Below, piece by piece: positions 1 through 64,000 of a DNA stretch of 64,000 nucleotides. How positions within the stretch are numbered: the stretch's first letter is position 1; each line of letters opens with the position of its first letter. Position numbers and translations under genes: made by a program. The stretch is from Polyangiaceae bacterium (GTDB lineage Bacteria; Myxococcota_A; Polyangia; Polyangiales; Polyangiaceae), in assembly GCA_020849655.1 (NCBI GenBank), contig JADLFU010000232.1:1-64000 (forward strand). The letters run 5' to 3'. Below the pieces are notes generated by a model that ran no database searches, had not been told where the DNA came from, and saw only the letters and a list, made by a program, of their open reading frames with translations.

Positions 1-150
1 GCGCCGGATTCCTCGCGTCCTTCGGCCGCCTTGGGTGAAACCGTGCTCGACGTGGCACGGCCACGCCTGCGCGCGGTTCCAGCCCAATCCGGCTCGAATT
101 CCGCTTCGGACTCCGACACTCGCTCCTCGTGCCCCCGAAACCATGCTGAG
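1..150 (+). repeat. Dispersed ~150-bp intergenic repeat, copy 1
   Basis: This stretch is about 90% identical by eye, in the same orientation, to 54225-54375. It begins at the window edge, so its left end is unknown, and it ends at the shared bases ctgag. A perfect 6-bp inverted repeat (cgtggc / gccacg, loop acg) lies at 51-65; copy 2 keeps both arms and changes only the loop. Both copies end 60-90 bp before a plus-strand gene start. The differences would change many residues in the frames that are open through it, so it is unlikely to be coding. It could be a mobile non-coding repeat, a leader RNA or a shared regulatory block. Confidence 0.8.
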
Positions 151-211
151 CCGAGGAATTTGTGGCCGCCCGCGCCGTACACGATCCCCGACCGAACCAC
201 AGGAGAAGCCC

Positions 212-493
212 ATGATCTCGACCCGACTCCGCCCCGTCGCCTACGTCACCGCCGCCGCGCTCGCCCTCGGCGGAGCCTTCTACGCGGGCGCAGCGTACGC
301 CGCCGACCCGAAGCTCGACCTCGCGAAGGACAGCATCCAGAAGGCGATCGCGCTCCTGAAGGCGGCCGATGAGCCCGGCAGCACGAAGGACTACGGCGGT
401 CACCGCGCGAGCGCCGTGAAGAACCTCAACCAGGCGTTGCGCGACGTCGACAAGGCGAAGGCCTTCGCCGACCGCCCCCACCCGAAGAAGTGA
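212..493 (+). CDS. Small periplasmic helical protein
   Basis: A 93-residue protein with a clear Sec signal peptide (hydrophobic residues about 8-28, cleavage near AYA-AD), so it is probably periplasmic. The mature part is a short helical protein with an Asp/Lys/Ala-rich first helix, a GGHR motif and an Ala/Leu helix. This resembles small periplasmic helical-hairpin proteins of proteobacteria that carry a GGHRxxA motif, whose function is not settled. The ATG at 212 was chosen over upstream in-frame starts because aggag at 201-205 precedes it and only this start gives a signal peptide. It lies 62 bp after the dispersed repeat and converges with the next gene. Confidence 0.75.
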   Translation: MISTRLRPVAYVTAAALALGGAFYAGAAYAADPKLDLAKDSIQKAIALLKAADEPGSTKDYGGHRASAVKNLNQALRDVDKAKAFADRPHPKK

Positions 494-511
494 GCGAGGC
501 GGCGCGCGTCG

Positions 512-1384
512 TCAGTGCTTCGACGCGAGCTCGGCGAGCATCACCTTCGCGTCGTTGATCATCGGGCTGTCGGGGAACCTCTTGATGAACCCCCGCAGCG
601 TGGTCTTCGCGTCGTTGTAGGCCTGCACGTCGACCTGGCACTCGGCGAGCAAGAACGTCGCGTCGTCGAGCAGCTCGCGATCCGGCGACGACTCGGCGAG
701 ACGCTGCAAGATCGGGATGGCCTCGCGCTGCCTGCCCAGCTTGCGGTGCGCCTCCGCGATCTTGAGCCTCGCCGCGGCCGCGTGGGAGGTCCCCTCCTTC
801 AGCGCCAGGCTCTCCTCGAGCGACTGCGACGCCTCGTGCCACCGCCCGAGGCGCGCGTGCTCCATGCCCTGGTAGTACGCCGCGAGCGAGAGCTCGGCGC
901 GCGCGCGGTCGACCGCGTCGGCGAGGAACGCGCTCTCCGCCTTCGTCAGCGGCTCCGCCTTGATCTTCTCCCACTGCTCGACCAGCTCCGCGCGGCGACC
1001 GGCGCGCACGAGCTCGTAGGCCTGGGCCGCGTGCGCCTCGGCGCGCGTGCGCTCCTCGTCGCGCTTCTGGAGCTCCTTCAGGTCGCGCGTCAGCCTGTCG
1101 ATCGAGTGCTTGGCCTGCTCGCCCTCGCTCTTGACGGCGTCGACGCGGGCGTCCCATGCGAGCTTCAGCGCCACGAACACGACGAGCACGAAGACCACGT
1201 AGGCCGCGGCGCTCGTCCACACGAGCCGTCGCTCCTGCGTCTGCTGCCGCTTCGACAGGCTCTTCAGGTCGGCGGAGAGCGCCGAGGTGAGGTTGTTCGT
1301 CTTGATGACGAGCGCGCGGCTCTCGATGATCTCGCGCTTCAGCTCGCGGATCTCCTGATCGAGCTCCTCGCTCGGGGTGCCCAT
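512..1384 (-). CDS. Membrane-anchored coiled-coil/TPR protein
   Basis: 290 residues. The N-terminal 55 residues are charged and coiled-coil-like, one transmembrane helix follows (about 55-77), then a second charged helical stretch (about 80-120) and a C-terminal TPR-like region (about 165-288). The last 75 residues resemble the TPR tail of YbgF/CpoB-type proteins, with the spacing of outer-membrane lipoprotein-type TPRs. It is probably an inner-membrane scaffold with its TPR domain in the periplasm, although topology is not certain. No enzymatic motif is visible. The ATG at 1382-1384 is the first good start. It lies 61 bp from the TerB-like gene on the same strand and may share its transcript. 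Confidence 0.7.
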   Translation of the reverse strand: MGTPSEELDQEIRELKREIIESRALVIKTNNLTSALSADLKSLSKRQQTQERRLVWTSAAAYVVFVLVVFVALKLAWDARVDAVKSEGEQAKHSIDRLTRDLKELQKRDEERTRAEAHAAQAYELVRAGRRAELVEQWEKIKAEPLTKAESAFLADAVDRARAELSLAAYYQGMEHARLGRWHEASQSLEESLALKEGTSHAAAARLKIAEAHRKLGRQREAIPILQRLAESSPDRELLDDATFLLAECQVDVQAYNDAKTTLRGFIKRFPDSPMINDAKVMLAELASKH

Positions 1385-1444
1385 GTCGCGCTCCGGTACC
1401 GCACCGGTCGCACCGCGACAACGCGCGGCGCGCCCCGTGGGTGA

Positions 1445-1840
1445 TCAGAGGAGGTTCAGGAAGCTCTTCGCGCGCTCGGCGGCGGCCTTGATCAGCTCGC
1501 CGCGCTCGGGCTCCGAGATGCGCAGGTGCTGCGAGAGATCCTCGAGCAGCTGGCGCTCCTTCTCGTGCTGCTCGCCGTCGATGAACGTGAGCAGCACCGC
1601 GTGCTGGAGCAGCACCCGCCGGTCGTCGGCCGAGAGATCGGTGAGCGGGATGTCGTCGAGCGTCTTCGGCTCGATCGCGTACTGACGCACGACCTCGGCG
1701 TCGACCGGCGTCGCGTCGAACGACTGCAGGAGCGCCTCGATGACCTCCTTCTCCTCCTCGGCGACGCTGCCGTCCGCCCACGCCACGACCACCAGCGACT
1801 TCAAGATCGCCATGTTCTCCGGGTGCATGGCGCGAATCAT
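1445..1840 (-). CDS. TerB-like domain protein
   Basis: 131 residues, all helical, with the TerB/DjlA N-terminal pattern: a hydrophobic helix with WADG near residue 20, then an acidic EEEKE helix, and a second half-repeat with FIDGEQHEKE near residue 88. TerB-like domains carry paired acidic clusters that may bind metal and sit at the inner face of the membrane; a direct tellurite role cannot be inferred. The ATG at 1838-1840 is used; MHP at 1826-1828 is a possible shorter start. It is upstream of the coiled-coil/TPR gene on the same strand, which suggests a shared envelope-linked role. Confidence 0.75.
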   Translation of the reverse strand: MIRAMHPENMAILKSLVVVAWADGSVAEEEKEVIEALLQSFDATPVDAEVVRQYAIEPKTLDDIPLTDLSADDRRVLLQHAVLLTFIDGEQHEKERQLLEDLSQHLRISEPERGELIKAAAERAKSFLNLL

Positions 1841-1880
1841 CGACGCTCGGGCGCCGCGGCGTCAACGAGCAAGCGTCAGG

Positions 1881-2441
1881 TCACGGCGCGCCGGCGTCTG
1901 CGCACCCTGGCTCGCCCACGCAGTCCGCGCACGCGCAGCCCTCGAGGTACGGGACGCACACGCCGTTGGTCACGCAGGCGCCGCACGCGGCGAGCGCGGC
2001 GCAGTCGGGGCAGACGCAGTCGTCACGCCGGGGATCGCAGACGCCGTCCGTCTCGCACCCGACGCTCGGCGGCGCGCACGCCGGGACCGCGCGGTCGCAG
2101 TCGGGGCACGAGCAGTCCTCCCGCGAGCCCCCGAGATCGCAGACGCCGTCCTCGACGCATCGCCCCCCGCAGCGCGCGGCCTCGGCGCAGTCGACGCACG
2201 CGCACGTGTCTCCGTCGGGGCCGCCCTGGCACACGCCGTCGGAGAGCTGGTAGGCGCATCCGGCGCCGCTCGCCGCGACGGGCTCGCTCCCGCAGAACGC
2301 GGGGCGGTCGACGGCGAGGCAAGGATCCGCGCGCGGCGGCGCGTGGGGCGTCGCGGCCTTCGGTGGAGCCGCCGGCGGGGCCTCGTCGCACGCGGACGCG
2401 AGCGCGAGGATCGTCATCGCCGCGCGCGCGGCCCGCGTCAC
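1881..2441 (-). CDS. Cys-rich repeat lipoprotein
   Basis: 186 residues starting at GTG 2439-2441, which overlaps the upstream stop as GTGA. The N-terminus has a lipobox (LASAC, Cys18), so this should be a lipoprotein. A Pro/Ala linker leads into four tandem Cys-rich units, each with a GVC near its start and a closing CxCx(P/V/A)DC motif. Such disulfide-type repeats are common in secreted myxobacterial proteins, but no function is known. It is coupled translationally to the DUF882 gene upstream, so both may act in the envelope. It is not a zinc-ribbon protein: the Cys spacing (CxCxxC) and the signal peptide point to disulfides or to a bound metal outside the cytoplasm. Confidence 0.75.
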   Translation of the reverse strand: MTRAARAAMTILALASACDEAPPAAPPKAATPHAPPRADPCLAVDRPAFCGSEPVAASGAGCAYQLSDGVCQGGPDGDTCACVDCAEAARCGGRCVEDGVCDLGGSREDCSCPDCDRAVPACAPPSVGCETDGVCDPRRDDCVCPDCAALAACGACVTNGVCVPYLEGCACADCVGEPGCADAGAP

Positions 2442-3433
2442 GGCGCCTTCGCCGAGGCGGGCGGCCACGCGTCGACGTACTGGCTCGGCTGGCCCGGGCC
2501 CGACGCGTCGATCCAGCTCGCCTTGCCGCTGCCGGGGCGCCGCACGTCGAAGTGCACGAAGAGGCTGTTCGGGTAGTAGCCGCAGCCCGCGTCGTGCAGG
2601 CGCTTGCAGAACTTGAAGAGCCGCTCGTTCGGCACGCCGACGACGTAGAGATCGATGGCGCGGGCCTTCTTGTGCTGGCCCTCGTGGCCGCCCGCGCGGT
2701 AGCCGCTCATCACGTAGATGGCCTTCCTGGGGAACGCCTCGCCCACCTGCTCCAGCAGCCACAGGAGGCGCGGCGCGACGAGCCGCACGCCGGGCACCCA
2801 CTCGCCGCGCGCCCGCGCCTCGGGATCGGGATCCTCGGGCAGGGGGAGCTCGGGGCGCTCGACGCCTGGCGGACGCAAGAGGACGCTCAGCCTGTCGATG
2901 GCGTCGGGCAGCACCTCGCCGTCGCACGACAGCAGCGAGAAGGTGTCTTGCTCGGCGCCGTAGCGCCCGATCGTCAGCGGCCTGCGCGCGCACGCCTTCT
3001 CTGCTGGCGGGCGCGTGGTCGCGAGCAGGTCGAGCGTGAGGTGGCTGTCGTCTCCGCCGAGGAGCGGGGCCGAGATCGTCGGCGACGGCAGCCCCACGCC
3101 GATCGCGCGCTCGTCGAGCGCGAGGCGCGGCACCATGCTCCAGTGGCCCGAGCCGTACGAGCCCCGGAAGAACGCGCTCTCGCGCGGGCGCTCCACCGAC
3201 GGCGTGCGGAACCTGTTCCACCCGAACGCGCCGAGGAGCGGATCGTCGAGGCGCATGCGGCCGAGCGCGGGCCTCGCGCCGCCGTCGAGCGCGCCGAGCG
3301 AGAGGCGCGCGGGCACCTCGCCCCGCGACGTGCCCCCCGCGGTGAGCTGCGCGCCCCCCACCGCGGAGACCGCGAGGGACGTCAACAGCGCTGCTCGATG
3401 GGCGATTCCCACTCCGGAGCAGCTTTCTTTCAC
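2438..3433 (-). CDS. DUF882/YcbK-like M15-type peptidase domain protein
   Basis: 331 residues starting at GTG 3431-3433, with a hydrophobic N-terminus that looks like a signal peptide. The C-terminal half (about 195-325) has the DUF882/YcbK signature: SGYR, then an H-x-x-ARAID block, and later GYYPNSLFVHFDVR. In M15/DUF882 proteins these His and Asp residues bind zinc, and the family is linked to peptidoglycan cleavage. The N-terminal half is not recognised and lacks strong motifs. The stop overlaps the start of the Cys-rich lipoprotein gene by four bases, so the two are probably co-translated. Confidence 0.8.
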   Translation of the reverse strand: MKESCSGVGIAHRAALLTSLAVSAVGGAQLTAGGTSRGEVPARLSLGALDGGARPALGRMRLDDPLLGAFGWNRFRTPSVERPRESAFFRGSYGSGHWSMVPRLALDERAIGVGLPSPTISAPLLGGDDSHLTLDLLATTRPPAEKACARRPLTIGRYGAEQDTFSLLSCDGEVLPDAIDRLSVLLRPPGVERPELPLPEDPDPEARARGEWVPGVRLVAPRLLWLLEQVGEAFPRKAIYVMSGYRAGGHEGQHKKARAIDLYVVGVPNERLFKFCKRLHDAGCGYYPNSLFVHFDVRRPGSGKASWIDASGPGQPSQYVDAWPPASAKAP

Positions 3434-3494
3434 GTCTGCTTCGCGTTGAAAAGCCCGGACGTTGTCGCTATGTCATCACCGCTCCACGGGGACG

Positions 3495-4834
<1,340 letters not shown>

Positions 4835-4838
<4 letters not shown>

Positions 4839-5857
4839 AGCTCGAGCTGCTCGACTACGCGCTGCCCGGAGAGCTCATCGCGCGGCACCCGCCCGAGCGG
4901 CGCGACGGCGCGAGGCTGCTCGTCGTCGGCGACACGCTCGCAGACCGCCGCGTCGTCGAGCTGCCCGGGCTCGTGCCGGAGGGGGCGCTCGTCGTCGTGA
5001 ACGACACGCGGGTCATCCCGGCGCGGCTGCTCGGGCGCAAGCGGGGCACCGGCGGCAAGGTGGAGGTGCTGCTCGTCTCATCGCTCGGCGAGCGGCGTTG
5101 GAAGGCCCTCGGGCGCAGCAGCAAGCCGCTGCGAGCGGGCGCGGTCATCGACGTCGACGACGAGCTGGAGGTGCGCGTCGTCGGCCGCGCGGCGACCGGC
5201 GAGCTCGAGGTGTCGCTGGGCGGCGACGCGCCGGAGCTCGAGCTGCTCGACCGCCACGGCCACGTGCCGCTGCCGCCCTACCTCGCGCGCGCGGACACCC
5301 CGGAGGACCGAGAGCGCTACCAGACCATCTTCGCGCGATCCCCCGGCGCCGTCGCCGCGCCGACCGCGGGGCTGCACCTGTCGGCCGAGGTGCTGGAGGG
5401 GCTGCGCGCGCGCGCCGTCGAGATCGCCGCGGTCACGCTGCACGTCGGGCTCGGCACGTTCCAGCCCGTCTCCGTCGACGATCTGGACGCCCACCCGATG
5501 CACGAGGAGGCGCTCGAGATCACGCGCGAGACGGCGGCGCGGGTGAGCGACGCGCGCGCCAGCGGTCGCCCGGTGGTGGCGATCGGCACGACGGTCGTGC
5601 GCGCGCTCGAGTCCGCCGCCGACGAGGCGGGGCGCGTCACGCCGGGCCGCAGGTCGACGCGGCTCCTGATCCAGCCGGGCTACCAGTTTCGCGCGGTCGA
5701 CGCGCTGCTGACGAACTTCCACCTGCCACGCTCGACGCTGCTCGCGCTCGTCTGCGCGTTCGCGGGGCGCGAGCGCGTGCTCGCCGCGTACGCGCACGCG
5801 GTCGCGGCTCGGTACCGCTTCTTCTCGTACGGCGACGCGATGCTCCTCGCGCGGTAG
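4835..5857 (+). CDS. queA: S-adenosylmethionine:tRNA ribosyltransferase-isomerase
   Basis: 340 residues from GTG 4835, which gives the expected N-terminus (short helix then ELIARHPPERRDGARLL). QueA transfers and isomerises the ribosyl moiety of SAM onto 7-aminomethyl-7-deazaguanine in tRNA to give epoxyqueuosine. Family blocks are clear: VVVNDTRVIPARL, a PLPPY motif, YQTIFA, the PTAGLHL motif, GTFQPV, then GTTVVRALE and a C-terminal TNFHLPRSTLLAL block. Length is normal. It overlaps the NtrC-type regulator by four bases, an unusual partner, which probably reflects dense packing rather than shared function. It converges with the FKBP gene with only 3 bp between stops. Confidence 0.95.
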
Positions 5858-5860
5858 CGC

Positions 5861-6838
5861 CTACTTCTTCTTGTCGGCGCCGGCGGGCTTCGCGCTCGCG
5901 GCGGGCTTCGCGTCGGGCGCGCCCTTCGCCTCGGTGATCGAGATGAGTTCGATGTCGAACACGAGCGTGCCCGCGGGGGCCCCCGGGCGCGCGGGCTTGT
6001 CGCCGTACGCGAGGGCGCCCGGGATCCAGAAGCGCGCCTTGTCGCCGACCTTCATCAGCTGGACGCCCTCGGTCCACCCCTTGATCACCCGGTCGAGCCC
6101 GAAGCTCGTCGGCTCGCCGCGCTGCACCGACGAGTCGAACATCTTGCCGTCGGTCGTCCAGCCCGTGTAGTGCACCGTGACGGTGTCCTGGAGCTTCGGG
6201 CTCGCGCCCTTGCCGGGCTTCAGCACCTTGTAGGCGAGGCCGCTCGCGGTCTTCTTCGCGTCCTTCGGCGCCTCCTTCACGTCGGCGGGCGCGGGGATGG
6301 GCTTCGGCGCCTCGACGATCTCGAGCAGCTCGATCTCGAACGTGAGATCGCCCGTCGGCGCGCCCGCGCGCGCGTGATCGCCGTACGCGAGCGCGGCCGG
6401 GATCCACACGCGCCGCTTCTCGTTGACGACCATCAGCTGGAGCGCCTCCGTCCAGCCCTTGATCACGCCGCCGACGGCGAACGACGCGGGATCGCCGCGG
6501 AGCACGGAGCTGTCGAACATCACGCCGTCGCTCGTCCAGCCCGTGTAGTGGACCTTCACGCGGTCCTCCGGCGCCGGGTGCTTCGCGCCGGTGCCCTTCG
6601 TGAGCACCTTGGTCGCGAGGCCGCTCGGGGTGCGCGCGGCGTCCGCCGGCGCGTGGGCGACGTCGCCCGGCGCGGGGATGTCGCCCGCGCGCGGCTCGCG
6701 GTGCGTCGCGGCCGGCGCCGCGGTCGGCGCGTGCTTCACCGAAGCGCTGGCCGCCGGCGCGGCGTCGGGCTGGACCTGCGGCTTGCTGCACGCGGCGAGC
6801 ACGGAGAAGGAGGCGAGGAGGAGCGAGCGAGGCGACAT
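5861..6838 (-). CDS. Tandem FKBP-type peptidyl-prolyl isomerase lipoprotein
   Basis: 325 residues. The start (ATG 6836-6838) gives a signal peptide with lipobox (LAACS), so it is a lipoprotein, probably periplasmic. A Pro/Ala linker is followed by two FKBP domains (about 75-185 and 190-300). Both carry the VHYTGW, FDSS, VIKGW, MVVNEK/MKVGDK and IPxALAYGD blocks, and so look catalytically competent. The tail is Lys/Ala-rich. Periplasmic FKBPs assist folding of outer-membrane and secreted proteins. Two full copies in tandem in one lipoprotein is less common than a single domain with a dimerisation arm, and points to an internal duplication. A cyclophilin gene lies just upstream on the same strand. 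Confidence 0.92.
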   Translation of the reverse strand: MSPRSLLLASFSVLAACSKPQVQPDAAPAASASVKHAPTAAPAATHREPRAGDIPAPGDVAHAPADAARTPSGLATKVLTKGTGAKHPAPEDRVKVHYTGWTSDGVMFDSSVLRGDPASFAVGGVIKGWTEALQLMVVNEKRRVWIPAALAYGDHARAGAPTGDLTFEIELLEIVEAPKPIPAPADVKEAPKDAKKTASGLAYKVLKPGKGASPKLQDTVTVHYTGWTTDGKMFDSSVQRGEPTSFGLDRVIKGWTEGVQLMKVGDKARFWIPGALAYGDKPARPGAPAGTLVFDIELISITEAKGAPDAKPAASAKPAGADKKK

Positions 6839-6891
6839 GAGGGCGCGGCTCGTACCACGGCGCGCGCCAAATGGGTGCGCGCCGCCTCGGC

Positions 6892-7410
6892 TCACGCGCC
6901 GGTGACCGTCACCTTGTTCATCTTGACGGGCGTGACGGGCCGGTCGCCCGCGTCGGTGCGCGTCTTGCCGATCGCGTCGACGACGTCCATCCCGCGGGTG
7001 ACGCGGCCGAACACCGGGTGCTTCGAGGCGCCGGGCGAGAACCAGTCGAGGTACGAGTTCGCGACGGTGTTCACGAAGAACTGACACGAGCCGCTGTTCG
7101 GTCGGCCGGTGTTCGCCATCGACAGCGTGCCGCGCTCGTTCGACAGCTTCGCGTGCGGGGGGTGCTCGTCCTGGATGGTGCCGTCGGGGCCGTCGCCCGT
7201 GCCCGCGCGCGGGCTCCTCGGATCGCGGCTGTGCGGGCACCCGAACTGCAACATGAACCCGTCGATCACGCGGTGGAAATGCAGCCCATCGTAGAAGCCT
7301 GACTTCGCGAGCTTGATGAAGTTGCCCGCGGTGATGGGCATCTGGTCGAGGTAGAGCTCGACCTCGAAGGTGCCGAGCGAGGTGTCGAGGGTGGCGGTCG
7401 GGTTGGCCAT
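6892..7410 (-). CDS. Cyclophilin-type peptidyl-prolyl cis-trans isomerase
   Basis: 172 residues with the complete bacterial cyclophilin signature: strand [20 protein letters not shown] with its catalytic Arg, the [17 protein letters not shown] block and HPVFGRV. No signal peptide is present at the ATG (7408-7410), so it is most likely cytoplasmic. It catalyses X-Pro isomerisation during folding. It lies 53 bp upstream of the double-FKBP lipoprotein gene on the same strand, so two unrelated prolyl-isomerase families are neighbours and may share a transcript. A loop rich in Arg, Pro and Gly after FGCP is slightly longer than in E. coli PpiB. Confidence 0.95.
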
Positions 7411-7462
7411 GCGGGCCGCATAGGTCGGCCCGCGGCGCGCGTCGCCCGATTTCAGCGCCTGT

Positions 7463-8950
7463 TCAGCGACCGGGGAGCTCGATCCAGAACCTCGTGTCGC
7501 CCGGCGCCGACGAGACGCCGACCTCGCCGCCGTGCCCCTCGGCCATCGCCTTCGCGATCGAGAGTCCGAGCCCCGTGCCGCCCCGCGCGCGGTCGGTGGT
7601 GAAGAAGCGGTCGAACACGCGACCGAGGTTGTCCTCCGAGATGCCCGCGCCGTCGTCGCGCACCTCGAACCGCGTGCGCTCCCCGCGCAGGGACACACGC
7701 ACGCCGACCGCGCTCCCGGGCCGCGCGAACCTGTCGGCGTTCTCGACGAGGCTCGACAGCGCCGAGACGAGCTCGCCCCCGCTCGCCCACACCGTCCCGG
7801 CGCGAGGATCGAGATCGATCTCGACGGCACGTCCGCGCGCGCGCGTGGAGGAGGTGGCCTCGTCCACGATCGTGTCGACCTCGACGTCTGCGCGTGCCTC
7901 CGCCCCCGCCTCGATGCGGCCGAGCTCGAGGAGCCGCGTGACGAGGCGGCCCATCCGCGCGACGTCGGCGAGGATGTTGCCGAGGAACCTCGCGCGCGCC
8001 TCCGGCTCGTCCGCGGCGCCGTCGCGCAGCAGCTCGGCGGCCCCCCGGATGGACGCGAGCGGGGTCTTGAACTCGTGCGACACGTTCGCCGCGAGCTCCG
8101 ACGCGTGGGCGAGGCGCAGGTCGAGCCGCCGGCTCATCACGTCGAACGCGCGCGCGAGCTCCGCGACCTCGTCGTGCCCCTCGACGCGCAGCTGCACGCC
8201 CCGCTCTCCCGCGGCGATCCGCCGCGCCGCCGCGGTCAGCCGGGCGAGCGGCCGCGTGAGCGTGAGGGCGAGCCACAGGCCCGACCCGAGCGCCGCGAGC
8301 GCGGAGGCCGCGCCCAGCTTCACGAGGCCCGCGCGCACCCGGTAGAGGGAAACGAGGACGGGGTACGTCGTCCTCGCGACGTACGCGACGCCGGTGACCG
8401 CGCCGCCCGGCCCGACGATCGGCTCCGCGACGAACAACCTCACGGCGCGCACGCGCGAGGTGACGCGGGTCGCCCGGCCCGAGCGGCCCGAGAGCGCCGC
8501 CGCGATCTCCCTGCGCCCCGCGAACGATCCGCCGTCGGGCGGCGGATCGTCGATCGTCACCTGGACGGGCGCCGCGCGCGTGGAGGAGGAGACAAGCGTC
8601 CGACCGACGGTCACCTTCTCGAGCGACTCGGGCCCGGAGTCGAACGTCGGCCGCGCGCCCGCGTCGAGGACGCGCACCTGCGCCCCGAGGTGCCGCTGCG
8701 CCGCCGTCGCGATCGCGTCCACCGGCTCGCCCCGCGAGGCCGCGAGCGAGACGCCGTGCGCGACCATCACGAGGCTCTCCTCCTCGCGGAGCAACAGCTC
8801 GCGCTCGAACACCCGCGCCAGCTCCAGCCCGACGAACGGCGCGACGACGAGCGCGAGCTGCGCGACGATCAGCCGCGTGCGCACGCGGTGGAGCCAGGCG
8901 ACCAGACGGTGCGGGCGCGGGGGCGAAGGGGCGGTGACGACGGCGGGCAC
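7463..8950 (-). CDS. Membrane sensor histidine kinase (orphan)
   Basis: 495 residues from GTG 8948-8950, chosen because gggagg (plus-strand cctccc at 8959-8964) sits at good spacing; longer starts have no such site. The order is TM1 (about 26-46), an extracytoplasmic sensor, TM2, a HAMP domain, a HisKA dimerisation domain with VSHEFKTP (phospho-His near 292), and an HATPase domain with N, DDGAGI, F and GTGLGLS boxes. All catalytic boxes are intact. No response regulator lies beside it, so it is an orphan; the NtrC-type regulator at 3495 is about 2.6 kb away. It is divergent from the Ser/Thr kinase gene with about 110 bp between the starts. Confidence 0.92.
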
Positions 8951-8999
8951 GCCGCGATCCTCCCAAAGATCGCCCCGCAGGACCGCGGGAACCGCGCGT

Positions 9000-9015
9000 G
9001 CTACTCGCTCGTAGC
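9000..9015. promoter_or_regulatory. Inverted repeat in a divergent promoter region
   Basis: A 5-bp inverted repeat (gctac / gtagc, 6-base spacer) lies between the divergent histidine kinase and Ser/Thr kinase genes, 46 bp before the kinase ATG. It could be an operator for either gene. Only the symmetry and the position support it. Confidence 0.25.
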
Positions 9016-9061
9016 GCAAAAGTGGCGCGCGCCTCCGCCGCGTGGCCTACGATCGACCCGA

Positions 9062-10441
9062 ATGCCCCCCGTCAACCCTCGCGACGCGCTCCCGGTGAAG
9101 GAGGGCGAGACCTTCCTCGGCAAGTACCTCGTCGAGCGGGTGCTCGGCATGGGGGGGATGGGCGTCGTCGTCGCCGCGCGTCACCTGCAGCTCGACGAGC
9201 GCGTGGCGGTGAAGTTCGTGCTCCATCAGACGGGCGACAGCGTCGAGCGCTTCATCCGCGAGGCGCGCGCGACGGTGCGCCTGAAGAGCGAGCACGTCGC
9301 GCGCGTGCACGACGTCGGCACGACCGAGGGGGGCGCGCCCTACCTCGTGATGGAGTTCCTAGAGGGACAGGACCTCTCCCAGCTGCTCGAGGATCGCGGC
9401 CGCCTCTCGGTCGGCGACGTCGTCGACTTCGTGCTGCAGGCGTGCGAGGCCGTCGCCGAGGCGCACGCGTCCGGCATCGTCCACCGCGATCTGAAGCCGC
9501 AGAACCTCTTCCTCGCGAAGGGCCTCGGCGGTCACCCGACGGTCAAGGTGCTCGACTTCGGCATCTCGAAGGCGTCGAACGTCGTGTCGAGCCAGCTGAC
9601 GCAGACGACGAGCGTGATGGGCTCGCCGATGTACATGTCGCCGGAGCAGATGCGCTCCGCGAAGAAGGCGGTGCCGCAGAGCGACGTCTGGGCGCTCGGC
9701 GTCGTCATGCAGGAGCTGCTCACGGGGCGCACCCCCTTCGAGGCCGACACGGTGACGGAGCTCGCGCTGAAGGTGACGACCGAGGCGCCTCGGCCGGTGA
9801 CCGAAGACAGAGCCGACGTGCCGGTCGAGCTGCGCGAGATCATCGCGCGTTGCCTCGAGAAGGATCCGACGCGCCGCTACGCCCACGCGGCGGAGCTCGC
9901 GTCGGCGCTCGAGCCGCTCGCGTCGCCCGCGTCGCAGATCTCCGCGCACCGCGCGCGGCTGCTGCTCGGCGGGGCGCCGTCGACGCTGGTCTCGACGGGG
10001 CCGCGGAGCTTCGAGGCCACGGTCGTCTCGGACACGTCGCGCATCTCCGCCTCGACGGGCGGCGGCGCGGGGACGCTCTCGCCCGCGGCGAGCCTCTCTC
10101 CTCCGCGCGGGGCGAGCAGGTGGCCCCTCGTGGTGGGCGGCCTGGCGCTCGCGGCGGCCGTCGCCATCGCGATCGTGGCGACGCGCAAGCCCGATCCCGT
10201 CGCGGTGACACCACCCGCGCCGAGCGCGCCCGCGGCGCCTGCCGCGCCGCCCGCCGCGACGTCGACCCCTGCGGCGAAGGTCGCGGTCGAGCCGGTCGTC
10301 ACGCCGAGCGCCTCCGCCTCAGCCGCCGCCGCGCCGCTCCCGGCGGCGCCTCCTGCGGGCGTGAAGGCCCCGCTGCCCCCGAAGCGCCCTGCGGGCGGAC
10401 CCAGGACAGGCGGCGATGACGACATCCCGTCGATGAGGTAG
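9062..10441 (+). CDS. Hanks-type Ser/Thr protein kinase, membrane-anchored
   Basis: 459 residues. The kinase domain (about 20-285) is intact: glycine loop LGMGGMG (28-34), Lys51, catalytic HRDLKPQN (Asp143), DFG (165-167) and an APE-like SPE segment. One transmembrane helix follows (about 354-373) and then a Pro/Ala/Ser-rich periplasmic tail with no known sensor domain. It should phosphorylate Ser/Thr on cytoplasmic targets. It starts a tightly spaced plus-strand series reaching 13743 that includes a PEGA/TPR-type membrane protein, two lipoproteins and a globin-like protein. ATG 9062 fits the kinase family; an in-frame reading frame far upstream is antisense to the histidine kinase gene. Confidence 0.94.
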   Translation: MPPVNPRDALPVKEGETFLGKYLVERVLGMGGMGVVVAARHLQLDERVAVKFVLHQTGDSVERFIREARATVRLKSEHVARVHDVGTTEGGAPYLVMEFLEGQDLSQLLEDRGRLSVGDVVDFVLQACEAVAEAHASGIVHRDLKPQNLFLAKGLGGHPTVKVLDFGISKASNVVSSQLTQTTSVMGSPMYMSPEQMRSAKKAVPQSDVWALGVVMQELLTGRTPFEADTVTELALKVTTEAPRPVTEDRADVPVELREIIARCLEKDPTRRYAHAAELASALEPLASPASQISAHRARLLLGGAPSTLVSTGPRSFEATVVSDTSRISASTGGGAGTLSPAASLSPPRGASRWPLVVGGLALAAAVAIAIVATRKPDPVAVTPPAPSAPAAPAAPPAATSTPAAKVAVEPVVTPSASASAAAAPLPAAPPAGVKAPLPPKRPAGGPRTGGDDDIPSMR

Positions 10442-10453
10442 GTCAAGTCTCCG

Positions 10454-11455
10454 ATGCGAACACTCCGGGCGGTCGCCGCCACGTCGTTGCTGCTCTCCCT
10501 CGCGCTCCCGGCGCTCGCGCAGCGCTCGAACAAGGTCGCCGCGGAGGCGCTCTTCGAGGAGGGGCGCAAGCTCATGGCGGCGAAGAGGCCCGGCGAGGCG
10601 TGCCCGAAGTTCGCCGAGTCGAACCGCCTCGATCCGGCCGCCGGCACGCTGCTCAACCTCGGCGCCTGCTACGAGGCCGCGGGCAAGCTCGCGAGCGCTT
10701 GGTCGACCTACAAAGAGGCCGGGAGCCTCGCCCAGACGACGGGCCGGACGGAGCTCGTCGCGACCGCGAAGAAGCGCGCCGACAAGCTCGACGCGCGGCT
10801 CATCCGGTTGAGGGTCGAGGCCGCGGAGCAGGCCGACCTCGTCGTCAAGCGCGACGGCGCGGAGGTCGCGCGCGCGGAGCTCGGCGTGCCCATCCCGGTC
10901 GATCCGGGCGACCACGTCGTCACCGCGGCCGCGCCTGGCAAGCGGCCGTTCACGGCGACCGTCCAAGCGAAGGACGAGGGCTCGACGCTGTCGGTCAAGG
11001 TGCCGGTGCTGGAGGCCGACCCGGCCGCGATCGCGCCGCCCGCGCCCGCCACGTCGGCGCCGCCCGCTGCTCCTCCAGCGTCCTCCGCGGCCGCGCCGCC
11101 TCCACCTCCCCCCGCGGAGGCAGGCGGCGGGACGCAGCGCACGATCGGCTGGGTGGCGGGCGGCGTCGGCGTGGTCGGGCTCGCCGCGGGCACGCTGTTC
11201 GCGCTCTCCGCGCGGTCCAAGTACTCGTCCTCCAAGGATCTCTGCCGGCCCGACGATCCCAACCGCTGCACGCAGGCAGGCGTCGACGCCCGCGACGCGG
11301 CGAGGTCGCGCGGCAACGTCGCGACGGCGCTGTTCGCGGTCGGCGTGATCGGGGTGGGGGCGGGCGCCGCGCTCGTGCTCACCGCGCCGAGCGAGAAGGG
11401 CGCCGTGCGCGTCAGCCCCGCGCTGGGCGGCGTCGTCGTGGACGGGAGCTTCTGA
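10454..11455 (+). CDS. TPR/PEGA-like envelope protein of kinase operon
   Basis: 333 residues with a signal peptide (cleavage near ALA-Q, about residue 22). Residues about 25-105 form TPR-like helices (EALFEEGRKLMAAKR, LLNLGACYEAAGKLASAW). Residues about 115-180 resemble a PEGA-type beta domain, followed by a Pro/Ala linker and one or two hydrophobic segments near the C-terminus (about 235-252 and 290-312). Proteins of this layout are often found next to Ser/Thr kinases in Polyangiales; their role is unknown, but an envelope sensor or scaffold for the kinase is a fair guess. It starts 12 bp after the kinase stop, and its own stop overlaps the next ATG (TGATG). Confidence 0.75.
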   Translation: MRTLRAVAATSLLLSLALPALAQRSNKVAAEALFEEGRKLMAAKRPGEACPKFAESNRLDPAAGTLLNLGACYEAAGKLASAWSTYKEAGSLAQTTGRTELVATAKKRADKLDARLIRLRVEAAEQADLVVKRDGAEVARAELGVPIPVDPGDHVVTAAAPGKRPFTATVQAKDEGSTLSVKVPVLEADPAAIAPPAPATSAPPAAPPASSAAAPPPPPPAEAGGGTQRTIGWVAGGVGVVGLAAGTLFALSARSKYSSSKDLCRPDDPNRCTQAGVDARDAARSRGNVATALFAVGVIGVGAGAALVLTAPSEKGAVRVSPALGGVVVDGSF

Positions 11456-12369
11456 TGACACACAAACTTTCCTATCTTCTGCTCCTCGCGGTGGCCGGCC
11501 TCGCGGGCGCCTGCAACTCCGTGCTGGGCATCGACGCGGCGGAGGTCGACCCAGCGCTCGGGGCCGGGGGATCGACCTCGATGGGGGCGGGCAGCGGCGG
11601 CGCGCCTGGCGGGGCGGGCGCGAGCGGCGGCGCGACCGCGGGCAGCGGCGGGGCGGCCGCGGGCAACAGCGGCACCGCCTGCGACAGCTACTGCGACGAG
11701 GTGTCTGCCAACTGCAAGCAGGACAACGCTGTCTACACGTCGCGCAGCGTGTGCATGGTGATGTGCGCGAACTTCGAGCCCGGCGTCTCGGGCGAGACCA
11801 GCAAGGACAGCCTCGCCTGCCGCGCGTACCACGCGACGGCCGCGAAGGCGGCGCCCGCGCTCCACTGTCGTCACGCGGGGGTGCTCGGCGGCGGGGTGTG
11901 CGGCGACGATCCGTGCACCGCGTTCTGTCTGCAGGCGTTCGCGCTGTGCGCCGGCGCCAGCCTCGGCTACGTCAGCGAGGGCGACTGCCTGGCGGCTTGC
12001 AAGGGCAAGATGCAGTACCTGGGCGGCGACGGCGACGGCGACCTCAAGTACACGAGCGGCGACTCGCTCAACTGTCGGCTCTACCACCTCGAGTCGGCGG
12101 CGAACCCTGACAGCCCGACGGCGAAGGTCACGCACTGTCCGCACACCAAGGCCGACAGCACCGTGTGCTTCGACGCCGCGGGCGGCGCGGGCGGCTCGGC
12201 GGGCGCGAGTGGTGGTGGGTCGCCGGGCGCGGGCTCCGGGGGAGCGGCCGGCGCCGGAGCCTGGGCCGGCGCGGGTGGCCTGGGAGGACTGGGAGGACTG
12301 GGAGGACTGGGAGGACTGGGAGGACTGGGAGGACTGGGAGGACTCGGCGGCGCTGCCGGCGCCGGGTAG
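11455..12369 (+). CDS. Cys-rich lipoprotein with Gly-rich repeat tail
   Basis: 304 residues, start ATG 11455 overlapping the previous stop. The signal peptide ends in a lipobox (LAGAC). A Gly/Ala/Ser-rich linker leads to a Cys-rich domain (about 80-240) holding two related half-units, each with spaced Cys residues (CDSYCDEV..C, then CTAFCLQAFALC) and an ending with paired His and Cys (HCRH, HCPH). This looks like a disulfide-stabilised duplicated domain. The C-terminal tail is almost pure Gly/Ala with (GGL)n encoded by a 9-bp DNA tandem repeat. The function is unknown. It belongs to the Ser/Thr kinase operon and is probably exposed on the periplasmic or outer face of the envelope. Confidence 0.75.
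   Translation: MTHKLSYLLLLAVAGLAGACNSVLGIDAAEVDPALGAGGSTSMGAGSGGAPGGAGASGGATAGSGGAAAGNSGTACDSYCDEVSANCKQDNAVYTSRSVCMVMCANFEPGVSGETSKDSLACRAYHATAAKAAPALHCRHAGVLGGGVCGDDPCTAFCLQAFALCAGASLGYVSEGDCLAACKGKMQYLGGDGDGDLKYTSGDSLNCRLYHLESAANPDSPTAKVTHCPHTKADSTVCFDAAGGAGGSAGASGGGSPGAGSGGAAGAGAWAGAGGLGGLGGLGGLGGLGGLGGLGGLGGAAGAG
12283..12345 (+). repeat. 9-bp tandem repeat (ggaggactg)n inside a gene
   Basis: Seven consecutive 9-bp units (ggaggactg, the last ending in c) encode Gly-Gly-Leu in the lipoprotein tail; a variant unit ggtggcctg precedes them at 12274. Gain or loss of units would keep the reading frame, so it would change protein length rather than switch the gene off. The uniform DNA sequence suggests recent expansion. 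Confidence 0.9.
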
Positions 12370-12442
12370 CGCACCCAGGTCGATCACCCTCGGCCGGAAC
12401 CACCGTCGCGCCTCGGTCGTACGCACGCCGGAGGTTCGACAC

Positions 12443-13060
12443 ATGAACGACTCGGTGAGATGGATGTGCGCGTGGCCGCTCGCGCTGCTCGCGGCGTGCG
12501 GCGGTGACAGTGACAGCGCGACGCCGGCCCCCTCGGGCGGGGCGGGCGCCCGCGGGGCGGGCGGGGGCTCGGCGGGCGCGGGCGGGGGCGTCGCCGCGGG
12601 GGCGGCAGGGGCCGCGGGCAGCGCGCCCGCTTGCAAGGGCGTACAGGTCGGCAAGGGCGCCAGCTGCTCCGAGGAGATGTTCTGCAAGTACGGCGAGGCC
12701 GCGTTCTTGAAGGTCAACGATCTCATCATCGCGAAGGCCACCGCCAGCGGCATCGAGGCCAACATCGGCGACACCTTCACGAAGCTCACGCCCGAGAAGG
12801 CGGCCGTCTTCAAGGCCAACCTGGGGACGTTCCTCATCAACGCCTACGGCGGCGACAAGGCCGCCTACAAGTACCAGGGCAGCGACATGAAGACCGCCCA
12901 CGCGGGCCTCGGCATCACCCAGGCGCAGTACTCGGCGTTCGTTTCCATGGTGATCGTCCCGGCGCTGACGGAGGCCGGCGTCGCGGGGGACGACATCACG
13001 AACTGCTTCGCGCCGCCGATCACCAGCGACGCCTTCATGAAGGACATCGTCACCAAGTGA
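12443..13060 (+). CDS. Lipid-anchored truncated-hemoglobin-like protein
   Basis: 205 residues from ATG 12443. The signal peptide ends in a lipobox (LLAAC, Cys19), followed by a Gly/Ala linker to about residue 60. The C-terminal 120 residues match group I truncated globins: a helix leading to FL..AYGG, then a Y-x-G-x-DM stretch and MKTAHAGLGI, where His153 fits the proximal heme ligand. At the positions where group I globins usually carry a B10 Tyr and an E7 Gln, hydrophobic residues appear, although this alignment is by eye. Truncated globins are normally cytoplasmic; this one should face the periplasm. Heme binding is inferred, not shown. It is in the kinase operon, and its stop overlaps the next gene as GTGA. 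Confidence 0.72.
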   Translation: MNDSVRWMCAWPLALLAACGGDSDSATPAPSGGAGARGAGGGSAGAGGGVAAGAAGAAGSAPACKGVQVGKGASCSEEMFCKYGEAAFLKVNDLIIAKATASGIEANIGDTFTKLTPEKAAVFKANLGTFLINAYGGDKAAYKYQGSDMKTAHAGLGITQAQYSAFVSMVIVPALTEAGVAGDDITNCFAPPITSDAFMKDIVTK

Positions 13061-13743
13061 CCCGCGCGCGCGTCGCCGGCCTCGTCACCGCGGCGGTCGG
13101 GCTCGTGGGCGCCGTCGGCGCGCTGCACCTGCCCCGCGTGCAGGCTCGGCTCGGGGGGCTGGGGCGAGCGGTCTGCCCCGTCACACCGCTCGATCCCGCG
13201 TCCCGTGAAGAGGCGCGGCGGCGCGCGGTCGTCGGCCTGCGGGGCGAGGGCGCCGCGCCCGGGCGGCCCGCCCTCGGCTTCTCGCTCGGCGTGACGACCG
13301 AGGGCGAGGTCCGCGCGTGGGCGAGCCGGGAGCGCGTCGCCTGCGAGGACGCGCGCGGCGGCTCGACCGTCACGTGCGTCGAGGTCCCCGCGCGGTCGCG
13401 GTCGGCGGCGCGAGCGGGGAGCGGCGCCGCTCGCGTGTCGTTCCGGTTCGATCCAGCGGGGCGCCTCGCGGCGGTGGTCGCGGTCGAGGACTCGCTCACG
13501 CCGGGCGACGCCGTCGCCTCCGTCGAGCGCACGGGCGCGGCGCTCGAGCGCGCGCTCGGGCGACCGGCGGCGGTGACCGGCACGCTGGCGCCGGCGTGGG
13601 TCGCGGGCGGAGATCTGCGCCAGGCGCGGCTCGAGCACAGGTTCGCGGACTACTACGCGGCGGTCGCGGCGACGCGCGTGGGTCGCGCGGGCGCGGCCGT
13701 CACCGAGGAGTACCAGCTGCTCGCCACGCCGCCGGGCGGGTGA
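13057..13743 (+). CDS. Unknown exported protein, last in kinase operon
   Basis: 228 residues from GTG 13057, overlapping the globin stop by the GTGA pattern. The N-terminal hydrophobic stretch (about 7-24) is a signal peptide or anchor. The rest has beta-strand-rich segments ([20 protein letters not shown]) and two Cys residues in the middle, with no family I recognise. Coupling to the globin-like lipoprotein suggests the two function together in the envelope. The product may be periplasmic and anchored, or released. Confidence 0.6.
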
Positions 13744-13826
13744 TCGGCCGTCCGACTGCTTGCCGCGGCGACCCCGTCTCGGCTAGTGTGCCGCTCGACC
13801 GCCCGACCCACGAGGGACGCCTACAG

Positions 13827-14429
13827 ATGCCGTTCGTCAACTTCATGAGCCGTGAGATCAACTGCAAGCTGGTCTACTACGGGCCCGGCCTCTGCGGGAA
13901 AACCACCAACCTGAAGTTCATCTTCGAGAAGGCGAACCCCGACAACCGCGGCAAGCTGATCTCGCTCGCGACCGAGACGGAGCGCACGCTCTTCTTCGAT
14001 TTTCTCCCGCTCGATCTCGGCACCGTGCGCGGCTTCAAGGTGCGTCTCCAGCTCTACACGGTCCCCGGGCAGGTCTTCTACGACGCGAGCCGCAAGCTCA
14101 TCCTCCGCGGCGCCGACGGCGTCGTCTTCGTCGCCGACTCCCAGGAGATGCGCGAGGAGGCGAACATCGAGAGCCTGGAGAACCTCGAGGACAACCTGAA
14201 GGAGCACGGGCTGCAGCTCGACAAGATCCCGTTCGTGATGCAGTACAACAAGCGCGATCTGCCGGACGTCCTCCCCGTCGAGCACCTGAGCCAGACGCTG
14301 AACCCTCGAAAGGTCCCGGAATTCGAGGCCGTCGCGCACATCGGCACCGGCGTGTTCGAGACGCTGAAGGCCGTCTCGAAGCTCGTGCTCGCCGAGCTCA
14401 GCTCGGGCGGGTTCGCCAACAAGAAGTGA
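13827..14429 (+). CDS. mglA: MglA-like Ras-family GTPase
   Basis: 200 residues and very close to the MglA family throughout. Seen are the [20 protein letters not shown] start with P-loop at 19-27, [12 protein letters not shown], the switch-2 block [26 protein letters not shown] and the NKRD guanine motif. MglA controls cell polarity and drives gliding and type IV pilus motility in myxobacteria, with MglB as its GAP. No mglB-like gene lies upstream or elsewhere in the window, so this may be the main MglA encoded apart from mglB or a paralogue. It lies 83 bp after the previous gene, so it probably has its own promoter. Confidence 0.9.
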
Positions 14430-14435
14430 TCAGCG

Positions 14436-14897
14436 TCACTCCGTGGTGATCGCGGTGCAGTTGCGCGCGATCGTCACCCGGCGCGCGCTCGGCCCCACGC
14501 TCGCCTGACCGACGCCGTTCTCATGGTCGTCGAGGATCCAGATCGACGCCGTGCCGTCCGGCTTGCGGGGGAAGCTCGTCGTCGTGTTCGAGCCGATGCT
14601 GGTCTTGGTGCCCGAGCCGTACTTCGGCTTGTCGCCGAGGAAGAGCGGGAGCGTCCTCGGGCAGTCGCTGTGGACCTGGATCGACGCCGGCGCGCTCGGC
14701 GGCGCGGCGGCGGCGGGCTGCGCGCCCGTGGCCGCGAGGGCGTTGTGCCCCGGTCGCGGCTCGGCGCTCTCGGCGGGCGCCTCGTGGAACGACCGCGGCT
14801 GGCCCGAGCCGCGAGACCCGGCGGGGATGGGGACGATGAGGCAGGCCGAGCCGCTGATCGCCAGCGCCAGCGCGGGCATGAACTCTCGGGGTCGCAT
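14436..14897 (-). CDS. Small lipoprotein of unknown function
   Basis: 153 residues with a signal peptide and lipobox (SGSAC). A Ser/Ala/Pro-rich linker is followed by a compact C-terminal domain of about 85 residues with strands such as RTLPLFLGDKP and ARRVTIARNCTAI, and two Cys that could pair. No family is recognised. The start ATG 14895-14897 has a gaggtgagg stretch just upstream as ribosome-binding site. It converges with the mglA-like gene, with only 6 bp between the stops. Confidence 0.65.
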   Translation of the reverse strand: MRPREFMPALALAISGSACLIVPIPAGSRGSGQPRSFHEAPAESAEPRPGHNALAATGAQPAAAAPPSAPASIQVHSDCPRTLPLFLGDKPKYGSGTKTSIGSNTTTSFPRKPDGTASIWILDDHENGVGQASVGPSARRVTIARNCTAITTE

Positions 14898-14927
14898 ACC
14901 TCACCTCAGCCCGGCGCGCGGCCAGCG

Positions 14928-15515
14928 TCAAAGGGCATCGAGCGGCTGCGGGCAGAGCGCGCGCAGCTTGCAGGCGCCGCACTCCGCGCCCGACCAGATG
15001 CGGTCGAATCGCGCCTGCGTCACGTCGAGCAGCACGTCGTCCTCCGTGAGCACCCCGAGCTCGAAGTTGCGTCGTCCGTCACCCTTCGCGCCGAGCCCGG
15101 CGCCAGTGAGGTTCGCGCTGCCGAGGTACAGCAGCCGCCCGTCGATGACCACGACCTTCAGGTGCACGCGCGGGCAGCGTCGCATCGACAGCCCGCCGCG
15201 CACGAGGGTGGGCTGCCGCGTGAGCTCGGCGCGAAACGCGCGTGACGGCAGGCCCCCGTGCAGGACGCGCAGCTCCACGCCCCGCCGCGCGAGATCGGCG
15301 AAGACGTCGAGGAGCGAGACGAACGCGCCCTTCGCCCGCGCGCGCGTGCCGACCGGCGCCTCGACCCGCAGCTCCTTGACGTTCGCGGTGGCGATCCACA
15401 GCGACACCCGCGCGTCGCGCATCGCGCCGATGAGCGCGTCGTAGTGCGCGCCGTCGGCGACCAGCCTGAGGGTCGCCGCGCGCTCGAGGGGCGGCGTGGG
15501 CGTGCGACGCTTCAC
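14928..15515 (-). CDS. Phospholipase D-like domain protein with C-terminal Cys motif
   Basis: 195 residues starting at GTG 15513-15515. One HKD-type motif is visible (VHLKVVVIDGRLLYLGSANLTGAGLG, His near 118), with the Asn/Ser context typical of phospholipase D and nuclease-type PLD domains. Classical enzymes need two HKD motifs, so this one would have to dimerise, as Nuc-type endonucleases do. The last 20 residues carry CGACKLRALC, a CxxC-x4-C cluster that could bind zinc or an iron-sulfur cluster, unusual for a PLD domain. No signal peptide is present. It may be a nuclease or a phosphodiesterase; the substrate is unknown. Confidence 0.75.
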   Translation of the reverse strand: MKRRTPTPPLERAATLRLVADGAHYDALIGAMRDARVSLWIATANVKELRVEAPVGTRARAKGAFVSLLDVFADLARRGVELRVLHGGLPSRAFRAELTRQPTLVRGGLSMRRCPRVHLKVVVIDGRLLYLGSANLTGAGLGAKGDGRRNFELGVLTEDDVLLDVTQARFDRIWSGAECGACKLRALCPQPLDAL

Positions 15516-15574
15516 GCCGCCGTTGTCGCACGGTTTGCGCGGTCGCGCCGCGGCGCGGTGCTAGGCTGCGCGCC

Positions 15575-16120
15575 GTGTCGAGATCTCGCTGGGCCGCGTC
15601 CACGGCGACGCTCCTCTGGCTGGCGGTGGCCGCGTGCGAGCGCCCAGGGAACGACGAGCTGCTCGCGGACCTCGAGGTGCTCCCGTCAGGATCGATCCGC
15701 GCCGCGAGACCAATCGTCCCGCCGAGCGCCTCTGTCTCCGCCTCTGCCTCCGCGAGCGCGAGCGCCGCGCCGGCGATCAGCGGAGCTGCGTCTTCGTCCG
15801 CCGCGTCGGGCGCGCCGAAGCCCGCCGCGAAGACCTACGAGTGCGGGGCGAAGGGCAAGCCCGACTGCCCGATGCAGCGCTGGATGAAGAGCGTCGCGGG
15901 CAGCGCGGTCGCGTCGGGCGACGACGCGCGGCTCGCGCGGGCGTTCCAGGGGATGGGCAGGGCGCCGCCTGGCATGGGCGGGTGGAGCGCGATCAGCGCG
16001 CGAGGCGCCGCGCTCGCGACCGCCGGCGACTTCGACGGCGCGAAGGCGCAGTGCAAGGTCTGCCACTCCAAGTATCAGTCCGCGTACCGGGCCAGCATGC
16101 GCGACATGCCGTGGCCCTGA
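15575..16120 (+). CDS. CXXCH-containing lipoprotein, c-type-cytochrome-like
   Basis: 181 residues from GTG 15575. The signal peptide ends in a lipobox (AVAAC), and a long Ser/Ala linker follows. The C-terminal domain of about 95 residues has a Cys pair near its start (ECGAKGKPDC) and ends with CKVCH, a CXXCH heme-attachment motif placed close to the C-terminus as in cytochrome c'. A Met-rich segment (QGMGRAPPGMGG) could supply a ligand. It is probably a lipid-anchored, single-heme periplasmic protein for electron transfer or gas binding. The CXXCH could be incidental, but the secretion signal and the helical context support heme attachment. It converges with pheA. Confidence 0.65.
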   Translation: MSRSRWAASTATLLWLAVAACERPGNDELLADLEVLPSGSIRAARPIVPPSASVSASASASASAAPAISGAASSSAASGAPKPAAKTYECGAKGKPDCPMQRWMKSVAGSAVASGDDARLARAFQGMGRAPPGMGGWSAISARGAALATAGDFDGAKAQCKVCHSKYQSAYRASMRDMPWP

Positions 16121-16130
16121 GGCGACGTCG

Positions 16131-17233
16131 TCACGTCGGAGCGGCCTGGTCCGGCGCCGGCGCGCGGAACCGCGGGTAGCTGCCGAGCACCGTGACGCCG
16201 TGGGCGAGGGCGCCGAGCCGCTCGATCGCCCGCGCGACCGGCGCGTCGTCGCGGTGCCCCTCGACGTCGATCACGAACACGTACTGCCACGCCCGCGCCC
16301 GGCTCGGGCGGGACTCGATGCGCGTCAGGTTGACGCCGCACTCGTCGACGGCGGAGAGCGCTCGTCGGAGCGCGCCGCGCTCCTGCTCGTCGGGCAGCGA
16401 GAACGCGACCGTGGTCTTGTCGTCGCCCGTCCGCCGCGCGTCGTCGCGCGAGATGACGGCGAAGCGGGTCTGGTTCTCCGCGCGATCCTGCACCCGCTCG
16501 CGCAGCACCTCCACGCCGAACATCTCCGCCGACAGCGCCGACGCGATCGCCGCGCCGCGGGCGTCGGCCATCGCCTCTCGCACCGCCGCGCCCGTCGAGG
16601 CCGTGTGGACGAGCTGCGCGCCGCCGAGGTTCTGCGCCAGCCACACCCGGCACTGCGACAGCGCCTGCGGGTGCGAGTACACCCGCTCGATCTCGGCGAG
16701 CCCCGCCGCGCGCCCGACGAGGCAGTGCGACACCTCGATCACGACCTCGCGTGAGAGCCTCGCGCCGCCGTCGAGCAGCGCGTCGAGCGTCGTCGTCACG
16801 GCCCCCTCGGTAGAGTTCTCGAGCGGCACCACGCCGAGCTCGGAGGCGCCGCGGCGGACGGCGTCGAACACGCCCTCGATCGTCGCCGCCTCCACGTAGC
16901 GCGCGCCGAGCCCGAAGAGCGCGCGCGCCGCCACGTGCGAGTAGGTGCCGAGCGGGCCGAGGAAGGCGACCGTGACGGGCGCCTGCATCGCGACCGACGC
17001 GCTCATGATCTCGCGCCACACCGCGCGCACGCCCTCCGCCGGGAAGGCCCCCGCGCCCCTCGCCACGAGCCGCTCGAGCACCCGCTGCTCTCGGGTCGGA
17101 TCGAGCGACGGCGCGCCCGCGGCGCGCTTCGCCGCCGCGATCCCCCGCACGATCTCGGCGCGCCGCGCGAGCAGCGCGAGCAGCGCGTCGTCGACGTCGT
17201 CGATCTCCGCTCGCAGCCGCGCGAGCGCGTCGC

Positions 17234-17237
<4 letters not shown>
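16131..17237 (-). CDS. pheA: Bifunctional chorismate mutase/prephenate dehydratase (P-protein)
   Basis: 368 residues from GTG 17235-17237. Residues about 1-90 form an AroQ-type chorismate mutase (LRAEIDDVDDALLALLARRAEIV). Residues about 95-275 are prephenate dehydratase, with FLGPLGTYSH, NSTEGAV and the catalytic TRF motif in NQTRFAVI. Residues about 285-360 are an ACT domain with ESRPSR. The enzyme turns chorismate into phenylpyruvate for phenylalanine synthesis, and the ACT domain usually gives feedback inhibition by phenylalanine. The start overlaps the DUF362 stop as GTGA, so it is the second gene of a two-gene unit. Confidence 0.95.
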
Positions 17238-18754
<1,517 letters not shown>

Positions 18755-18916
18755 CGCGGGCGCCAGCGTACACCCCGCGGGGGGGCACGCAAGCGCGCGG
18801 CCGCGCAGAGATGCCGGGGACTGACCTTGCACATCGCCAGCTGGACGGCTCTACTCCGGGTGCTACCGACTCCCACGCTTCACTTGCTTGTCCGCTCGCT
18901 CACCGATGGAGGTCCC

Positions 18917-19108
18917 ATGCCGACGAAAGCAGAGTCATCGAGGGCACACACGCAGCGCGAGAACGCGAAGAAGAAGCGGGTCTCGCAGGTGAAGGTGAAG
19001 GCCGCGAAGGCGGTGGCCGCCCCGCCTGTCTCGGCGCGCGCGGCGGGCGTGACGCGGGCGACTCGCCCCTCGCGCGCCGCGATGCCGCCCCGCGCCGCGT
19101 CCGCGTGA
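18917..19108 (+). CDS. Small Lys/Arg/Ala-rich protein
   Basis: A 63-residue basic protein with a Lys-rich stretch (NAKKKRVSQVKVKAAKA) and an Ala/Arg/Pro tail, and no signal peptide. ggagg at 18908-18912 precedes the ATG at 18917 by a short 4-base gap. The composition resembles small DNA-associated or H1-like proteins, but the length and lack of conserved motifs make this only a guess. The stop overlaps the GTG of the DUF4846 gene as GTGA, which supports it as a real gene in a unit with that gene. Confidence 0.5.
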   Translation: MPTKAESSRAHTQRENAKKKRVSQVKVKAAKAVAAPPVSARAAGVTRATRPSRAAMPPRAASA

Positions 19109-20049
19109 AGCGGGTCGCCTTCGCCGCGCTGCTCGTGGCGCTGCCTCTCGCGTGCGCGCGTGAGAGGCCGCGCCCCGAGCCTCCAGGCGCGGCGAATGCG
19201 CGCACGACGGCGGCGAGCGCAGCGGTGGCGCTCGCCGCGTCGTCCACTACCGCGGTGTCTCCGCCCGCTGCGCCGAGGGTCGCGTGGCTCCCCGACGAGT
19301 CCCCGCGCGAAGCCCTCTCTGCCAGGCTCGCCCCGCCTCCGGGGTTCACGCGGGAGGCGGTCGCGGCTGGGGGGTTCGGAGAGTTCCTGCGCGCGCTGCC
19401 GCTCGAGCCGCCGGGCGCGCGGGTGATCGCGTACGACGGCTCGACCGTCCTCGCCGGAGATGATCGCCGCGTCGCCGCCGTCGTCGCGCTCGACGTCGGG
19501 CGCGCCGATCTGCAGCAGTGCGCCGACTCGATCGTGCGCCTCCACGCGGAGTGGCGCTGGAGCCAGGGGGCGCGCGACCACGCGTACGCCGCCGCCGCGT
19601 CGCTCCCCTTGCCGCTCGCGCGGTTCGTCGCGGGGGAGCGCGTCGTCGCGCGGGGCGCGGCGCTCGAGTGGCGACCGCTGGCGCGGCGGCGGACGCTCGA
19701 TCACGCGCTGTTTCGCGAGTACCTCGACACCGTCTTCGCGTGGGCGAACACCGGCTCGCTCGCGCGCGACGCGCGCGTCGTCGACAAGGAGCGGCTGCGC
19801 GCGGGTGACTTCTTCGTGTTGCCTGGCGCACCGGGCCACGCGGTGCTCGTGCTCGACGTGGCGACACACCCCGACGGCCGGCGCGTGGCGCTGATCGGGC
19901 AGGGGTTCATGCCGGCGCAGAGCTTCCACGTCCTGCGCCCCGCGGGCGACGTCGCGTGGTTCACGCTCGATCCCGCGGCCTCGGGCGTGAAGACGCCGTT
20001 CTGGGCGGAGTTCCCTTGGTCCTCGCTGCGCCGCCTCGATCCGGGGTAG
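19105..20049 (+). CDS. DUF4846 family lipoprotein
   Basis: 314 residues from GTG 19105. The N-terminus has a signal peptide with a lipobox-like LPLAC. The DUF4846 core runs from about residue 95 to 310: FLRALPLEPPGARVIAYDG, GRADLQQCADSIVRLHAEW and a C-terminal block with DFFVLPGAPGHAVLVLDVA. The family's function is unknown. It overlaps the small basic gene upstream by four bases and lies 11 bp before a methyltransferase gene, so these three probably form one transcript. The reading frame is complete and of family length. Confidence 0.85.
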   Translation: MKRVAFAALLVALPLACARERPRPEPPGAANARTTAASAAVALAASSTTAVSPPAAPRVAWLPDESPREALSARLAPPPGFTREAVAAGGFGEFLRALPLEPPGARVIAYDGSTVLAGDDRRVAAVVALDVGRADLQQCADSIVRLHAEWRWSQGARDHAYAAAASLPLPLARFVAGERVVARGAALEWRPLARRRTLDHALFREYLDTVFAWANTGSLARDARVVDKERLRAGDFFVLPGAPGHAVLVLDVATHPDGRRVALIGQGFMPAQSFHVLRPAGDVAWFTLDPAASGVKTPFWAEFPWSSLRRLDPG

Positions 20050-20060
20050 GACGAGCGCAG

Positions 20061-20873
20061 ATGGCCGCGCCCCTCCCGCCGAACCTTGAAGTCCTGAGCG
20101 AGCTGCCGGCCGATCACGCGGGCTTCGACATCACGGACACGCGCCTGATGGCGGCGCTGTCGCGCGCGGAGGACTCGCACTTCTGGCACGTCGCGCGCAA
20201 CGAGCTCATCGCGGCGCGCCTGGCGGCGCTCGGCGTCGCGAGGGGCGCGAGGTTCCTCGAGCTCGGGTGCGGCGGCGGGGTCGTCAGCGCGCACCTCAGC
20301 CGCGGCGGGCTCGACGTCATCGGCGTGGACGGGCACCTGCCGCGCGTCGCGGAGGCCGCGCGCCGGGCGCCGCGCGCGCGCTTCCTCGTCCATGATCTCT
20401 CGCGTGGGGTCGACGGGCTGCCGGCGGGCTTCGCGGCCGCCGGGTTGTTCGACGTGATCGAGCACCTCACCGATCCGCTGGCGGCGCTCCAGGCGGCGAT
20501 GTCCCTCGTCGAGCCCGGCGGCTGGGTGGTCGGCACCGTCCCGGCGCTGATGTCGCTGTGGAGCGAGTACGACGCGCGGGGCGGGCACCAGCTGCGCTAC
20601 GACCGCGGCACGCTCGGATCTCTGCTCTCCCGCGTCGAGGGCGCCGACCGGCGCGAGCAGCGGTGGTTCAACCACCTGCTCGTCCCGGCGATGTGGCTGC
20701 AGCGCCGCGCGCGCGCCGAGCCCGACGCCGGCCTGCACGTGCCCCGCGCGCCGGTGAACCAGGCCCTCCTCTGGGCGCTCCGCGCCGAGTACGCCGCCGA
20801 CCGCGCGCTCGCTCCGCTGCGGGCGCGCGTGCCCGGCGCGAGCCTCTGGTTCGCGCTCCGTCGCGCGCGCTGA
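20061..20873 (+). CDS. Class I SAM-dependent methyltransferase
   Basis: 270 residues. The SAM-binding motif FLELGCGGGVVSAHL (about 68-82) is clear, with a downstream acidic residue in VIGVDGH and an LFDVIEHL motif IV. The C-terminal third, with aromatic and Arg-rich segments, resembles bacterial methyltransferases of small molecules or glycolipids. A WFNHLLVPAMWLQRRA stretch (about 205-220) could be a membrane-contacting helix. The substrate cannot be told from the sequence. It lies 11 bp after the DUF4846 gene and is followed by TatD. Confidence 0.85.
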   Translation: MAAPLPPNLEVLSELPADHAGFDITDTRLMAALSRAEDSHFWHVARNELIAARLAALGVARGARFLELGCGGGVVSAHLSRGGLDVIGVDGHLPRVAEAARRAPRARFLVHDLSRGVDGLPAGFAAAGLFDVIEHLTDPLAALQAAMSLVEPGGWVVGTVPALMSLWSEYDARGGHQLRYDRGTLGSLLSRVEGADRREQRWFNHLLVPAMWLQRRARAEPDAGLHVPRAPVNQALLWALRAEYAADRALAPLRARVPGASLWFALRRAR

Positions 20874-20916
20874 GGCCCGCTTGCGCCCGCGCGCGGCACG
20901 GGGCAACGAGCCGCGC

Positions 20917-21711
20917 ATGCTGGTCGACACCCACTGTCACGTCGAGCCGTCGCGGTTCGAGGAGGGGCCCGACGAGGTGCTCGCGCGCGCGCGGCGGGCC
21001 GGCGTGCGTGGGTTCATGGTCGTCGGCGTCGCGGAGACCACGCGGTCGGCCGAGGACGCGGTCGCCCTCGCGGAGCGTCACCCGGACGTCGTCGCGGCGG
21101 TCGGGTTCCACCCGCACGACGCGGCCGCGATCGACGACGCCGCGTGGGCGACGATCGCGCGCCTCGCGCGGCACCCGCGGGTCGCCGCCGTCGGCGAGAC
21201 GGGCCTCGACTACCACTACGACCACAGCCCGCGGGAGGTGCAGCTGGAGGCGTTTCGGCGCTCGATCGCGCTCGCGCGCGAGATCAACAAACCTGTCGTC
21301 GTCCACACGCGCGAGGCCGCCGCGGACACGCTCGCCGTGCTGCGCGACGAGGGCGCGCGCGAGGTCGGCGGCGTCATCCACTGCTTCTCGGAGGATCTCG
21401 CGTTCGCGGAGGCGGCGCTCGAGCTCGGGTTCTACCTGTCGTTCTCCGGGATCGTGACGGTCAAGAACGCGCGCGCCATCCAGGAGGTCGCCGCCGCGGC
21501 GCCGCTCGACCGCGTGCTCGTCGAGACCGACGCGCCGTACCTCGCGCCCGCGCCGCACAGGGGCAAGCGCTGCGAGCCCGCGCACGTCGTGCACACGGCG
21601 GCGTTCGTGGCGCGGCTGCGCGGCGTGGAGGCGGACGAGCTCGCGCGCGCGAGCACCGACAACGCTCGTCGCCTGCTCGGCCCCGCGCTCTCCGTGGGAG
21701 GCGCCGCGTGA
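20917..21711 (+). CDS. tatD: TatD family hydrolase (metal-dependent nuclease)
   Basis: 264 residues from ATG 20917, at the family's standard start (MLVDTHCH). TatD metal ligands are all present: the DTHCH metal site, GETGLDYH, VVHTRE, IHCFSE and the ETDAPYL block. The family has metal-dependent 3'-5' exonuclease or DNase activity and acts in nucleic-acid quality control. It follows a methyltransferase gene and its stop overlaps the next gene as GTGA. An in-frame TTG upstream at 20881 would add 12 poorly conserved residues and is not used. Confidence 0.93.
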   Translation: MLVDTHCHVEPSRFEEGPDEVLARARRAGVRGFMVVGVAETTRSAEDAVALAERHPDVVAAVGFHPHDAAAIDDAAWATIARLARHPRVAAVGETGLDYHYDHSPREVQLEAFRRSIALAREINKPVVVHTREAAADTLAVLRDEGAREVGGVIHCFSEDLAFAEAALELGFYLSFSGIVTVKNARAIQEVAAAAPLDRVLVETDAPYLAPAPHRGKRCEPAHVVHTAAFVARLRGVEADELARASTDNARRLLGPALSVGGAA

Positions 21712-22655
21712 GCGTCGAGACGACCTCCGCCGCGACGCTCGCCGCGACCTTGCTCGGGCCGCTCTACCCGCGCGAGCACCTCGCGCGCCACGCCGAGCTC
21801 GCCGCGACCGACGCGAACCCCGGGAACAACCCGGCGTTCGCGGCCGCGATGCAGGAGACGTCGCGCGTGTTCTCGCGCCTCGCGGGCCCGGCGCTCGGCC
21901 GCGACGATCTCGAGCTCGACGAGAGCGACGCGTCCGTGCTGCGGCTCTCCGACGCGCTGACCCGCGACGCGAGGGACAGGCTGCTGCGCGAGCGAGGCCC
22001 CGACGGCGCGCCGCTGCTCGCGCACGTCGTCGTGCACGCGGTCGCGTACCTCGGATCGTGCGTGGTGCGCCGGCACGGCGGCGCGTGGAGGTTCCGTGAT
22101 CCGCTCTGGGAGTCTCGCGTCGCGCTCCGCTCGCGCGCGGGCGACGGCGAGCTGTCGATCCTCTCGTGGCTCCTGCGCGCGCTCTCGGACGACGAGGTCG
22201 GCCGCGGGACGCTCGCGGAGCGCTACCGCAGGTACGTCGAGGTGCCGTGCACCGATCCCGCGGCGCTCCAGCCTTTCTTGCCGGTGGGGCGCGCGCTGCC
22301 TCGGCTGAAGCGGCCGCGCTACGACACGCTGCACCGCTACCTGAAGGCGCATCTGCCGGAGCTGCGCGACGTGGGCGAGCACTTCCCCAGCCCCGAGCGC
22401 CTGGTGGAGCTCGAGTTCGAGTGGCTCGATTTCGTCGTGCTCGGCGACGGGCGCATGCTGTTGATGCACGGGCCGGCGTCGTCCGGGGTGCACCTCATGT
22501 GGCTGGACGCCGCCGGGTTCGTGAAGTCGGCGTACTACCCGGCCGACGCCTTCCCCGCGCACGTCGTCAAGGTGCAGGACGCCGACCGTATCGCGCTCGT
22601 GCGCAGCCTGCTCGGCAAGGAGCTCGTCGAGGAGCTGCTCTGGTGGGGGCCCTGA
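21708..22655 (+). CDS. Protein of unknown function coupled to TatD
   Basis: 315 residues from GTG 21708, overlapping the tatD stop as GTGA. No family is recognised. It is soluble, helical in the first half and with strand-rich segments in the second (VELEFEWLDFVVLGDGRMLLMHGP), and has a Trp-rich end (ELLWWGP). There is no signal peptide and no obvious catalytic motif. Translational coupling to a nuclease suggests a linked regulation, but not a particular activity. Confidence 0.6.
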   Translation: MSVETTSAATLAATLLGPLYPREHLARHAELAATDANPGNNPAFAAAMQETSRVFSRLAGPALGRDDLELDESDASVLRLSDALTRDARDRLLRERGPDGAPLLAHVVVHAVAYLGSCVVRRHGGAWRFRDPLWESRVALRSRAGDGELSILSWLLRALSDDEVGRGTLAERYRRYVEVPCTDPAALQPFLPVGRALPRLKRPRYDTLHRYLKAHLPELRDVGEHFPSPERLVELEFEWLDFVVLGDGRMLLMHGPASSGVHLMWLDAAGFVKSAYYPADAFPAHVVKVQDADRIALVRSLLGKELVEELLWWGP

Positions 22656-22781
22656 GCGGTGGGTTGCGGGTGCCGCGTCGCTCGAGGCGAGCTCCGCCCC
22701 TCACCCTGACGCAGCCGCGCGACGAGGCCCAGCGCGAGCCCCCTCCGGCCTGGGCTCTCCCCGTGCTACACGCGCGCCGCG

Positions 22782-23060
22782 ATGAGCCTGAAGGAACGAC
22801 TGACGCAAGAGGGCATGAAGCTGATGAGCGATCCCCGCATGATGAAGCTCATGCAGGACGAGCGGTTCATGAAGCTCATGATGGCCGCGATGAGCATGCC
22901 GGGGAAGGTGTCGAACTTCACCGACGAGCAGAAGGAGGGCATCGCGAAGTCGATGGGGTTCGCCCAGGAGCGCGAGGTGCGCGATCTGCGGCGCACCGTC
23001 CGCGCGCTCGAGGCCGAGGTCACCGAGCTGAAGAAGAAGCTCGCCGCCGCGCCGAAGTGA
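22782..23060 (+). CDS. Small Met-rich helical protein with a coiled-coil tail
   Basis: 92 residues. The N-terminal half is Met-rich and amphipathic (ten Met in residues 12-41, with MMKLM and FMKLMMAAMSM). The C-terminal half is a charged coiled coil (RTVRALEAEVTELKKKL). Layout and size are like phasin-related or polyhydroxyalkanoate-regulator-like small proteins, but the match is weak. It has its own 126-bp upstream region and converges with the MoxR gene, so it is probably transcribed alone. Confidence 0.6.
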   Translation: MSLKERLTQEGMKLMSDPRMMKLMQDERFMKLMMAAMSMPGKVSNFTDEQKEGIAKSMGFAQEREVRDLRRTVRALEAEVTELKKKLAAAPK

Positions 23061-23067
23061 GCCCGCG

Positions 23068-24054
23068 TCAGGGGACCTCGACGACCTCGAACACCCGCCG
23101 CACGACGTGCTCGGCGGTGATCTCCTCGGCCTCGGCCTCGTAGCTCAAGACCAGCCTGTGACGGAGCACGTCGGGGCCGATCGCCTTCACGTCCTCCGGC
23201 GTGACGTAGCCGCGGTGGCGCAGGAAGGCGTGCGCGCGCGCCGCGAGCGCGAGGCCGATCGACGCGCGCGGGCTCGCGCCGAACTCGATGAGCGCGCCCA
23301 GATCCTTCAGGCCGCGCTGCTTCGGCTCGCGCGTCGCGAACACGACGTCGACGATGTAGTCGCGCACGCGGTCGTCCATGTACACGTCGCGGACCACGCC
23401 GCGCGCCCGCGCGATGTCCTCGAGCGTCGCCGCCTGGCCCACCTTCGCGGGGACGGGCGACGTCGCGCGGTCGACGATCTGGCGCTCCTCCTCGCGCGTC
23501 GGGTAGCCGATGCGCGCCATCATCAAGAACCTGTCCATCTGCGCCTCGGGCAGCGGGTCCGTGCCCTCCTGCTCCACCGGGTTCTCGGTCGCGAGCACGA
23601 TGAACGGATCGGGCAGCTTGAAGCTCTTGTCGCCGAGCGTGACCTGCCGCTCCTGCATCGACTCGAGCAGCGCGCTCTGCACCTTCGCCGGGGCGCGGTT
23701 GATCTCGTCGGCGAGCACGAGGTTCGCGAAGACGGGGCCGAGCTTCTCGGTGAACTCGCCGCGCGCCTGGTTGTAGATGATCGTGCCGACCACGTCGGCC
23801 GGGAGCAGGTCGGGCGTGAACTGGATGCGCGAGAACTTCGCGCTGATCGCCTCGCACAGGCTGCGCACCGTCAGCGTCTTCGCGAGGCCCGGCACGCCCT
23901 CGAGCAGGATGTGGCCGCCGGTGAAGAGCCCGATCAGGATGCGCTCGATCATGTACGTCTGGCCGACGATCACCTTGCCGACCTCGGTGGTCAGGCGGTC
24001 GACGAAGGCGCTCTCGCGCTGCACGAGCTCGTTGAGGGCGCGGACGTCGCTCAT
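23068..24054 (-). CDS. MoxR-family AAA+ ATPase
   Basis: 328 residues. Walker A (EGVPGLAKT near 54-62), Walker B (LVLADEINRAPAK), sensor 1 (VLATENP) and the MoxR lid with GASPRASI are all present. MoxR ATPases act as chaperones in the assembly or activation of metalloenzymes and envelope complexes, usually beside a VWA or DUF58 partner. No such partner is adjacent. It lies 39 bp downstream of a lipoprotein that is coupled to a TonB-receptor gene, so it may be on that transcript, or have its own promoter. Confidence 0.92.
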   Translation of the reverse strand: MSDVRALNELVQRESAFVDRLTTEVGKVIVGQTYMIERILIGLFTGGHILLEGVPGLAKTLTVRSLCEAISAKFSRIQFTPDLLPADVVGTIIYNQARGEFTEKLGPVFANLVLADEINRAPAKVQSALLESMQERQVTLGDKSFKLPDPFIVLATENPVEQEGTDPLPEAQMDRFLMMARIGYPTREEERQIVDRATSPVPAKVGQAATLEDIARARGVVRDVYMDDRVRDYIVDVVFATREPKQRGLKDLGALIEFGASPRASIGLALAARAHAFLRHRGYVTPEDVKAIGPDVLRHRLVLSYEAEAEEITAEHVVRRVFEVVEVP

Positions 24055-24093
24055 CGGCTGCGCGATCTAGGGTCGAACGCCGCGCGAGCCAAC

Positions 24094-24660
24094 CTAGAAC
24101 GAGAACCGCGCCGGGCGCCCGCAGAGCGTCCCCGTCACGTCGTTGCCGCTCTGCGAGGCCGTGAGCGCGCAGGCTCCGGGCGCGATCGCGAGCGGCGGAT
24201 CGTACACCTGGCCGCGCACCTCGAGCTCGTCGCTCGAGAGCAAGAGCGCCGTCGTCGCCGTCGGCTGCACCGCGAGCGTCCCCTGCTCCCGCACGACGCC
24301 GTCGAGGATGACGTCGTAAGATTTGTCTGGTTCTCCCGAGGTGCGCTGGTACGCGCAGGCAGAGAACGTGAACGTGAGATCGACCCTCGTCGCGCCCTGG
24401 GTGGCGTTCGACGAGGCCTCGCCGACGACGCGCACGCTCCCGCCGCCGGGGCACGGCGACGCGCCCTCTTGCGGGCCGACGGCGTTGCCTTGCAGCGTGA
24501 GGTTGTACGCGAGCTTGAGCGTCTCGCGCACGGCGCGCAGCGTGACGCCGTCGACGCACGCCTGATCGCACGGCGGCGACGGCGTCGCGTCCTTCCCGCC
24601 GCCGCACCCGACGACGGAGGTGACCGCGAGCGCCCCGGGGAGCGCGAACCTTCTCCACAT
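24094..24660 (-). CDS. Lipoprotein coupled to the TonB receptor
   Basis: 188 residues with a signal peptide and lipobox (VVGC, Cys19). The mature protein has scattered Cys residues that could form disulfides and a strand-rich composition (VRVVGEASSN, VDLTFTFSAC). No family is recognised. The start overlaps the TonB-receptor stop by four bases, so it is probably its partner at the outer membrane, possibly in substrate binding, as surface lipoproteins often are for TonB receptors. It could also be exported independently. Confidence 0.65.
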   Translation of the reverse strand: MWRRFALPGALAVTSVVGCGGGKDATPSPPCDQACVDGVTLRAVRETLKLAYNLTLQGNAVGPQEGASPCPGGGSVRVVGEASSNATQGATRVDLTFTFSACAYQRTSGEPDKSYDVILDGVVREQGTLAVQPTATTALLLSSDELEVRGQVYDPPLAIAPGACALTASQSGNDVTGTLCGRPARFSF

Positions 24661-27083
24661 CAGAAGCCTCCTTCTACACCCAGACTCGGGATGGTGATGG
24701 GCCCGACCATCTGCGCCTGGCAGCCGTCGAGCGTGCACGAGGTGGTGATCGCCTCCTTGCGCAGCGTCGCGTTCATCCACTCCGCGACGAACGAGATCCA
24801 CGCCGTCTCGGCGAGCTGCCAGCGCTTCTCGAGCCGCAGATCGACCCGGTAGAACGACGGCAGGCGCGTCGAGGGATCGCTCACGTCCGGCGCCTTCGGC
24901 AGCCCCGTGTAGAACGTCACCCGCGTCCCCGCGCGCCACGCGCGGCCGAGATCGTACGCGAGCGCGGCGTTCGCGACGTGCGTGCGGTCGAACGTCGAGA
25001 GGCGCTTCGTCCGCCCGTAGCTGCGCGTGGAGCGAGACAGCGTGTACGAGAGGTAGCCGCCGAGTCGGCTCGTCATCCGGCGCTTCAGGTACAGCTCGAG
25101 GCCGATCGCCGCGCCGAGCGTGCGCGCCTCGAACGCCGACGCTCGCCGCTGCGCGCCCTGCGAGTCGACCGCCTGGCCGCCGCCGCCGCTCGCGTCGGGG
25201 CCGAGGGTGCCGGGGCGGAACCTGTCGCGCCCGCACGACGCGCCGTTGCCCGTCGGCTGGCCGCCGCGGTCGCCGCCGATCGAGTCGGTGGGGAACTGCC
25301 CCGGCGCGCACCCGCTCGCCCGCGGCTCCGTCACCGCCAAGGGATCGCTCATCGAGAAGAACGTGTTGTGGAACGCCGTGAGCGTCGCGGTCGTCGCCGC
25401 GTCGAGCTCCCGCTCGATCCCCACGCTCTGCTGCAGCGCGCGCTGGAGTCCGCCGCGCAGCCCGCCCGGCTGGAACCCCGGCACCGGCACGACGAAGCTC
25501 GGCGGCTGGTGCGCGACGCCCATCGCCGAGAGCAGCCGGAGCCTGTCGGTGACGGCGACCCGCAGGGCCGCGCGCGGATCGACGCCCAGCGCGGCCGCGC
25601 CGTCGGACGTGTACAGATCCACGCGCCCGCCGAGCGTGGCCTCGAGGCGCGGCGTCACGCTCCACACGACGTCCGCGCGCGCGCCCGTCACGAGATCGGT
25701 GCGCCTCGGGAACAGCGACGCCGTCGCGCGGGTCGACGCGCCCTCGTCGCCGTTCGACAGCTGCACGTCGTACGCGTCGAGCTGGACGTCGCTGCCGGCG
25801 CGGAGCAGGAGCCCCGGCGCGAGCGCGCGCGTCACCCCGGAGCGCAGCGCGGCCATCCGATCGCGCAGGAACCTCCCCTCGGCGAGGCTCGTCTGCTCGT
25901 GCCCGAGCGCGAGCGCGAGCTGCAGCTCGCCGCCGCCGTCGAGCTCGTGGTCCCAGCGCACGTCGCCGCGGTGGAACTCGCTCCCGAAGAGCACGAGCGT
26001 CTGCGTCGGGGTCTTCTGCCCGAGGTAGTCGGACGTGCCGAACCACAGCGTCGAGACGCGGTCGCGGCGGCCGAGGCGCCTGGAGACGCGCGCCTGGTAG
26101 TCCCAGTACGACAGCTCGATGTCGGGCGAGAGCTGCGTCAGCAGCGCGGCCGTGTACGAGTAGCGCCCGCCGACGAGCACGGTCGTCTCGGCGACCTCCG
26201 CCTCGGCGAGCGCGCCCGCGTCGAAGAGCCGCACGTTGAACTCGCCGTGCGCCTGCGGCGTCGGAGGCACCGTCTCGCCGGAGACGACGCCCCCCGCGAA
26301 CCTCCCGAACCTCGCAGGGTATCCACCCGGGTACAAATCGACCCGCGCGATGAGGCCGGGGTGGATGACCGACGGCCCGATGAGGACGTGGAAGAGGTAC
26401 GGCACGCGCACGCCGTCGACGAAGTAGCCCACGTTGCCGGGGGGCGCGCCGCGCACGTAGAAGAACGGGAACCCCGAGACGATGGGCGTGACGCCGGGCA
26501 GCGTCTCCAGCGCGCGAAACGGATCGCCGAACGCGCCGGGGATCTGGCGCACCTCCGCGCGAGACAGCGTCGCCGAGCGTGACGGCTCACCGCGCTCACC
26601 GCGCACGTCGACCTGGGTGATGGGCGGCGGGGGAGGGGGAGGGGCCTCGGCGCCGCTCGGCGCGGGGGGCGCGGCCTCCGGGGAGGGCTCGGGCGTCGGC
26701 TCGCGGAACGTGATCTCGAAGCGGATCCTCGCCGAGACCGGCCGCCCGTCGCGCGTCGCGGGCGCGAACCGGAACGTGAGCACGGCCGCGCGCGCCGCTG
26801 AGGAGAATGGCTCGTTCGACGCGGTCGGCGTCGCGTCCCGCACCGCGCCGTCGTCGCCGACGGTCACCGTGAGCCGGACGACGGCGTCGCCCCTCGCGCC
26901 CTCGGGGTACGCGACGTCGGGCGGCGTGAGCAGGCGAGGGGGCTCGAGCGTCGGCCTCGCGCTCGCGCTCGCGGCGGGAGGCGACGGCCCCGCGTCTCCG
27001 GCCGGCGCGGCGAGCGCGAGGAGCGGAGCGCACGAGGCGCACGCCGCGCCCAGCACCGCTCGTCGTCCGCGCGCCCAGGTCAA
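24660..27083 (-). CDS. TonB-dependent receptor with an N-terminal TonB C-terminal-type domain
   Basis: 807 residues from TTG 27081-27083. A signal peptide is followed by a stretch (about 55-130) with the fold pattern of the TonB C-terminal domain (YPEGARGDAVVRLTVTVGDDGAV, then an AVLTFRFAPATRDGRPV end). A Pro-rich linker leads to a plug domain (about 160-260) with VDVRGER, FFYVRGAPPGNVGYFVDGV and YPARFGRFAG. The rest is a beta-barrel with Tyr/Arg-rich strands and an ending of aromatic strands. Such TonB-domain/receptor fusions are seen in some deltaproteobacteria; the meaning of the fused domain is unclear. It is coupled to a lipoprotein. The TTG start follows a gaggcgagg stretch; a GTG at 27056 is a fallback. 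Confidence 0.85.
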   Translation of the reverse strand: MTWARGRRAVLGAACASCAPLLALAAPAGDAGPSPPAASASARPTLEPPRLLTPPDVAYPEGARGDAVVRLTVTVGDDGAVRDATPTASNEPFSSAARAAVLTFRFAPATRDGRPVSARIRFEITFREPTPEPSPEAAPPAPSGAEAPPPPPPPITQVDVRGERGEPSRSATLSRAEVRQIPGAFGDPFRALETLPGVTPIVSGFPFFYVRGAPPGNVGYFVDGVRVPYLFHVLIGPSVIHPGLIARVDLYPGGYPARFGRFAGGVVSGETVPPTPQAHGEFNVRLFDAGALAEAEVAETTVLVGGRYSYTAALLTQLSPDIELSYWDYQARVSRRLGRRDRVSTLWFGTSDYLGQKTPTQTLVLFGSEFHRGDVRWDHELDGGGELQLALALGHEQTSLAEGRFLRDRMAALRSGVTRALAPGLLLRAGSDVQLDAYDVQLSNGDEGASTRATASLFPRRTDLVTGARADVVWSVTPRLEATLGGRVDLYTSDGAAALGVDPRAALRVAVTDRLRLLSAMGVAHQPPSFVVPVPGFQPGGLRGGLQRALQQSVGIERELDAATTATLTAFHNTFFSMSDPLAVTEPRASGCAPGQFPTDSIGGDRGGQPTGNGASCGRDRFRPGTLGPDASGGGGQAVDSQGAQRRASAFEARTLGAAIGLELYLKRRMTSRLGGYLSYTLSRSTRSYGRTKRLSTFDRTHVANAALAYDLGRAWRAGTRVTFYTGLPKAPDVSDPSTRLPSFYRVDLRLEKRWQLAETAWISFVAEWMNATLRKEAITTSCTLDGCQAQMVGPITIPSLGVEGGF

Positions 27084-27119
27084 CCTCGCCTCGTTAGCCC
27101 GACGGAGAGACGCCGCGCC

Positions 27120-27980
27120 ATGAAGAACTGCGAAGTGCTACCAACGTCGCCGATGATCCCGGACCCGACGCGCTGTCCTCTCTGCTCGTCCGACAACGAC
27201 TGCGGCATGCAGCGCGGCGAGGAGACCTGCTGGTGCATGCGAGAGACGCTGTCGCCGAGCCTGCTCGCCAGGGTGCCCGCCGAGGCGCGCGAGAAGGCGT
27301 GCGTGTGCGTCGGCTGCGTCCGCGCCGACCAGGCGATGTCACCGCCCCAATGCGCGCCGCGCGCGCGCCGAGGGGACGCGCGCGCGGCCAGGTGCTGCGA
27401 GCGCCGCAGGATCAGCCGAAGCCGGTGCCGCAGTTCGCGCAGAACTTGGCGGTGCCCATGTTCTGCGAGCCGCACGACGTGCAGAACCGCTGCGCGGGCG
27501 CGGGCGGCGCCATCGGCGTGCCGCACTCGGCGCAGAACTTCGCGTTGGGCGCGTTCGCCGCGTTGCACTTGCGGCACGCGGCTCCCCCTGCGCCCTGCGG
27601 CGCCATCGCCTGCGGCGGCTGCGCCTGCATCGGCTGCTGGCCCTGTGGCCCCTGCATGCCGGGCGCGGGGAACTGCGGCCCCTGCGGGTTCATCATGTTC
27701 TGCTGCATGTAGCCGGCCATGCCGATGCCCGCGGCCATCTGCGCGCCCATCGGCGCCATGCCGCCGCCCTCGTTGCCCGCCGCCGCGACCATCGCCTGGC
27801 CGGCCATGTAGTTCTGGTAGTTGCCGGCGAGCTGCTGGACGTAGCGCTGGTCCTGGCCGAACTTCTGATCGAGCTCGAACTGCTTCGCCTTCGCCTGCGC
27901 CTGCGCGATCGCGACGCCGCGGTTCGCCTTCGCGACCTCGGCCTGCGCCGCGACGAGGCGCGCGCGGTCCTCGGCGCTGA
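27120..27980 (+). CDS. Cysteine-rich CWC-family gene, with no nearby stop
   Basis: The N-terminal about 65 residues match the cysteine-rich CWC family: CPLCSSDNDCG, then TCWC and finally CVCVGC. This small conserved domain has eight Cys, is probably metal-binding, and is of unknown function. ATG 27120 has ggaga upstream; ATG 27153 (MIPD) is the more usual family start. No stop occurs in this frame before 27978, so the frame runs over 570 bp antisense to the SPFH gene as Arg/Ser/Pro-rich sequence. CWC proteins are about 70 residues, so the rest is unlikely to be genuine. Lost stop, frameshift or assembly error are possible. Confidence 0.5.
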   Translation: MKNCEVLPTSPMIPDPTRCPLCSSDNDCGMQRGEETCWCMRETLSPSLLARVPAEAREKACVCVGCVRADQAMSPPQCAPRARRGDARAARCCERRRISRSRCRSSRRTWRCPCSASRTTCRTAARARAAPSACRTRRRTSRWARSPRCTCGTRLPLRPAAPSPAAAAPASAAGPVAPACRARGTAAPAGSSCSAACSRPCRCPRPSARPSAPCRRPRCPPPRPSPGRPCSSGSCRRAAGRSAGPGRTSDRARTASPSPAPARSRRRGSPSRPRPAPRRGARGPRR

Positions 27981-28647
27981 AGTTGATGTTGAAGTTGCCC
28001 ATCTGGTGCACGCGCACCCCGATGTCCTCGAGCGGCTGGCAGCGCTGGACGAACCGCTGCGCGAGCTGCGTCGTCAGCGACACCGCCTGCAGCAGGCTCT
28101 TGCCCTCGACCTCGCAGACCTCGCCGAGCGTGGTCTTCACGCCGAGCATGAAGAGGCCCTTCACCCAGTCGAAGATGACGTCGTTGTCCTCGGCCTGGCC
28201 GGCCTGCCCCGTGTACCCGATGATGAAGCGGGCCGGGTCGACGACCTGCACGCTCATCTCGCCGAAGATGCGCGGCGTGACCATCTCCTGCGTCAGCGGA
28301 TCGATGGTCTCGCCGATGGGGCCGCCGACGGGCAGGCCGCGGATCGGCTGGTTCTTCACGAAGTAGATCTCGGCGATGAAGATGTTCCCGCCGGTGAACT
28401 CGTTCACGAAATGGCCGAGGAACGGGATGTTCTGCGTCGAGAGCGTGTGGCGCTGCCCGCCTGGCAGCACGCCCATGCACTGACCGTTCTTGAAGAACAC
28501 CGCGACCTCGTCCGAGTCGACGGTGAGCTGTGACATCAGCGGGATGTTCTGGTCGGGCCACTTCCAGACGACGAGGTGATTCTTGTCGTCGGGCCGCGCC
28601 AACATCATCTGCTTCACGCCGGCCTTCACGAAATCCAGGATGGACAT
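27412..28647 (-). CDS. SPFH-domain protein with tandem zinc ribbons
   Basis: 411 residues from ATG 28645-28647, with aaaggag upstream on the coding strand. The N-terminal about 270 residues are an SPFH/band 7-type domain of the 'virion core/YdjI' kind, starting SILDFVKAGVKQMML with a DEVAVFF-like strand. A charged helix follows (RARLVAAQAEVAKANRG), then a Gln/Met/Pro-rich linker. Two zinc ribbons end the protein, each CxxC-x13-CxxC (CRKC..CAEC and CTSC..CANC). SPFH proteins form large oligomeric scaffolds at membranes; this one has no transmembrane segment. No partner gene is adjacent. Confidence 0.88.
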   Translation of the reverse strand: MSILDFVKAGVKQMMLARPDDKNHLVVWKWPDQNIPLMSQLTVDSDEVAVFFKNGQCMGVLPGGQRHTLSTQNIPFLGHFVNEFTGGNIFIAEIYFVKNQPIRGLPVGGPIGETIDPLTQEMVTPRIFGEMSVQVVDPARFIIGYTGQAGQAEDNDVIFDWVKGLFMLGVKTTLGEVCEVEGKSLLQAVSLTTQLAQRFVQRCQPLEDIGVRVHQMGNFNINFSAEDRARLVAAQAEVAKANRGVAIAQAQAKAKQFELDQKFGQDQRYVQQLAGNYQNYMAGQAMVAAAGNEGGGMAPMGAQMAAGIGMAGYMQQNMMNPQGPQFPAPGMQGPQGQQPMQAQPPQAMAPQGAGGAACRKCNAANAPNAKFCAECGTPMAPPAPAQRFCTSCGSQNMGTAKFCANCGTGFG

Positions 28648-28759
28648 GCTCTGTTGGGCTCCTTTGGGCGCGCCCGAGGGGACGCGTCGACCGAAGAGGC
28701 TAACCACGGATCCGCGGCTGTTCAACCTGGTTCGAGCCCCGGCCTCGCGCCGCCGCGCG

Positions 28760-29485
28760 TCAGCGGGCGTCGATGGCGGCGCGAATGTCCCGGACGGCGC
28801 CCGCGAGGCCCGAGAACAGCGCGTCCGCGACCAGCGCGTGGCCGATATTGAGCTCTTCCATGTGCGGCAACGCGGCGATCGGCCCGACGTTGTGCCGCGT
28901 GAGGCCGTGCCCGGCGGCGACGCGGAGGCCGAGCCCGTGGGCCGCCTCGCACGCCGCGCGCAGCCGCGCGAGCTCCGCGTCCCGGGCGGCGCCCGAGAGG
29001 TGGCAATACTCGCCCGTGTGCAGCTCGACCGCGTGCGCGCCCACGCGCCTCGACGCGGCGAGCTGCGCCTCGACCGGCGCGACGAACATCGAGACGGCGA
29101 TGCCCGCGGCCGACAGCGCGCCCACCAGCGGCGCGAGCGCGCGCTCCTGCCCCGCGACGTCGAGGCCGCCCTCCGTCGTGCGCTCCTCGCGGCGCTCCGG
29201 CACGAGGGTCACGATCTCCGGGCGCAGCCCGAGCGCGAGGTCGCGCATCTCGGCCGTCGCCGCGCACTCGAAGTTCAGCGCCGTCTGCACCGCGGCGCGC
29301 AGCCGCGCGACGTCGTCGTCGACGATGTGGCGGCGATCCTCGCGCAGGTGGCAGGTGATGCCGTCCGCCCCCGCGAGCTCGCAGACGCCCGCGGCGAGGA
29401 CGGGATCGGGGTAGCGCGTGCCGCGCGCGTTGCGCACGGTCGCCACGTGGTCGACGTTGACGTGGAGCCGGACGCGCGCGGTCAC
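28760..29485 (-). CDS. pdxJ: Pyridoxine 5'-phosphate synthase
   Basis: 241 residues from GTG 29483-29485. PdxJ joins 3-amino-2-oxopropyl phosphate and 1-deoxyxylulose 5-phosphate to make pyridoxine 5'-phosphate in vitamin B6 synthesis. The signature blocks are clear: [58 protein letters not shown] and the [10 protein letters not shown] loop. All active-site residues I know of in these blocks are present. The start overlaps the upstream SDR stop by four bases (GTGA), so the pair is one unit. Confidence 0.95.
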
Positions 29486-30288
29486 TCGGCGAGCCCCTTG
29501 AACCGGCCCACGACGGCGTCGGTCAGCGATGGCGCGACACGCTTCAGCGCGTCGACGACGTACGTCTCCGCCGTCACGAGCAGGCGCCCCTGGTCGCGAA
29601 GGATGGCTCGCGAGATCCCGTCGGCGACCCTCGACGGCGGCACCGTCCTCGTCTCGAAGAACCTCACCGAGCGGGCCCGCGCGCGCTCGTCCGCGAAGCG
29701 GGCGCTCTTGACGATGTCGGTGTTGACGCCGCCCGGGTGCACCGAGGTGACGCCGACCCCCGTGCCGACGAGCTCCGCGCGCAGCGCCTCGGTGAAGCCG
29801 CGCACCGCGAACTTCGTCGCGCAGTACGCGGACTGCGTCGGCAGGCCGATGAGGCCGAACACGCTCGAGATGTTGACGATGTGCCCCTCGCCCTGCTCGA
29901 CGAGGCGCGGCAGGAAGAGCTTCGAGCCGTAGACCACCCCCCAGAAATTGATGCCGACGACCCACTCGAAGTCGGCGAGGTCGTGCTCCGCGACCGTCTG
30001 CGAGACGGCGACGCCGGCGTTGTTCACGACGACGTGGACGCGCCCGTGCGCCGCGTGGACGTCGTCGACGAGGCGGGCCATCTCGTCCTCCTTCGACACG
30101 TCGACGCGGTGCACGCTCGCGCGCTTGCCCCGCGCGCGCACCTCGCGCGCCGTCTCGTCCATCCCCGCCTCGTTGACGTCGGCGATCGCGACGTCGCACC
30201 CGTCGGCCGCGAGGCGCAGCGCCGTGGCGCGACCAATGCCGCCGGCCCCGCCGGTGACGACCGCGACCTTGCCCTTCAGCGTCTTCAT
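29482..30288 (-). CDS. Short-chain dehydrogenase/reductase
   Basis: 268 residues with classical SDR motifs: cofactor loop TGGAGGIG (12-19), VNNAG, catalytic Ser and the YCATK motif. The acidic residue in IADVNE at the end of the second strand favours NAD(H). After the YCATK, the [10 protein letters not shown] motif fits the family. The substrate is unknown; the C-terminal region resembles SDRs of lipid and steroid metabolism. It is coupled to pdxJ by a GTGA overlap, with no obvious functional link. Confidence 0.9.
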
Positions 30289-30327
30289 GCGCCGGGTCGT
30301 AGTGCGTCTGGGGCGCGCTGACGAGCG

Positions 30328-30819
30328 CTAGCCGAAGATGGCGGGCAGCGACAGAAAAGCGACGCTCAGGAACACGAACGCGATCAGCATCGCCGGGATC
30401 GCCAGGCCCGCGATGATGCCGCCGATCGCCAGCCCCTTGCCGCCGAGCTCGTTTGGTTTGTTGGATATGTTGACGAGCGCGAACGCGCCGGTGCCCACCG
30501 CGACCAGCGTGAACGCGAGCGCGAACCAGCTGCAGCACAGGCCCGCCGGCAGCCCCACGAGCCCCGCGACGAGCGAGACGATGGCGAGCGGCTCGATCTT
30601 CTTCTGTCCGCCGAGCGGCGCGCCCGGCGCCGCGGGGAGGTAGCCCCCCACGGGCCCACCAGGCGGCGGCTGGGGCTGGGTTCCGTACCCGCCCGGCGGA
30701 AGCGGCGCGCCCGGAGTCGTGGGCGGGCCGTAGCCCTGCTGGAGGGGAGCGCCCGGAGCGGTGGGCGGGCCGTAGCCCTGGGGCGTGCCGCCGGGAGGCG
30801 GGCCGTAAGGGGGTTGCAT
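30328..30819 (-). CDS. DUF4190 membrane protein
   Basis: 163 residues. The N-terminal about 70 residues are Pro/Gly/Tyr-rich (repeats of GYGPPT.PGAPL). Two transmembrane helices follow (about 77-115 and 128-158) around a conserved Lys/Gly/Gly loop ([13 protein letters not shown]). This is a DUF4190-type protein, which is common in myxobacteria next to DUF2752 genes; the function is unknown. It starts about 380 bp after the DUF2752 start, in a different frame, and lies 39 bp before the SDR gene. Confidence 0.8.
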
Positions 30820-30820
30820 G

Positions 30821-31198
30821 GGGAGAGCCTCGGTGGGGTGTGAGCGGCTGGCGCCAGCGGGCCGCGTGCCCGACGAGCACGACCAGCGACGAGAGCGCCA
30901 CCAGCCAGTAGACGACGTAGAGCGCCGGCGCGGCGCGGTGCAGCGAGAGCGCGCGATCGACGTCGCCGTGCCCGAGCGCCGCGAACGCGCGGGTGAGGCC
31001 GCAGGTCGGGCACGGCGCGCCGAGCAGCGCGCGCAGCCAGCACGACGGACCGACGCTCACCTCACCGCGCTCGATCGCGTCGGGCGAGACGACCAGGCTG
31101 ACGATCACCGCGTACCAGGTCGGCAGCGCGAGCGCGGCGGCGCCCGCGACCCACGGCAGCCGGGGGTTCGACAGCGGCGACGACGCGGTCGACGGCAT
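30821..31198 (-). CDS. DUF2752 gene, with no stop before the next gene
   Basis: The first about 110 residues of this frame match DUF2752: a Trp/Pro-rich transmembrane start (YAVIVSLVV), then [27 protein letters not shown], and a second helix ([17 protein letters not shown]). The coordinate 30821 is the limit used here, not a real end. No stop occurs in this frame from here to pdxJ (28760), and the plus-strand sequence from 30780 to 30900 holds no minus-strand stop in any frame. Either the C-terminus has been lost or the true protein continues antiparallel to known domains. The ATG at 31196-31198 is good. Confidence 0.55.
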
Positions 31199-31260
31199 TC
31201 GCCCCCACGGTACACGAGACTCGTTGCGCCTCGGGCCGGTTGTTTGCGACGTTGCAGCGC

Positions 31261-32076
31261 ATGCAATCTCCTCCGGGGTGGGGTGGCCAGCAGGCCCAGA
31301 CGCTGGAGTCGCCGTCGGAGCAGGCCGGCGCGCGGCGCGACGACGTCTCGGTGATCGACGCGATCAAGTTCCCGTTCCAGGGCGAGCACTGGCTGTCGAA
31401 CCTCTTCCTCGCGTTCGTCTTCCAGCTCATCCCGGTGCTCGGGCAGATCGCGCTGCTCGGGTGGCACGCGGAGATCATGCACAGGCTCCGCAGCGGCGAT
31501 CCCCGGCCCGCGCCGAAGCTCGAGTTCGGCGACATGATGCACTACTTCTCGCGGGGCGTGCCGTCGTTCCTCGGCGGGATCGTCGTCGGGATGCCGTTCG
31601 GGTTCCTCATCGGGGTGGTCGTCGGGCTCGGGGGCTTCATCGCCGGGATCGTCGCGGGCGCGATGAGGATCCGCGGGCCCGAGGTCGTCCTCGTGGTGTA
31701 CGGCCTCGCCGGGGTCGTGATGCTGATCGCGTCGCCCTTGATGATGATCGCGGGCAACGCCGTCACCACGCGCGCGGAGCTCACCGAGGACGGCGGCAAG
31801 GCGCTCGAGTTCGGGAAGCTGTGGAGCTACGCGTCGAGGACGTGGGGGATCGTGCTCATCGCGTGGTTCGGGTTCGTCTGCATGAGCATGCTGATCGCGC
31901 TCGCGGGGCTGCTCGTCTGCTTCTTCGGGGTGTACCTCGCCGCCGTCGCCATCTCGATCGCGCGGGTGCACCTGCGGTGGCAGATCTACGAGGTGTATCT
32001 GTCGCGCGGCGGTGAGCCGATCCCGCTGAAATTTCCGCGCGATCCGGTGCCCTCGGAGGCCGCGCGCCGCGCGTGA
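31261..32076 (+). CDS. DUF4013 membrane protein
   Basis: 271 residues, a polytopic membrane protein of the DUF4013 family. The first 35 residues are polar and Gln/Ser-rich, followed by a [12 protein letters not shown] segment and at least five further hydrophobic helices (near 105-135, 140-165 and 200-230). The function of the family is unknown; it often clusters with DUF2752 and DUF4190 genes as here. ATG 31261 is preferred over an upstream TTG. It diverges from the DUF2752 gene with 62 bp between the starts. Confidence 0.82.
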
Positions 32077-32140
32077 GCTGACGCGCCGCGCCGGTGCTCT
32101 CCGCTTGCCGGCGCGCGCGGCGCGCCGTACGACGCGGGCC

Positions 32141-33238
32141 GTGACCGCGACCGATTTCGACCTCCGCCCGAACCCTCGCCCTCACTCCGACGCCGAGCGC
32201 CTGAAGGTGCTGGAGAGCCCCGGCTTCGGGCGCTTCTTCACCGACCACATGGTCTCGATCCGCTACGTCGAGGGGCAGGGGTGGCTGCGCGGCGCGCTCG
32301 AGGCGTACGCGCCGATCACGCTCGATCCTGCCGCCAGCGTGCTGCACTACGGTCAGGCGATCTTCGAGGGGTTCAAGGCGTACCGCGCCGACGGCGGGAT
32401 CGTCACGTTCCGACCCGACGCGAACGCGCGCAGGTTCGCGAGGTCGGCGGAGCGCCTCGCGATGCCGCCGCTGCCGGTCGAGACGTTCATCGCCGCCGCC
32501 GACGCGCTCATCGCGCGGGACGCCGCGTGGGTGCCCACGGCCCCCGACACGAGCCTGTACCTGCGCCCGCTGATGATCGCGACCGAGGGCGTGCTCGGCG
32601 TCCGGCCGGCGCACGAGTACCTGTTCTTGCTCTTCGCGTCGCCCGCGGGGGCGTATTTCTCGGGCGGCGTGAAGCCCGTGTCGGTCTGGATCAGCGAGGA
32701 CTACGTCCGCGCGGCGCCGGGCGGCACCGGCACCGCGAAGTGCGCGGGCAACTACGCCGCGAGCCTCGTCGCGCAGCGCGACGCGCTCGCGAAGGGCTGC
32801 GACCAGGTCGTCTGGATCGACGCCGTGGAGCGCAAGTGGATCGAGGAGATGGGCGGGATGAACGTGATGTTCGTCTACGAGGAGGGCGGCAAGCCGTCGC
32901 TCGTGACCCCCGACCTCTCGAGCGGCACGCTGCTGCCGGGCGTCACGCGCGACAGCCTGCTCACGCTCGCGCGCGACCGCGGCTGGCGGGCGACCGAGCG
33001 CCGCGTGTCGGTGGACGAGCTCACGGCCGACATCGCCTCGGGCAAGCTGAAGGAGGCGTTCGCGTGCGGCACCGCCGCCGTGATCACGCCGATCGGGCTC
33101 GTGAAGTCGGCGCGCGGCGCGTGGACGATCGCGGACGGCCAGCCGGGCAAGGTGACGATGGACCTGCGCCACCAGCTGCTCGAGCTGCAGCACGGCCGCG
33201 CGCCCGATCCGCACGGCTGGGTGCACCGCGTCGGCTGA
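32141..33238 (+). CDS. ilvE: Branched-chain amino acid aminotransferase
   Basis: 365 residues from GTG 32141. This is a class IV PLP enzyme of the larger, eukaryote-like BCAT type: DHMVSIRYVEGQGW, the LHYGQAIFEGFKAYR motif with an Arg, NARRFARSAERLAMP, YLRPLMIATEG, KCAGNYAASL with the PLP Lys, EEMGGMNVMFVYE, and GTLLPGVTRDS. It transfers amino groups between 2-oxoglutarate and the branched-chain keto acids in Ile, Leu and Val synthesis and breakdown. A TTG at 32105 would add 12 Arg/Ala residues and is less likely. Confidence 0.94.
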   Translation: MTATDFDLRPNPRPHSDAERLKVLESPGFGRFFTDHMVSIRYVEGQGWLRGALEAYAPITLDPAASVLHYGQAIFEGFKAYRADGGIVTFRPDANARRFARSAERLAMPPLPVETFIAAADALIARDAAWVPTAPDTSLYLRPLMIATEGVLGVRPAHEYLFLLFASPAGAYFSGGVKPVSVWISEDYVRAAPGGTGTAKCAGNYAASLVAQRDALAKGCDQVVWIDAVERKWIEEMGGMNVMFVYEEGGKPSLVTPDLSSGTLLPGVTRDSLLTLARDRGWRATERRVSVDELTADIASGKLKEAFACGTAAVITPIGLVKSARGAWTIADGQPGKVTMDLRHQLLELQHGRAPDPHGWVHRVG

Positions 33239-33298
33239 CGCCGGCCGTCGGGCGCCGGCAATTTGTCGGGTGACAGCGCGCCGTGGCAGAAGGGCTCC

Positions 33299-33817
33299 AT
33301 GCGCCCGATCGCCTGCCTCGCCACCCTCTCCGCGACCCTCGCCGGCTGCATCGTCGTGCAGCGCGCGCCCGCGCCCGCGCAGCCCGCGCCCCAGGCGGCG
33401 TCGAGCGACGCCGCGCCCCCCGCGGCGGCGAGCTCGACCGCGGGCTCGTACCGAGGGTGGAACGTCCGCCTGAAGCCGATCGCGCTCACGCCGCCGTCGC
33501 GCGGCGAGCCCGAGGCCGACGACGTGGTCAAGGTCCGCAGCCGCGTGAACTCGGAGGTCGAGCCGCACCACCCGGAGCTGCGCGCCTGCTACGACGAGGG
33601 CCTCGGCCGCAACGACAAGCTCGCCGGGATCGTGCAGGTGAAGTTCACCGTCGCGCCCAACGGCGAGCCGGTGGCGGTGGCCGACGAGGGCTCGTCGCTG
33701 AGCGACAAGGACGTGATCTCCTGCATCCTGTCGAGGTTCGCGAAGATGCGCTTCACCCCGTGGGAGGGCAAGGCGGTCACCCTCCTCTACCCGATGGAGT
33801 TCTCCCGCGCGAAGTGA
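33299..33817 (+). CDS. AgmX/PglI C-terminal domain lipoprotein
   Basis: 172 residues from ATG 33299, with a signal peptide and lipobox (LAGC). After a Pro/Ala linker, the C-terminal about 90 residues match the AgmX/PglI C-terminal domain: RSRVNSEVEPHHPELRACYDEGL, the VKFTVAPNGE strand and a C-terminal ILSRFAKMRFTPWEG. In Myxococcus, proteins with this domain are linked to gliding motility and envelope complexes. It is a small free-standing version. It converges with serA, with 2 bp between the stops. Confidence 0.85.
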   Translation: MRPIACLATLSATLAGCIVVQRAPAPAQPAPQAASSDAAPPAAASSTAGSYRGWNVRLKPIALTPPSRGEPEADDVVKVRSRVNSEVEPHHPELRACYDEGLGRNDKLAGIVQVKFTVAPNGEPVAVADEGSSLSDKDVISCILSRFAKMRFTPWEGKAVTLLYPMEFSRAK

Positions 33818-33819
33818 GG

Positions 33820-35028
33820 TCAGAGCACGCGCGTGCGGATGCTCGTCGGCAGCTTCTCGATCTCGTCGCGCACGCCGCTCGCCGCCTGCTCGTCGAGGTC
33901 CATCAGCAGGTAGCCGATGTCGGGATCGGTCGAGAGGATCTGCGCGTGGATGTTCGCGCCGCTCCCCGCCACCACGCGGTTGATGTCGCGGAGCACGCCC
34001 GGCACGTTGCGGTGGACGTTGACGAGGCGGCGCGTGCCCCTCGTCAGCGGCAGCTCCACCTGGGGGAAATTGACCGCGTTCGTCGTCGCGCCGCCCTCGG
34101 CGAATTTCGCGATGGTCGTCGCGACCTCGCGCCCGATCGCGGCCTGCGCCTCCGCCGTCGAGCCGCCGATGTGCGGCGTGAGGATGACGTTCGGCAGGCC
34201 GCGGAGCGCGCTCTCGAACCCTGCGCCGTTCGCCTCCGGCTCCTCCGGGTAGACGTCGACCGCGGCGCCGGCGAGGTGCCCGCGGCGGAGCGCGTCCGCG
34301 AGCGCGTCGATCACGACGACCGTGCCGCGGCTCGCGTTCAGGAGGTACGAGCCAGCCTTCATCTTCGCGAGCTCGGCCTCGCCGATCATGTCCTTCGTCT
34401 GCGGCGTCTCGGGCACGTGCAGCGTGACGAAGTCCGCCTCGGCGAACAATTCGTCGAGCGTCAGGCACGCGCGGTTGTTGCCCATCGGCAGGCGCTGCGC
34501 GACGTCGAAGAACACGACGCGCATGCCCATCATCTCGGCGATGACGCCGACCTGCCGCCCGATGTGCCCGTAGCCCACGATGCCGAGCGTCTTGCCGCGC
34601 ACCTCGAAGCTGCTGGTCGCGACCTTCTTCCACGTGCCCTCGTGGACCTCGCGGCTGCGGTCGCCGAGCTGCCGCGCGAGGCAGACGATCTCGGCCATGA
34701 TCAGCTCGGCGACGCTGCGCGTGTTCGAGAACGGCGCGTTGAACACCGGCACGCCGCGGCGGTTGGCGGACGCGAGATCGACCTGGTTCGTCCCGATGCA
34801 GAAGCAGCCGATCGCGAGCAAATCGCGCCCCGCCTCGAGCGCGCGGTCGGTCATGCGCGTCTTCGACCGGATGCCGATGACCTGCACGCCGGCCAGCTTC
34901 GCGACGAGCTCGTCCTCCTTCAGCGCGGTCGGCAGCAGCGTGACCTCGTGGCCCGCGTCGAGCAGCAGATCGCGCGCGCCTGGGTGGATGGCCTCGAGCA
35001 AGAGGATGCGGAGCTTCGACGGGTTCAT
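33820..35028 (-). CDS. serA: D-3-phosphoglycerate dehydrogenase
   Basis: 402 residues. SerA oxidises 3-phosphoglycerate to 3-phosphohydroxypyruvate, the first step of serine synthesis. Clear are the NAD-binding GYGHIGRQVGVIAEMMGM block, catalytic Arg, Glu and His (RSKTRMT, EEPEANG, TPHIGGSTAEAQ) and a C-terminal ACT domain (RLVNVHRNVPGVLRDINRVV) that usually binds L-serine for feedback control. It is the shorter, E. coli-like form with one ACT domain and no intervening domain. ATG 35026-35028 is well placed. It diverges from the methyltransferase gene. Confidence 0.95.
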   Translation of the reverse strand: MNPSKLRILLLEAIHPGARDLLLDAGHEVTLLPTALKEDELVAKLAGVQVIGIRSKTRMTDRALEAGRDLLAIGCFCIGTNQVDLASANRRGVPVFNAPFSNTRSVAELIMAEIVCLARQLGDRSREVHEGTWKKVATSSFEVRGKTLGIVGYGHIGRQVGVIAEMMGMRVVFFDVAQRLPMGNNRACLTLDELFAEADFVTLHVPETPQTKDMIGEAELAKMKAGSYLLNASRGTVVVIDALADALRRGHLAGAAVDVYPEEPEANGAGFESALRGLPNVILTPHIGGSTAEAQAAIGREVATTIAKFAEGGATTNAVNFPQVELPLTRGTRRLVNVHRNVPGVLRDINRVVAGSGANIHAQILSTDPDIGYLLMDLDEQAASGVRDEIEKLPTSIRTRVL

Positions 35029-35130
35029 GAGGACGCGGGAGAAACCGCGAGCGGGCCGCTCCGTCAAGCCGGGCGTGAAAATTTCGCGCGGGCGCTTCAC
35101 TCGCTGGGCGCGCCGACCTACGGTCGCGCG

Positions 35131-35772
35131 ATGAGGCTGGATCCGTGGCGTGAGCGCTGGGAAGCGGGGCAGACGGGGTTCCACGAGGCCGCGCCGAACG
35201 CGCTGCTCGTCGCGCACGCGGACGCCCTGGTCGGGCAGAGGCGCGTGCTCGTGCCGCTGTGCGGAAAATCCAACGATCTTACCTACCTCCGCTCGCGCGG
35301 GCACGAGGTCGTCGGCGTCGAGGGCGTGGAGATGGCCGCGCTCGCGTACTTCGCGGAGCGCGGCGTCCTGCCGAAGGACGAGGTCCGCGACGGCGCGCGC
35401 ACCCTCTCGCACGACGGGGTGACGATCGTCGTCGCCGACTACTTCGACGCGACGCTCGAGCCCTGCGACGCCGTCTACGACCGCGGGGCCATCGTCGCCG
35501 TCGATCCCTCGCTGCGCGGGCGCTACGCGGAGAAGACCCTGTCGCTGCTCACGCGCCCCGCGACGCTGCTCGTCGTGGGCTTCTCGTACGATCAGACCGA
35601 GATGGCTGGGCCGCCGTTCAGCCTGTCGGAGGGCGACGTGCGGGCGCTGTTCGGCGCGCATGGCGCCGTCGAGAAGGCGTCGTCGCGGGACGCGCTGGCC
35701 GAGAACCCCCGCTTCCGCGAGCGCGGCGCGACGGCGATCGAGGAGGCGGTGTTCCGCGTCGAGCTCACCTGA
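35131..35772 (+). CDS. Thiopurine S-methyltransferase family protein
   Basis: 213 residues with the TPMT signature: WRERWEAGQTGFHEAAPN near the N-terminus, the SAM site VLVPLCGKSNDLTYLRSRGHEVVGVEG, and the DAVYDRGAIVAVDPSLRGRY block. Bacterial TPMT-like enzymes use SAM to methylate thiols, tellurite or selenite, or related small molecules; the substrate here cannot be told. It has its own short promoter region (about 100 bp) opposite serA and converges with the second Ser/Thr kinase gene. Confidence 0.88.
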   Translation: MRLDPWRERWEAGQTGFHEAAPNALLVAHADALVGQRRVLVPLCGKSNDLTYLRSRGHEVVGVEGVEMAALAYFAERGVLPKDEVRDGARTLSHDGVTIVVADYFDATLEPCDAVYDRGAIVAVDPSLRGRYAEKTLSLLTRPATLLVVGFSYDQTEMAGPPFSLSEGDVRALFGAHGAVEKASSRDALAENPRFRERGATAIEEAVFRVELT

Positions 35773-35798
35773 GCCGATCCGCCCGCGGCGCTCTCCGC

Positions 35799-37109
35799 TC
35801 AGCGCGCCACCAGGTAGGCGACGACGCCGAGCGCCAGCATCACGAGCGCGACGACCGGCCACACCCACCCGGGCATCCCGCGCACCTCCGTGACCGCTGG
35901 CGTGGGCGCGCGGGGTCGCGACGACGGCGCCAGCGAAGGGGGGGGCGCGTCGACGAACGCCGCCGCGCCCCGCAGCGTAGTCATCGGGAGGCTCTCGGGC
36001 GGCGCCGACGCGCGCTCGAGGTGGGCGCTGAAGCGCGGCTCGATGGGCGGCGCGTCGAGCTCGATCGCGGCGTCGGGCGCCGAGTCGTCGAGCGACAGCA
36101 GGAACCGCTCGTGCCCCGCGACGAGCGGCCGTGGCGCGTCCAGGGTCTGCAGCGCGGGCTCGGCCTCGCGGCCCGAGGATCTCGACGGCGGGCCCGAGCG
36201 ATCGATCGGGATGGAGTGCGGATCCGCGCCGAGCGCCGCGGCGAGCGCGTCGACCTGCTCGCTCGCCGACGCGAAGCGACGCGCCGGATCGGTCGCGCAC
36301 GCGCGCGCGAACCACGCGTCCACCTCGGAGGGCAGGCGCGCGTTGGCGCGGGTCGGCGGCACGTACGCGCCAGCGCGGATGCTCGTGAACAGCGCGCCCA
36401 TCTCCTCGGCGGGGAACGGCACGAGCCCGACGAGCGCCTCGTACGCGACGACGCCGAGCGCCCAGAGATCGGTCGCCGCGCCCACGGCGAGCGCGTCGTC
36501 GATCTGCTCCGGCGCCATGTACGCCGGCGTGCCGAGGAGCGCGCCCGTCCGCGTGAAGGAGGTCAGCCCCGCCGTGCCCTCCGGCGCCTGCGTCGGGGCT
36601 CTCTCGGGCTCGAGCTCTCCGAGGAGGCGCGCGACGCCGAAGTCGAGCACCTTCGCGACCTCGCCGTCCTCGTCGCGCGAGAGGATGACGTTCGCCGGCT
36701 TGAAGTCTCGGTGGATGATGCCGAGCTGGTGCGCGCGGTCGAGCGCCTTGCCACATTGCCGGAGGACGGCGACGGCCTCGAGCGGGTCGAGCCTGCCGCG
36801 ATCGATGCGGTCCATCAGCGTCTCGCCCTGGAGCAGCTCCATCACGAGGTACGGTCGGCCCTCGTCGCTGACGCCGAAATCGAACACCGTGACGGCGTGC
36901 CGCGACTTCAGCTGCGCGGTGATCTGCGCCTCCTTCAGGAAGCGCGCGCGGGGCGCGTCCCCCTGGGCCGAGCCGGCCGCGAGGAGCTTCACGGCGAAGT
37001 CGGTGTTCAGGCTGGTGTGGCGCGCGCGGAAGACCTCGCCCATCCCCCCCGCGCCGATGCGCTCCCCGAGCGCGTAGCGCCCCCCGAGGAGGGACGAGGC
37101 CGGGCCCAT
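35799..37109 (-). CDS. Hanks-type Ser/Thr protein kinase of the FHA operon
   Basis: 436 residues. The kinase domain (about 11-290) has its glycine loop (GAGGMGEVF), Lys41, catalytic HRDF (Asp135; the usual Leu is replaced by Phe), KPAN, and DFG at 156-158. A Ser/Pro-rich linker is followed by one C-terminal transmembrane helix (about 417-435) and almost nothing beyond it, so it has no periplasmic sensor. It is the last gene of the run outer-membrane protein - FHA - PP2C - kinase; only 6 bp separates it from the PP2C gene. It probably phosphorylates the FHA protein or its own partners. Confidence 0.93.
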   Translation of the reverse strand: MGPASSLLGGRYALGERIGAGGMGEVFRARHTSLNTDFAVKLLAAGSAQGDAPRARFLKEAQITAQLKSRHAVTVFDFGVSDEGRPYLVMELLQGETLMDRIDRGRLDPLEAVAVLRQCGKALDRAHQLGIIHRDFKPANVILSRDEDGEVAKVLDFGVARLLGELEPERAPTQAPEGTAGLTSFTRTGALLGTPAYMAPEQIDDALAVGAATDLWALGVVAYEALVGLVPFPAEEMGALFTSIRAGAYVPPTRANARLPSEVDAWFARACATDPARRFASASEQVDALAAALGADPHSIPIDRSGPPSRSSGREAEPALQTLDAPRPLVAGHERFLLSLDDSAPDAAIELDAPPIEPRFSAHLERASAPPESLPMTTLRGAAAFVDAPPPSLAPSSRPRAPTPAVTEVRGMPGWVWPVVALVMLALGVVAYLVAR

Positions 37110-37115
37110 CGGCGC

Positions 37116-38357
37116 TCAGGACGTGCGCAGCAGGTAGAACCCGGCCGCGCCCACGATCGCGATCGCGATCAGGAGCCAGAGCGCGACCATCCACGGCGGC
37201 GTCGGGGGGATCGGCAGGTCGACCGGATCATCGTGGCCCGCCTGCGGACCCGAGTCGCCTCGCAGCGTGCCCGGAGGCAGCGCGGCCTCGATGTCCTTCA
37301 CGCTCATCCCGACCATCGTGTTCGCGACCTTCAGGCCGCCGTGCCCCGACGACGGGGGCAGCTTGAGGTCGGCCGTGCGCACCGGCTGGGTCGTCTCGTC
37401 GTTGCGCAGCTCGGGCAGCGTGTACTTTCGGTACTTGAGGTCGCCCTCGGCCGGATCGAGCTTCTTCAGGCCCGCGCCCTCGAACGTCGCGACGATGCAG
37501 GTGATGTTGTCGTGCCCGCCGGCCTGGTTCGCGCGGTCGGTGAGGGTCTTGCACGCCTCGAGCGGATCCTTCGCGTTCGCGAGCACCTCGCGGAGCTCGT
37601 CGGACTTCATCATCCCGGAGAGGCCGTCCGAGCAGAGCATGACGATGTCGCCCCGTCGGAGGTGCACGTAGGTCAGATCGACCTGCACCGTCTCGGACGT
37701 GCCGAGCGCCTGCAGGATGATGTTGTTGTGCTCGAAGGTCTCGGCCTCCTCCTCGGTGAGCTGGCCCGCCTCGATGAGCTGGTTCACCAGGGACTGATCG
37801 CGCGTCACCTGCACGAGCTTGCCGTTGCGCAGGACGTAGCAGCGGCTGTCGCCGACCTGGCCGAGGAACAGGTGATCGTCGACGAGCGCCGCGACCGTCG
37901 ACGTCGTGCCCATGCCGCGCCGCGAGCGATCGGCCTTCGCCTCGGAGTAGATGCGCGAGCCCGCCTCCTCGATGGACCGGACGATGCGGCGCGCGATGTC
38001 GTCGCGGTCCTTCGGCGCGTCGCCCTCGCTCATCCGCTCGTAGATGATGTCGACCGCCAGCTGGCTCGCGACCTCGCCCGCGGCCGCGCCGCCCATGCCG
38101 TCGCAGACGGCCATCAGCGTGCCGCGCGGGCCGACCAGCTGCACGCGGTCGCCCTCGAGCAGCCCGCGGGTCTTGCGCGAGAGATCGGCGACGATGAAAT
38201 TGTCTTCGTTGTGCTCGCGCACCTGGCCCACGTCGGTGCGCCCGAAGAGGCGCACGCGGATGGGCCCCCCGTCGACCTGCTCGTCGTCGGTCTCGATGGC
38301 CGGCTCGACGACGGGCTCGCTGGGCGCGGGCGGGGGAGGGTCCGGGGTCTCGCTCAT
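37116..38357 (-). CDS. PP2C-type Ser/Thr phosphatase
   Basis: 413 residues. After an acidic, Pro-rich start, the PP2C fold (about 33-290) has all metal motifs: GQVREHNEDNF (44-54), DGMGG (86-90), GQVGDSR, LCSDGLSGM and GGHDNIT. It should be a metal-dependent phosphatase that opposes the operon's kinase. The C-terminal region (to about 385) is a polar linker, then one transmembrane helix (about 387-409), so it is membrane-anchored. The start overlaps the FHA gene's stop as ATGA. The tail may position it by the kinase. Confidence 0.93.
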   Translation of the reverse strand: MSETPDPPPPAPSEPVVEPAIETDDEQVDGGPIRVRLFGRTDVGQVREHNEDNFIVADLSRKTRGLLEGDRVQLVGPRGTLMAVCDGMGGAAAGEVASQLAVDIIYERMSEGDAPKDRDDIARRIVRSIEEAGSRIYSEAKADRSRRGMGTTSTVAALVDDHLFLGQVGDSRCYVLRNGKLVQVTRDQSLVNQLIEAGQLTEEEAETFEHNNIILQALGTSETVQVDLTYVHLRRGDIVMLCSDGLSGMMKSDELREVLANAKDPLEACKTLTDRANQAGGHDNITCIVATFEGAGLKKLDPAEGDLKYRKYTLPELRNDETTQPVRTADLKLPPSSGHGGLKVANTMVGMSVKDIEAALPPGTLRGDSGPQAGHDDPVDLPIPPTPPWMVALWLLIAIAIVGAAGFYLLRTS

Positions 38358-39532
38358 CGGGCTCCTTCGGCGCCGAACTCGACGCGGAACATGTGCTGGC
38401 CGAGCCGCAGGACGTCGCCGTCCCGCACGGGCTCGCTCGTCGAGAGCGCGAGGAACGTGCCGTTCGACGAGCCCAGATCTTCGAGCACGGCGCCGCCCGC
38501 CGTGCGAGTGAGGCGCGCGTGGTGGCGAGAGAGGAAGGCGTCGCGAGAGAAGACGATGTCGGCGGACTCGCGGCCGAGCGTCGTCTCGTCGTCCCGCAGG
38601 TGGAACACGTCGCGCGTGATGCCCTCGACGGTGCGCTGGCACAGGCGCGCCCAGCACGGCGTCGCCGGTGTACCGAAGATGGCGGTGCCGTGTTGATGCA
38701 CTGGCCGGAGCGCCTGCTCGGCGTCGTTCACGGCCTCGAACCTTAGCACCTGTTGCCCGAGCAGAATCAAGTCTCCGCTTCTCACCTGGCGCGGCGCACG
38801 CAGCCGGAGGTACACGCCGTTGACCGACGCGAGATCGGTCACGCGCCACGCGTCGCCCTCTCGCGAGAGGCGCGCGTGCCGCGGGGAGAGGAACGGATCG
38901 TCCGCGAGGACGATGTGCCCCTCGCGCGCCCCGACGTCGACGTGGTCGCCCGAGAGCGGCCACGCGTCGCCGTCCTGCCCGTCGGCCCCCACGAGCACCA
39001 CGCGCCCGGCAGCGGGAGGAGGCGGCGGGTGGCGCTCGGTCGGGCGCGACCGCGCCTCGGCGCCGGAGAGGATGAGCGTCCCGGTGAGACCGCGGGCGTC
39101 CGTCGTCGAGAAGCCGCAGAGCGCGCACCGCGACAGGCCGTCCCAGCGACCTCGACACCTCGGGCAGTCGAGGGCGGCGTCCGGGGTCGTCGCCGGTGCG
39201 CGCGACGCCGGCGCGGACGGCGGCTGCTGCTGCTGGTCGCCGGCGGCGGGGCCTGCGTGCGGCCCAGCGCCGAGCGGGGACCCGCACGTCACGCAGAACC
39301 GGAAGCCGGCCTGGTTGCGCGTCTGGCATGATCCGCACAGCGCGCCGGCCGGTGGGGGCTCGACGGGCGGTGGCATGACGAGCGCGGGCGCCTCGGGTCG
39401 CGGGCCGGGTCGCTTGAGACCGAATCCACAATCTTCACAGAACCTCACGTGGTCGAGGTTCTCTCGGCCGCAGCGGTCGCAGCGCACGCCGGCAGGAGAC
39501 AAGGGAGCCGGCCCTCTCGTCAAGCTCACCAT
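38354..39532 (-). CDS. Triple zinc-ribbon, double FHA-domain protein
   Basis: 392 residues. Three zinc ribbons (CDRC..CEDC at about 18-36, CGSC..CVTC and CPRC..CALC) are followed by two FHA domains. Each FHA carries the phosphothreonine-binding motif: LSPRHARL with SVNG and LSRHHARL with SSNGTF. FHA domains bind phosphothreonine, so this protein probably reads the marks set by the operon's kinase. Zinc ribbons joined to FHA domains are unusual. ATG at 39530-39532 and GTG at 39527-39529 are both possible starts; either overlaps the upstream stop. No transmembrane segment is present. Confidence 0.88.
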   Translation of the reverse strand: MVSLTRGPAPLSPAGVRCDRCGRENLDHVRFCEDCGFGLKRPGPRPEAPALVMPPPVEPPPAGALCGSCQTRNQAGFRFCVTCGSPLGAGPHAGPAAGDQQQQPPSAPASRAPATTPDAALDCPRCRGRWDGLSRCALCGFSTTDARGLTGTLILSGAEARSRPTERHPPPPPAAGRVVLVGADGQDGDAWPLSGDHVDVGAREGHIVLADDPFLSPRHARLSREGDAWRVTDLASVNGVYLRLRAPRQVRSGDLILLGQQVLRFEAVNDAEQALRPVHQHGTAIFGTPATPCWARLCQRTVEGITRDVFHLRDDETTLGRESADIVFSRDAFLSRHHARLTRTAGGAVLEDLGSSNGTFLALSTSEPVRDGDVLRLGQHMFRVEFGAEGAR

Positions 39533-40134
39533 CGGCCGTACGCGGTGCGGACCTCGAGGAGGATCTCGAACGCGAGGAAGTGGGAGAGCCCGGAGGGCCG
39601 CGCCTGCCCCGCCTTGTCGCGGAAGCCGTCGAGGAGGATGGCGCGGTACCCGAGCGACGCGCCGCAGAACACCTCGCGCGTGCACTCGTGCGCGACGCCC
39701 ACGCCCGCGGTCGCCACGCCGCCCCACGTCTCGAGCGCCCACTCGTTGCCGTACCCCACCGCGCCGAGCCCCGCGAACAGGAAGGGCGCGGTGCGGGTCT
39801 TCTGCGTGAGGTACAGGCGCCCCTCGGCGCGAAGCTGCTGCAGGATGGGGAGGTTCAGGATGTTGGACGCGTCCTGCTTGCTGAACTCGTACGCGCCGCC
39901 GATCGAGTAGCCGTGGTGGTCGCGGTGGGCCGCGCGCAGCACGACGCCGCCGCCCGAGCCGAGGATGCACGGCTCCTCCGCGCCCGACGGGCAGACCTTG
40001 CTCCGGGCGAGGCGCGTCTCCGCCGCGAAGGCCGCGCCGTACTGGACGAAGTCGATGACCGAGCGGGGCTCGTCGGCGCGCGCCGGGAGCGCGAGTGACG
40101 CGGCACAGAGGGGGATGCCGACCGAGCGCCGCAC
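39526..40134 (-). CDS. Outer-membrane beta-barrel-like protein, first gene of the FHA operon
   Basis: 202 residues from GTG 40132-40134, with a signal peptide ending ALPARA. The mature protein is rich in alternating hydrophobic/polar strands with aromatic ends (GVVLRAAHRDHHGYSIGGAYEF, LYLTQKTRTAPFLFAGLGAVGYG) and ends in Trp, typical of small outer-membrane beta-barrels. Four Cys residues could form disulfides. It is unlike known porins. Being first in a kinase/phosphatase/FHA operon, it may supply an envelope signal or be its output. Confidence 0.65.
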   Translation of the reverse strand: MRRSVGIPLCAASLALPARADEPRSVIDFVQYGAAFAAETRLARSKVCPSGAEEPCILGSGGGVVLRAAHRDHHGYSIGGAYEFSKQDASNILNLPILQQLRAEGRLYLTQKTRTAPFLFAGLGAVGYGNEWALETWGGVATAGVGVAHECTREVFCGASLGYRAILLDGFRDKAGQARPSGLSHFLAFEILLEVRTAYGRW

Positions 40135-40225
40135 GGCGCCGACTCTACTCGACCCTCGCGCGCGCTGTCGCGCGGACGTGGAGGCTCGACAGGCGCCCCG
40201 ACGTTTGAGACGGTGCCACCCGAGA

Positions 40226-40657
40226 ATGCCCAGCGTCCCCGATCTGAAGGCGTACCTCGCGCGCTCTGGCTTCGAGATCTACCGCACGAAGAACGGAGAG
40301 ATCTCGCTCGCCGAGCGCCCGCGCCCGAACCTGATCATGGACTCGGGCGTGACCGTGATCGCCGGCGACTCGATCAAGGTGCGCGTCGTCGTGCGGGTGG
40401 AGCGCCGGGAGTTCCCGGGAGAGGACGACGAGCGGCTGTTCGAGCGGGCGCGCGCGCTCTGGGCCTCGGCGGTGTCGCGCGGGTGGGTCGAGGTGGCCCA
40501 CGCGTCCCGCGAGGTCCGCGACACCGGGGACGGCCGTCAGCTGCTCGACACGTGGTTCGAGGTCACCTACGAGCACGACGCGGCGGACGAAGCGGAGGCC
40601 GCGGAGGAGGCGCGCTTCGCGGTCGGCGCCCCCAAGATCGCCACGCACGGCGCCTGA
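40226..40657 (+). CDS. Unknown small soluble protein
   Basis: 143 residues from ATG 40226. It begins with a helix (LKAYLARSGFEIYRTKNGEISLAERP), then two strands (NLIMDSGVTVIAG and KVRVVVRVERREF), a helix rich in Arg and Glu, and an acidic tail with Asp and Glu. There is no signal peptide and no known family. It may be a soluble cytoplasmic protein conserved in related myxobacteria. It diverges from the outer-membrane gene with about 90 bp between the starts and ends 143 bp before the giant repeat protein. Confidence 0.6.
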   Translation: MPSVPDLKAYLARSGFEIYRTKNGEISLAERPRPNLIMDSGVTVIAGDSIKVRVVVRVERREFPGEDDERLFERARALWASAVSRGWVEVAHASREVRDTGDGRQLLDTWFEVTYEHDAADEAEAAEEARFAVGAPKIATHGA

Positions 40658-40732
40658 GCGCGGTCTGCGCTCGGCTCGAGAGGTGTCCGAGCTTGCGAGC
40701 GAACCGGGCCAGGCCAGGGAGGCCGACGCAGG

Positions 40733-40746
40733 AATACCCACGTATT
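40733..40746. promoter_or_regulatory. AT-rich palindrome flanked by direct repeats
   Basis: AATAC-CCAC-GTATT, a 5-bp inverted repeat, stands out in an otherwise GC-rich 143-bp spacer between the convergent 143-residue-protein gene and the giant repeat gene. The block gaggccgac occurs on either side (40720-40728 and 40752-40760). It may be a terminator or a regulatory site; only the pattern supports it. Confidence 0.3.
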
Positions 40747-40800
40747 TCGAGGAGGCCGACCGACGCATCGCGCGGCGCAGCCGCGAGACTGGACCCCTCT

Positions 40801-43800
40801 TCAGACCTTCTCGCCTTGCTCCTGGAGGAAGGCGCGCGCCTCCTCGAGGTGGGGATCCTCGGAGAGGGCCTTCCTCGCGAGGAGGACGCCGCGGCGGGGA
40901 TCTCCGAGGTGGCGCGCGATCATCCCCTGCCGGAGGTACGCCATCGCCTTCGTCATCGGACCGGGGGACTTCAGCATCGTCACCGCGCGCAGCGCCTTCT
41001 GCGCGAGCTCGAACTGCCCCAGCTCCGTCGCGACATCGGCGAGCTCGGACGCGGCGGCGCCGTTCTGCATGTCAGCGTCGAGGGCCACGTTCAGCCAGGC
41101 CATCTCGACGTTCCGATCGCCAGCAGCGAACGCGATCCTCGCCATCCTGTGCTGCAGCACCGACAGCTCGCGCGAGCGGCGACCCTTGTGCGCCGCGACC
41201 GCCGCGTCGATGAGCGCGGTCGCGCGGTCGAGCTGCCCCGAGGCCGTCCAGGCGTCCGCGAGGTGCACCGTCGTCTCGTGATCTCCCGGCTTGTCGGCGA
41301 GCGCCGCCTCCAGCGTCTCCGCCGCGCGCCCGAGCTCCCCCGCCCGCAAGAGCGCCTCGCCCGCGCGCCGCCTCGCCGCGAAGCGCGCCGCCCCCTCGAG
41401 CGCCTCCGCGTCCGCGAGGAGGATGTCCGCGAGCTCGGCCATCGCGCCGCTCGTCTCGTAGAGATCGCGGAGCTCGTCTCGCAGCGCCGAGGCGCCCGGG
41501 TGCGCGCGGAACGCGTGCTCCATCGCGTCGCGCGCCTCGCCGAGCCGGTCGGCCGAGCGCGCGGCCCGCGCGAGCTTCAGCGCCGCCTCGACCTGCGCGT
41601 CGCCATTCGTCAGGTGCACGAGGCGCAGCGCCGCGTCGACGACCAGCGAGGGGTTCCGCGTCGCCTCACCGCGCGCGAGCAGGCGGTCGATCGCCTCCTG
41701 GTCTCGCGGCTCGCTCTGCACCCACGCCGCCAGCCGCTCGTCCGCGCGCGCCGGATCGTCCACCGCGAGCAGCTCGAGCAGCCGCATCGTGTGCGCGCGC
41801 GCGCCCGGGGTGTCTCCTCGCCTGGTCGCGCCGTCCGTGGCGAGCTCGAGCGCTCCCTTCAGCTCCTCGCGCGCGTCCTCGTCGCCGAGCGCCACCGCCT
41901 CCTCGAGATCGGCGACCGCGGCGGCCTCGGCCCCTTGCCTGAGCGCGATCCAGGCCTTCAGCCGCAGCACCGACGCGCGCGGCCGCCCGGTGCGCCCCGA
42001 GAGCGCGCTCGCCACCAGCTCCTCGGCGCCCGCGAGATCCCCAGCCTCGACCAGGATCTCGACCATCTCGGAGACGAGCGAGACCTCGTCCGGCGCCCGC
42101 GCGAGCGCCTTCGACAGCGCGTCGACGGCGCCGCCCGGATCGCGCGCGTGCTCTCTCGCGATCATCGACGCCTGCCGGTAGCGGCCCACCGCGGCCTCGA
42201 GATCGGCCTCTGCGGCCGCGCGCAGCAGGGTCGCGTCGACGAGATCCGCGAAGCGGGTCGCCTCTGCCAGCTCGCGCGCGAGCCTGTCGAACAGGGCGTC
42301 GCTCGCCGGCGCCCGCCGCAGCCCGAGCGTGAGCACGCGCGCCTCCGCGTCGCGATCGTCGAGCGCTCGGTGGCGATCGGCGAGCGACAGCGCGAGCGCG
42401 GGCGCCTCACCCGTCGCCTCGACCGCGAGCAGGCGCTCCGCGAGCGCCAGCCACTCGGGGGCGCCCTCGCCGACGTGGAGCGCGAGCGCCGCGAGCAGCG
42501 GGCGCTCGTCCGGGGCGGCCTCCAGGCTCTGCTCGAGCAGGTCTCTCCGCGCGTCGACCCGCTCGCCGAGGAGGGGCGAGATCCTGAGGGTCAGCGCGGA
42601 GACCACCGCCGCGTCGCGCCGCATCCGCGCGCCCTCGAGCTGTCGCTCGAGCAGCTCCGCGAGGTCGTCCGATCGACCGTGACGCTCGAAGAGATCGGCG
42701 AGCGTCGTCGCCGCGGCCACGTCGTCGGGATCGTCGGAGAGCACGTCGCGGAGGGCCTCCGCCGCCTCGTCGTCGCGCCCCAGCTCGACCAGCAGCCGCG
42801 CGCGCGCCGTGCGGAGTCGCTGACGCTCCCCTCCGTCCATGACCGCCTCGAGCGTCCGCTCGAGCAGCGAGAGCCTGCCGTCGACGTCGCGCGTCGCCTC
42901 GAGGATAGCGAGCAGGCCGTCGTAGGCGCGGCGCTCGCTCGGCTCACGCTCGAGCACGACGCCGAACAGCCGCGCGGCCTCCGACGGCAGCGCCGCGCTC
43001 GTGGTCGACGCGACGCTCAGCACCAGCTCCTGGGCCTCGGTCGACTCCTCGAGCGCGACGATGTGCGCGAACCTCGCGGCGTCCTCGACTTCGCCGCTCG
43101 AGAGGGCGCGCCCCGTCAGGCGCGCGGCGGCCCACACGGCCTCCCTCGGTCCCTCGGGCAGCGCCTCCGCGACCGCGATCGCGCGCAGCAGCACGGCCTC
43201 GACCCTCGGATCGTCGGGCAAGAGGTCAGCGGCCTCGCGGAGCGTGTCGAGCAGGGACGCGTCGGCGCCCTCGCGCAGGCGCCGCGCCGTCACCGCGTCG
43301 AGCGCCCGCAGCTGAAGCTCGGCGTCGTCCGTCGCGCGCGCGGCCCGCTCGAGCGCCTCGCCGAGCGCGAGGGAGCCGCGCTCCGCGCGCGTGAGCAGCA
43401 ACAGGGCCGCGTCACGGTGGCGGGCGTCGCGCTCGATCGCGCGCTCGACGGCGTCGATGACGCCGGCCTCATCTTCGCTGGGCAGGAGCGCCGCCAGGGA
43501 GAGCAGCGCGTCCGCGGACCTCGCCGACGACACCATCGGCCGCGGCGCGTCGATGAGCCACTCGAGGGCGGCCCGCTCCGCGTCCACGTCGCCCGCGGCC
43601 CGCGCGCGATCGAGCAGCGCCTCGGCGAGGTCGGGCGGCGCCTCGGGATCCGCGAGCGCGTCGCGCAGCACCGCCGCCGCGCCCGCTGCGTCGCCGAGAT
43701 CCTCGGCGGTGAGATCGGCGAGCGCCACCGCGACGGCCCGTCGCTCCGCGCCGCTCACCTGGGAGAGCAGCGAGCGCAGGGCGCCGCCCGCGTCGGCCGA

Positions 43801-46800
43801 TCGCCCCGCCTCGCGGGCCGCCCGGCGCAGCGTCGCCTGCGCGCGCGCGTCTCCGGCGGCCTGCGAGAGCACGGACAGGAGCTCGTCGACGGCCTCGGCC
43901 GGGCGCCCGAGCCCCGCCAGCGCGTCGGCGATCGCGAGCGCGAGCGGCACCTCGTCGGCCGTCCCCGCGGCCGCGGCGCGCCGGGCGGACAGCAGGCGCA
44001 GCGACAGATCGTGACGGCCCTCCGCGGCGAGCGCGCGCTCCAGCGCGTCGGCCTCGAGCGGCGCGCCGAGGGCGACCTCGAACGCCGTCTCGAGGAGCTC
44101 GGCCGCGCGCGCCTCGTCCCCTTGCTTCCGCGCGAGCCGCGCCAGCGCGTGCAGCGTCTCGGCCTGCCCGATCGCCGAGGGGGAGCTGAGCGCCTCGGGC
44201 TTCTGCCTCCGCACGACCATCAGCAGCGACCGGAGGGCGCGCTCCGCGCGATCGAGCTGGCCCTTCTCCTCCGCCGTCTCGCCGAGCATGCGGAGCACCC
44301 CCGCGTGGGTCATGTCCATGCTCGCCGCCACGTCCAGCTGCGCCAGCGCCTCGTCGAGATCGCCGCGCTCGCGCGAGACGGCCGCCAGGTGGAGGTGCAG
44401 GACCGCGCGCTCCGCGGGGCGGCGCCGCCCGAACTCCTCGATGAGCGCGAGCAGGATGTCGCGCGCCTCGTCGAGCTCCCCCGCGGAGCGCAGCGCGTCG
44501 GCGAGGGCCGCGCGCACGGCGCGATCCTGCGGAGAGGTCTGCTGCGCCGCGCGCAGGGTCGAGATCGCGTCGGCGGGCCTCGCGAGCCGCTTCTGCTGCG
44601 TCTCGGCGATCTCCAGCAGCATCGCCACCTTCGTCTCCGGCTCGTCCTCACGCTCGGCTGCGGAGCTCAAGAGCGCGACGAGCGGCTCGTAGGCCTTCGC
44701 GGCGCGGTAGAGGTCCGCGAGGGTCCCGCGAAGATCACGATCGGTCGGGTGTTCGGCGGTCGCCGCCTCCAGCACGTGGCGCGCGCGAGCGGTGTTCCCC
44801 GCGCGACGGAGCGCGTCCGCGAGGCGGAGAGCCACGTCCGCGCGGTCGCTCGTCGCGCGCGCGAGCCGCTCCGCGAGCAGCTGGGCTGCGGCGTCCGCCG
44901 ACCCTGCCTGCAGCAAGAGGCGCGCGAGCGCGTCGACGGCGGCCGGGTCGTGGTGGTGCTCGACCACCCGGCGGTACGAGCGGATCGCGAGGTCTGCGTC
45001 GCCGAGGCGCTCGTCCGCGATGCGCGCGACGTCGGCGAAGATGGCCGCCGCGGCGTCTCCGTCGGGCTGGCGCTCGGCCTCCGCGAGCAAGAGGTCCGCG
45101 AGGCGTCGCTGGTCGTCCGCCCCCACGAGCAGCGCCTTCAACGCGTCGAGGGTCCGCGGCTCCGCCGGAGACTCGGCGAGGTTCTCGGCCAGCGCAGCCA
45201 GCGCCGGCTCGCGCGCCCCCGCGCGCGCCCGCAGCTCCGCGAGATCGAGCCGGAGCTCGACGCGACGCGCGAGATCCTGCGCGACCGGGAGCTCGCGCTC
45301 CCGCAACGTCGCGCGGGCGACGTCGTCTCCCGAGCGCGACAGGAGCGCCGCGAGCGCCTCGACCGCGCGCCGCTCGCCGAGGTCGAGGTCCACGATCGCG
45401 CCGAGCAGCTGGATCGCGAGCGCCGCGTCCGCGACCTCCGACTCGGCGAGCTCCGCCCCGCGGTACAGCCACTCGATCTTCGCCTCGGTCGCGATGGGGA
45501 GCGCGCACGTGTAGGCGACGTGGGTGACCGCCGCCCGCGCGTCGCCGGTCGCCCGGCACGCCGCGACCAGGCGCTCGAGCACGCGCGACACGAACGGCGT
45601 CGAGACGGGGTCGGCGGACGCCCGCGCGAGCAGCCGCTCGAGGATCGGCCGCGCGCGCGCGTCGTCGCGGAGCGCGTCTTGCGCGACGCGGGCGGCCTCC
45701 TCGAGGTGGGAGGCGTCGTCTCCGCCGAGGTCCGCGAGCGCGAGCAGCACGTCGACGAGGGGCTGTCCGGGCGCGTCGCGGCGAACGTCGGCGAGAGCGA
45801 GGAGCGTGGCCGCGTCGCCGGGGCGGGCCTCGGCGGCGCCAGTCAACGCGCGCTCCGCGCCGGGGCGGTCGCCGAGCTCATCTCTCATCAGGCGCGCCGC
45901 CTCGAGCAGCATCGTGTGGCGGACCGCCGCGTCGAGCCCTTCGCCTGCCGCGTCGGCGAGGCACGAGGTCGCCTGCGGGAGCGCCTCACGAGGGGTGTCT
46001 CGCCCGAGCACCTCGAAGAGCGCGCCCGCGAGGGACGCGTCCGCGGAGAGAGCGCGCGCGATCGCCCGCGCGGCGACCTCGGCGCGCGACGCCCTGCACG
46101 CCGCCGACACGAGCAGCGCCGCGGCGCGCGGGTGCGCGGGCGCCTCGTCCGTGACCGCGCAGAGCGCGTCGATCGCGCCGGCGAGATCACCGAGATCGCG
46201 GTCGCGGAGCTCCGCGAGGGAGACGCCGAGCGCGTGGCGTCGCTCTCGCGTGAGCCCGTCCCGTGAGAGCGCCTCGACGTAGCCACGCTCGAGCCGCGCG
46301 AACCCGCGGGTCTGCTGGCCGAGGCGCGCGGCCTCGGACTCGAGGGACGGATCGTCGGGGCACAGCGCGAACGCGCGCGCCGCGGCGTCGAGCGCGCGGT
46401 CCGGCTCTCCGAGCGCCTCGTGGATCGCCGCCGCCTCGAGCAGGAGCGCGGCCTGCTCGACCGGCTCGCCTGTCAGGGAGAGCCGTGTCTCGAGCAGCGC
46501 GGCCTTCTTCGCCTGGTTCTCCGTGCGATCGAGCGCGGCGACGAGCGCCGCGATCGCGTCCCGCCCGACGGCGGTCGACGCGAGCGCCGCGAGGCCGCGC
46601 TGCGCGCCCTCGTGCTCCGGGTAGGTGTCGAGCGCGTCGCGGTACGCAGCGAACGCCGTCGCCTCGGCGCCGGGCGTCACCCGCGCGAGGTCGCCTCGGC
46701 GGGACGAGAGCTCGGCCTGGCGCATCGGGTCGCGCGTCTCGCGCGCCGCCGCGGCCAGGAGCGCGTCGAGATCGTCGGCGCGCCCAGCCTGGAGGTACAG

Positions 46801-48456
46801 GAGCGAGAGCGCGTCGATGCTCGCGTCGTCCCGCCCGAGCTCGGCCTCGATCGCCCGCCAGGCCTCGATGGCCTCGTCGAGCTCCCCGCTCGCCGCGACG
46901 AGCGCCGCGGCCGCCGCGAGATCGTCCCTGCGCCCCGCGCCCTCACGCAGCGCCGCCCGCTGTCGGAGCGCCTGGACGAGCGCCGGGTGCTCCGACTGGG
47001 CGTCGAGGATGCGCACGATCGCGTCGTGCGCGCCGAGCTCCCCAGGCGACGCGGCGACGACGCCTCGGTAGGTGGCGAGCGCGTCGTCCATCGCGTCGAG
47101 CTGCTCGTGCAGGCGCGCCTTGCGCATCCAGAGGCCGACTCTCGCGTCGGGGGGGGAGATCTCGCTCAGGCGCCCCAGCACCCGCGCGAGCTCCTCGGTC
47201 TTGCCCGCCTCCGCCAGCAGCGCGTCGAGCCTCCCGCCTGCCTCGAGGCGAGCGTCGGGTGACGCGTCCTCGTCGTCGAACACCAGCGTGTACAGCTCGG
47301 CGGCCCTCGAGGGAGCGGCGAGCTGCTCCTCGGCGAGGCGCGCCGCGAGCCTCCGCAGCTCCTGGCGTGCGGAGCCGTCCTCGGCGGCGCGCGCGGCGAG
47401 CTCCAGCGCGTCGACCGCCTCCTCCACTCGCCCCGTCGCCGTGGCGCGGGCGATGAGCGCCTCGCGCGCGCCCGCGTCGCCGGGGGCCCGTCGGAGCGCC
47501 AGCGCCTCCTGATCCTGGCTCTCCGCCTCTCGACCCAGCGAGAGCAACCTCGCCGCCACGTCGCGGTGCGCCGCGGCCTGCGCCCCCGGCTCGAGGAGCG
47601 GCACGCGCGCCGCGAGCACGCGCGCGACGTCCTCTCCCCGACCGGCGAGCTCCAGCCGCGCGGCGACGGCGTCGAGCGCGCGCCGCCGCACGTCGACCGG
47701 GGCCCCCTCGGCGCCGCCGACCCGCTCGATGAGCTCACACGCGCCGCCCGGCTCGTCTGCGGCGTCGAGCGCCGGCAGCGCCGCCTCCAGGGCCGCGCCT
47801 GGATCGCCCAGCTTCTCGAGCCACGCGCCCGCGATGCGCAGCCGCGTCTTGGCCTGCACGGGCGGGGCGAGCGCCGGCAGCCGGAGCGTCCACAGCTTCA
47901 CGAGATCCGCGTGGCGGTGGCGCGCCTCCAGCAGGCGCTCGAGCGACGCCGCGAGCTGCGCGTCCGCGGGGCGGAGCGGCGCGAGCTCCATCAGGTACGT
48001 CACCGCGCGGTCCGGGCGCGCGGCGAGATCCTTCGCGGCGTGGGCCGCCTCGTCCAGCAGCTCGCGCCTGCGCGTCACGTCCGTCGTGGCCGCGAGCACC
48101 GAGTCGTACAGCGCGAACAGCTCGTCCCACCGCTCCTTCGCCGTATACAGCAGCGTCAGCCGCTCGAACGCCCACCCCGCGTCGGGGATCCGCCGGAGCA
48201 GCCGCGCGAGCAGCTCGGCGAGCGGGTACGGATCGTCGAACCACTCGTCGTGGAAGCGCGTCGCCCGCTGGGTCAGCTGCTCCGCGAGCGCCGCCGGGGT
48301 CTGGTCGCCGAGGAGCACCTCACGGTACAGCTCGAACACCTGCTCCGGCAGCTCGTGCCTCGCCGCGATGTCCTCGAGATCCTCCCACGCCGCCAGCTCG
48401 TGCGGTTCGGAGCGAGCGGACTCGAGCGCGGCGAGGAGGTCGGGCGGGGCATCCAT
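40801..48456 (-). CDS. Giant TPR-like repeat protein
   Basis: 2551 residues, one of the largest genes in the window. It has no signal peptide and no catalytic domain. Almost the whole length is made of paired helical repeats of about 34-40 residues with Ala/Leu/Glu/Arg/Asp-rich composition, as in TPR solenoids, for example ELLLADAEALEGAARFAARRRAGE. It is probably a large cytoplasmic scaffold. Proteins of this size and type are common in Polyangiales but have no assigned role. The last 30 residues (HLEEARAFLQEQGEKV) end cleanly. A sigma factor gene follows upstream on the same strand after 111 bp; an ABC transporter and OmpA gene lie beyond it. Confidence 0.85.
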   Translation of the reverse strand: MDAPPDLLAALESARSEPHELAAWEDLEDIAARHELPEQVFELYREVLLGDQTPAALAEQLTQRATRFHDEWFDDPYPLAELLARLLRRIPDAGWAFERLTLLYTAKERWDELFALYDSVLAATTDVTRRRELLDEAAHAAKDLAARPDRAVTYLMELAPLRPADAQLAASLERLLEARHRHADLVKLWTLRLPALAPPVQAKTRLRIAGAWLEKLGDPGAALEAALPALDAADEPGGACELIERVGGAEGAPVDVRRRALDAVAARLELAGRGEDVARVLAARVPLLEPGAQAAAHRDVAARLLSLGREAESQDQEALALRRAPGDAGAREALIARATATGRVEEAVDALELAARAAEDGSARQELRRLAARLAEEQLAAPSRAAELYTLVFDDEDASPDARLEAGGRLDALLAEAGKTEELARVLGRLSEISPPDARVGLWMRKARLHEQLDAMDDALATYRGVVAASPGELGAHDAIVRILDAQSEHPALVQALRQRAALREGAGRRDDLAAAAALVAASGELDEAIEAWRAIEAELGRDDASIDALSLLYLQAGRADDLDALLAAAARETRDPMRQAELSSRRGDLARVTPGAEATAFAAYRDALDTYPEHEGAQRGLAALASTAVGRDAIAALVAALDRTENQAKKAALLETRLSLTGEPVEQAALLLEAAAIHEALGEPDRALDAAARAFALCPDDPSLESEAARLGQQTRGFARLERGYVEALSRDGLTRERRHALGVSLAELRDRDLGDLAGAIDALCAVTDEAPAHPRAAALLVSAACRASRAEVAARAIARALSADASLAGALFEVLGRDTPREALPQATSCLADAAGEGLDAAVRHTMLLEAARLMRDELGDRPGAERALTGAAEARPGDAATLLALADVRRDAPGQPLVDVLLALADLGGDDASHLEEAARVAQDALRDDARARPILERLLARASADPVSTPFVSRVLERLVAACRATGDARAAVTHVAYTCALPIATEAKIEWLYRGAELAESEVADAALAIQLLGAIVDLDLGERRAVEALAALLSRSGDDVARATLRERELPVAQDLARRVELRLDLAELRARAGAREPALAALAENLAESPAEPRTLDALKALLVGADDQRRLADLLLAEAERQPDGDAAAAIFADVARIADERLGDADLAIRSYRRVVEHHHDPAAVDALARLLLQAGSADAAAQLLAERLARATSDRADVALRLADALRRAGNTARARHVLEAATAEHPTDRDLRGTLADLYRAAKAYEPLVALLSSAAEREDEPETKVAMLLEIAETQQKRLARPADAISTLRAAQQTSPQDRAVRAALADALRSAGELDEARDILLALIEEFGRRRPAERAVLHLHLAAVSRERGDLDEALAQLDVAASMDMTHAGVLRMLGETAEEKGQLDRAERALRSLLMVVRRQKPEALSSPSAIGQAETLHALARLARKQGDEARAAELLETAFEVALGAPLEADALERALAAEGRHDLSLRLLSARRAAAAGTADEVPLALAIADALAGLGRPAEAVDELLSVLSQAAGDARAQATLRRAAREAGRSADAGGALRSLLSQVSGAERRAVAVALADLTAEDLGDAAGAAAVLRDALADPEAPPDLAEALLDRARAAGDVDAERAALEWLIDAPRPMVSSARSADALLSLAALLPSEDEAGVIDAVERAIERDARHRDAALLLLTRAERGSLALGEALERAARATDDAELQLRALDAVTARRLREGADASLLDTLREAADLLPDDPRVEAVLLRAIAVAEALPEGPREAVWAAARLTGRALSSGEVEDAARFAHIVALEESTEAQELVLSVASTTSAALPSEAARLFGVVLEREPSERRAYDGLLAILEATRDVDGRLSLLERTLEAVMDGGERQRLRTARARLLVELGRDDEAAEALRDVLSDDPDDVAAATTLADLFERHGRSDDLAELLERQLEGARMRRDAAVVSALTLRISPLLGERVDARRDLLEQSLEAAPDERPLLAALALHVGEGAPEWLALAERLLAVEATGEAPALALSLADRHRALDDRDAEARVLTLGLRRAPASDALFDRLARELAEATRFADLVDATLLRAAAEADLEAAVGRYRQASMIAREHARDPGGAVDALSKALARAPDEVSLVSEMVEILVEAGDLAGAEELVASALSGRTGRPRASVLRLKAWIALRQGAEAAAVADLEEAVALGDEDAREELKGALELATDGATRRGDTPGARAHTMRLLELLAVDDPARADERLAAWVQSEPRDQEAIDRLLARGEATRNPSLVVDAALRLVHLTNGDAQVEAALKLARAARSADRLGEARDAMEHAFRAHPGASALRDELRDLYETSGAMAELADILLADAEALEGAARFAARRRAGEALLRAGELGRAAETLEAALADKPGDHETTVHLADAWTASGQLDRATALIDAAVAAHKGRRSRELSVLQHRMARIAFAAGDRNVEMAWLNVALDADMQNGAAASELADVATELGQFELAQKALRAVTMLKSPGPMTKAMAYLRQGMIARHLGDPRRGVLLARKALSEDPHLEEARAFLQEQGEKV

Positions 48457-48567
48457 GTCGGGCCCGCGATGCTACGGACGACCCCCGACGAAGGGGAGGG
48501 GGTTTCGCCGAAAAATCACGGGGCAGCGCGCGATCCGTCGGGATCTCGCGCCGCCCCGCCGCCCGTC

Positions 48568-49980
<1,413 letters not shown>

Positions 49981-50329
49981 CGGGCTGTCTCCTCTGTGCG
50001 TGGTTCTGTCAAGGTCGCGCCCGTCGGCGCGGCGAAAGCGTGAGCGTGCCTGGGAGGCGGGGCTGCGCGGGAGGTCTCGGCTCTTGGTCAACTGGTAAGC
50101 TCTCTCGAAGAGGCGTCGAGGGACGCGCGCGCTGCTGTCACGTCAGCGAGTCGTTCCTCGTACGCGCCAGCGGGAGGTTGGTTGCCTCGCGCTAGCGAGC
50201 ATTCGACGGAGCAAGGACTGTGCCTCGTGACGATCTGGATCATGTGTGGAAGGCGAGACGGTCGGTGCTGAACAGGCAGGGTGCTCGGTTTGTTCCTCGT
50301 GGGCCTCTGTCGCCGCTCGTGGACCGAAC
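49981..50329. promoter_or_regulatory. Divergent intergenic region, sigma factor / ABC transporter
   Basis: This 349-bp gap separates two divergent genes and must hold both promoters. A 5-bp inverted repeat (ctcgc-gcta-gcgag) lies at 50186-50199. There is no recognisable riboswitch, RNA gene or open frame that looks coding. No -35/-10 pair can be named with confidence. Confidence 0.45.
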
Positions 50330-51895
50330 GTGACCGCTCAACCTGACGGACGACGTGTCTCCGCGTTCTACGAGCTCGGCTGGCGGGCGGTCCGGCGCGC
50401 GCCGGGGGTGGCGGCCTCGACCGCGGTCGCGGTCGCGCTGGGGGCAGGCGGGCAGGCCGCGATGGCGCTCTCGGCCGGGCTGCTCGTGCGCGGGGCGGCG
50501 ACGCCGGGGGCCTCGCTCACGGGCTTCGCCCTACTTGGGTGCGGCGGCGCGCTTGTCAAGATGCTGACGGGCGCGCTCGCGACGGGGGGCGAGGGGCGGC
50601 TGGCGGGCGAGGCGGCCGACGCCGTGCGCCGCGACGCGCTCCGCGGGCTGCTCGTCCGCGGGACGGCCGACGCCCCGCGCGCCGCCCAGGTGGTCGCGAT
50701 CGCGCTCCGGGCGCTCGAGCCCGCGCTCCGCGCCGGCTTCTTCGGGCGTGGGCGGGCGCTCTTGCAGCTGTCCGCGCCCGTCGCCGCGTGCGCGTGGCTG
50801 TCGCCTCGTGTGGCCGCGGTGGCCTTCGTCTCTTTTGCGGCGTTCGCGATCCCGATGTCACGGTTGCGGCTCACCTTGCGCCGCCGGGAGGCGAGTCGCC
50901 TCGGGCTGCTGGCGGAGCTGGAGCTGCGCACGAGCGAGGTCGTGGAGCACGTCGATCTCTTCCGCGTCCACGGCGCGGGACGCGCGGCGCTCGCGCTCGC
51001 GGCGGGCGCGGCGGAGGCGGCGTCGCGCGCGCAGCGGGGGGTCGAACGCGCCAGGGTCTTGCTCTCCTCTGGCAACGAGGTCCTGGCCGCGCTCGCGATC
51101 ACCGCCGCGGTGGCGCTCGCCGAGGCTGGGCTGCTGGGCGGGCTCTCGGAGCTGGCCGTCGTCGTACCGCTCGCGCTGCTGGCGTACCGGCCGGTGCGGG
51201 AGCTGACGGACGCGAGGAGCGCGGCGGAGGAGGGCGCAGAGGCGCTCGGCGTCCTCTCGCCGTGGGTGGCCGAGGCCGCGACGGGCGCAGCGCCCCCGCG
51301 TGCCTGGCAGCTCGCGCCCCTCGTGCTCGAGGGGGTGTGCGGAGTGACCACACGTATCGAGCCCGGCTCGCTGGTCGTCATCACCGGCGCCTCCGGGGTC
51401 GGCAAGACGACGCTGCTGCGGGCGCTGCTCGGCCTCGCGCCGCAGTCGGGGATGCTCCGGTATGGCGTGGAAAACCTCGGATCGGCGGGCGTCGGGCCCG
51501 CCCATCGACCGTTCGCGTGGGTGCCACAGGACGCTCCGGTGTTCGCGGGGACGGCGCTCGACAACCTCGGTGAGGAGGGGCTCGCGCGGCTCCTCGCGCT
51601 CGACCATCCTTCTCTGTCGACGCTCGGCCCCGCCGACCCGCTCGGCCCGGGCGGACGGGCGCTCTCGGGCGGAGAGCGGGCGCTCGTGGCGCTCGCCCGC
51701 GCGCAGGCGACGGGGCTGCCGGTCCTGCTCCTCGACGAGCCCACCGCGAGCCTCGACGCCGACGCGGAGCGCCGGGTGCTCGACGCCCTCGTCGCGCTGC
51801 GCGGGACGCGCACCGTCCTCTTCGTCTCGCATCGGCCCGAGACGCTGTCCCGCGCAGACGCGGTGGTGCGGATGAGCGGCGCCGATCGGCGCTGA
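50330..51895 (+). CDS. ABC transporter with fused membrane and ATPase domains
   Basis: 521 residues from GTG 50330. About 300 residues carry hydrophobic helices typical of an exporter-type membrane domain, although several are short and Ala/Arg-rich. The C-terminal ATPase has Walker A GASGVGKTT, the Q-loop in WVPQDAPVF, signature LSGGERALVALARA, Walker B VLLLDEPTASLD and a switch His in SHRPE. It should be a half transporter that dimerises; the substrate is unknown. The fused, relatively short membrane part is like small CydC-type exporters. It converges with the OmpA gene across a hairpin. Confidence 0.88.
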   Translation: MTAQPDGRRVSAFYELGWRAVRRAPGVAASTAVAVALGAGGQAAMALSAGLLVRGAATPGASLTGFALLGCGGALVKMLTGALATGGEGRLAGEAADAVRRDALRGLLVRGTADAPRAAQVVAIALRALEPALRAGFFGRGRALLQLSAPVAACAWLSPRVAAVAFVSFAAFAIPMSRLRLTLRRREASRLGLLAELELRTSEVVEHVDLFRVHGAGRAALALAAGAAEAASRAQRGVERARVLLSSGNEVLAALAITAAVALAEAGLLGGLSELAVVVPLALLAYRPVRELTDARSAAEEGAEALGVLSPWVAEAATGAAPPRAWQLAPLVLEGVCGVTTRIEPGSLVVITGASGVGKTTLLRALLGLAPQSGMLRYGVENLGSAGVGPAHRPFAWVPQDAPVFAGTALDNLGEEGLARLLALDHPSLSTLGPADPLGPGGRALSGGERALVALARAQATGLPVLLLDEPTASLDADAERRVLDALVALRGTRTVLFVSHRPETLSRADAVVRMSGADRR

Positions 51896-51918
51896 CGTCC
51901 TGCTGACAAAACACGAAC

Positions 51919-51947
51919 GCCGCACCCTCCGTCGTGGAGGATGCGGC
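51919..51947. terminator. Bidirectional hairpin between convergent genes
   Basis: A 12-bp stem with one mismatch (gccgcaccctcc / ggaggatgcggc, loop gtcgt) sits between the stops of the convergent ABC transporter and OmpA genes. It lacks a U-tract on either side, so it may need a factor to terminate. A second GC-rich inverted repeat lies at 51965-51982 (cgccgg / ccggcg). Confidence 0.7.
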
Positions 51948-51989
51948 GCCCGGAGGGAGCGTCACGCCGGCGAGCGCCGGCGCGTCAGC

Positions 51990-53894
51990 TCACTTCTTCT
52001 TGCCGACCGCGGGCGGCGCCTGGGCGGGGGCCTTCGCCGGCGCGGGCGCCGCGTCGGTGGACTCCTTCGAGATGTGGAACTCGACGCGGCGGTTGCGCGC
52101 GCGGCCGTCCTCGGTGCCGTTGTCCGCGATGGGCTTGTCCTGGCCGAAGCCCTTCGCCTCGAGGCGCTTGGCGTCGACGCCGCCCTTCGTGGCGAGCCAC
52201 TTCTGCACGGCGTTGGCGCGGGCCTGCGACAGGGCCTGGTTGCCGAACTTGGTGCCCTTGTTGTCCGTGTGGCCCTCGATGCGGAGCTTCTGGACCTCCG
52301 GGTGCTCCTTCAGGATCGCGGCGACCTCACCGAGCAGCTTGTCGCTCTCGGGCTTGATCACGGACTTGCCGGTCTCGAAGAAGACCTGCTCCATGATCTT
52401 GATCTCCTTGCCCTCGAGCTTCGCGAGCGCGGGGCAGCCGTTCTTCTTCGGGTCGGTCGAGGCGACGCCGGCGACGTCGGGGCACGCGTCGTCCTTGTCG
52501 AGGACGCCGTCGCCGTCCTTGTCGGGCGGGCAGCCGTTCTTCTTCGGGTCGTCGCTCTTCACGCCGGCGACGTCCACGCACGCGTCCTGTGCGTCGGGGA
52601 TGCCGTCGCCGTCCTTGTCGGCCGGGCAGCCGTTCTTCTTCGGGTCGGCGTCCGCCTGGCCGGGGGTGTCGGGGCACGCGTCGACCGCGTCGACCACGCC
52701 GTCGCTGTCGCGGTCGGCCGGGCAGCCGTTCTTCGCCGGATCGCTCGAGGCGACGCCGGGGGTGTCGGGGCACGCGTCCTGCGCGTCGACCACGCCGTCG
52801 CCGTCGCGGTCCTTCGGCGCCGGGCAGCCGTTCTTCTTCGGATCGCTCGACGCGACGCCGGCGACGTCGGGGCACGCGTCCTTGTCGTCGGTGATGCCGT
52901 CCTTGTCCTTGTCGCCGGGGCCGATCTCGATCTTCGGCACGAGCGCGATGCTGGCGACCGCGCGGAACTGACCGACGCCCGGGGTCTTCGTGAGGCCGGG
53001 ACCGACGCCGCCGCCGAGGACGATGTCGCCCACGCGCGCCTTCGCGCCGAGGATCGCCTCGATGGGCGAGGAGTGCGTGCCGAGGAACTTCGCCTCGCCG
53101 ATGCCCTTCACCGCGCCGCCCGTGCCGAGGACGTCGTCCGACGTCCCGATGACCGTGTTGCCGTAGACCTCGGGCCCGATCTGGAGGTTCTCGCCGACCT
53201 TGACGCCCGCCGCGAAGCCGAACGTGAGGGCGTGGCCGATCTCGGCCGACGACCCGAGGTCCTTCTTCTTGCGGATGAGGTAGCCGACGTTACCGGCGTA
53301 CACGAAGCCCGCCGACTCCCCGCCGATCACGATCTTCGGGTTGATGCGGACCTGGCCGTCACCGGTGCCGTCGACCTCCTTGCCGGTCGGGACCCACACG
53401 TCCGTCTGGAGCGCGAGGTTGAACCCGTTGTACGGGCCGGCCTCGGGCTTGCCGAACGCCGCGAGGCGGAAGCCGCCGCGCACGTCCGCGAGCTTGCCGC
53501 CCTTGACCTTCTCGCCGGCCGCGTTCGCGTCGCCGCTCTGCGCGAGGGCGAAGGGCACGTCGACGAACAGCAGGAAGCGGTTCGCGATGCCGTACGACGC
53601 GTCGAGGTGCCCGTACATCTGCGACTTCACGGGCTTCGCCTTCTCCGTGCCGTCGACCTTCAGCTTCAGCGGCTGGTGGGCGTAGTTGAACAGCAGCGTG
53701 ACGGAGGGCTTCGCACCGACGCTCGCGTCGGGGACCTGGAAGAAGTGGTCGCCGGAGGGCGCCGGGTCGAACTGCTGCAGCGCCAGGCCGCGGTCACCCT
53801 TGGCGGCGGCTGCGTTGCCGAGCTGAGCGGAGGCGGTGCCGGCGGCGCCGAGCGTCGCGACGAGCGCGGCCAGTCCAAGCTTTCGAGTACGCAT
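51990..53894 (-). CDS. OmpA-family outer-membrane protein with thrombospondin type-3 repeats
   Basis: 634 residues from ATG 53892-53894, with aaggag upstream on the coding strand. A signal peptide is followed by a beta-barrel-like N-terminal domain (about 25-310). Then come five calcium-binding thrombospondin type-3-like repeats (DxDxDGxxDxxDxCPD, each ending near NGCP). The C-terminal OmpA domain (about 495-610) has IEGHTDNKG and the NRRVEF end, and would bind peptidoglycan. It probably links the outer membrane to the cell wall. A Pro/Ala/Lys tail follows. It has a long intergenic region upstream with palindromes. Confidence 0.92.
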   Translation of the reverse strand: MRTRKLGLAALVATLGAAGTASAQLGNAAAAKGDRGLALQQFDPAPSGDHFFQVPDASVGAKPSVTLLFNYAHQPLKLKVDGTEKAKPVKSQMYGHLDASYGIANRFLLFVDVPFALAQSGDANAAGEKVKGGKLADVRGGFRLAAFGKPEAGPYNGFNLALQTDVWVPTGKEVDGTGDGQVRINPKIVIGGESAGFVYAGNVGYLIRKKKDLGSSAEIGHALTFGFAAGVKVGENLQIGPEVYGNTVIGTSDDVLGTGGAVKGIGEAKFLGTHSSPIEAILGAKARVGDIVLGGGVGPGLTKTPGVGQFRAVASIALVPKIEIGPGDKDKDGITDDKDACPDVAGVASSDPKKNGCPAPKDRDGDGVVDAQDACPDTPGVASSDPAKNGCPADRDSDGVVDAVDACPDTPGQADADPKKNGCPADKDGDGIPDAQDACVDVAGVKSDDPKKNGCPPDKDGDGVLDKDDACPDVAGVASTDPKKNGCPALAKLEGKEIKIMEQVFFETGKSVIKPESDKLLGEVAAILKEHPEVQKLRIEGHTDNKGTKFGNQALSQARANAVQKWLATKGGVDAKRLEAKGFGQDKPIADNGTEDGRARNRRVEFHISKESTDAAPAPAKAPAQAPPAVGKKK

Positions 53895-54224
53895 CTTCTT
53901 AGTTCTCCTTTTGCTTTCTTCTCTCCCGCCGACGGGCGGGTGCTGAGTGGAATCTCGTGGCGCCGTGGTCGTTGCCCGACCCCCGGGCATTGCGCCGACG
54001 GACGCGTGGGTCAAGCCCCCGCCCGCTGGAACCAAGGGGGGAGTGCTAGGCGATTTTTCGCCTGGGGGCGAATCATTCGCACGATCCCTCGGGGCGCTGC
54101 AAGGCTGAATCGTCACCTCGACAGCGACGAGAATCGCGAAAAATGCCGATAAAGTGCCACTTGTTGGGTTCTCCGCGACCCGTCCGCGGCGCTGAGCGTG
54201 GATTTCGAGATCCCTGCGTCGCGA
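53895..54224. promoter_or_regulatory. ompA-like upstream region with palindromes
   Basis: No gene is seen in this 330-bp spacer. It must hold the promoter of the OmpA-family gene. Two symmetric sites stand close together: a hairpin aggcga-tttt-tcgcct at 54048-54063 and a 13-bp palindrome gcgaat-c-attcgc at 54068-54080. The bases beyond, to the dispersed repeat at 54225, are a little richer in A/T than their surroundings. The pair could be operators. Confidence 0.45.
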
Positions 54225-54375
54225 GCGCCGGATTCCGTGCGCCCTTCGGCCGCCTCGGGTGAACCCGTGCTCGACGTGGCAGGGCCACGCCTGCGCGCGG
54301 TTTCAGCCCCATTCGGCTCGAATTTCGCTTCGGACTCCGACACTCGCTCCTTGGTCTCCCGAAACCCACGCTGAG
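54225..54375 (+). repeat. Dispersed ~150-bp intergenic repeat, copy 2
   Basis: The same block as positions 1-150, in the same orientation and about 90% identical by eye, with at most one small indel near its right end. The inverted repeat cgtggc / gccacg is kept at 54275-54289 with loop agg. It sits 88 bp before the diguanylate cyclase start, and 330 bp from the OmpA start on the other side. The left end appears to be at or before gcgccgg (54225); sequence further left cannot be compared because copy 1 is cut by the window edge. Confidence 0.8.
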
Positions 54376-54463
54376 ACGTGCCACGGATGCTCCGTATTCA
54401 TTTCGGTTCGACTCACCGCGGCCTCGGTGGTCCTGTGCGGCGTCGTCGCGTACGCTGCGCTCG

Positions 54464-55561
54464 ATGTCGGGCGCGGGGGATCGAGGCGGCGAGCGGGGAG
54501 GCGCCCCGGACGACCTAGTGTTCCGCGTGGGGCTGGCGCGGCTCGTGTTCGGCGCCGCCGCGGTGGTCGCCGTGCCGCTCGCGTACCCGACGACGAGCCG
54601 GGTCTCGTGGGTCTACGGCGCGTACCTCGTGCTCGCGCTCGTCGAGCAGCTGCTGATCTCCCGTCGCGTCGGCTCGACCCATCGATCCCTGGTGTTCGGT
54701 GTCATCGACGGCGCGATGGTGACCGCGCTGGTGCATCAGCTGGGCTCGTCAGGGTCGGTCGTCCCGGCGCTGTACCTGTTCGCGGGCGTGATGAACGCCC
54801 TCGTGATCACGCCGCGCGTGGGGCTCGCGCTCGTGTCGGTCTACGCGGCGATGTACGTCGGGATCGTCGCGGCCGAGCAGGCGCGGGTCGTCGCGTACGC
54901 CCCGGACGTCCCCTGGCTCTCGGCCCTCGGGCCGCCGTCATGGCGCGCCGCGGCGATCTCGGCGTCGCTCATCGTCTTCTTGCTGTTCGCGTCGACGTAC
55001 ATCGTCGCGCGTCTCCACCGGGTGCTGCGCGCGCGCGAGGCGGCCCTGCTCGAGGCGAACCTCCGGCTGGAGGCGCTCAGCGTGCGAGATCCACTGACGG
55101 GGCTGTTCAACCGGCGGCGCTTGCTCGAGGAGGTGGAGCGCCAGCTCGCGCGGGCGCGTCGGGGCGCGAGCGTGGCCGTGATCATGGTCGACCTCGACCG
55201 CTTCAAGCGAGTGAACGACGAGCGCGGGCACCTCGAGGGGGACCGGCTCCTCTGCGAGGTCGCGGCCGCGCTCTCGTCGTCCGTCCGATCGACCGACGTG
55301 GCCGCGCGCTATGGCGGGGACGAGTTCGTCGTCGTGCTGCCCGACACCTCGGTCGAGCAGGCGTCGACGGTCGCCGCCCGCATCGTCGCGCAGGTGCGCG
55401 CGGTCGGCGAGCTCCACGACGCGGCGCGGCCCGTGACGGCGAGCGTGGGGCTCGCGCTCGCCGGCCCAGGCGACGACGCGCGCCGGCTCGTGCAGCGCGC
55501 CGACTCCGCCGCGTACGCCGCGAAGCGAGGCGGGGGCGATCACCTCGCGCTCGCCGCTTGA
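54464..55561 (+). CDS. Membrane diguanylate cyclase (GGDEF)
   Basis: 365 residues. About five or six hydrophobic helices occupy residues 18-185, forming a membrane-embedded sensor domain. A short helix (HRVLRAREAALLEANLRLEAL) leads to the GGDEF domain (about 205-360). The active site GGDEF is intact at 284-288, the metal-binding LD is in VDLDRFKRVND, and an inhibitory RxxD site (RSTD, 275-278) precedes it by five residues. It should make cyclic-di-GMP from GTP, with product inhibition. It abuts the next convergent gene, with no bases between the stops. Confidence 0.93.
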   Translation: MSGAGDRGGERGGAPDDLVFRVGLARLVFGAAAVVAVPLAYPTTSRVSWVYGAYLVLALVEQLLISRRVGSTHRSLVFGVIDGAMVTALVHQLGSSGSVVPALYLFAGVMNALVITPRVGLALVSVYAAMYVGIVAAEQARVVAYAPDVPWLSALGPPSWRAAAISASLIVFLLFASTYIVARLHRVLRAREAALLEANLRLEALSVRDPLTGLFNRRRLLEEVERQLARARRGASVAVIMVDLDRFKRVNDERGHLEGDRLLCEVAAALSSSVRSTDVAARYGGDEFVVVLPDTSVEQASTVAARIVAQVRAVGELHDAARPVTASVGLALAGPGDDARRLVQRADSAAYAAKRGGGDHLALAA

Positions 55562-56776
55562 CTATTTCGCGGAGCGCGCGGGGGCCGGTGCAGGGGGCTC
55601 ACCGAGCGTGAACCTGCCCGGCGCCTCCACCGCCCTCGGGGCATCGGCGGCGTCTCCGAGCAGGGTGCGCGACGACGCCGTGTACCGCCCGCGGCGCAGG
55701 CCCGCCAGCGTGACGCTCTCCCCCGCGTCCAGCCACGCGACGAGCGCGCCGTCCAGCATCACCGCGCGCAGCGAGTCGACGCCGCTGCGGACGAGCAGGC
55801 CGTCCGGGGGCGCGCCCGGCGCGGGGGTCGTGTCCAGCTCGCGCGTCCGCAGCAGCGCGAGCTCCTCGCGGCTCGCGACGACGGCTGGTCCGGTGGGGGT
55901 GGTGGCGGCCGCGAGCGTCGCGCCCGGAGGCGGCGCGCTCAGGTCTGCGAGCGGGAGCTCCACGCGCTTCGCGGGGAGGTCGGAGAGGTCGAGCACGATC
56001 CCTCCCGTGGGGAACGCGAGGTGCGCGCGGATGGGCAGCTGGTCGGCCTCGCACGCCAGCGTCGACGGGTCGACCCCCACGAGCTCGACCAGCAGTCGAC
56101 ACAGCATGACGCCGCCCTGCCCGAGCTCGGGCGCGCGCGCGACGTCCAGCGTCAGCGCGCCGAGCTTCGTGGTGATCGAGTACCGGCTGACCGCGCGACC
56201 GAGGCGCGGCGGGAGCTCCTTCTTCGGCCCGATCTGGCCCGAGACGAGCGGGAGCGCGTCGAGCCGTCGGTCGCCGAACAGCGATCGCAGCGTCCCCGGC
56301 GCGGCGGGGCGGTACTCGGTCGCCCCAGGGAACACGAGCGCGTGACCCAGGCGATCCCCGCGCGCCCGGAGCTCCGTCCCCGCGGGCAGCGGGAACCCAC
56401 GCCCCTCGAACACCAGCCGCAGCCGCCCCGTCTCGGTGAGCTGCAGCGTCGTGCGCAGGGCCGTCGCCCGCCTGAGCGTCGCGAGCCCCTCCGCGTGGGT
56501 CTCCGGAGCGCGCGGGGGCGACGGGAGCTCCTGGGGCTTCCACTCCATCACGAGCGAGACGCCCGAGGTCTCCTTGGCGCCCAGCGTGTCGGGCGGCATC
56601 GGCTCGTCGCTCCGCAGGGCCTGCGGCGCCTCACGCGCGCGCGGCTCGGACGACGTGAGCGGCGCGGGCAGGATCGACGCGTTCGGGCTCGGCTGAAGCT
56701 CGCCCGGCGGCGGCTCGGCGCGCGGGCGCTCACACCCCGCGCACGCGACGACGAGGGCGAACGCCCAGCGCCTCAC
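55562..56776 (-). CDS. Lipoprotein of unknown function
   Basis: 404 residues from GTG 56774-56776, overlapping the HAD gene's stop as GTGA. The signal peptide ends in VVACAGC, a lipobox. A Pro/Ser-rich linker (to about 70) precedes a long region with beta-strand character (LRLVFEGRGFPLPAGTEL, GALTLDVARAPEL, IVLDLSDLPAKRVELPL). No known family or repeat is clear. It is third in an apparent operon after MaoC and HAD genes. It is probably anchored to the outer or inner membrane, facing the periplasm. Confidence 0.6.
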   Translation of the reverse strand: MRRWAFALVVACAGCERPRAEPPPGELQPSPNASILPAPLTSSEPRAREAPQALRSDEPMPPDTLGAKETSGVSLVMEWKPQELPSPPRAPETHAEGLATLRRATALRTTLQLTETGRLRLVFEGRGFPLPAGTELRARGDRLGHALVFPGATEYRPAAPGTLRSLFGDRRLDALPLVSGQIGPKKELPPRLGRAVSRYSITTKLGALTLDVARAPELGQGGVMLCRLLVELVGVDPSTLACEADQLPIRAHLAFPTGGIVLDLSDLPAKRVELPLADLSAPPPGATLAAATTPTGPAVVASREELALLRTRELDTTPAPGAPPDGLLVRSGVDSLRAVMLDGALVAWLDAGESVTLAGLRRGRYTASSRTLLGDAADAPRAVEAPGRFTLGEPPAPAPARSAK

Positions 56777-57537
56777 GACCGGAAGTCGCGCAGCGTGACC
56801 ACCCCGGCGTCGAGCGGAGGCGGGCTCGGCGCGTGCTGCGTCGCGAGGAACACCGAGCTCATCGCGGGGTAGGCGCGGAGGAAGGCGTTGCAGTTCGCCG
56901 GCTCGTTGTCGAACGACGCGATCGGCTCCCCGAGGCGCGCGACGCGCGGCGCGATGTCACGCTTGTACTCCTCGTCGGGGAGATCGAACGCGGGCTTGCA
57001 GACGAGCTCGGTGCCCACCCGCCCGATGGGGAACCCGTGCTCGCGTAGGCTCACCCAGCTGCCGACGCTCATCTCCGGCAGATCTCGGCCCGTGAGGTAG
57101 AGCAGCGTCGCGCCGGCGCTCCACAGCTCCTCGGCGAACGCGGCGGCGCCGGGCAGCGGGACGTCGTGCACCAGGTACTCGTCGCGGAAGAACCGCGACC
57201 GCCAGAACGCGATCGCCCGCGCCCAGATGCCCTCGTCGTTGATGCCGTGCCGCGCGAGGCTGTCGGTGATCCCGTAGACGAGGTTCGCCGCGTCGATCTC
57301 CATGATCGCGCGCGTGATTTCGGGGTGGGTCCCTCCGAGCGTGTCGGCCAGCTCGCGCAGGATGGAGAGGGTGCGAGGGCGGTTGTCGAACAGCGTCCCG
57401 TCGAGGTCGAACACCACGACGGGGCGCCCGCCCCGCGCCGACGTCTCCTGCGCCCGCGCGACCAGGCCGCGGAGAAAATCGCGCTGAGCGTCGGCGGAGA
57501 GCGGCGCGGAGGGCGTCACGGGGGCCGCGGGTATCAC
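56773..57537 (-). CDS. HAD-superfamily hydrolase
   Basis: 254 residues from GTG 57535-57537. The motif I FDLDGTLFDNRP (Asp nucleophile near residue 43) is clear, with a second motif LYLTGRD and a motif IV-like pattern in ASFDNEPANC. It lacks a signal peptide and should be a cytoplasmic phosphatase or related enzyme; the substrate is unknown. The cap region (about 70-150) is helical, of the C1 kind. The start overlaps the MaoC gene's stop, and its own stop overlaps the lipoprotein gene's start, both GTGA. Confidence 0.85.
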   Translation of the reverse strand: MIPAAPVTPSAPLSADAQRDFLRGLVARAQETSARGGRPVVVFDLDGTLFDNRPRTLSILRELADTLGGTHPEITRAIMEIDAANLVYGITDSLARHGINDEGIWARAIAFWRSRFFRDEYLVHDVPLPGAAAFAEELWSAGATLLYLTGRDLPEMSVGSWVSLREHGFPIGRVGTELVCKPAFDLPDEEYKRDIAPRVARLGEPIASFDNEPANCNAFLRAYPAMSSVFLATQHAPSPPPLDAGVVTLRDFRS

Positions 57538-58370
57538 CCTTCCTCGCGAGCGTCGAGCCAGCCCGAGAGCACCGTCTCGCCGCGCGCCGGCACGCGGGTC
57601 GACAGCGTGACCCTGCCGTCGTCGAGCGCGTGGAGCGACGTCTCGAGCACCTCGCCGGGCCACACGGGCTTCTGGAACTTCGCGTCGAAGCGGGTGACCC
57701 GGCGGGACGGGAAGGCGCCCTCGAACGCGCGCAGCGCGAACCCGTACGTGCAGAGGCCGTGCAGCAGCGGCCCCGCGGCGAACCCGACGCGCGCGGCGAG
57801 CTCGGGATCGGCGTGCAGGGGGTTCTTGTCGCCGCTCAGCCGGTAGAGCAGCGCCTGCTCGGGGCTCGTCGCCTGCTCGACGGTGGAGTCCGGCGCGCGG
57901 CCCGCGGGGGGCTTCGGCTCGTCGCGCTTGTCGGGGCGAGGGCCGCCGAAGCCGCCCCCGTCGCGCACGATGAGCGACCACTCGGTCTCGGCCACGAGCG
58001 CGTCGCCGTCGCGGGTCTCGGTGGCGATGACGACCTGCGCGAACCGCTTCAGATCGTAGAGTGCCTTCACCGTGGCGCGCGTGCGGAGCGTCGCCTCGGG
58101 GCGCAGGTCGCGGTGGACGCGCACCGACTGGGCGCCGTGCACCACCGCCTCGAGCGCCGCGCCGGTCGACGTCAGGCACTCGAACACCGCGGGCGCCGCG
58201 GGCACGACGGGGAAGCTCATCAGCACCCGCGGCCCCCTGCCTTCGTAGAGCAGATCGAGCTCGTCGCGCCTCGCCCCGACCCCGAGCGCGTACAGGATGC
58301 ACGCGTCCGCGCCGTGCGCGAGCACATGCTCGCCGCTCTCGCGGCCGACGCTGGCGGGATCGATGGGCAT
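57534..58370 (-). CDS. MaoC-like (R)-specific enoyl-CoA hydratase
   Basis: 278 residues from ATG 58368-58370. The C-terminal hotdog domain carries the hydratase-2 motif RLSGDKNPLHADPELAARVGFAAGPLLHG. The N-terminal half looks like a degenerate hotdog domain, so this is the two-domain type found in multifunctional beta-oxidation enzymes. It probably hydrates (2E)-enoyl-CoA to (3R)-hydroxyacyl-CoA. It starts only 18 bp after the 3' end of tRNA-Ser and heads the MaoC - HAD - lipoprotein set, so it may share the tRNA transcript. Confidence 0.88.
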   Translation of the reverse strand: MPIDPASVGRESGEHVLAHGADACILYALGVGARRDELDLLYEGRGPRVLMSFPVVPAAPAVFECLTSTGAALEAVVHGAQSVRVHRDLRPEATLRTRATVKALYDLKRFAQVVIATETRDGDALVAETEWSLIVRDGGGFGGPRPDKRDEPKPPAGRAPDSTVEQATSPEQALLYRLSGDKNPLHADPELAARVGFAAGPLLHGLCTYGFALRAFEGAFPSRRVTRFDAKFQKPVWPGEVLETSLHALDDGRVTLSTRVPARGETVLSGWLDAREEG

Positions 58371-58388
58371 CGGCCGTGCAGGCTCCGC

Positions 58389-58474
58389 GGAGAGGGAGGG
58401 ATTCGAACCCTCGGAAGAGTTTCCCCTTCGCACCCTTAGCAAGGGTGTGCCTTCGACCACTCGGCCACCTCTCC
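58389..58474 (-). tRNA. tRNA-Ser (anticodon GCT)
   Basis: An 86-base serine tRNA on the minus strand. The acceptor stem GGAGAGG / CCTCTCC pairs fully; the anticodon stem-loop reads ACCC-TTGCTAA-GGGT, giving anticodon GCT, which reads AGC and AGT codons. A long variable arm and a GGTTCGAATCC T-loop fit class II. The CCA end is not encoded. It lies in front of the MaoC gene, same strand. Confidence 0.97.
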
Positions 58475-58690
58475 TTGACAAGCCCTCGCGCTGTCTCCCG
58501 CGAGGCGGCGGCGAGGAGTGCCACAACCCGGCGCGTCGTTCAACCCCATTTGCGCGTCCCTGCCCCTTCGCGCTCGACTTCCACGGGGTGTTCCTTCTAC
58601 GCTGCCGGGCCGGCTTCGCTCGCGTCGCGAACCCCTCCGTGCCCGGCCTCGAGAGGCGCCGGGCGGGGCGCGCGAGCCGCCGGATCGCGC

Positions 58691-61600
58691 ATGACCACGT
58701 CCAGCCTGCCCCCGAACCAGAGCGGCCCCCCCGACGCGACGAAGGCCCAGGCCGCGGCCTGGATCACCGAGGAGCTGGACGCCGCGACGGACGACCGTCA
58801 GCGCGCGCTCTTGCTGCACGAGCGCGCCGCGCTGCTCCTGCGCTCGGGCGACGACGCGGGGGCCGCGCGAGATTTCCTGGCGGCCTTCAACGCCGACGAC
58901 GAGTTCCGCGAGCCGCTCGAGGCGCTCGTCGCGCTGCTCGGGAGGCGCCGGTCGGTGCAGAACCTCGGCAAGCTCCTCGAGGCGCTCGAGGCGGCGGCCT
59001 CCACCCCCGACGAGGTGGCCCGCGCGAAGATCGATCGCGCCGCGTTCGCGCTCGAGAAGGGCGACGTCGACCTCGCGAGATCGCTCCTGCGCGAGGCGAC
59101 GGTGGAGCGCGAAGGCGACCTCGCGCCGTGGCTGGAGCTCGAGATCCTCGCCGGCAAGGAGGGCGACGCGGGCGCGCGACGGGAGGCCCTCGCCGCGCGC
59201 GCGCCCCTCGCGGCTCCGCCGGCGTGGCGCGCGCTCTTGCTCCTCGATCTCGCGCAGATGGATCACGCGTCGGGCGATCGGGAGGCCGCGATCGCCGGGT
59301 GCCGAGCGGCCGTGGCGCTCGAGGGAGCGACCAGGTTCCGCGCGCTCACCGTCCTCGTGGATCTCGCGCGCGATCCGCTCGACGACGCCGCGCTCGCGGA
59401 GGCGCTGGAGGCCCTCGCCCACCTGGTCGTCGAGGCGCTCGAGGACGCGGACGCTGGCGCGCGCGCGGGGGTGCCGGTCTACGCGCGGACCCCGGCGTTC
59501 GCGGCCGAGGCGTGGGTGCGCGCCGCGATGTGCAAGCGGCGTCTGGGCGATCTCGACGGGGCCGCCGCGCTGCTCGTCGCCGCGTCGGAGAAGCTGCCGG
59601 ACGAGCCCGCGCTCGCGATGCTCGAGCTCGGCGTACGCGACGCGCAGGGAGATGGGGCGCGGAGCGCGGAGATCGCGCGTGCGCTCATCGAGCGCGGCGC
59701 GCCGAGCGACGAGGCCGCGTCGCTGTGGATGCGGGTCGAGGAGGAGGCCGCGGGGCGGGGAGATCGCGACGGGGCGCTCGCGGCGCTCGCGGCCGCGGTC
59801 GCCGCCGATCCTTCGTCGCTCCTGCCGCGGGTGATGCACCTCGATTTCTTGTCGCTGAGCGACGAGCCCGCCGATCACGCGCAGCTCGCGGCGATGGTCG
59901 AGGCGAGCGCGGATCTCCTCGGCGCCGACGACGCGACGGCGCGCGCGTACCTCCGGGCCGCGTGGGAGTGGGCCGTCTCGGCGAAGGACGCGGCGGGCGC
60001 GAAGGCCGCGCTCTCCCAGGCAGGGCTGCTCGGCGTCCCCCACGCGACGGTCGCGAGGCTGGGGCGCCTCCTCGCCAGGCTGAGCGACGACGCGCAGTGG
60101 TACGACGACGCGACCCGGCGGCTGCTCGCGGCCGGACCTCCGGAGGCCGAGCTGCCGGGGCTGTGGCTGGAGCTCGTGCGCGGGCGCCTCGCCCGAGGAG
60201 AGCACGACGGCGCCGCGAAGGCGGTCGAGCAGCTCTCGCAGGCCCCCGGCGGCGCGTGGATCGCACGCGCGCTTGCGGCGTATGTGCTGCCGGCCGCTTC
60301 GCCCAAGGAGGGTCGCGCCGCGCTCGACGCCGCCGCGCTCGACGCGCTCGCGGCGGTCGAGACGGACGCCCCCACGGCCGGGGCGCTGCGGCTGGTCGCG
60401 GCGCGGCGCGCGCTCGGGGCGGGAGACGTCGACGGCGCGAACCAGCGCCTCGGGGCCCTGCTCGAAGAGGACGCGTCGAACCTCCTCGCGGCGTCGTTCC
60501 GCGCCGCCGCCCTGCGAGGAGCAGGGCGCCTGACCGACGCCGCCGCGGTGCTCGACGCCACGGCCGCCGCGCTCGACGATCGCGCGCTGTCAGCGTGCTC
60601 GTCGCTCGAGGCGGGGCTTCTGTGGTGGCGCGCCGCGGAGCGTGAGTCCGCGCTCCAGTCCTTCAGGGCTGCCCACGCCGCAGATCCGGACTCGGCCGCG
60701 CCGATGCTGGCGTGGGCGACCCGCGCGGTGTCACCCGACGATCTCGGCGCCCGGCGCGAGGCCATCGACAGCTCCCTCGCGGGCGGTGAGTCTCCCGCGC
60801 TCGCGTCGCTGGAGCGCCTCGGCCTCGAGCTAGGGCCGGGGGGCGACGCCGACGACGCTCGCGTCGCGCTGGTCGCGCTCGAGAACGACGCCGGGCCGCT
60901 CGCCATCGCGGGGGCGCTCGCGCGGGTCTGCTGGCCCGCGGTCGTCGGTGATCGCGACAGGCTGGAGGCCGCGCTCTCCGCGCTCCAGTCCTCGGGCTAC
61001 CGGGCCGCGGCGCTCGCGCACGAGGAGCGCCTGCGGATCTCGCGAGACTACGAGGCGGACCTGGTCGCGGCGGCGCGTCACGCCGCTGCCTGGTCCGCGG
61101 CGTCGGGCGAGCTGCCCGCCGCGCTCGAGTGGCACGCCGCGTCTCGCGCGGTGGACGACCAGGGCGGGGTCGCCGGCGCGCTCCGGCTCGCGGCGGCCTC
61201 GCTCTCGGGCGAGGCGGCGATCGCCCTCTCGGCCCACGCCGCGATGGTCGACTGGCTCGCGTCTGGCTCGGCTCCTCCGGTCGACGGTGACACGCACGCG
61301 GCCGACCTCGTGAACCTCGAGCTCGCCCCCACGGGCTGCGATCCTCGTCGACGGGCGCTCGCGCTGCGCGCGCTCGAGCGAGGCGCGCTCGGAGACGACG
61401 CCGGCGTCGACGCGCTGCTCCTGGCCGGATACTCGCACCTCGCCGAGGGGGCTCCCGTCGCCGCGCTCGACGCCTTTCGGCGCGTCACGGACGCGAGGGC
61501 CCAGGACCTCGCCGCCTGGGAGGGCGTGCGCGCGGCCGGGGAAGCCATCGGAGACCCGTCCGTCGTCGCCGACGCGTGCGTGAAGCTCGGCGAGCTCTGC

Positions 61601-63436
61601 TCCGACGATGCGCGCGGCGCCGCGTGGTTCGAGCAGGCCGGGGTGCTCTACATCGACGCGCTCGACGATCCTAACACCGGGGAGCAGGCCCTGCTCGCGG
61701 CGTTCGAGCGCGATCCGACGCGGGTCGACGCGTTCGACAAGCTGTTTCGACGCCTGCGGGCCCGCGACGCCGACGACGCCGTGCTGCAGCTCGCCCAGCG
61801 CCGCCTCGAGGTGACCGAGGACACCCCGGAGATCGTCAAGCTCTACTGGGAGCAGGCGCGCATCCTCCGCAAGCAGGGCGACTACGAGGGCGCGCAGGAC
61901 GCGCTCAGCAACGTGACCATGCTCGAGGCTGATCACGTCGGCGCGCTCGCCCTCTCGGGCGAGATCTTCATCAAGAAGGGCGAGTTCGCGGAGGCCGCGG
62001 CCGCGCTCTCTCGCCTCGCCCTCCACGAAGAGGCGCCGCCGCAGCAGCGCCTCATCTCGGGCGTCGCGGCCGTCGACCTGTACGAGAAGAAGCTCGATCG
62101 CGTCGACGAGGCGCTGCGCGTGCTCACGTCGCTGCACGAGAGCGGGCTCTCGACGCTCCCGGTGCGAGAGCGCCTCGCGACGGTCGCCGCGCGCGCGGAG
62201 GCGTGGCCGGCGGCCACCGCCATCCTCGAGGAGCTGATGGGGGAGCGCGAGGGCGCCGACGCGCGCGTCGCCGCGGCGCGCCTGTCGATGGCGATCTGGC
62301 GCGACAAGCTCGACGATCCCCGCGGCGCGGAGCGGGCCGTGACGAAGCTGTTGGCAGAAGCGCCCTCGGACGGCGAGGCGCTCGATCTGCTGCTCGATCG
62401 CCTGCCGACAGAGCCCTTCGCGCGGCGGCTCGTCGCCACCGGTCGGGACGCCGTCGTGCGCGACCTCGCGGGCGGCCCGCTCGACCCGGACGCCGTCGCC
62501 CGCCTCGCGAAGATCGCCCGGGCGACGGGAGATGGCGCGCTCTTGCAGGCGTCCCTCGGGGCGCTGGTCGCGCTCGGGCGTGACGAGCCGGGGGTCTCGG
62601 ACGAGCTGGCGGATCTCGACGCTCGCGCCGCGCGCGTGCCGCAGATCCAGGTCGACGACGCGGCGCTCGCGGCGCTCGGCGACCCGGAGGACTCGGGCCC
62701 CATCGCGCGCCTCTTCGCGGCGCTCGGCGAGACGATCGCCGAGGCGCTCGGCCCGTCTCGCGAGGGGCTCGGGGTCGGCCGCAAGGAGCGCATCGACGCG
62801 AAGAGCGGCATGCCCCTGCGCAACGACGTCGCCGCGTGGCTGGGCGCGCTCGGCATCGGCGAGTTCGAGCTGTACGTCGGCGGCCGCGACCTGGAGGGCG
62901 TACAGGGCGTCGCGGGGGAGGTGCCCGCGATCGTGGTCGGCGGGGAGGTGCGCAGCCCGCTCTCCCCGCGGGCGCGCGCCGCCGTCGCGCGCGAGGCGTT
63001 CGCGCTGCGGCGCGGCCCCACCATCGGGCGGCTGCGCGACGAGGCGACGATCGCGAGCATCGCGATCGCCGCGTGCAACCTGTGCGAGCTGCGGCTCGAC
63101 GCCCCCAACTTCGCCATCCTAGGCGACGTGCAGCGCCAGCTCGGCAAGGCGATGTCGCGCAAGGTCAAGAAGATGATCCCCGAGATTTGTCAGGAAATGG
63201 TCGCGCGCCGCGCCGACGTCGTCCGGTTCTCTCAGGCGTCGCAGCGCAGCCTCGACCGCGTCGCGGCGATCGCCGGCGGAGACGCCGCGCTCGTGCTCAC
63301 CGACGTGCTCGGCGCCTCGCGGGGCGACCTGCGGCGCGCCGTCGCGGCCAGCCCGCGCGCCGATCGCCTGCTCCGGTTCGTGCTCTCACCGACGTACCTG
63401 CAGCTCCGCAGCCAGCTCGGCATGGGGGTGCGCTGA
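58691..63436 (+). CDS. Giant TPR-like repeat protein 2
   Basis: 1581 residues from ATG 58691, with no signal peptide. Most of the length is a helical-repeat solenoid (Ala/Leu/Arg/Asp-rich, periods of about 35 residues) similar in type to the 2551-residue protein. The last 270 residues differ: a region with ALGETIAEALGPSREGLGVGRKER, then strands and helices (EVRSPLSPRARAAVAREAF) and an end resembling LRFVLSPTYLQLRSQLG. Whether it is a true paralogue of the other giant protein cannot be judged without alignment. The stop overlaps the next ATG (TGATG), so it is coupled to the Pro-rich gene. Confidence 0.85.
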   Translation: MTTSSLPPNQSGPPDATKAQAAAWITEELDAATDDRQRALLLHERAALLLRSGDDAGAARDFLAAFNADDEFREPLEALVALLGRRRSVQNLGKLLEALEAAASTPDEVARAKIDRAAFALEKGDVDLARSLLREATVEREGDLAPWLELEILAGKEGDAGARREALAARAPLAAPPAWRALLLLDLAQMDHASGDREAAIAGCRAAVALEGATRFRALTVLVDLARDPLDDAALAEALEALAHLVVEALEDADAGARAGVPVYARTPAFAAEAWVRAAMCKRRLGDLDGAAALLVAASEKLPDEPALAMLELGVRDAQGDGARSAEIARALIERGAPSDEAASLWMRVEEEAAGRGDRDGALAALAAAVAADPSSLLPRVMHLDFLSLSDEPADHAQLAAMVEASADLLGADDATARAYLRAAWEWAVSAKDAAGAKAALSQAGLLGVPHATVARLGRLLARLSDDAQWYDDATRRLLAAGPPEAELPGLWLELVRGRLARGEHDGAAKAVEQLSQAPGGAWIARALAAYVLPAASPKEGRAALDAAALDALAAVETDAPTAGALRLVAARRALGAGDVDGANQRLGALLEEDASNLLAASFRAAALRGAGRLTDAAAVLDATAAALDDRALSACSSLEAGLLWWRAAERESALQSFRAAHAADPDSAAPMLAWATRAVSPDDLGARREAIDSSLAGGESPALASLERLGLELGPGGDADDARVALVALENDAGPLAIAGALARVCWPAVVGDRDRLEAALSALQSSGYRAAALAHEERLRISRDYEADLVAAARHAAAWSAASGELPAALEWHAASRAVDDQGGVAGALRLAAASLSGEAAIALSAHAAMVDWLASGSAPPVDGDTHAADLVNLELAPTGCDPRRRALALRALERGALGDDAGVDALLLAGYSHLAEGAPVAALDAFRRVTDARAQDLAAWEGVRAAGEAIGDPSVVADACVKLGELCSDDARGAAWFEQAGVLYIDALDDPNTGEQALLAAFERDPTRVDAFDKLFRRLRARDADDAVLQLAQRRLEVTEDTPEIVKLYWEQARILRKQGDYEGAQDALSNVTMLEADHVGALALSGEIFIKKGEFAEAAAALSRLALHEEAPPQQRLISGVAAVDLYEKKLDRVDEALRVLTSLHESGLSTLPVRERLATVAARAEAWPAATAILEELMGEREGADARVAAARLSMAIWRDKLDDPRGAERAVTKLLAEAPSDGEALDLLLDRLPTEPFARRLVATGRDAVVRDLAGGPLDPDAVARLAKIARATGDGALLQASLGALVALGRDEPGVSDELADLDARAARVPQIQVDDAALAALGDPEDSGPIARLFAALGETIAEALGPSREGLGVGRKERIDAKSGMPLRNDVAAWLGALGIGEFELYVGGRDLEGVQGVAGEVPAIVVGGEVRSPLSPRARAAVAREAFALRRGPTIGRLRDEATIASIAIAACNLCELRLDAPNFAILGDVQRQLGKAMSRKVKKMIPEICQEMVARRADVVRFSQASQRSLDRVAAIAGGDAALVLTDVLGASRGDLRRAVAASPRADRLLRFVLSPTYLQLRSQLGMGVR

Positions 63437-64000
63437 TGTCGACGCCGAAGCCCCCGGGCGGCAACAGCGAGTGGGACAACCTGCTCGAGAGCCTCGAGCC
63501 CGACGTGAAGGCGCCGAGCATCCCGCCGCGCTCCGAGAGCCCCACCTCGCCCGGCGGGGAGGACCACGCGGGCCACGACGAGCACGACGAGCGTACGGTC
63601 ATCGGGGTCATCCCGCGCGAGATCATGGCCGAGTCCATGCGCGGGGGGGCGATGCGGGGAGGAGGACTGTCCCAGCTGCTGGCCCGCGGACGGGAGAGCG
63701 AGCCCGCCCCCCCCGCCGAGCCCGCGCCCGACCTCTTCACCTCCGCGCGGGTGCCGCCGCCGCCGCCGCGCCCCGCGTCGCCGCAGCGCCCCGCGCCGCC
63801 GCGCGCGCCCGTGAAGACCGCGCCGTCGCTCGGCGCGTCGCCCGCGCCGCCCGACGCGCGGCACACGGTCGAGACGCTGCCCTCGGACGAGCGCGGCCCG
63901 TCGATCGAGCACGAGCGGCCGACGGTCCCGCCCCCTCCCGGAGCGCGTGACGCCGCGCCGTCGGTCGAGAGCGCCGACGTCGAGAGCGCGCCCGGTCCCA
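63436..64000 (+). CDS. Pro-rich, disordered protein (runs off the window)
   Basis: At least 188 residues from ATG 63436, which overlaps the previous stop as TGATG; the frame is open to the window end. It is polar and Pro/Ala/Glu-rich, with charged stretches (HDEHDERTVIGVIPREIMAESMRGG), and probably mostly disordered. There is no signal peptide at the start. Coupling to the giant TPR-like protein suggests a partner or client. The C-terminal part is outside the window, so the family cannot be decided. Confidence 0.6.
   Translation, partial: MSTPKPPGGNSEWDNLLESLEPDVKAPSIPPRSESPTSPGGEDHAGHDEHDERTVIGVIPREIMAESMRGGAMRGGGLSQLLARGRESEPAPPAEPAPDLFTSARVPPPPPRPASPQRPAPPRAPVKTAPSLGASPAPPDARHTVETLPSDERGPSIEHERPTVPPPPGARDAAPSVESADVESAPGP

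Follow-up and report, generated by a model that had tools for sequence, protein, structure and literature searches.

The window analysed here, a 64,000-nucleotide stretch of a Polyangiaceae genome, contains a gene for a predicted lipoprotein with a truncated-globin (trHb) domain (P0001), whose stop codon is overlapped by the start of a gene for a hitherto unnamed membrane protein, fam1. The first protein combines globin homology, a predicted globin fold and a lipobox with an invariant proximal histidine and apolar residues at positions B10, E7 and E11, and the two genes are strictly paired across Myxococcota. The pairing is the point that an earlier note on this DNA lacked: the globin gene is one half of a conserved two-gene unit. 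Together, P0001 and fam1 suggest a conserved gas-binding system in the bacterial envelope. It is possible, and is put forward here with reserve, that they represent a new two-component envelope haem system, widespread in Myxococcota, in which an exported, lipid-anchored globin with an apolar pocket works together with fam1 outside the cytoplasm, either sensing or transporting NO, CO or O2 or handing on haem. Bacterial truncated globins have mostly been studied as cytosolic proteins. According to a survey of the family, no trHb function is settled beyond doubt (PMC4720485).

Features of the globin–fam1 unit in the window
Feature	Position	Strand	Basis
Shine–Dalgarno-like GGAGG, 9–13 bases 5′ of the P0001 ATG	12430..12434	+	read from sequence
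Lipoprotein truncated-globin gene P0001, 205 aa	12443..13060	+	ORF, ATG to TGA
Signal peptide; its lipobox LAAC ends in C19, predicted to be lipidated	12443..12499	+	sequence; equivalent lipoboxes in relatives
Low-complexity Gly/Ala/Ser-rich linker	12500..12631	+	sequence; equivalent linkers of relatives differ in make-up
Group I (N) truncated-globin domain	12632..13057	+	family profile, Bac_globin matches, AF2 model, structure matches
Ile96, B10 (Tyr in cytosolic trHb1)	12728..12730	+	alignment
Phe123, E7 (Gln in cytosolic trHb1)	12809..12811	+	alignment
Leu127, E11 (Gln in cytosolic trHb1); Leu in 22/22 core relatives	12821..12823	+	alignment
His153, proximal F8 haem ligand, invariant	12899..12901	+	alignment
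Partner gene fam1, 228 aa; GTG start overlaps globin stop (GTGA)	13057..13743	+	homologues beside lipoprotein globins; model pLDDT 91
fam1 His24, invariant, directly after TM helix	13126..13128	+	alignment, model
fam1 Cys40-Pro41, invariant; C40 is the odd Cys of three	13174..13179	+	alignment
fam1 Cys96 (13342-13344) and Cys107 (13375-13377), both invariant; their strands are adjacent and a disulfide is predicted	13342..13377	+	alignment, model

The globin gene and its lipoprotein signal

GGAGG precedes the ATG of P0001, and the GC contents of its three codon positions, 0.60, 0.56 and 0.96, are those of a typical real high-GC gene. The globin domain is under purifying selection, with a dN/dS of 0.18 against a same-genus relative. 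The N-terminus, MNDSVRWMCAWPLALLAAC19-GGDS, carries by sequence a lipoprotein signal ending in LLAAC19, and equivalent lipoboxes are found in most P0001 relatives with a complete N-terminus; the description of P0001 as a lipobox protein in the earlier note is thereby upheld. These features suggest a protein that is lipid-anchored outside the cytoplasm through predicted lipidation. The residues at positions +2 and +3 after C19 are Gly-Gly. Under the E. coli sorting rule, Gly-Gly at these positions gives no inner-membrane retention, so an outer-membrane location is possible for P0001.

Globin family and fold

Evidence for a globin is weak for P0001 alone and strong with the family profile. The single sequence scores 16.1 bits against Pfam Bac_globin, under the cut-off of 21, and matches Mycobacterium tuberculosis HbN with an E value of 0.0018; single-sequence scans of Pfam and NCBIfam gave nothing significant. 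A profile of 22 aligned rows, built from P0001 relatives of the same class, finds HbN at E 1.3e-10 along with many other group I trHbs of the PDB, and 18 of its 22 members match Bac_globin themselves (best 4.6e-8). The AF2 model (pLDDT 85.1, pTM 0.81) has the trHb1 fold, and its best 20 Foldseek matches are all group I trHbs. The best structure match is the trHb1 of S. benthica, SbHbN (VIA Z 16.2, rmsd 1.5 Å, 115 aligned residues), with which HbN is tied (Z 15.7); Tetrahymena trHb is also among the best. Profile and model thus confirm the predicted domain as a group I (N) truncated globin with the 2/2 trHb fold. The earlier note had made this assignment, naming profile alignment and structure prediction as checks, and both bear it out.

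A scan of genome contigs with P0001 as the single query returned only one related MAG, because such a query is narrow; no plasmid relatives were found. An NHLP/Os17 match from NCBIfam in one relative was isolated and was disregarded.

The predicted haem pocket

Pocket positions were taken from the profile alignment to HbN rather than from model coordinates, using HbN numbering, which we take to be Y33 = B10, L54 = E7, Q58 = E11 and H81 = F8 and which fits the titles of PDB mutant entries. The hydrophobic residues placed by eye at B10 and E7 in the earlier note correspond to Ile96 and Phe123, and E11 (Leu127) is apolar too. The wider sample of lipoprotein-type domains numbers 65, made up of 22 core, 38 divergent and 5 solitary ones; some of these were classed by homology, as their N-terminus is cut off or the script found no lipobox. 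Tyr B10, Gln E7 and Gln E11 each occur in 0/65 of these domains; Glu or Thr stands at B10 in a few rows, which may be one-residue misalignments.

The control set consists of 30 trHb1s of the same class, fetched with the cytosolic-type trHb1 of the same genome as the query; it replaced an earlier fetch by the Pfam model, in which few loci matched that protein. Tyr B10 is present in 28/30 controls, Gln E7 in 27/30 and Gln E11 in 27/30, although other cytosolic lineages may be missing because the controls were picked by similarity to one cytosolic protein. Two exceptions, L164 and L165, are lipoproteins themselves, judging by their N-termini. In a maximum-likelihood tree of 96 domains, computed from an alignment of only 133 columns, one branch (support 100/98) parts the lipoprotein from the cytosolic types. 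As judged from the alignments, all lipoprotein-type trHbs sampled have an apolar pocket, which is thus no local oddity. The distal pocket described earlier as possibly unusual is apolar indeed, but it is shared by 65/65 lipoprotein-type domains and by the TrHbN-2 subgroup (PMC11904497).

All 22 core relatives and all 65 lipoprotein-type domains keep the proximal His F8, and the residues surrounding it form a motif that is conserved across very divergent members; haem binding by P0001 is predicted from this residue. Reuse of the globin fold without haem, in a structural or binding role, would fit the changed distal residues and the slight sequence likeness of single members to known globins. 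Such a domain would not need His F8, and the conservation of this residue and its surroundings in very divergent members makes this reading quite improbable. The homology to HbN suggests a detoxifier of the NO-dioxygenase or peroxidase type, a role that has been proposed for cytosolic trHbs; however, the O2-stabilising residues of HbN are all replaced and no reductase was recognised adjoining P0001, so that such an activity appears very improbable indeed.

The partner protein fam1

The fam1 protein has a short N-terminal tail, one N-terminal TM helix and an α/β soluble domain. In its model (pLDDT 91.3), C96 and C107 lie on neighbouring strands, from which we infer a disulfide between them, and C40 is left over. 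Homologues of fam1 match the window protein with E values down to 1e-31. A comparison with Pfam families and PDB sequences gave no relative, only scattered chance matches, and no known enzymatic or signalling domain was found in Pfam, PDB sequences or the model. Fold matches to DcrB, PknH, BLIP, Rhs immunity proteins and others are weak and at background level; a toxin–immunity reading based on the RhsI1 match was rejected for that reason. In a comparison of two same-genus genomes, selection is looser on fam1 (dN/dS 0.51) than on the globin domain of P0001 (0.18).

Strength and variants of the pairing

Genome searches were made within the phylum Myxococcota. In gene calls around 20 relatives, fam1 is the sole recurrent neighbour family besides the globin, and a search with fam1 was positive in 54 of 318 genomes of the class, with more across the phylum. 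All full-length fam1 genes with flanking sequence in Myxococcota (40/40) adjoin a lipoprotein-type globin; a further locus at a contig end, L077, is outside this count. The globin lies upstream on the same strand in 38/40, often overlapping fam1 or within tens of bases of it; in the remaining two, it is downstream on the same strand (L104) or convergent (L099). The link holds in both directions, since searching with the globin was the first to turn up 21 of the 40 loci and searching with fam1 the other 19. Several fam1-adjacent globins are too divergent to be retrieved well by P0001 alone.

The unit varies in its architecture. Two globin domains per chain occur in the lipoproteins L006 (/L037), L085, L087, L103 and L104, at least three in the lipoprotein L092, and L081 has two globin–fam1 modules in tandem. 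Other Myxococcota families contain an outer ring of fam1-like lipoproteins that lack the TM/His/Cys-Pro part; seven of those examined (L090-L092, L095-L097 and L101) lie at most 1.5 kb from a multi-domain lipoprotein globin, and for L093, L094 and L100 no such globin was found within 1.5 kb. Solitary lipoprotein trHb1-like globins with an apolar pocket and no fam1 neighbour are represented by L026, L027, L029, L031 and L032.

The invariant residues of fam1 bring to mind an envelope haem relay or haemophore, in which the globin would carry haem and fam1 would be its membrane donor or acceptor. His24 with Cys40-Pro41, C40 being the odd cysteine, resembles a haem-regulatory CP motif, and the strict pairing fits such a role; CP and His are, however, present in many non-haem proteins. 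The distant fam1-like partners are without the motif, which therefore cannot be essential to every pair, and no haem-transport, TonB or cytochrome-maturation gene recurs in the neighbourhoods, where only fam1 does. A relay is accordingly considered unlikely.

Genomic surroundings

The gene upstream of P0001 is Cys-containing and lipoprotein-like and ends at 12369; a tandem 9-bp repeat (GGACTGGGA-type) at 12276-12345 encodes a Gly-Gly-Leu run at its end. Downstream of the globin–fam1 pair, at ~13850-14429, lies a gene for an MglA-like small GTPase, and the order globin–fam1–MglA-like gene recurs where contig L036, from the same genus, ends. Protein-kinase-like genes (fam2) near several modules vary in position and were set aside as coincidence. 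The genome itself has three further Bac_globin matches (L033, L034 and L035), of which one is trHb2-like, one is a cytosolic-type trHb1 (Tyr/Gln/Gln) and one is weak.

Proposed function

The product of the first gene would be a haem globin held outside the cytoplasm by a lipid anchor, its distal pocket apolar throughout, and that of the second a membrane-anchored partner with its soluble domain predicted on the same side. P0001 would bind haem, probably in a five-coordinate state. Tyr B10, Gln E7 and Gln E11 hydrogen-bond O2 in the trHb family, and hydrophobic residues at these positions give a low O2 affinity, which is considered fitting for the transport or storage of O2 (PMC11904497; PMC4720485); the tight binding of CO and NO to haem depends little on its surroundings (PMC4720485). 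Lacking hydrogen-bond donors, P0001 would hold O2 weakly and let it go fast, and would bind NO and CO tightly. From these binding properties, the tethered globin, docked to fam1, may carry or buffer small gases reversibly within a two-gene envelope module; we adopt this reading tentatively, rating its chance a little below even. The existence of one- to three-domain versions of the globin suggests that binding capacity matters. On quantitative grounds, a storage role is doubtful where the periplasm is thin, and the domains recognisable in fam1 include no known enzymatic or signalling one that would indicate an output, both of which count against a carrier or buffer. The loss of hydrogen bonds in the pocket tells little about which gas matters.

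The same pocket might disfavour O2 and pick NO or CO, the liganded globin then signalling through fam1. The apolar pocket of all lipoprotein-type domains and the dedicated membrane partner are in keeping with a sensor of this kind; fam1, however, has only a short tail before the TM helix and no known output domain, and no regulator recurs beside the pair, which leaves a sensor improbable. At the level of sequence, a carrier or buffer looks the same as a sensor or a haem relay, and the carrier or buffer appears the likeliest of the three.

Comparison with known systems

DcrB, PA1624 and PsbP-Mog1-like folds bear a weak C-terminal α/β likeness to fam1 (Foldseek E 0.012, prob 0.92), but there is no sequence match, the VIA Z scores (≤7.6) are at background and the TM-His-CysPro segment is uncovered. 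On the globin side, the cytosolic-type trHb1 of the same genome (L034/L136) belongs to the same domain family as P0001; it differs in having Tyr B10, Gln E7 and Gln E11, in showing no signal peptide and in falling on the other side of the tree branch.

HbN of M. tuberculosis (TrHbN-1; PDB 1IDR) is the best profile relative (E 1e-10) and shares the fold and His F8 with P0001. It has Tyr B10 and Gln E11 and no lipobox, and no fam1 partner is known for it; the Tyr B10 and Gln E7/E11 network that defines TrHbN-1 is replaced in P0001 by apolar residues at all three positions.

The hydrophobic B10, E7 and E11 by which TrHbN-2, a little-studied subgroup, is recognised (PMC11904497) are found in P0001 as I96, F123 and L127. 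SbHbN of S. benthica, a TrHbN-2 (PDB 8UGZ/7TT9; PMC11904497), has the same group N fold, His F8 and hydrophobic B10/E7/E11. Its identity to P0001 is ~20% and no fam1 partner is known for it; the chain in its crystals consists of nothing but a 116-residue domain, and the paper makes no mention of a lipoprotein, signal peptide, export or membrane (PMC11904497). The domain tree covered Myxococcota sequences.

Since apolar pockets are known from TrHbN-2, including SbHbN, the pocket alone is not new. A literature search for exported or lipidated trHbs found no description, though most subscription journals were outside its reach, so that this is no proof of novelty; the joint tie of an export signal, an apolar pocket and a fam1 partner is considered new. 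A clade that is consistently predicted to be exported, devoid of distal hydrogen-bonding residues and tied to one dedicated membrane partner offers a natural test of the function of apolar-pocket trHbs, and the two-gene unit provides a genetic handle on trHb function in cultivable myxobacteria.
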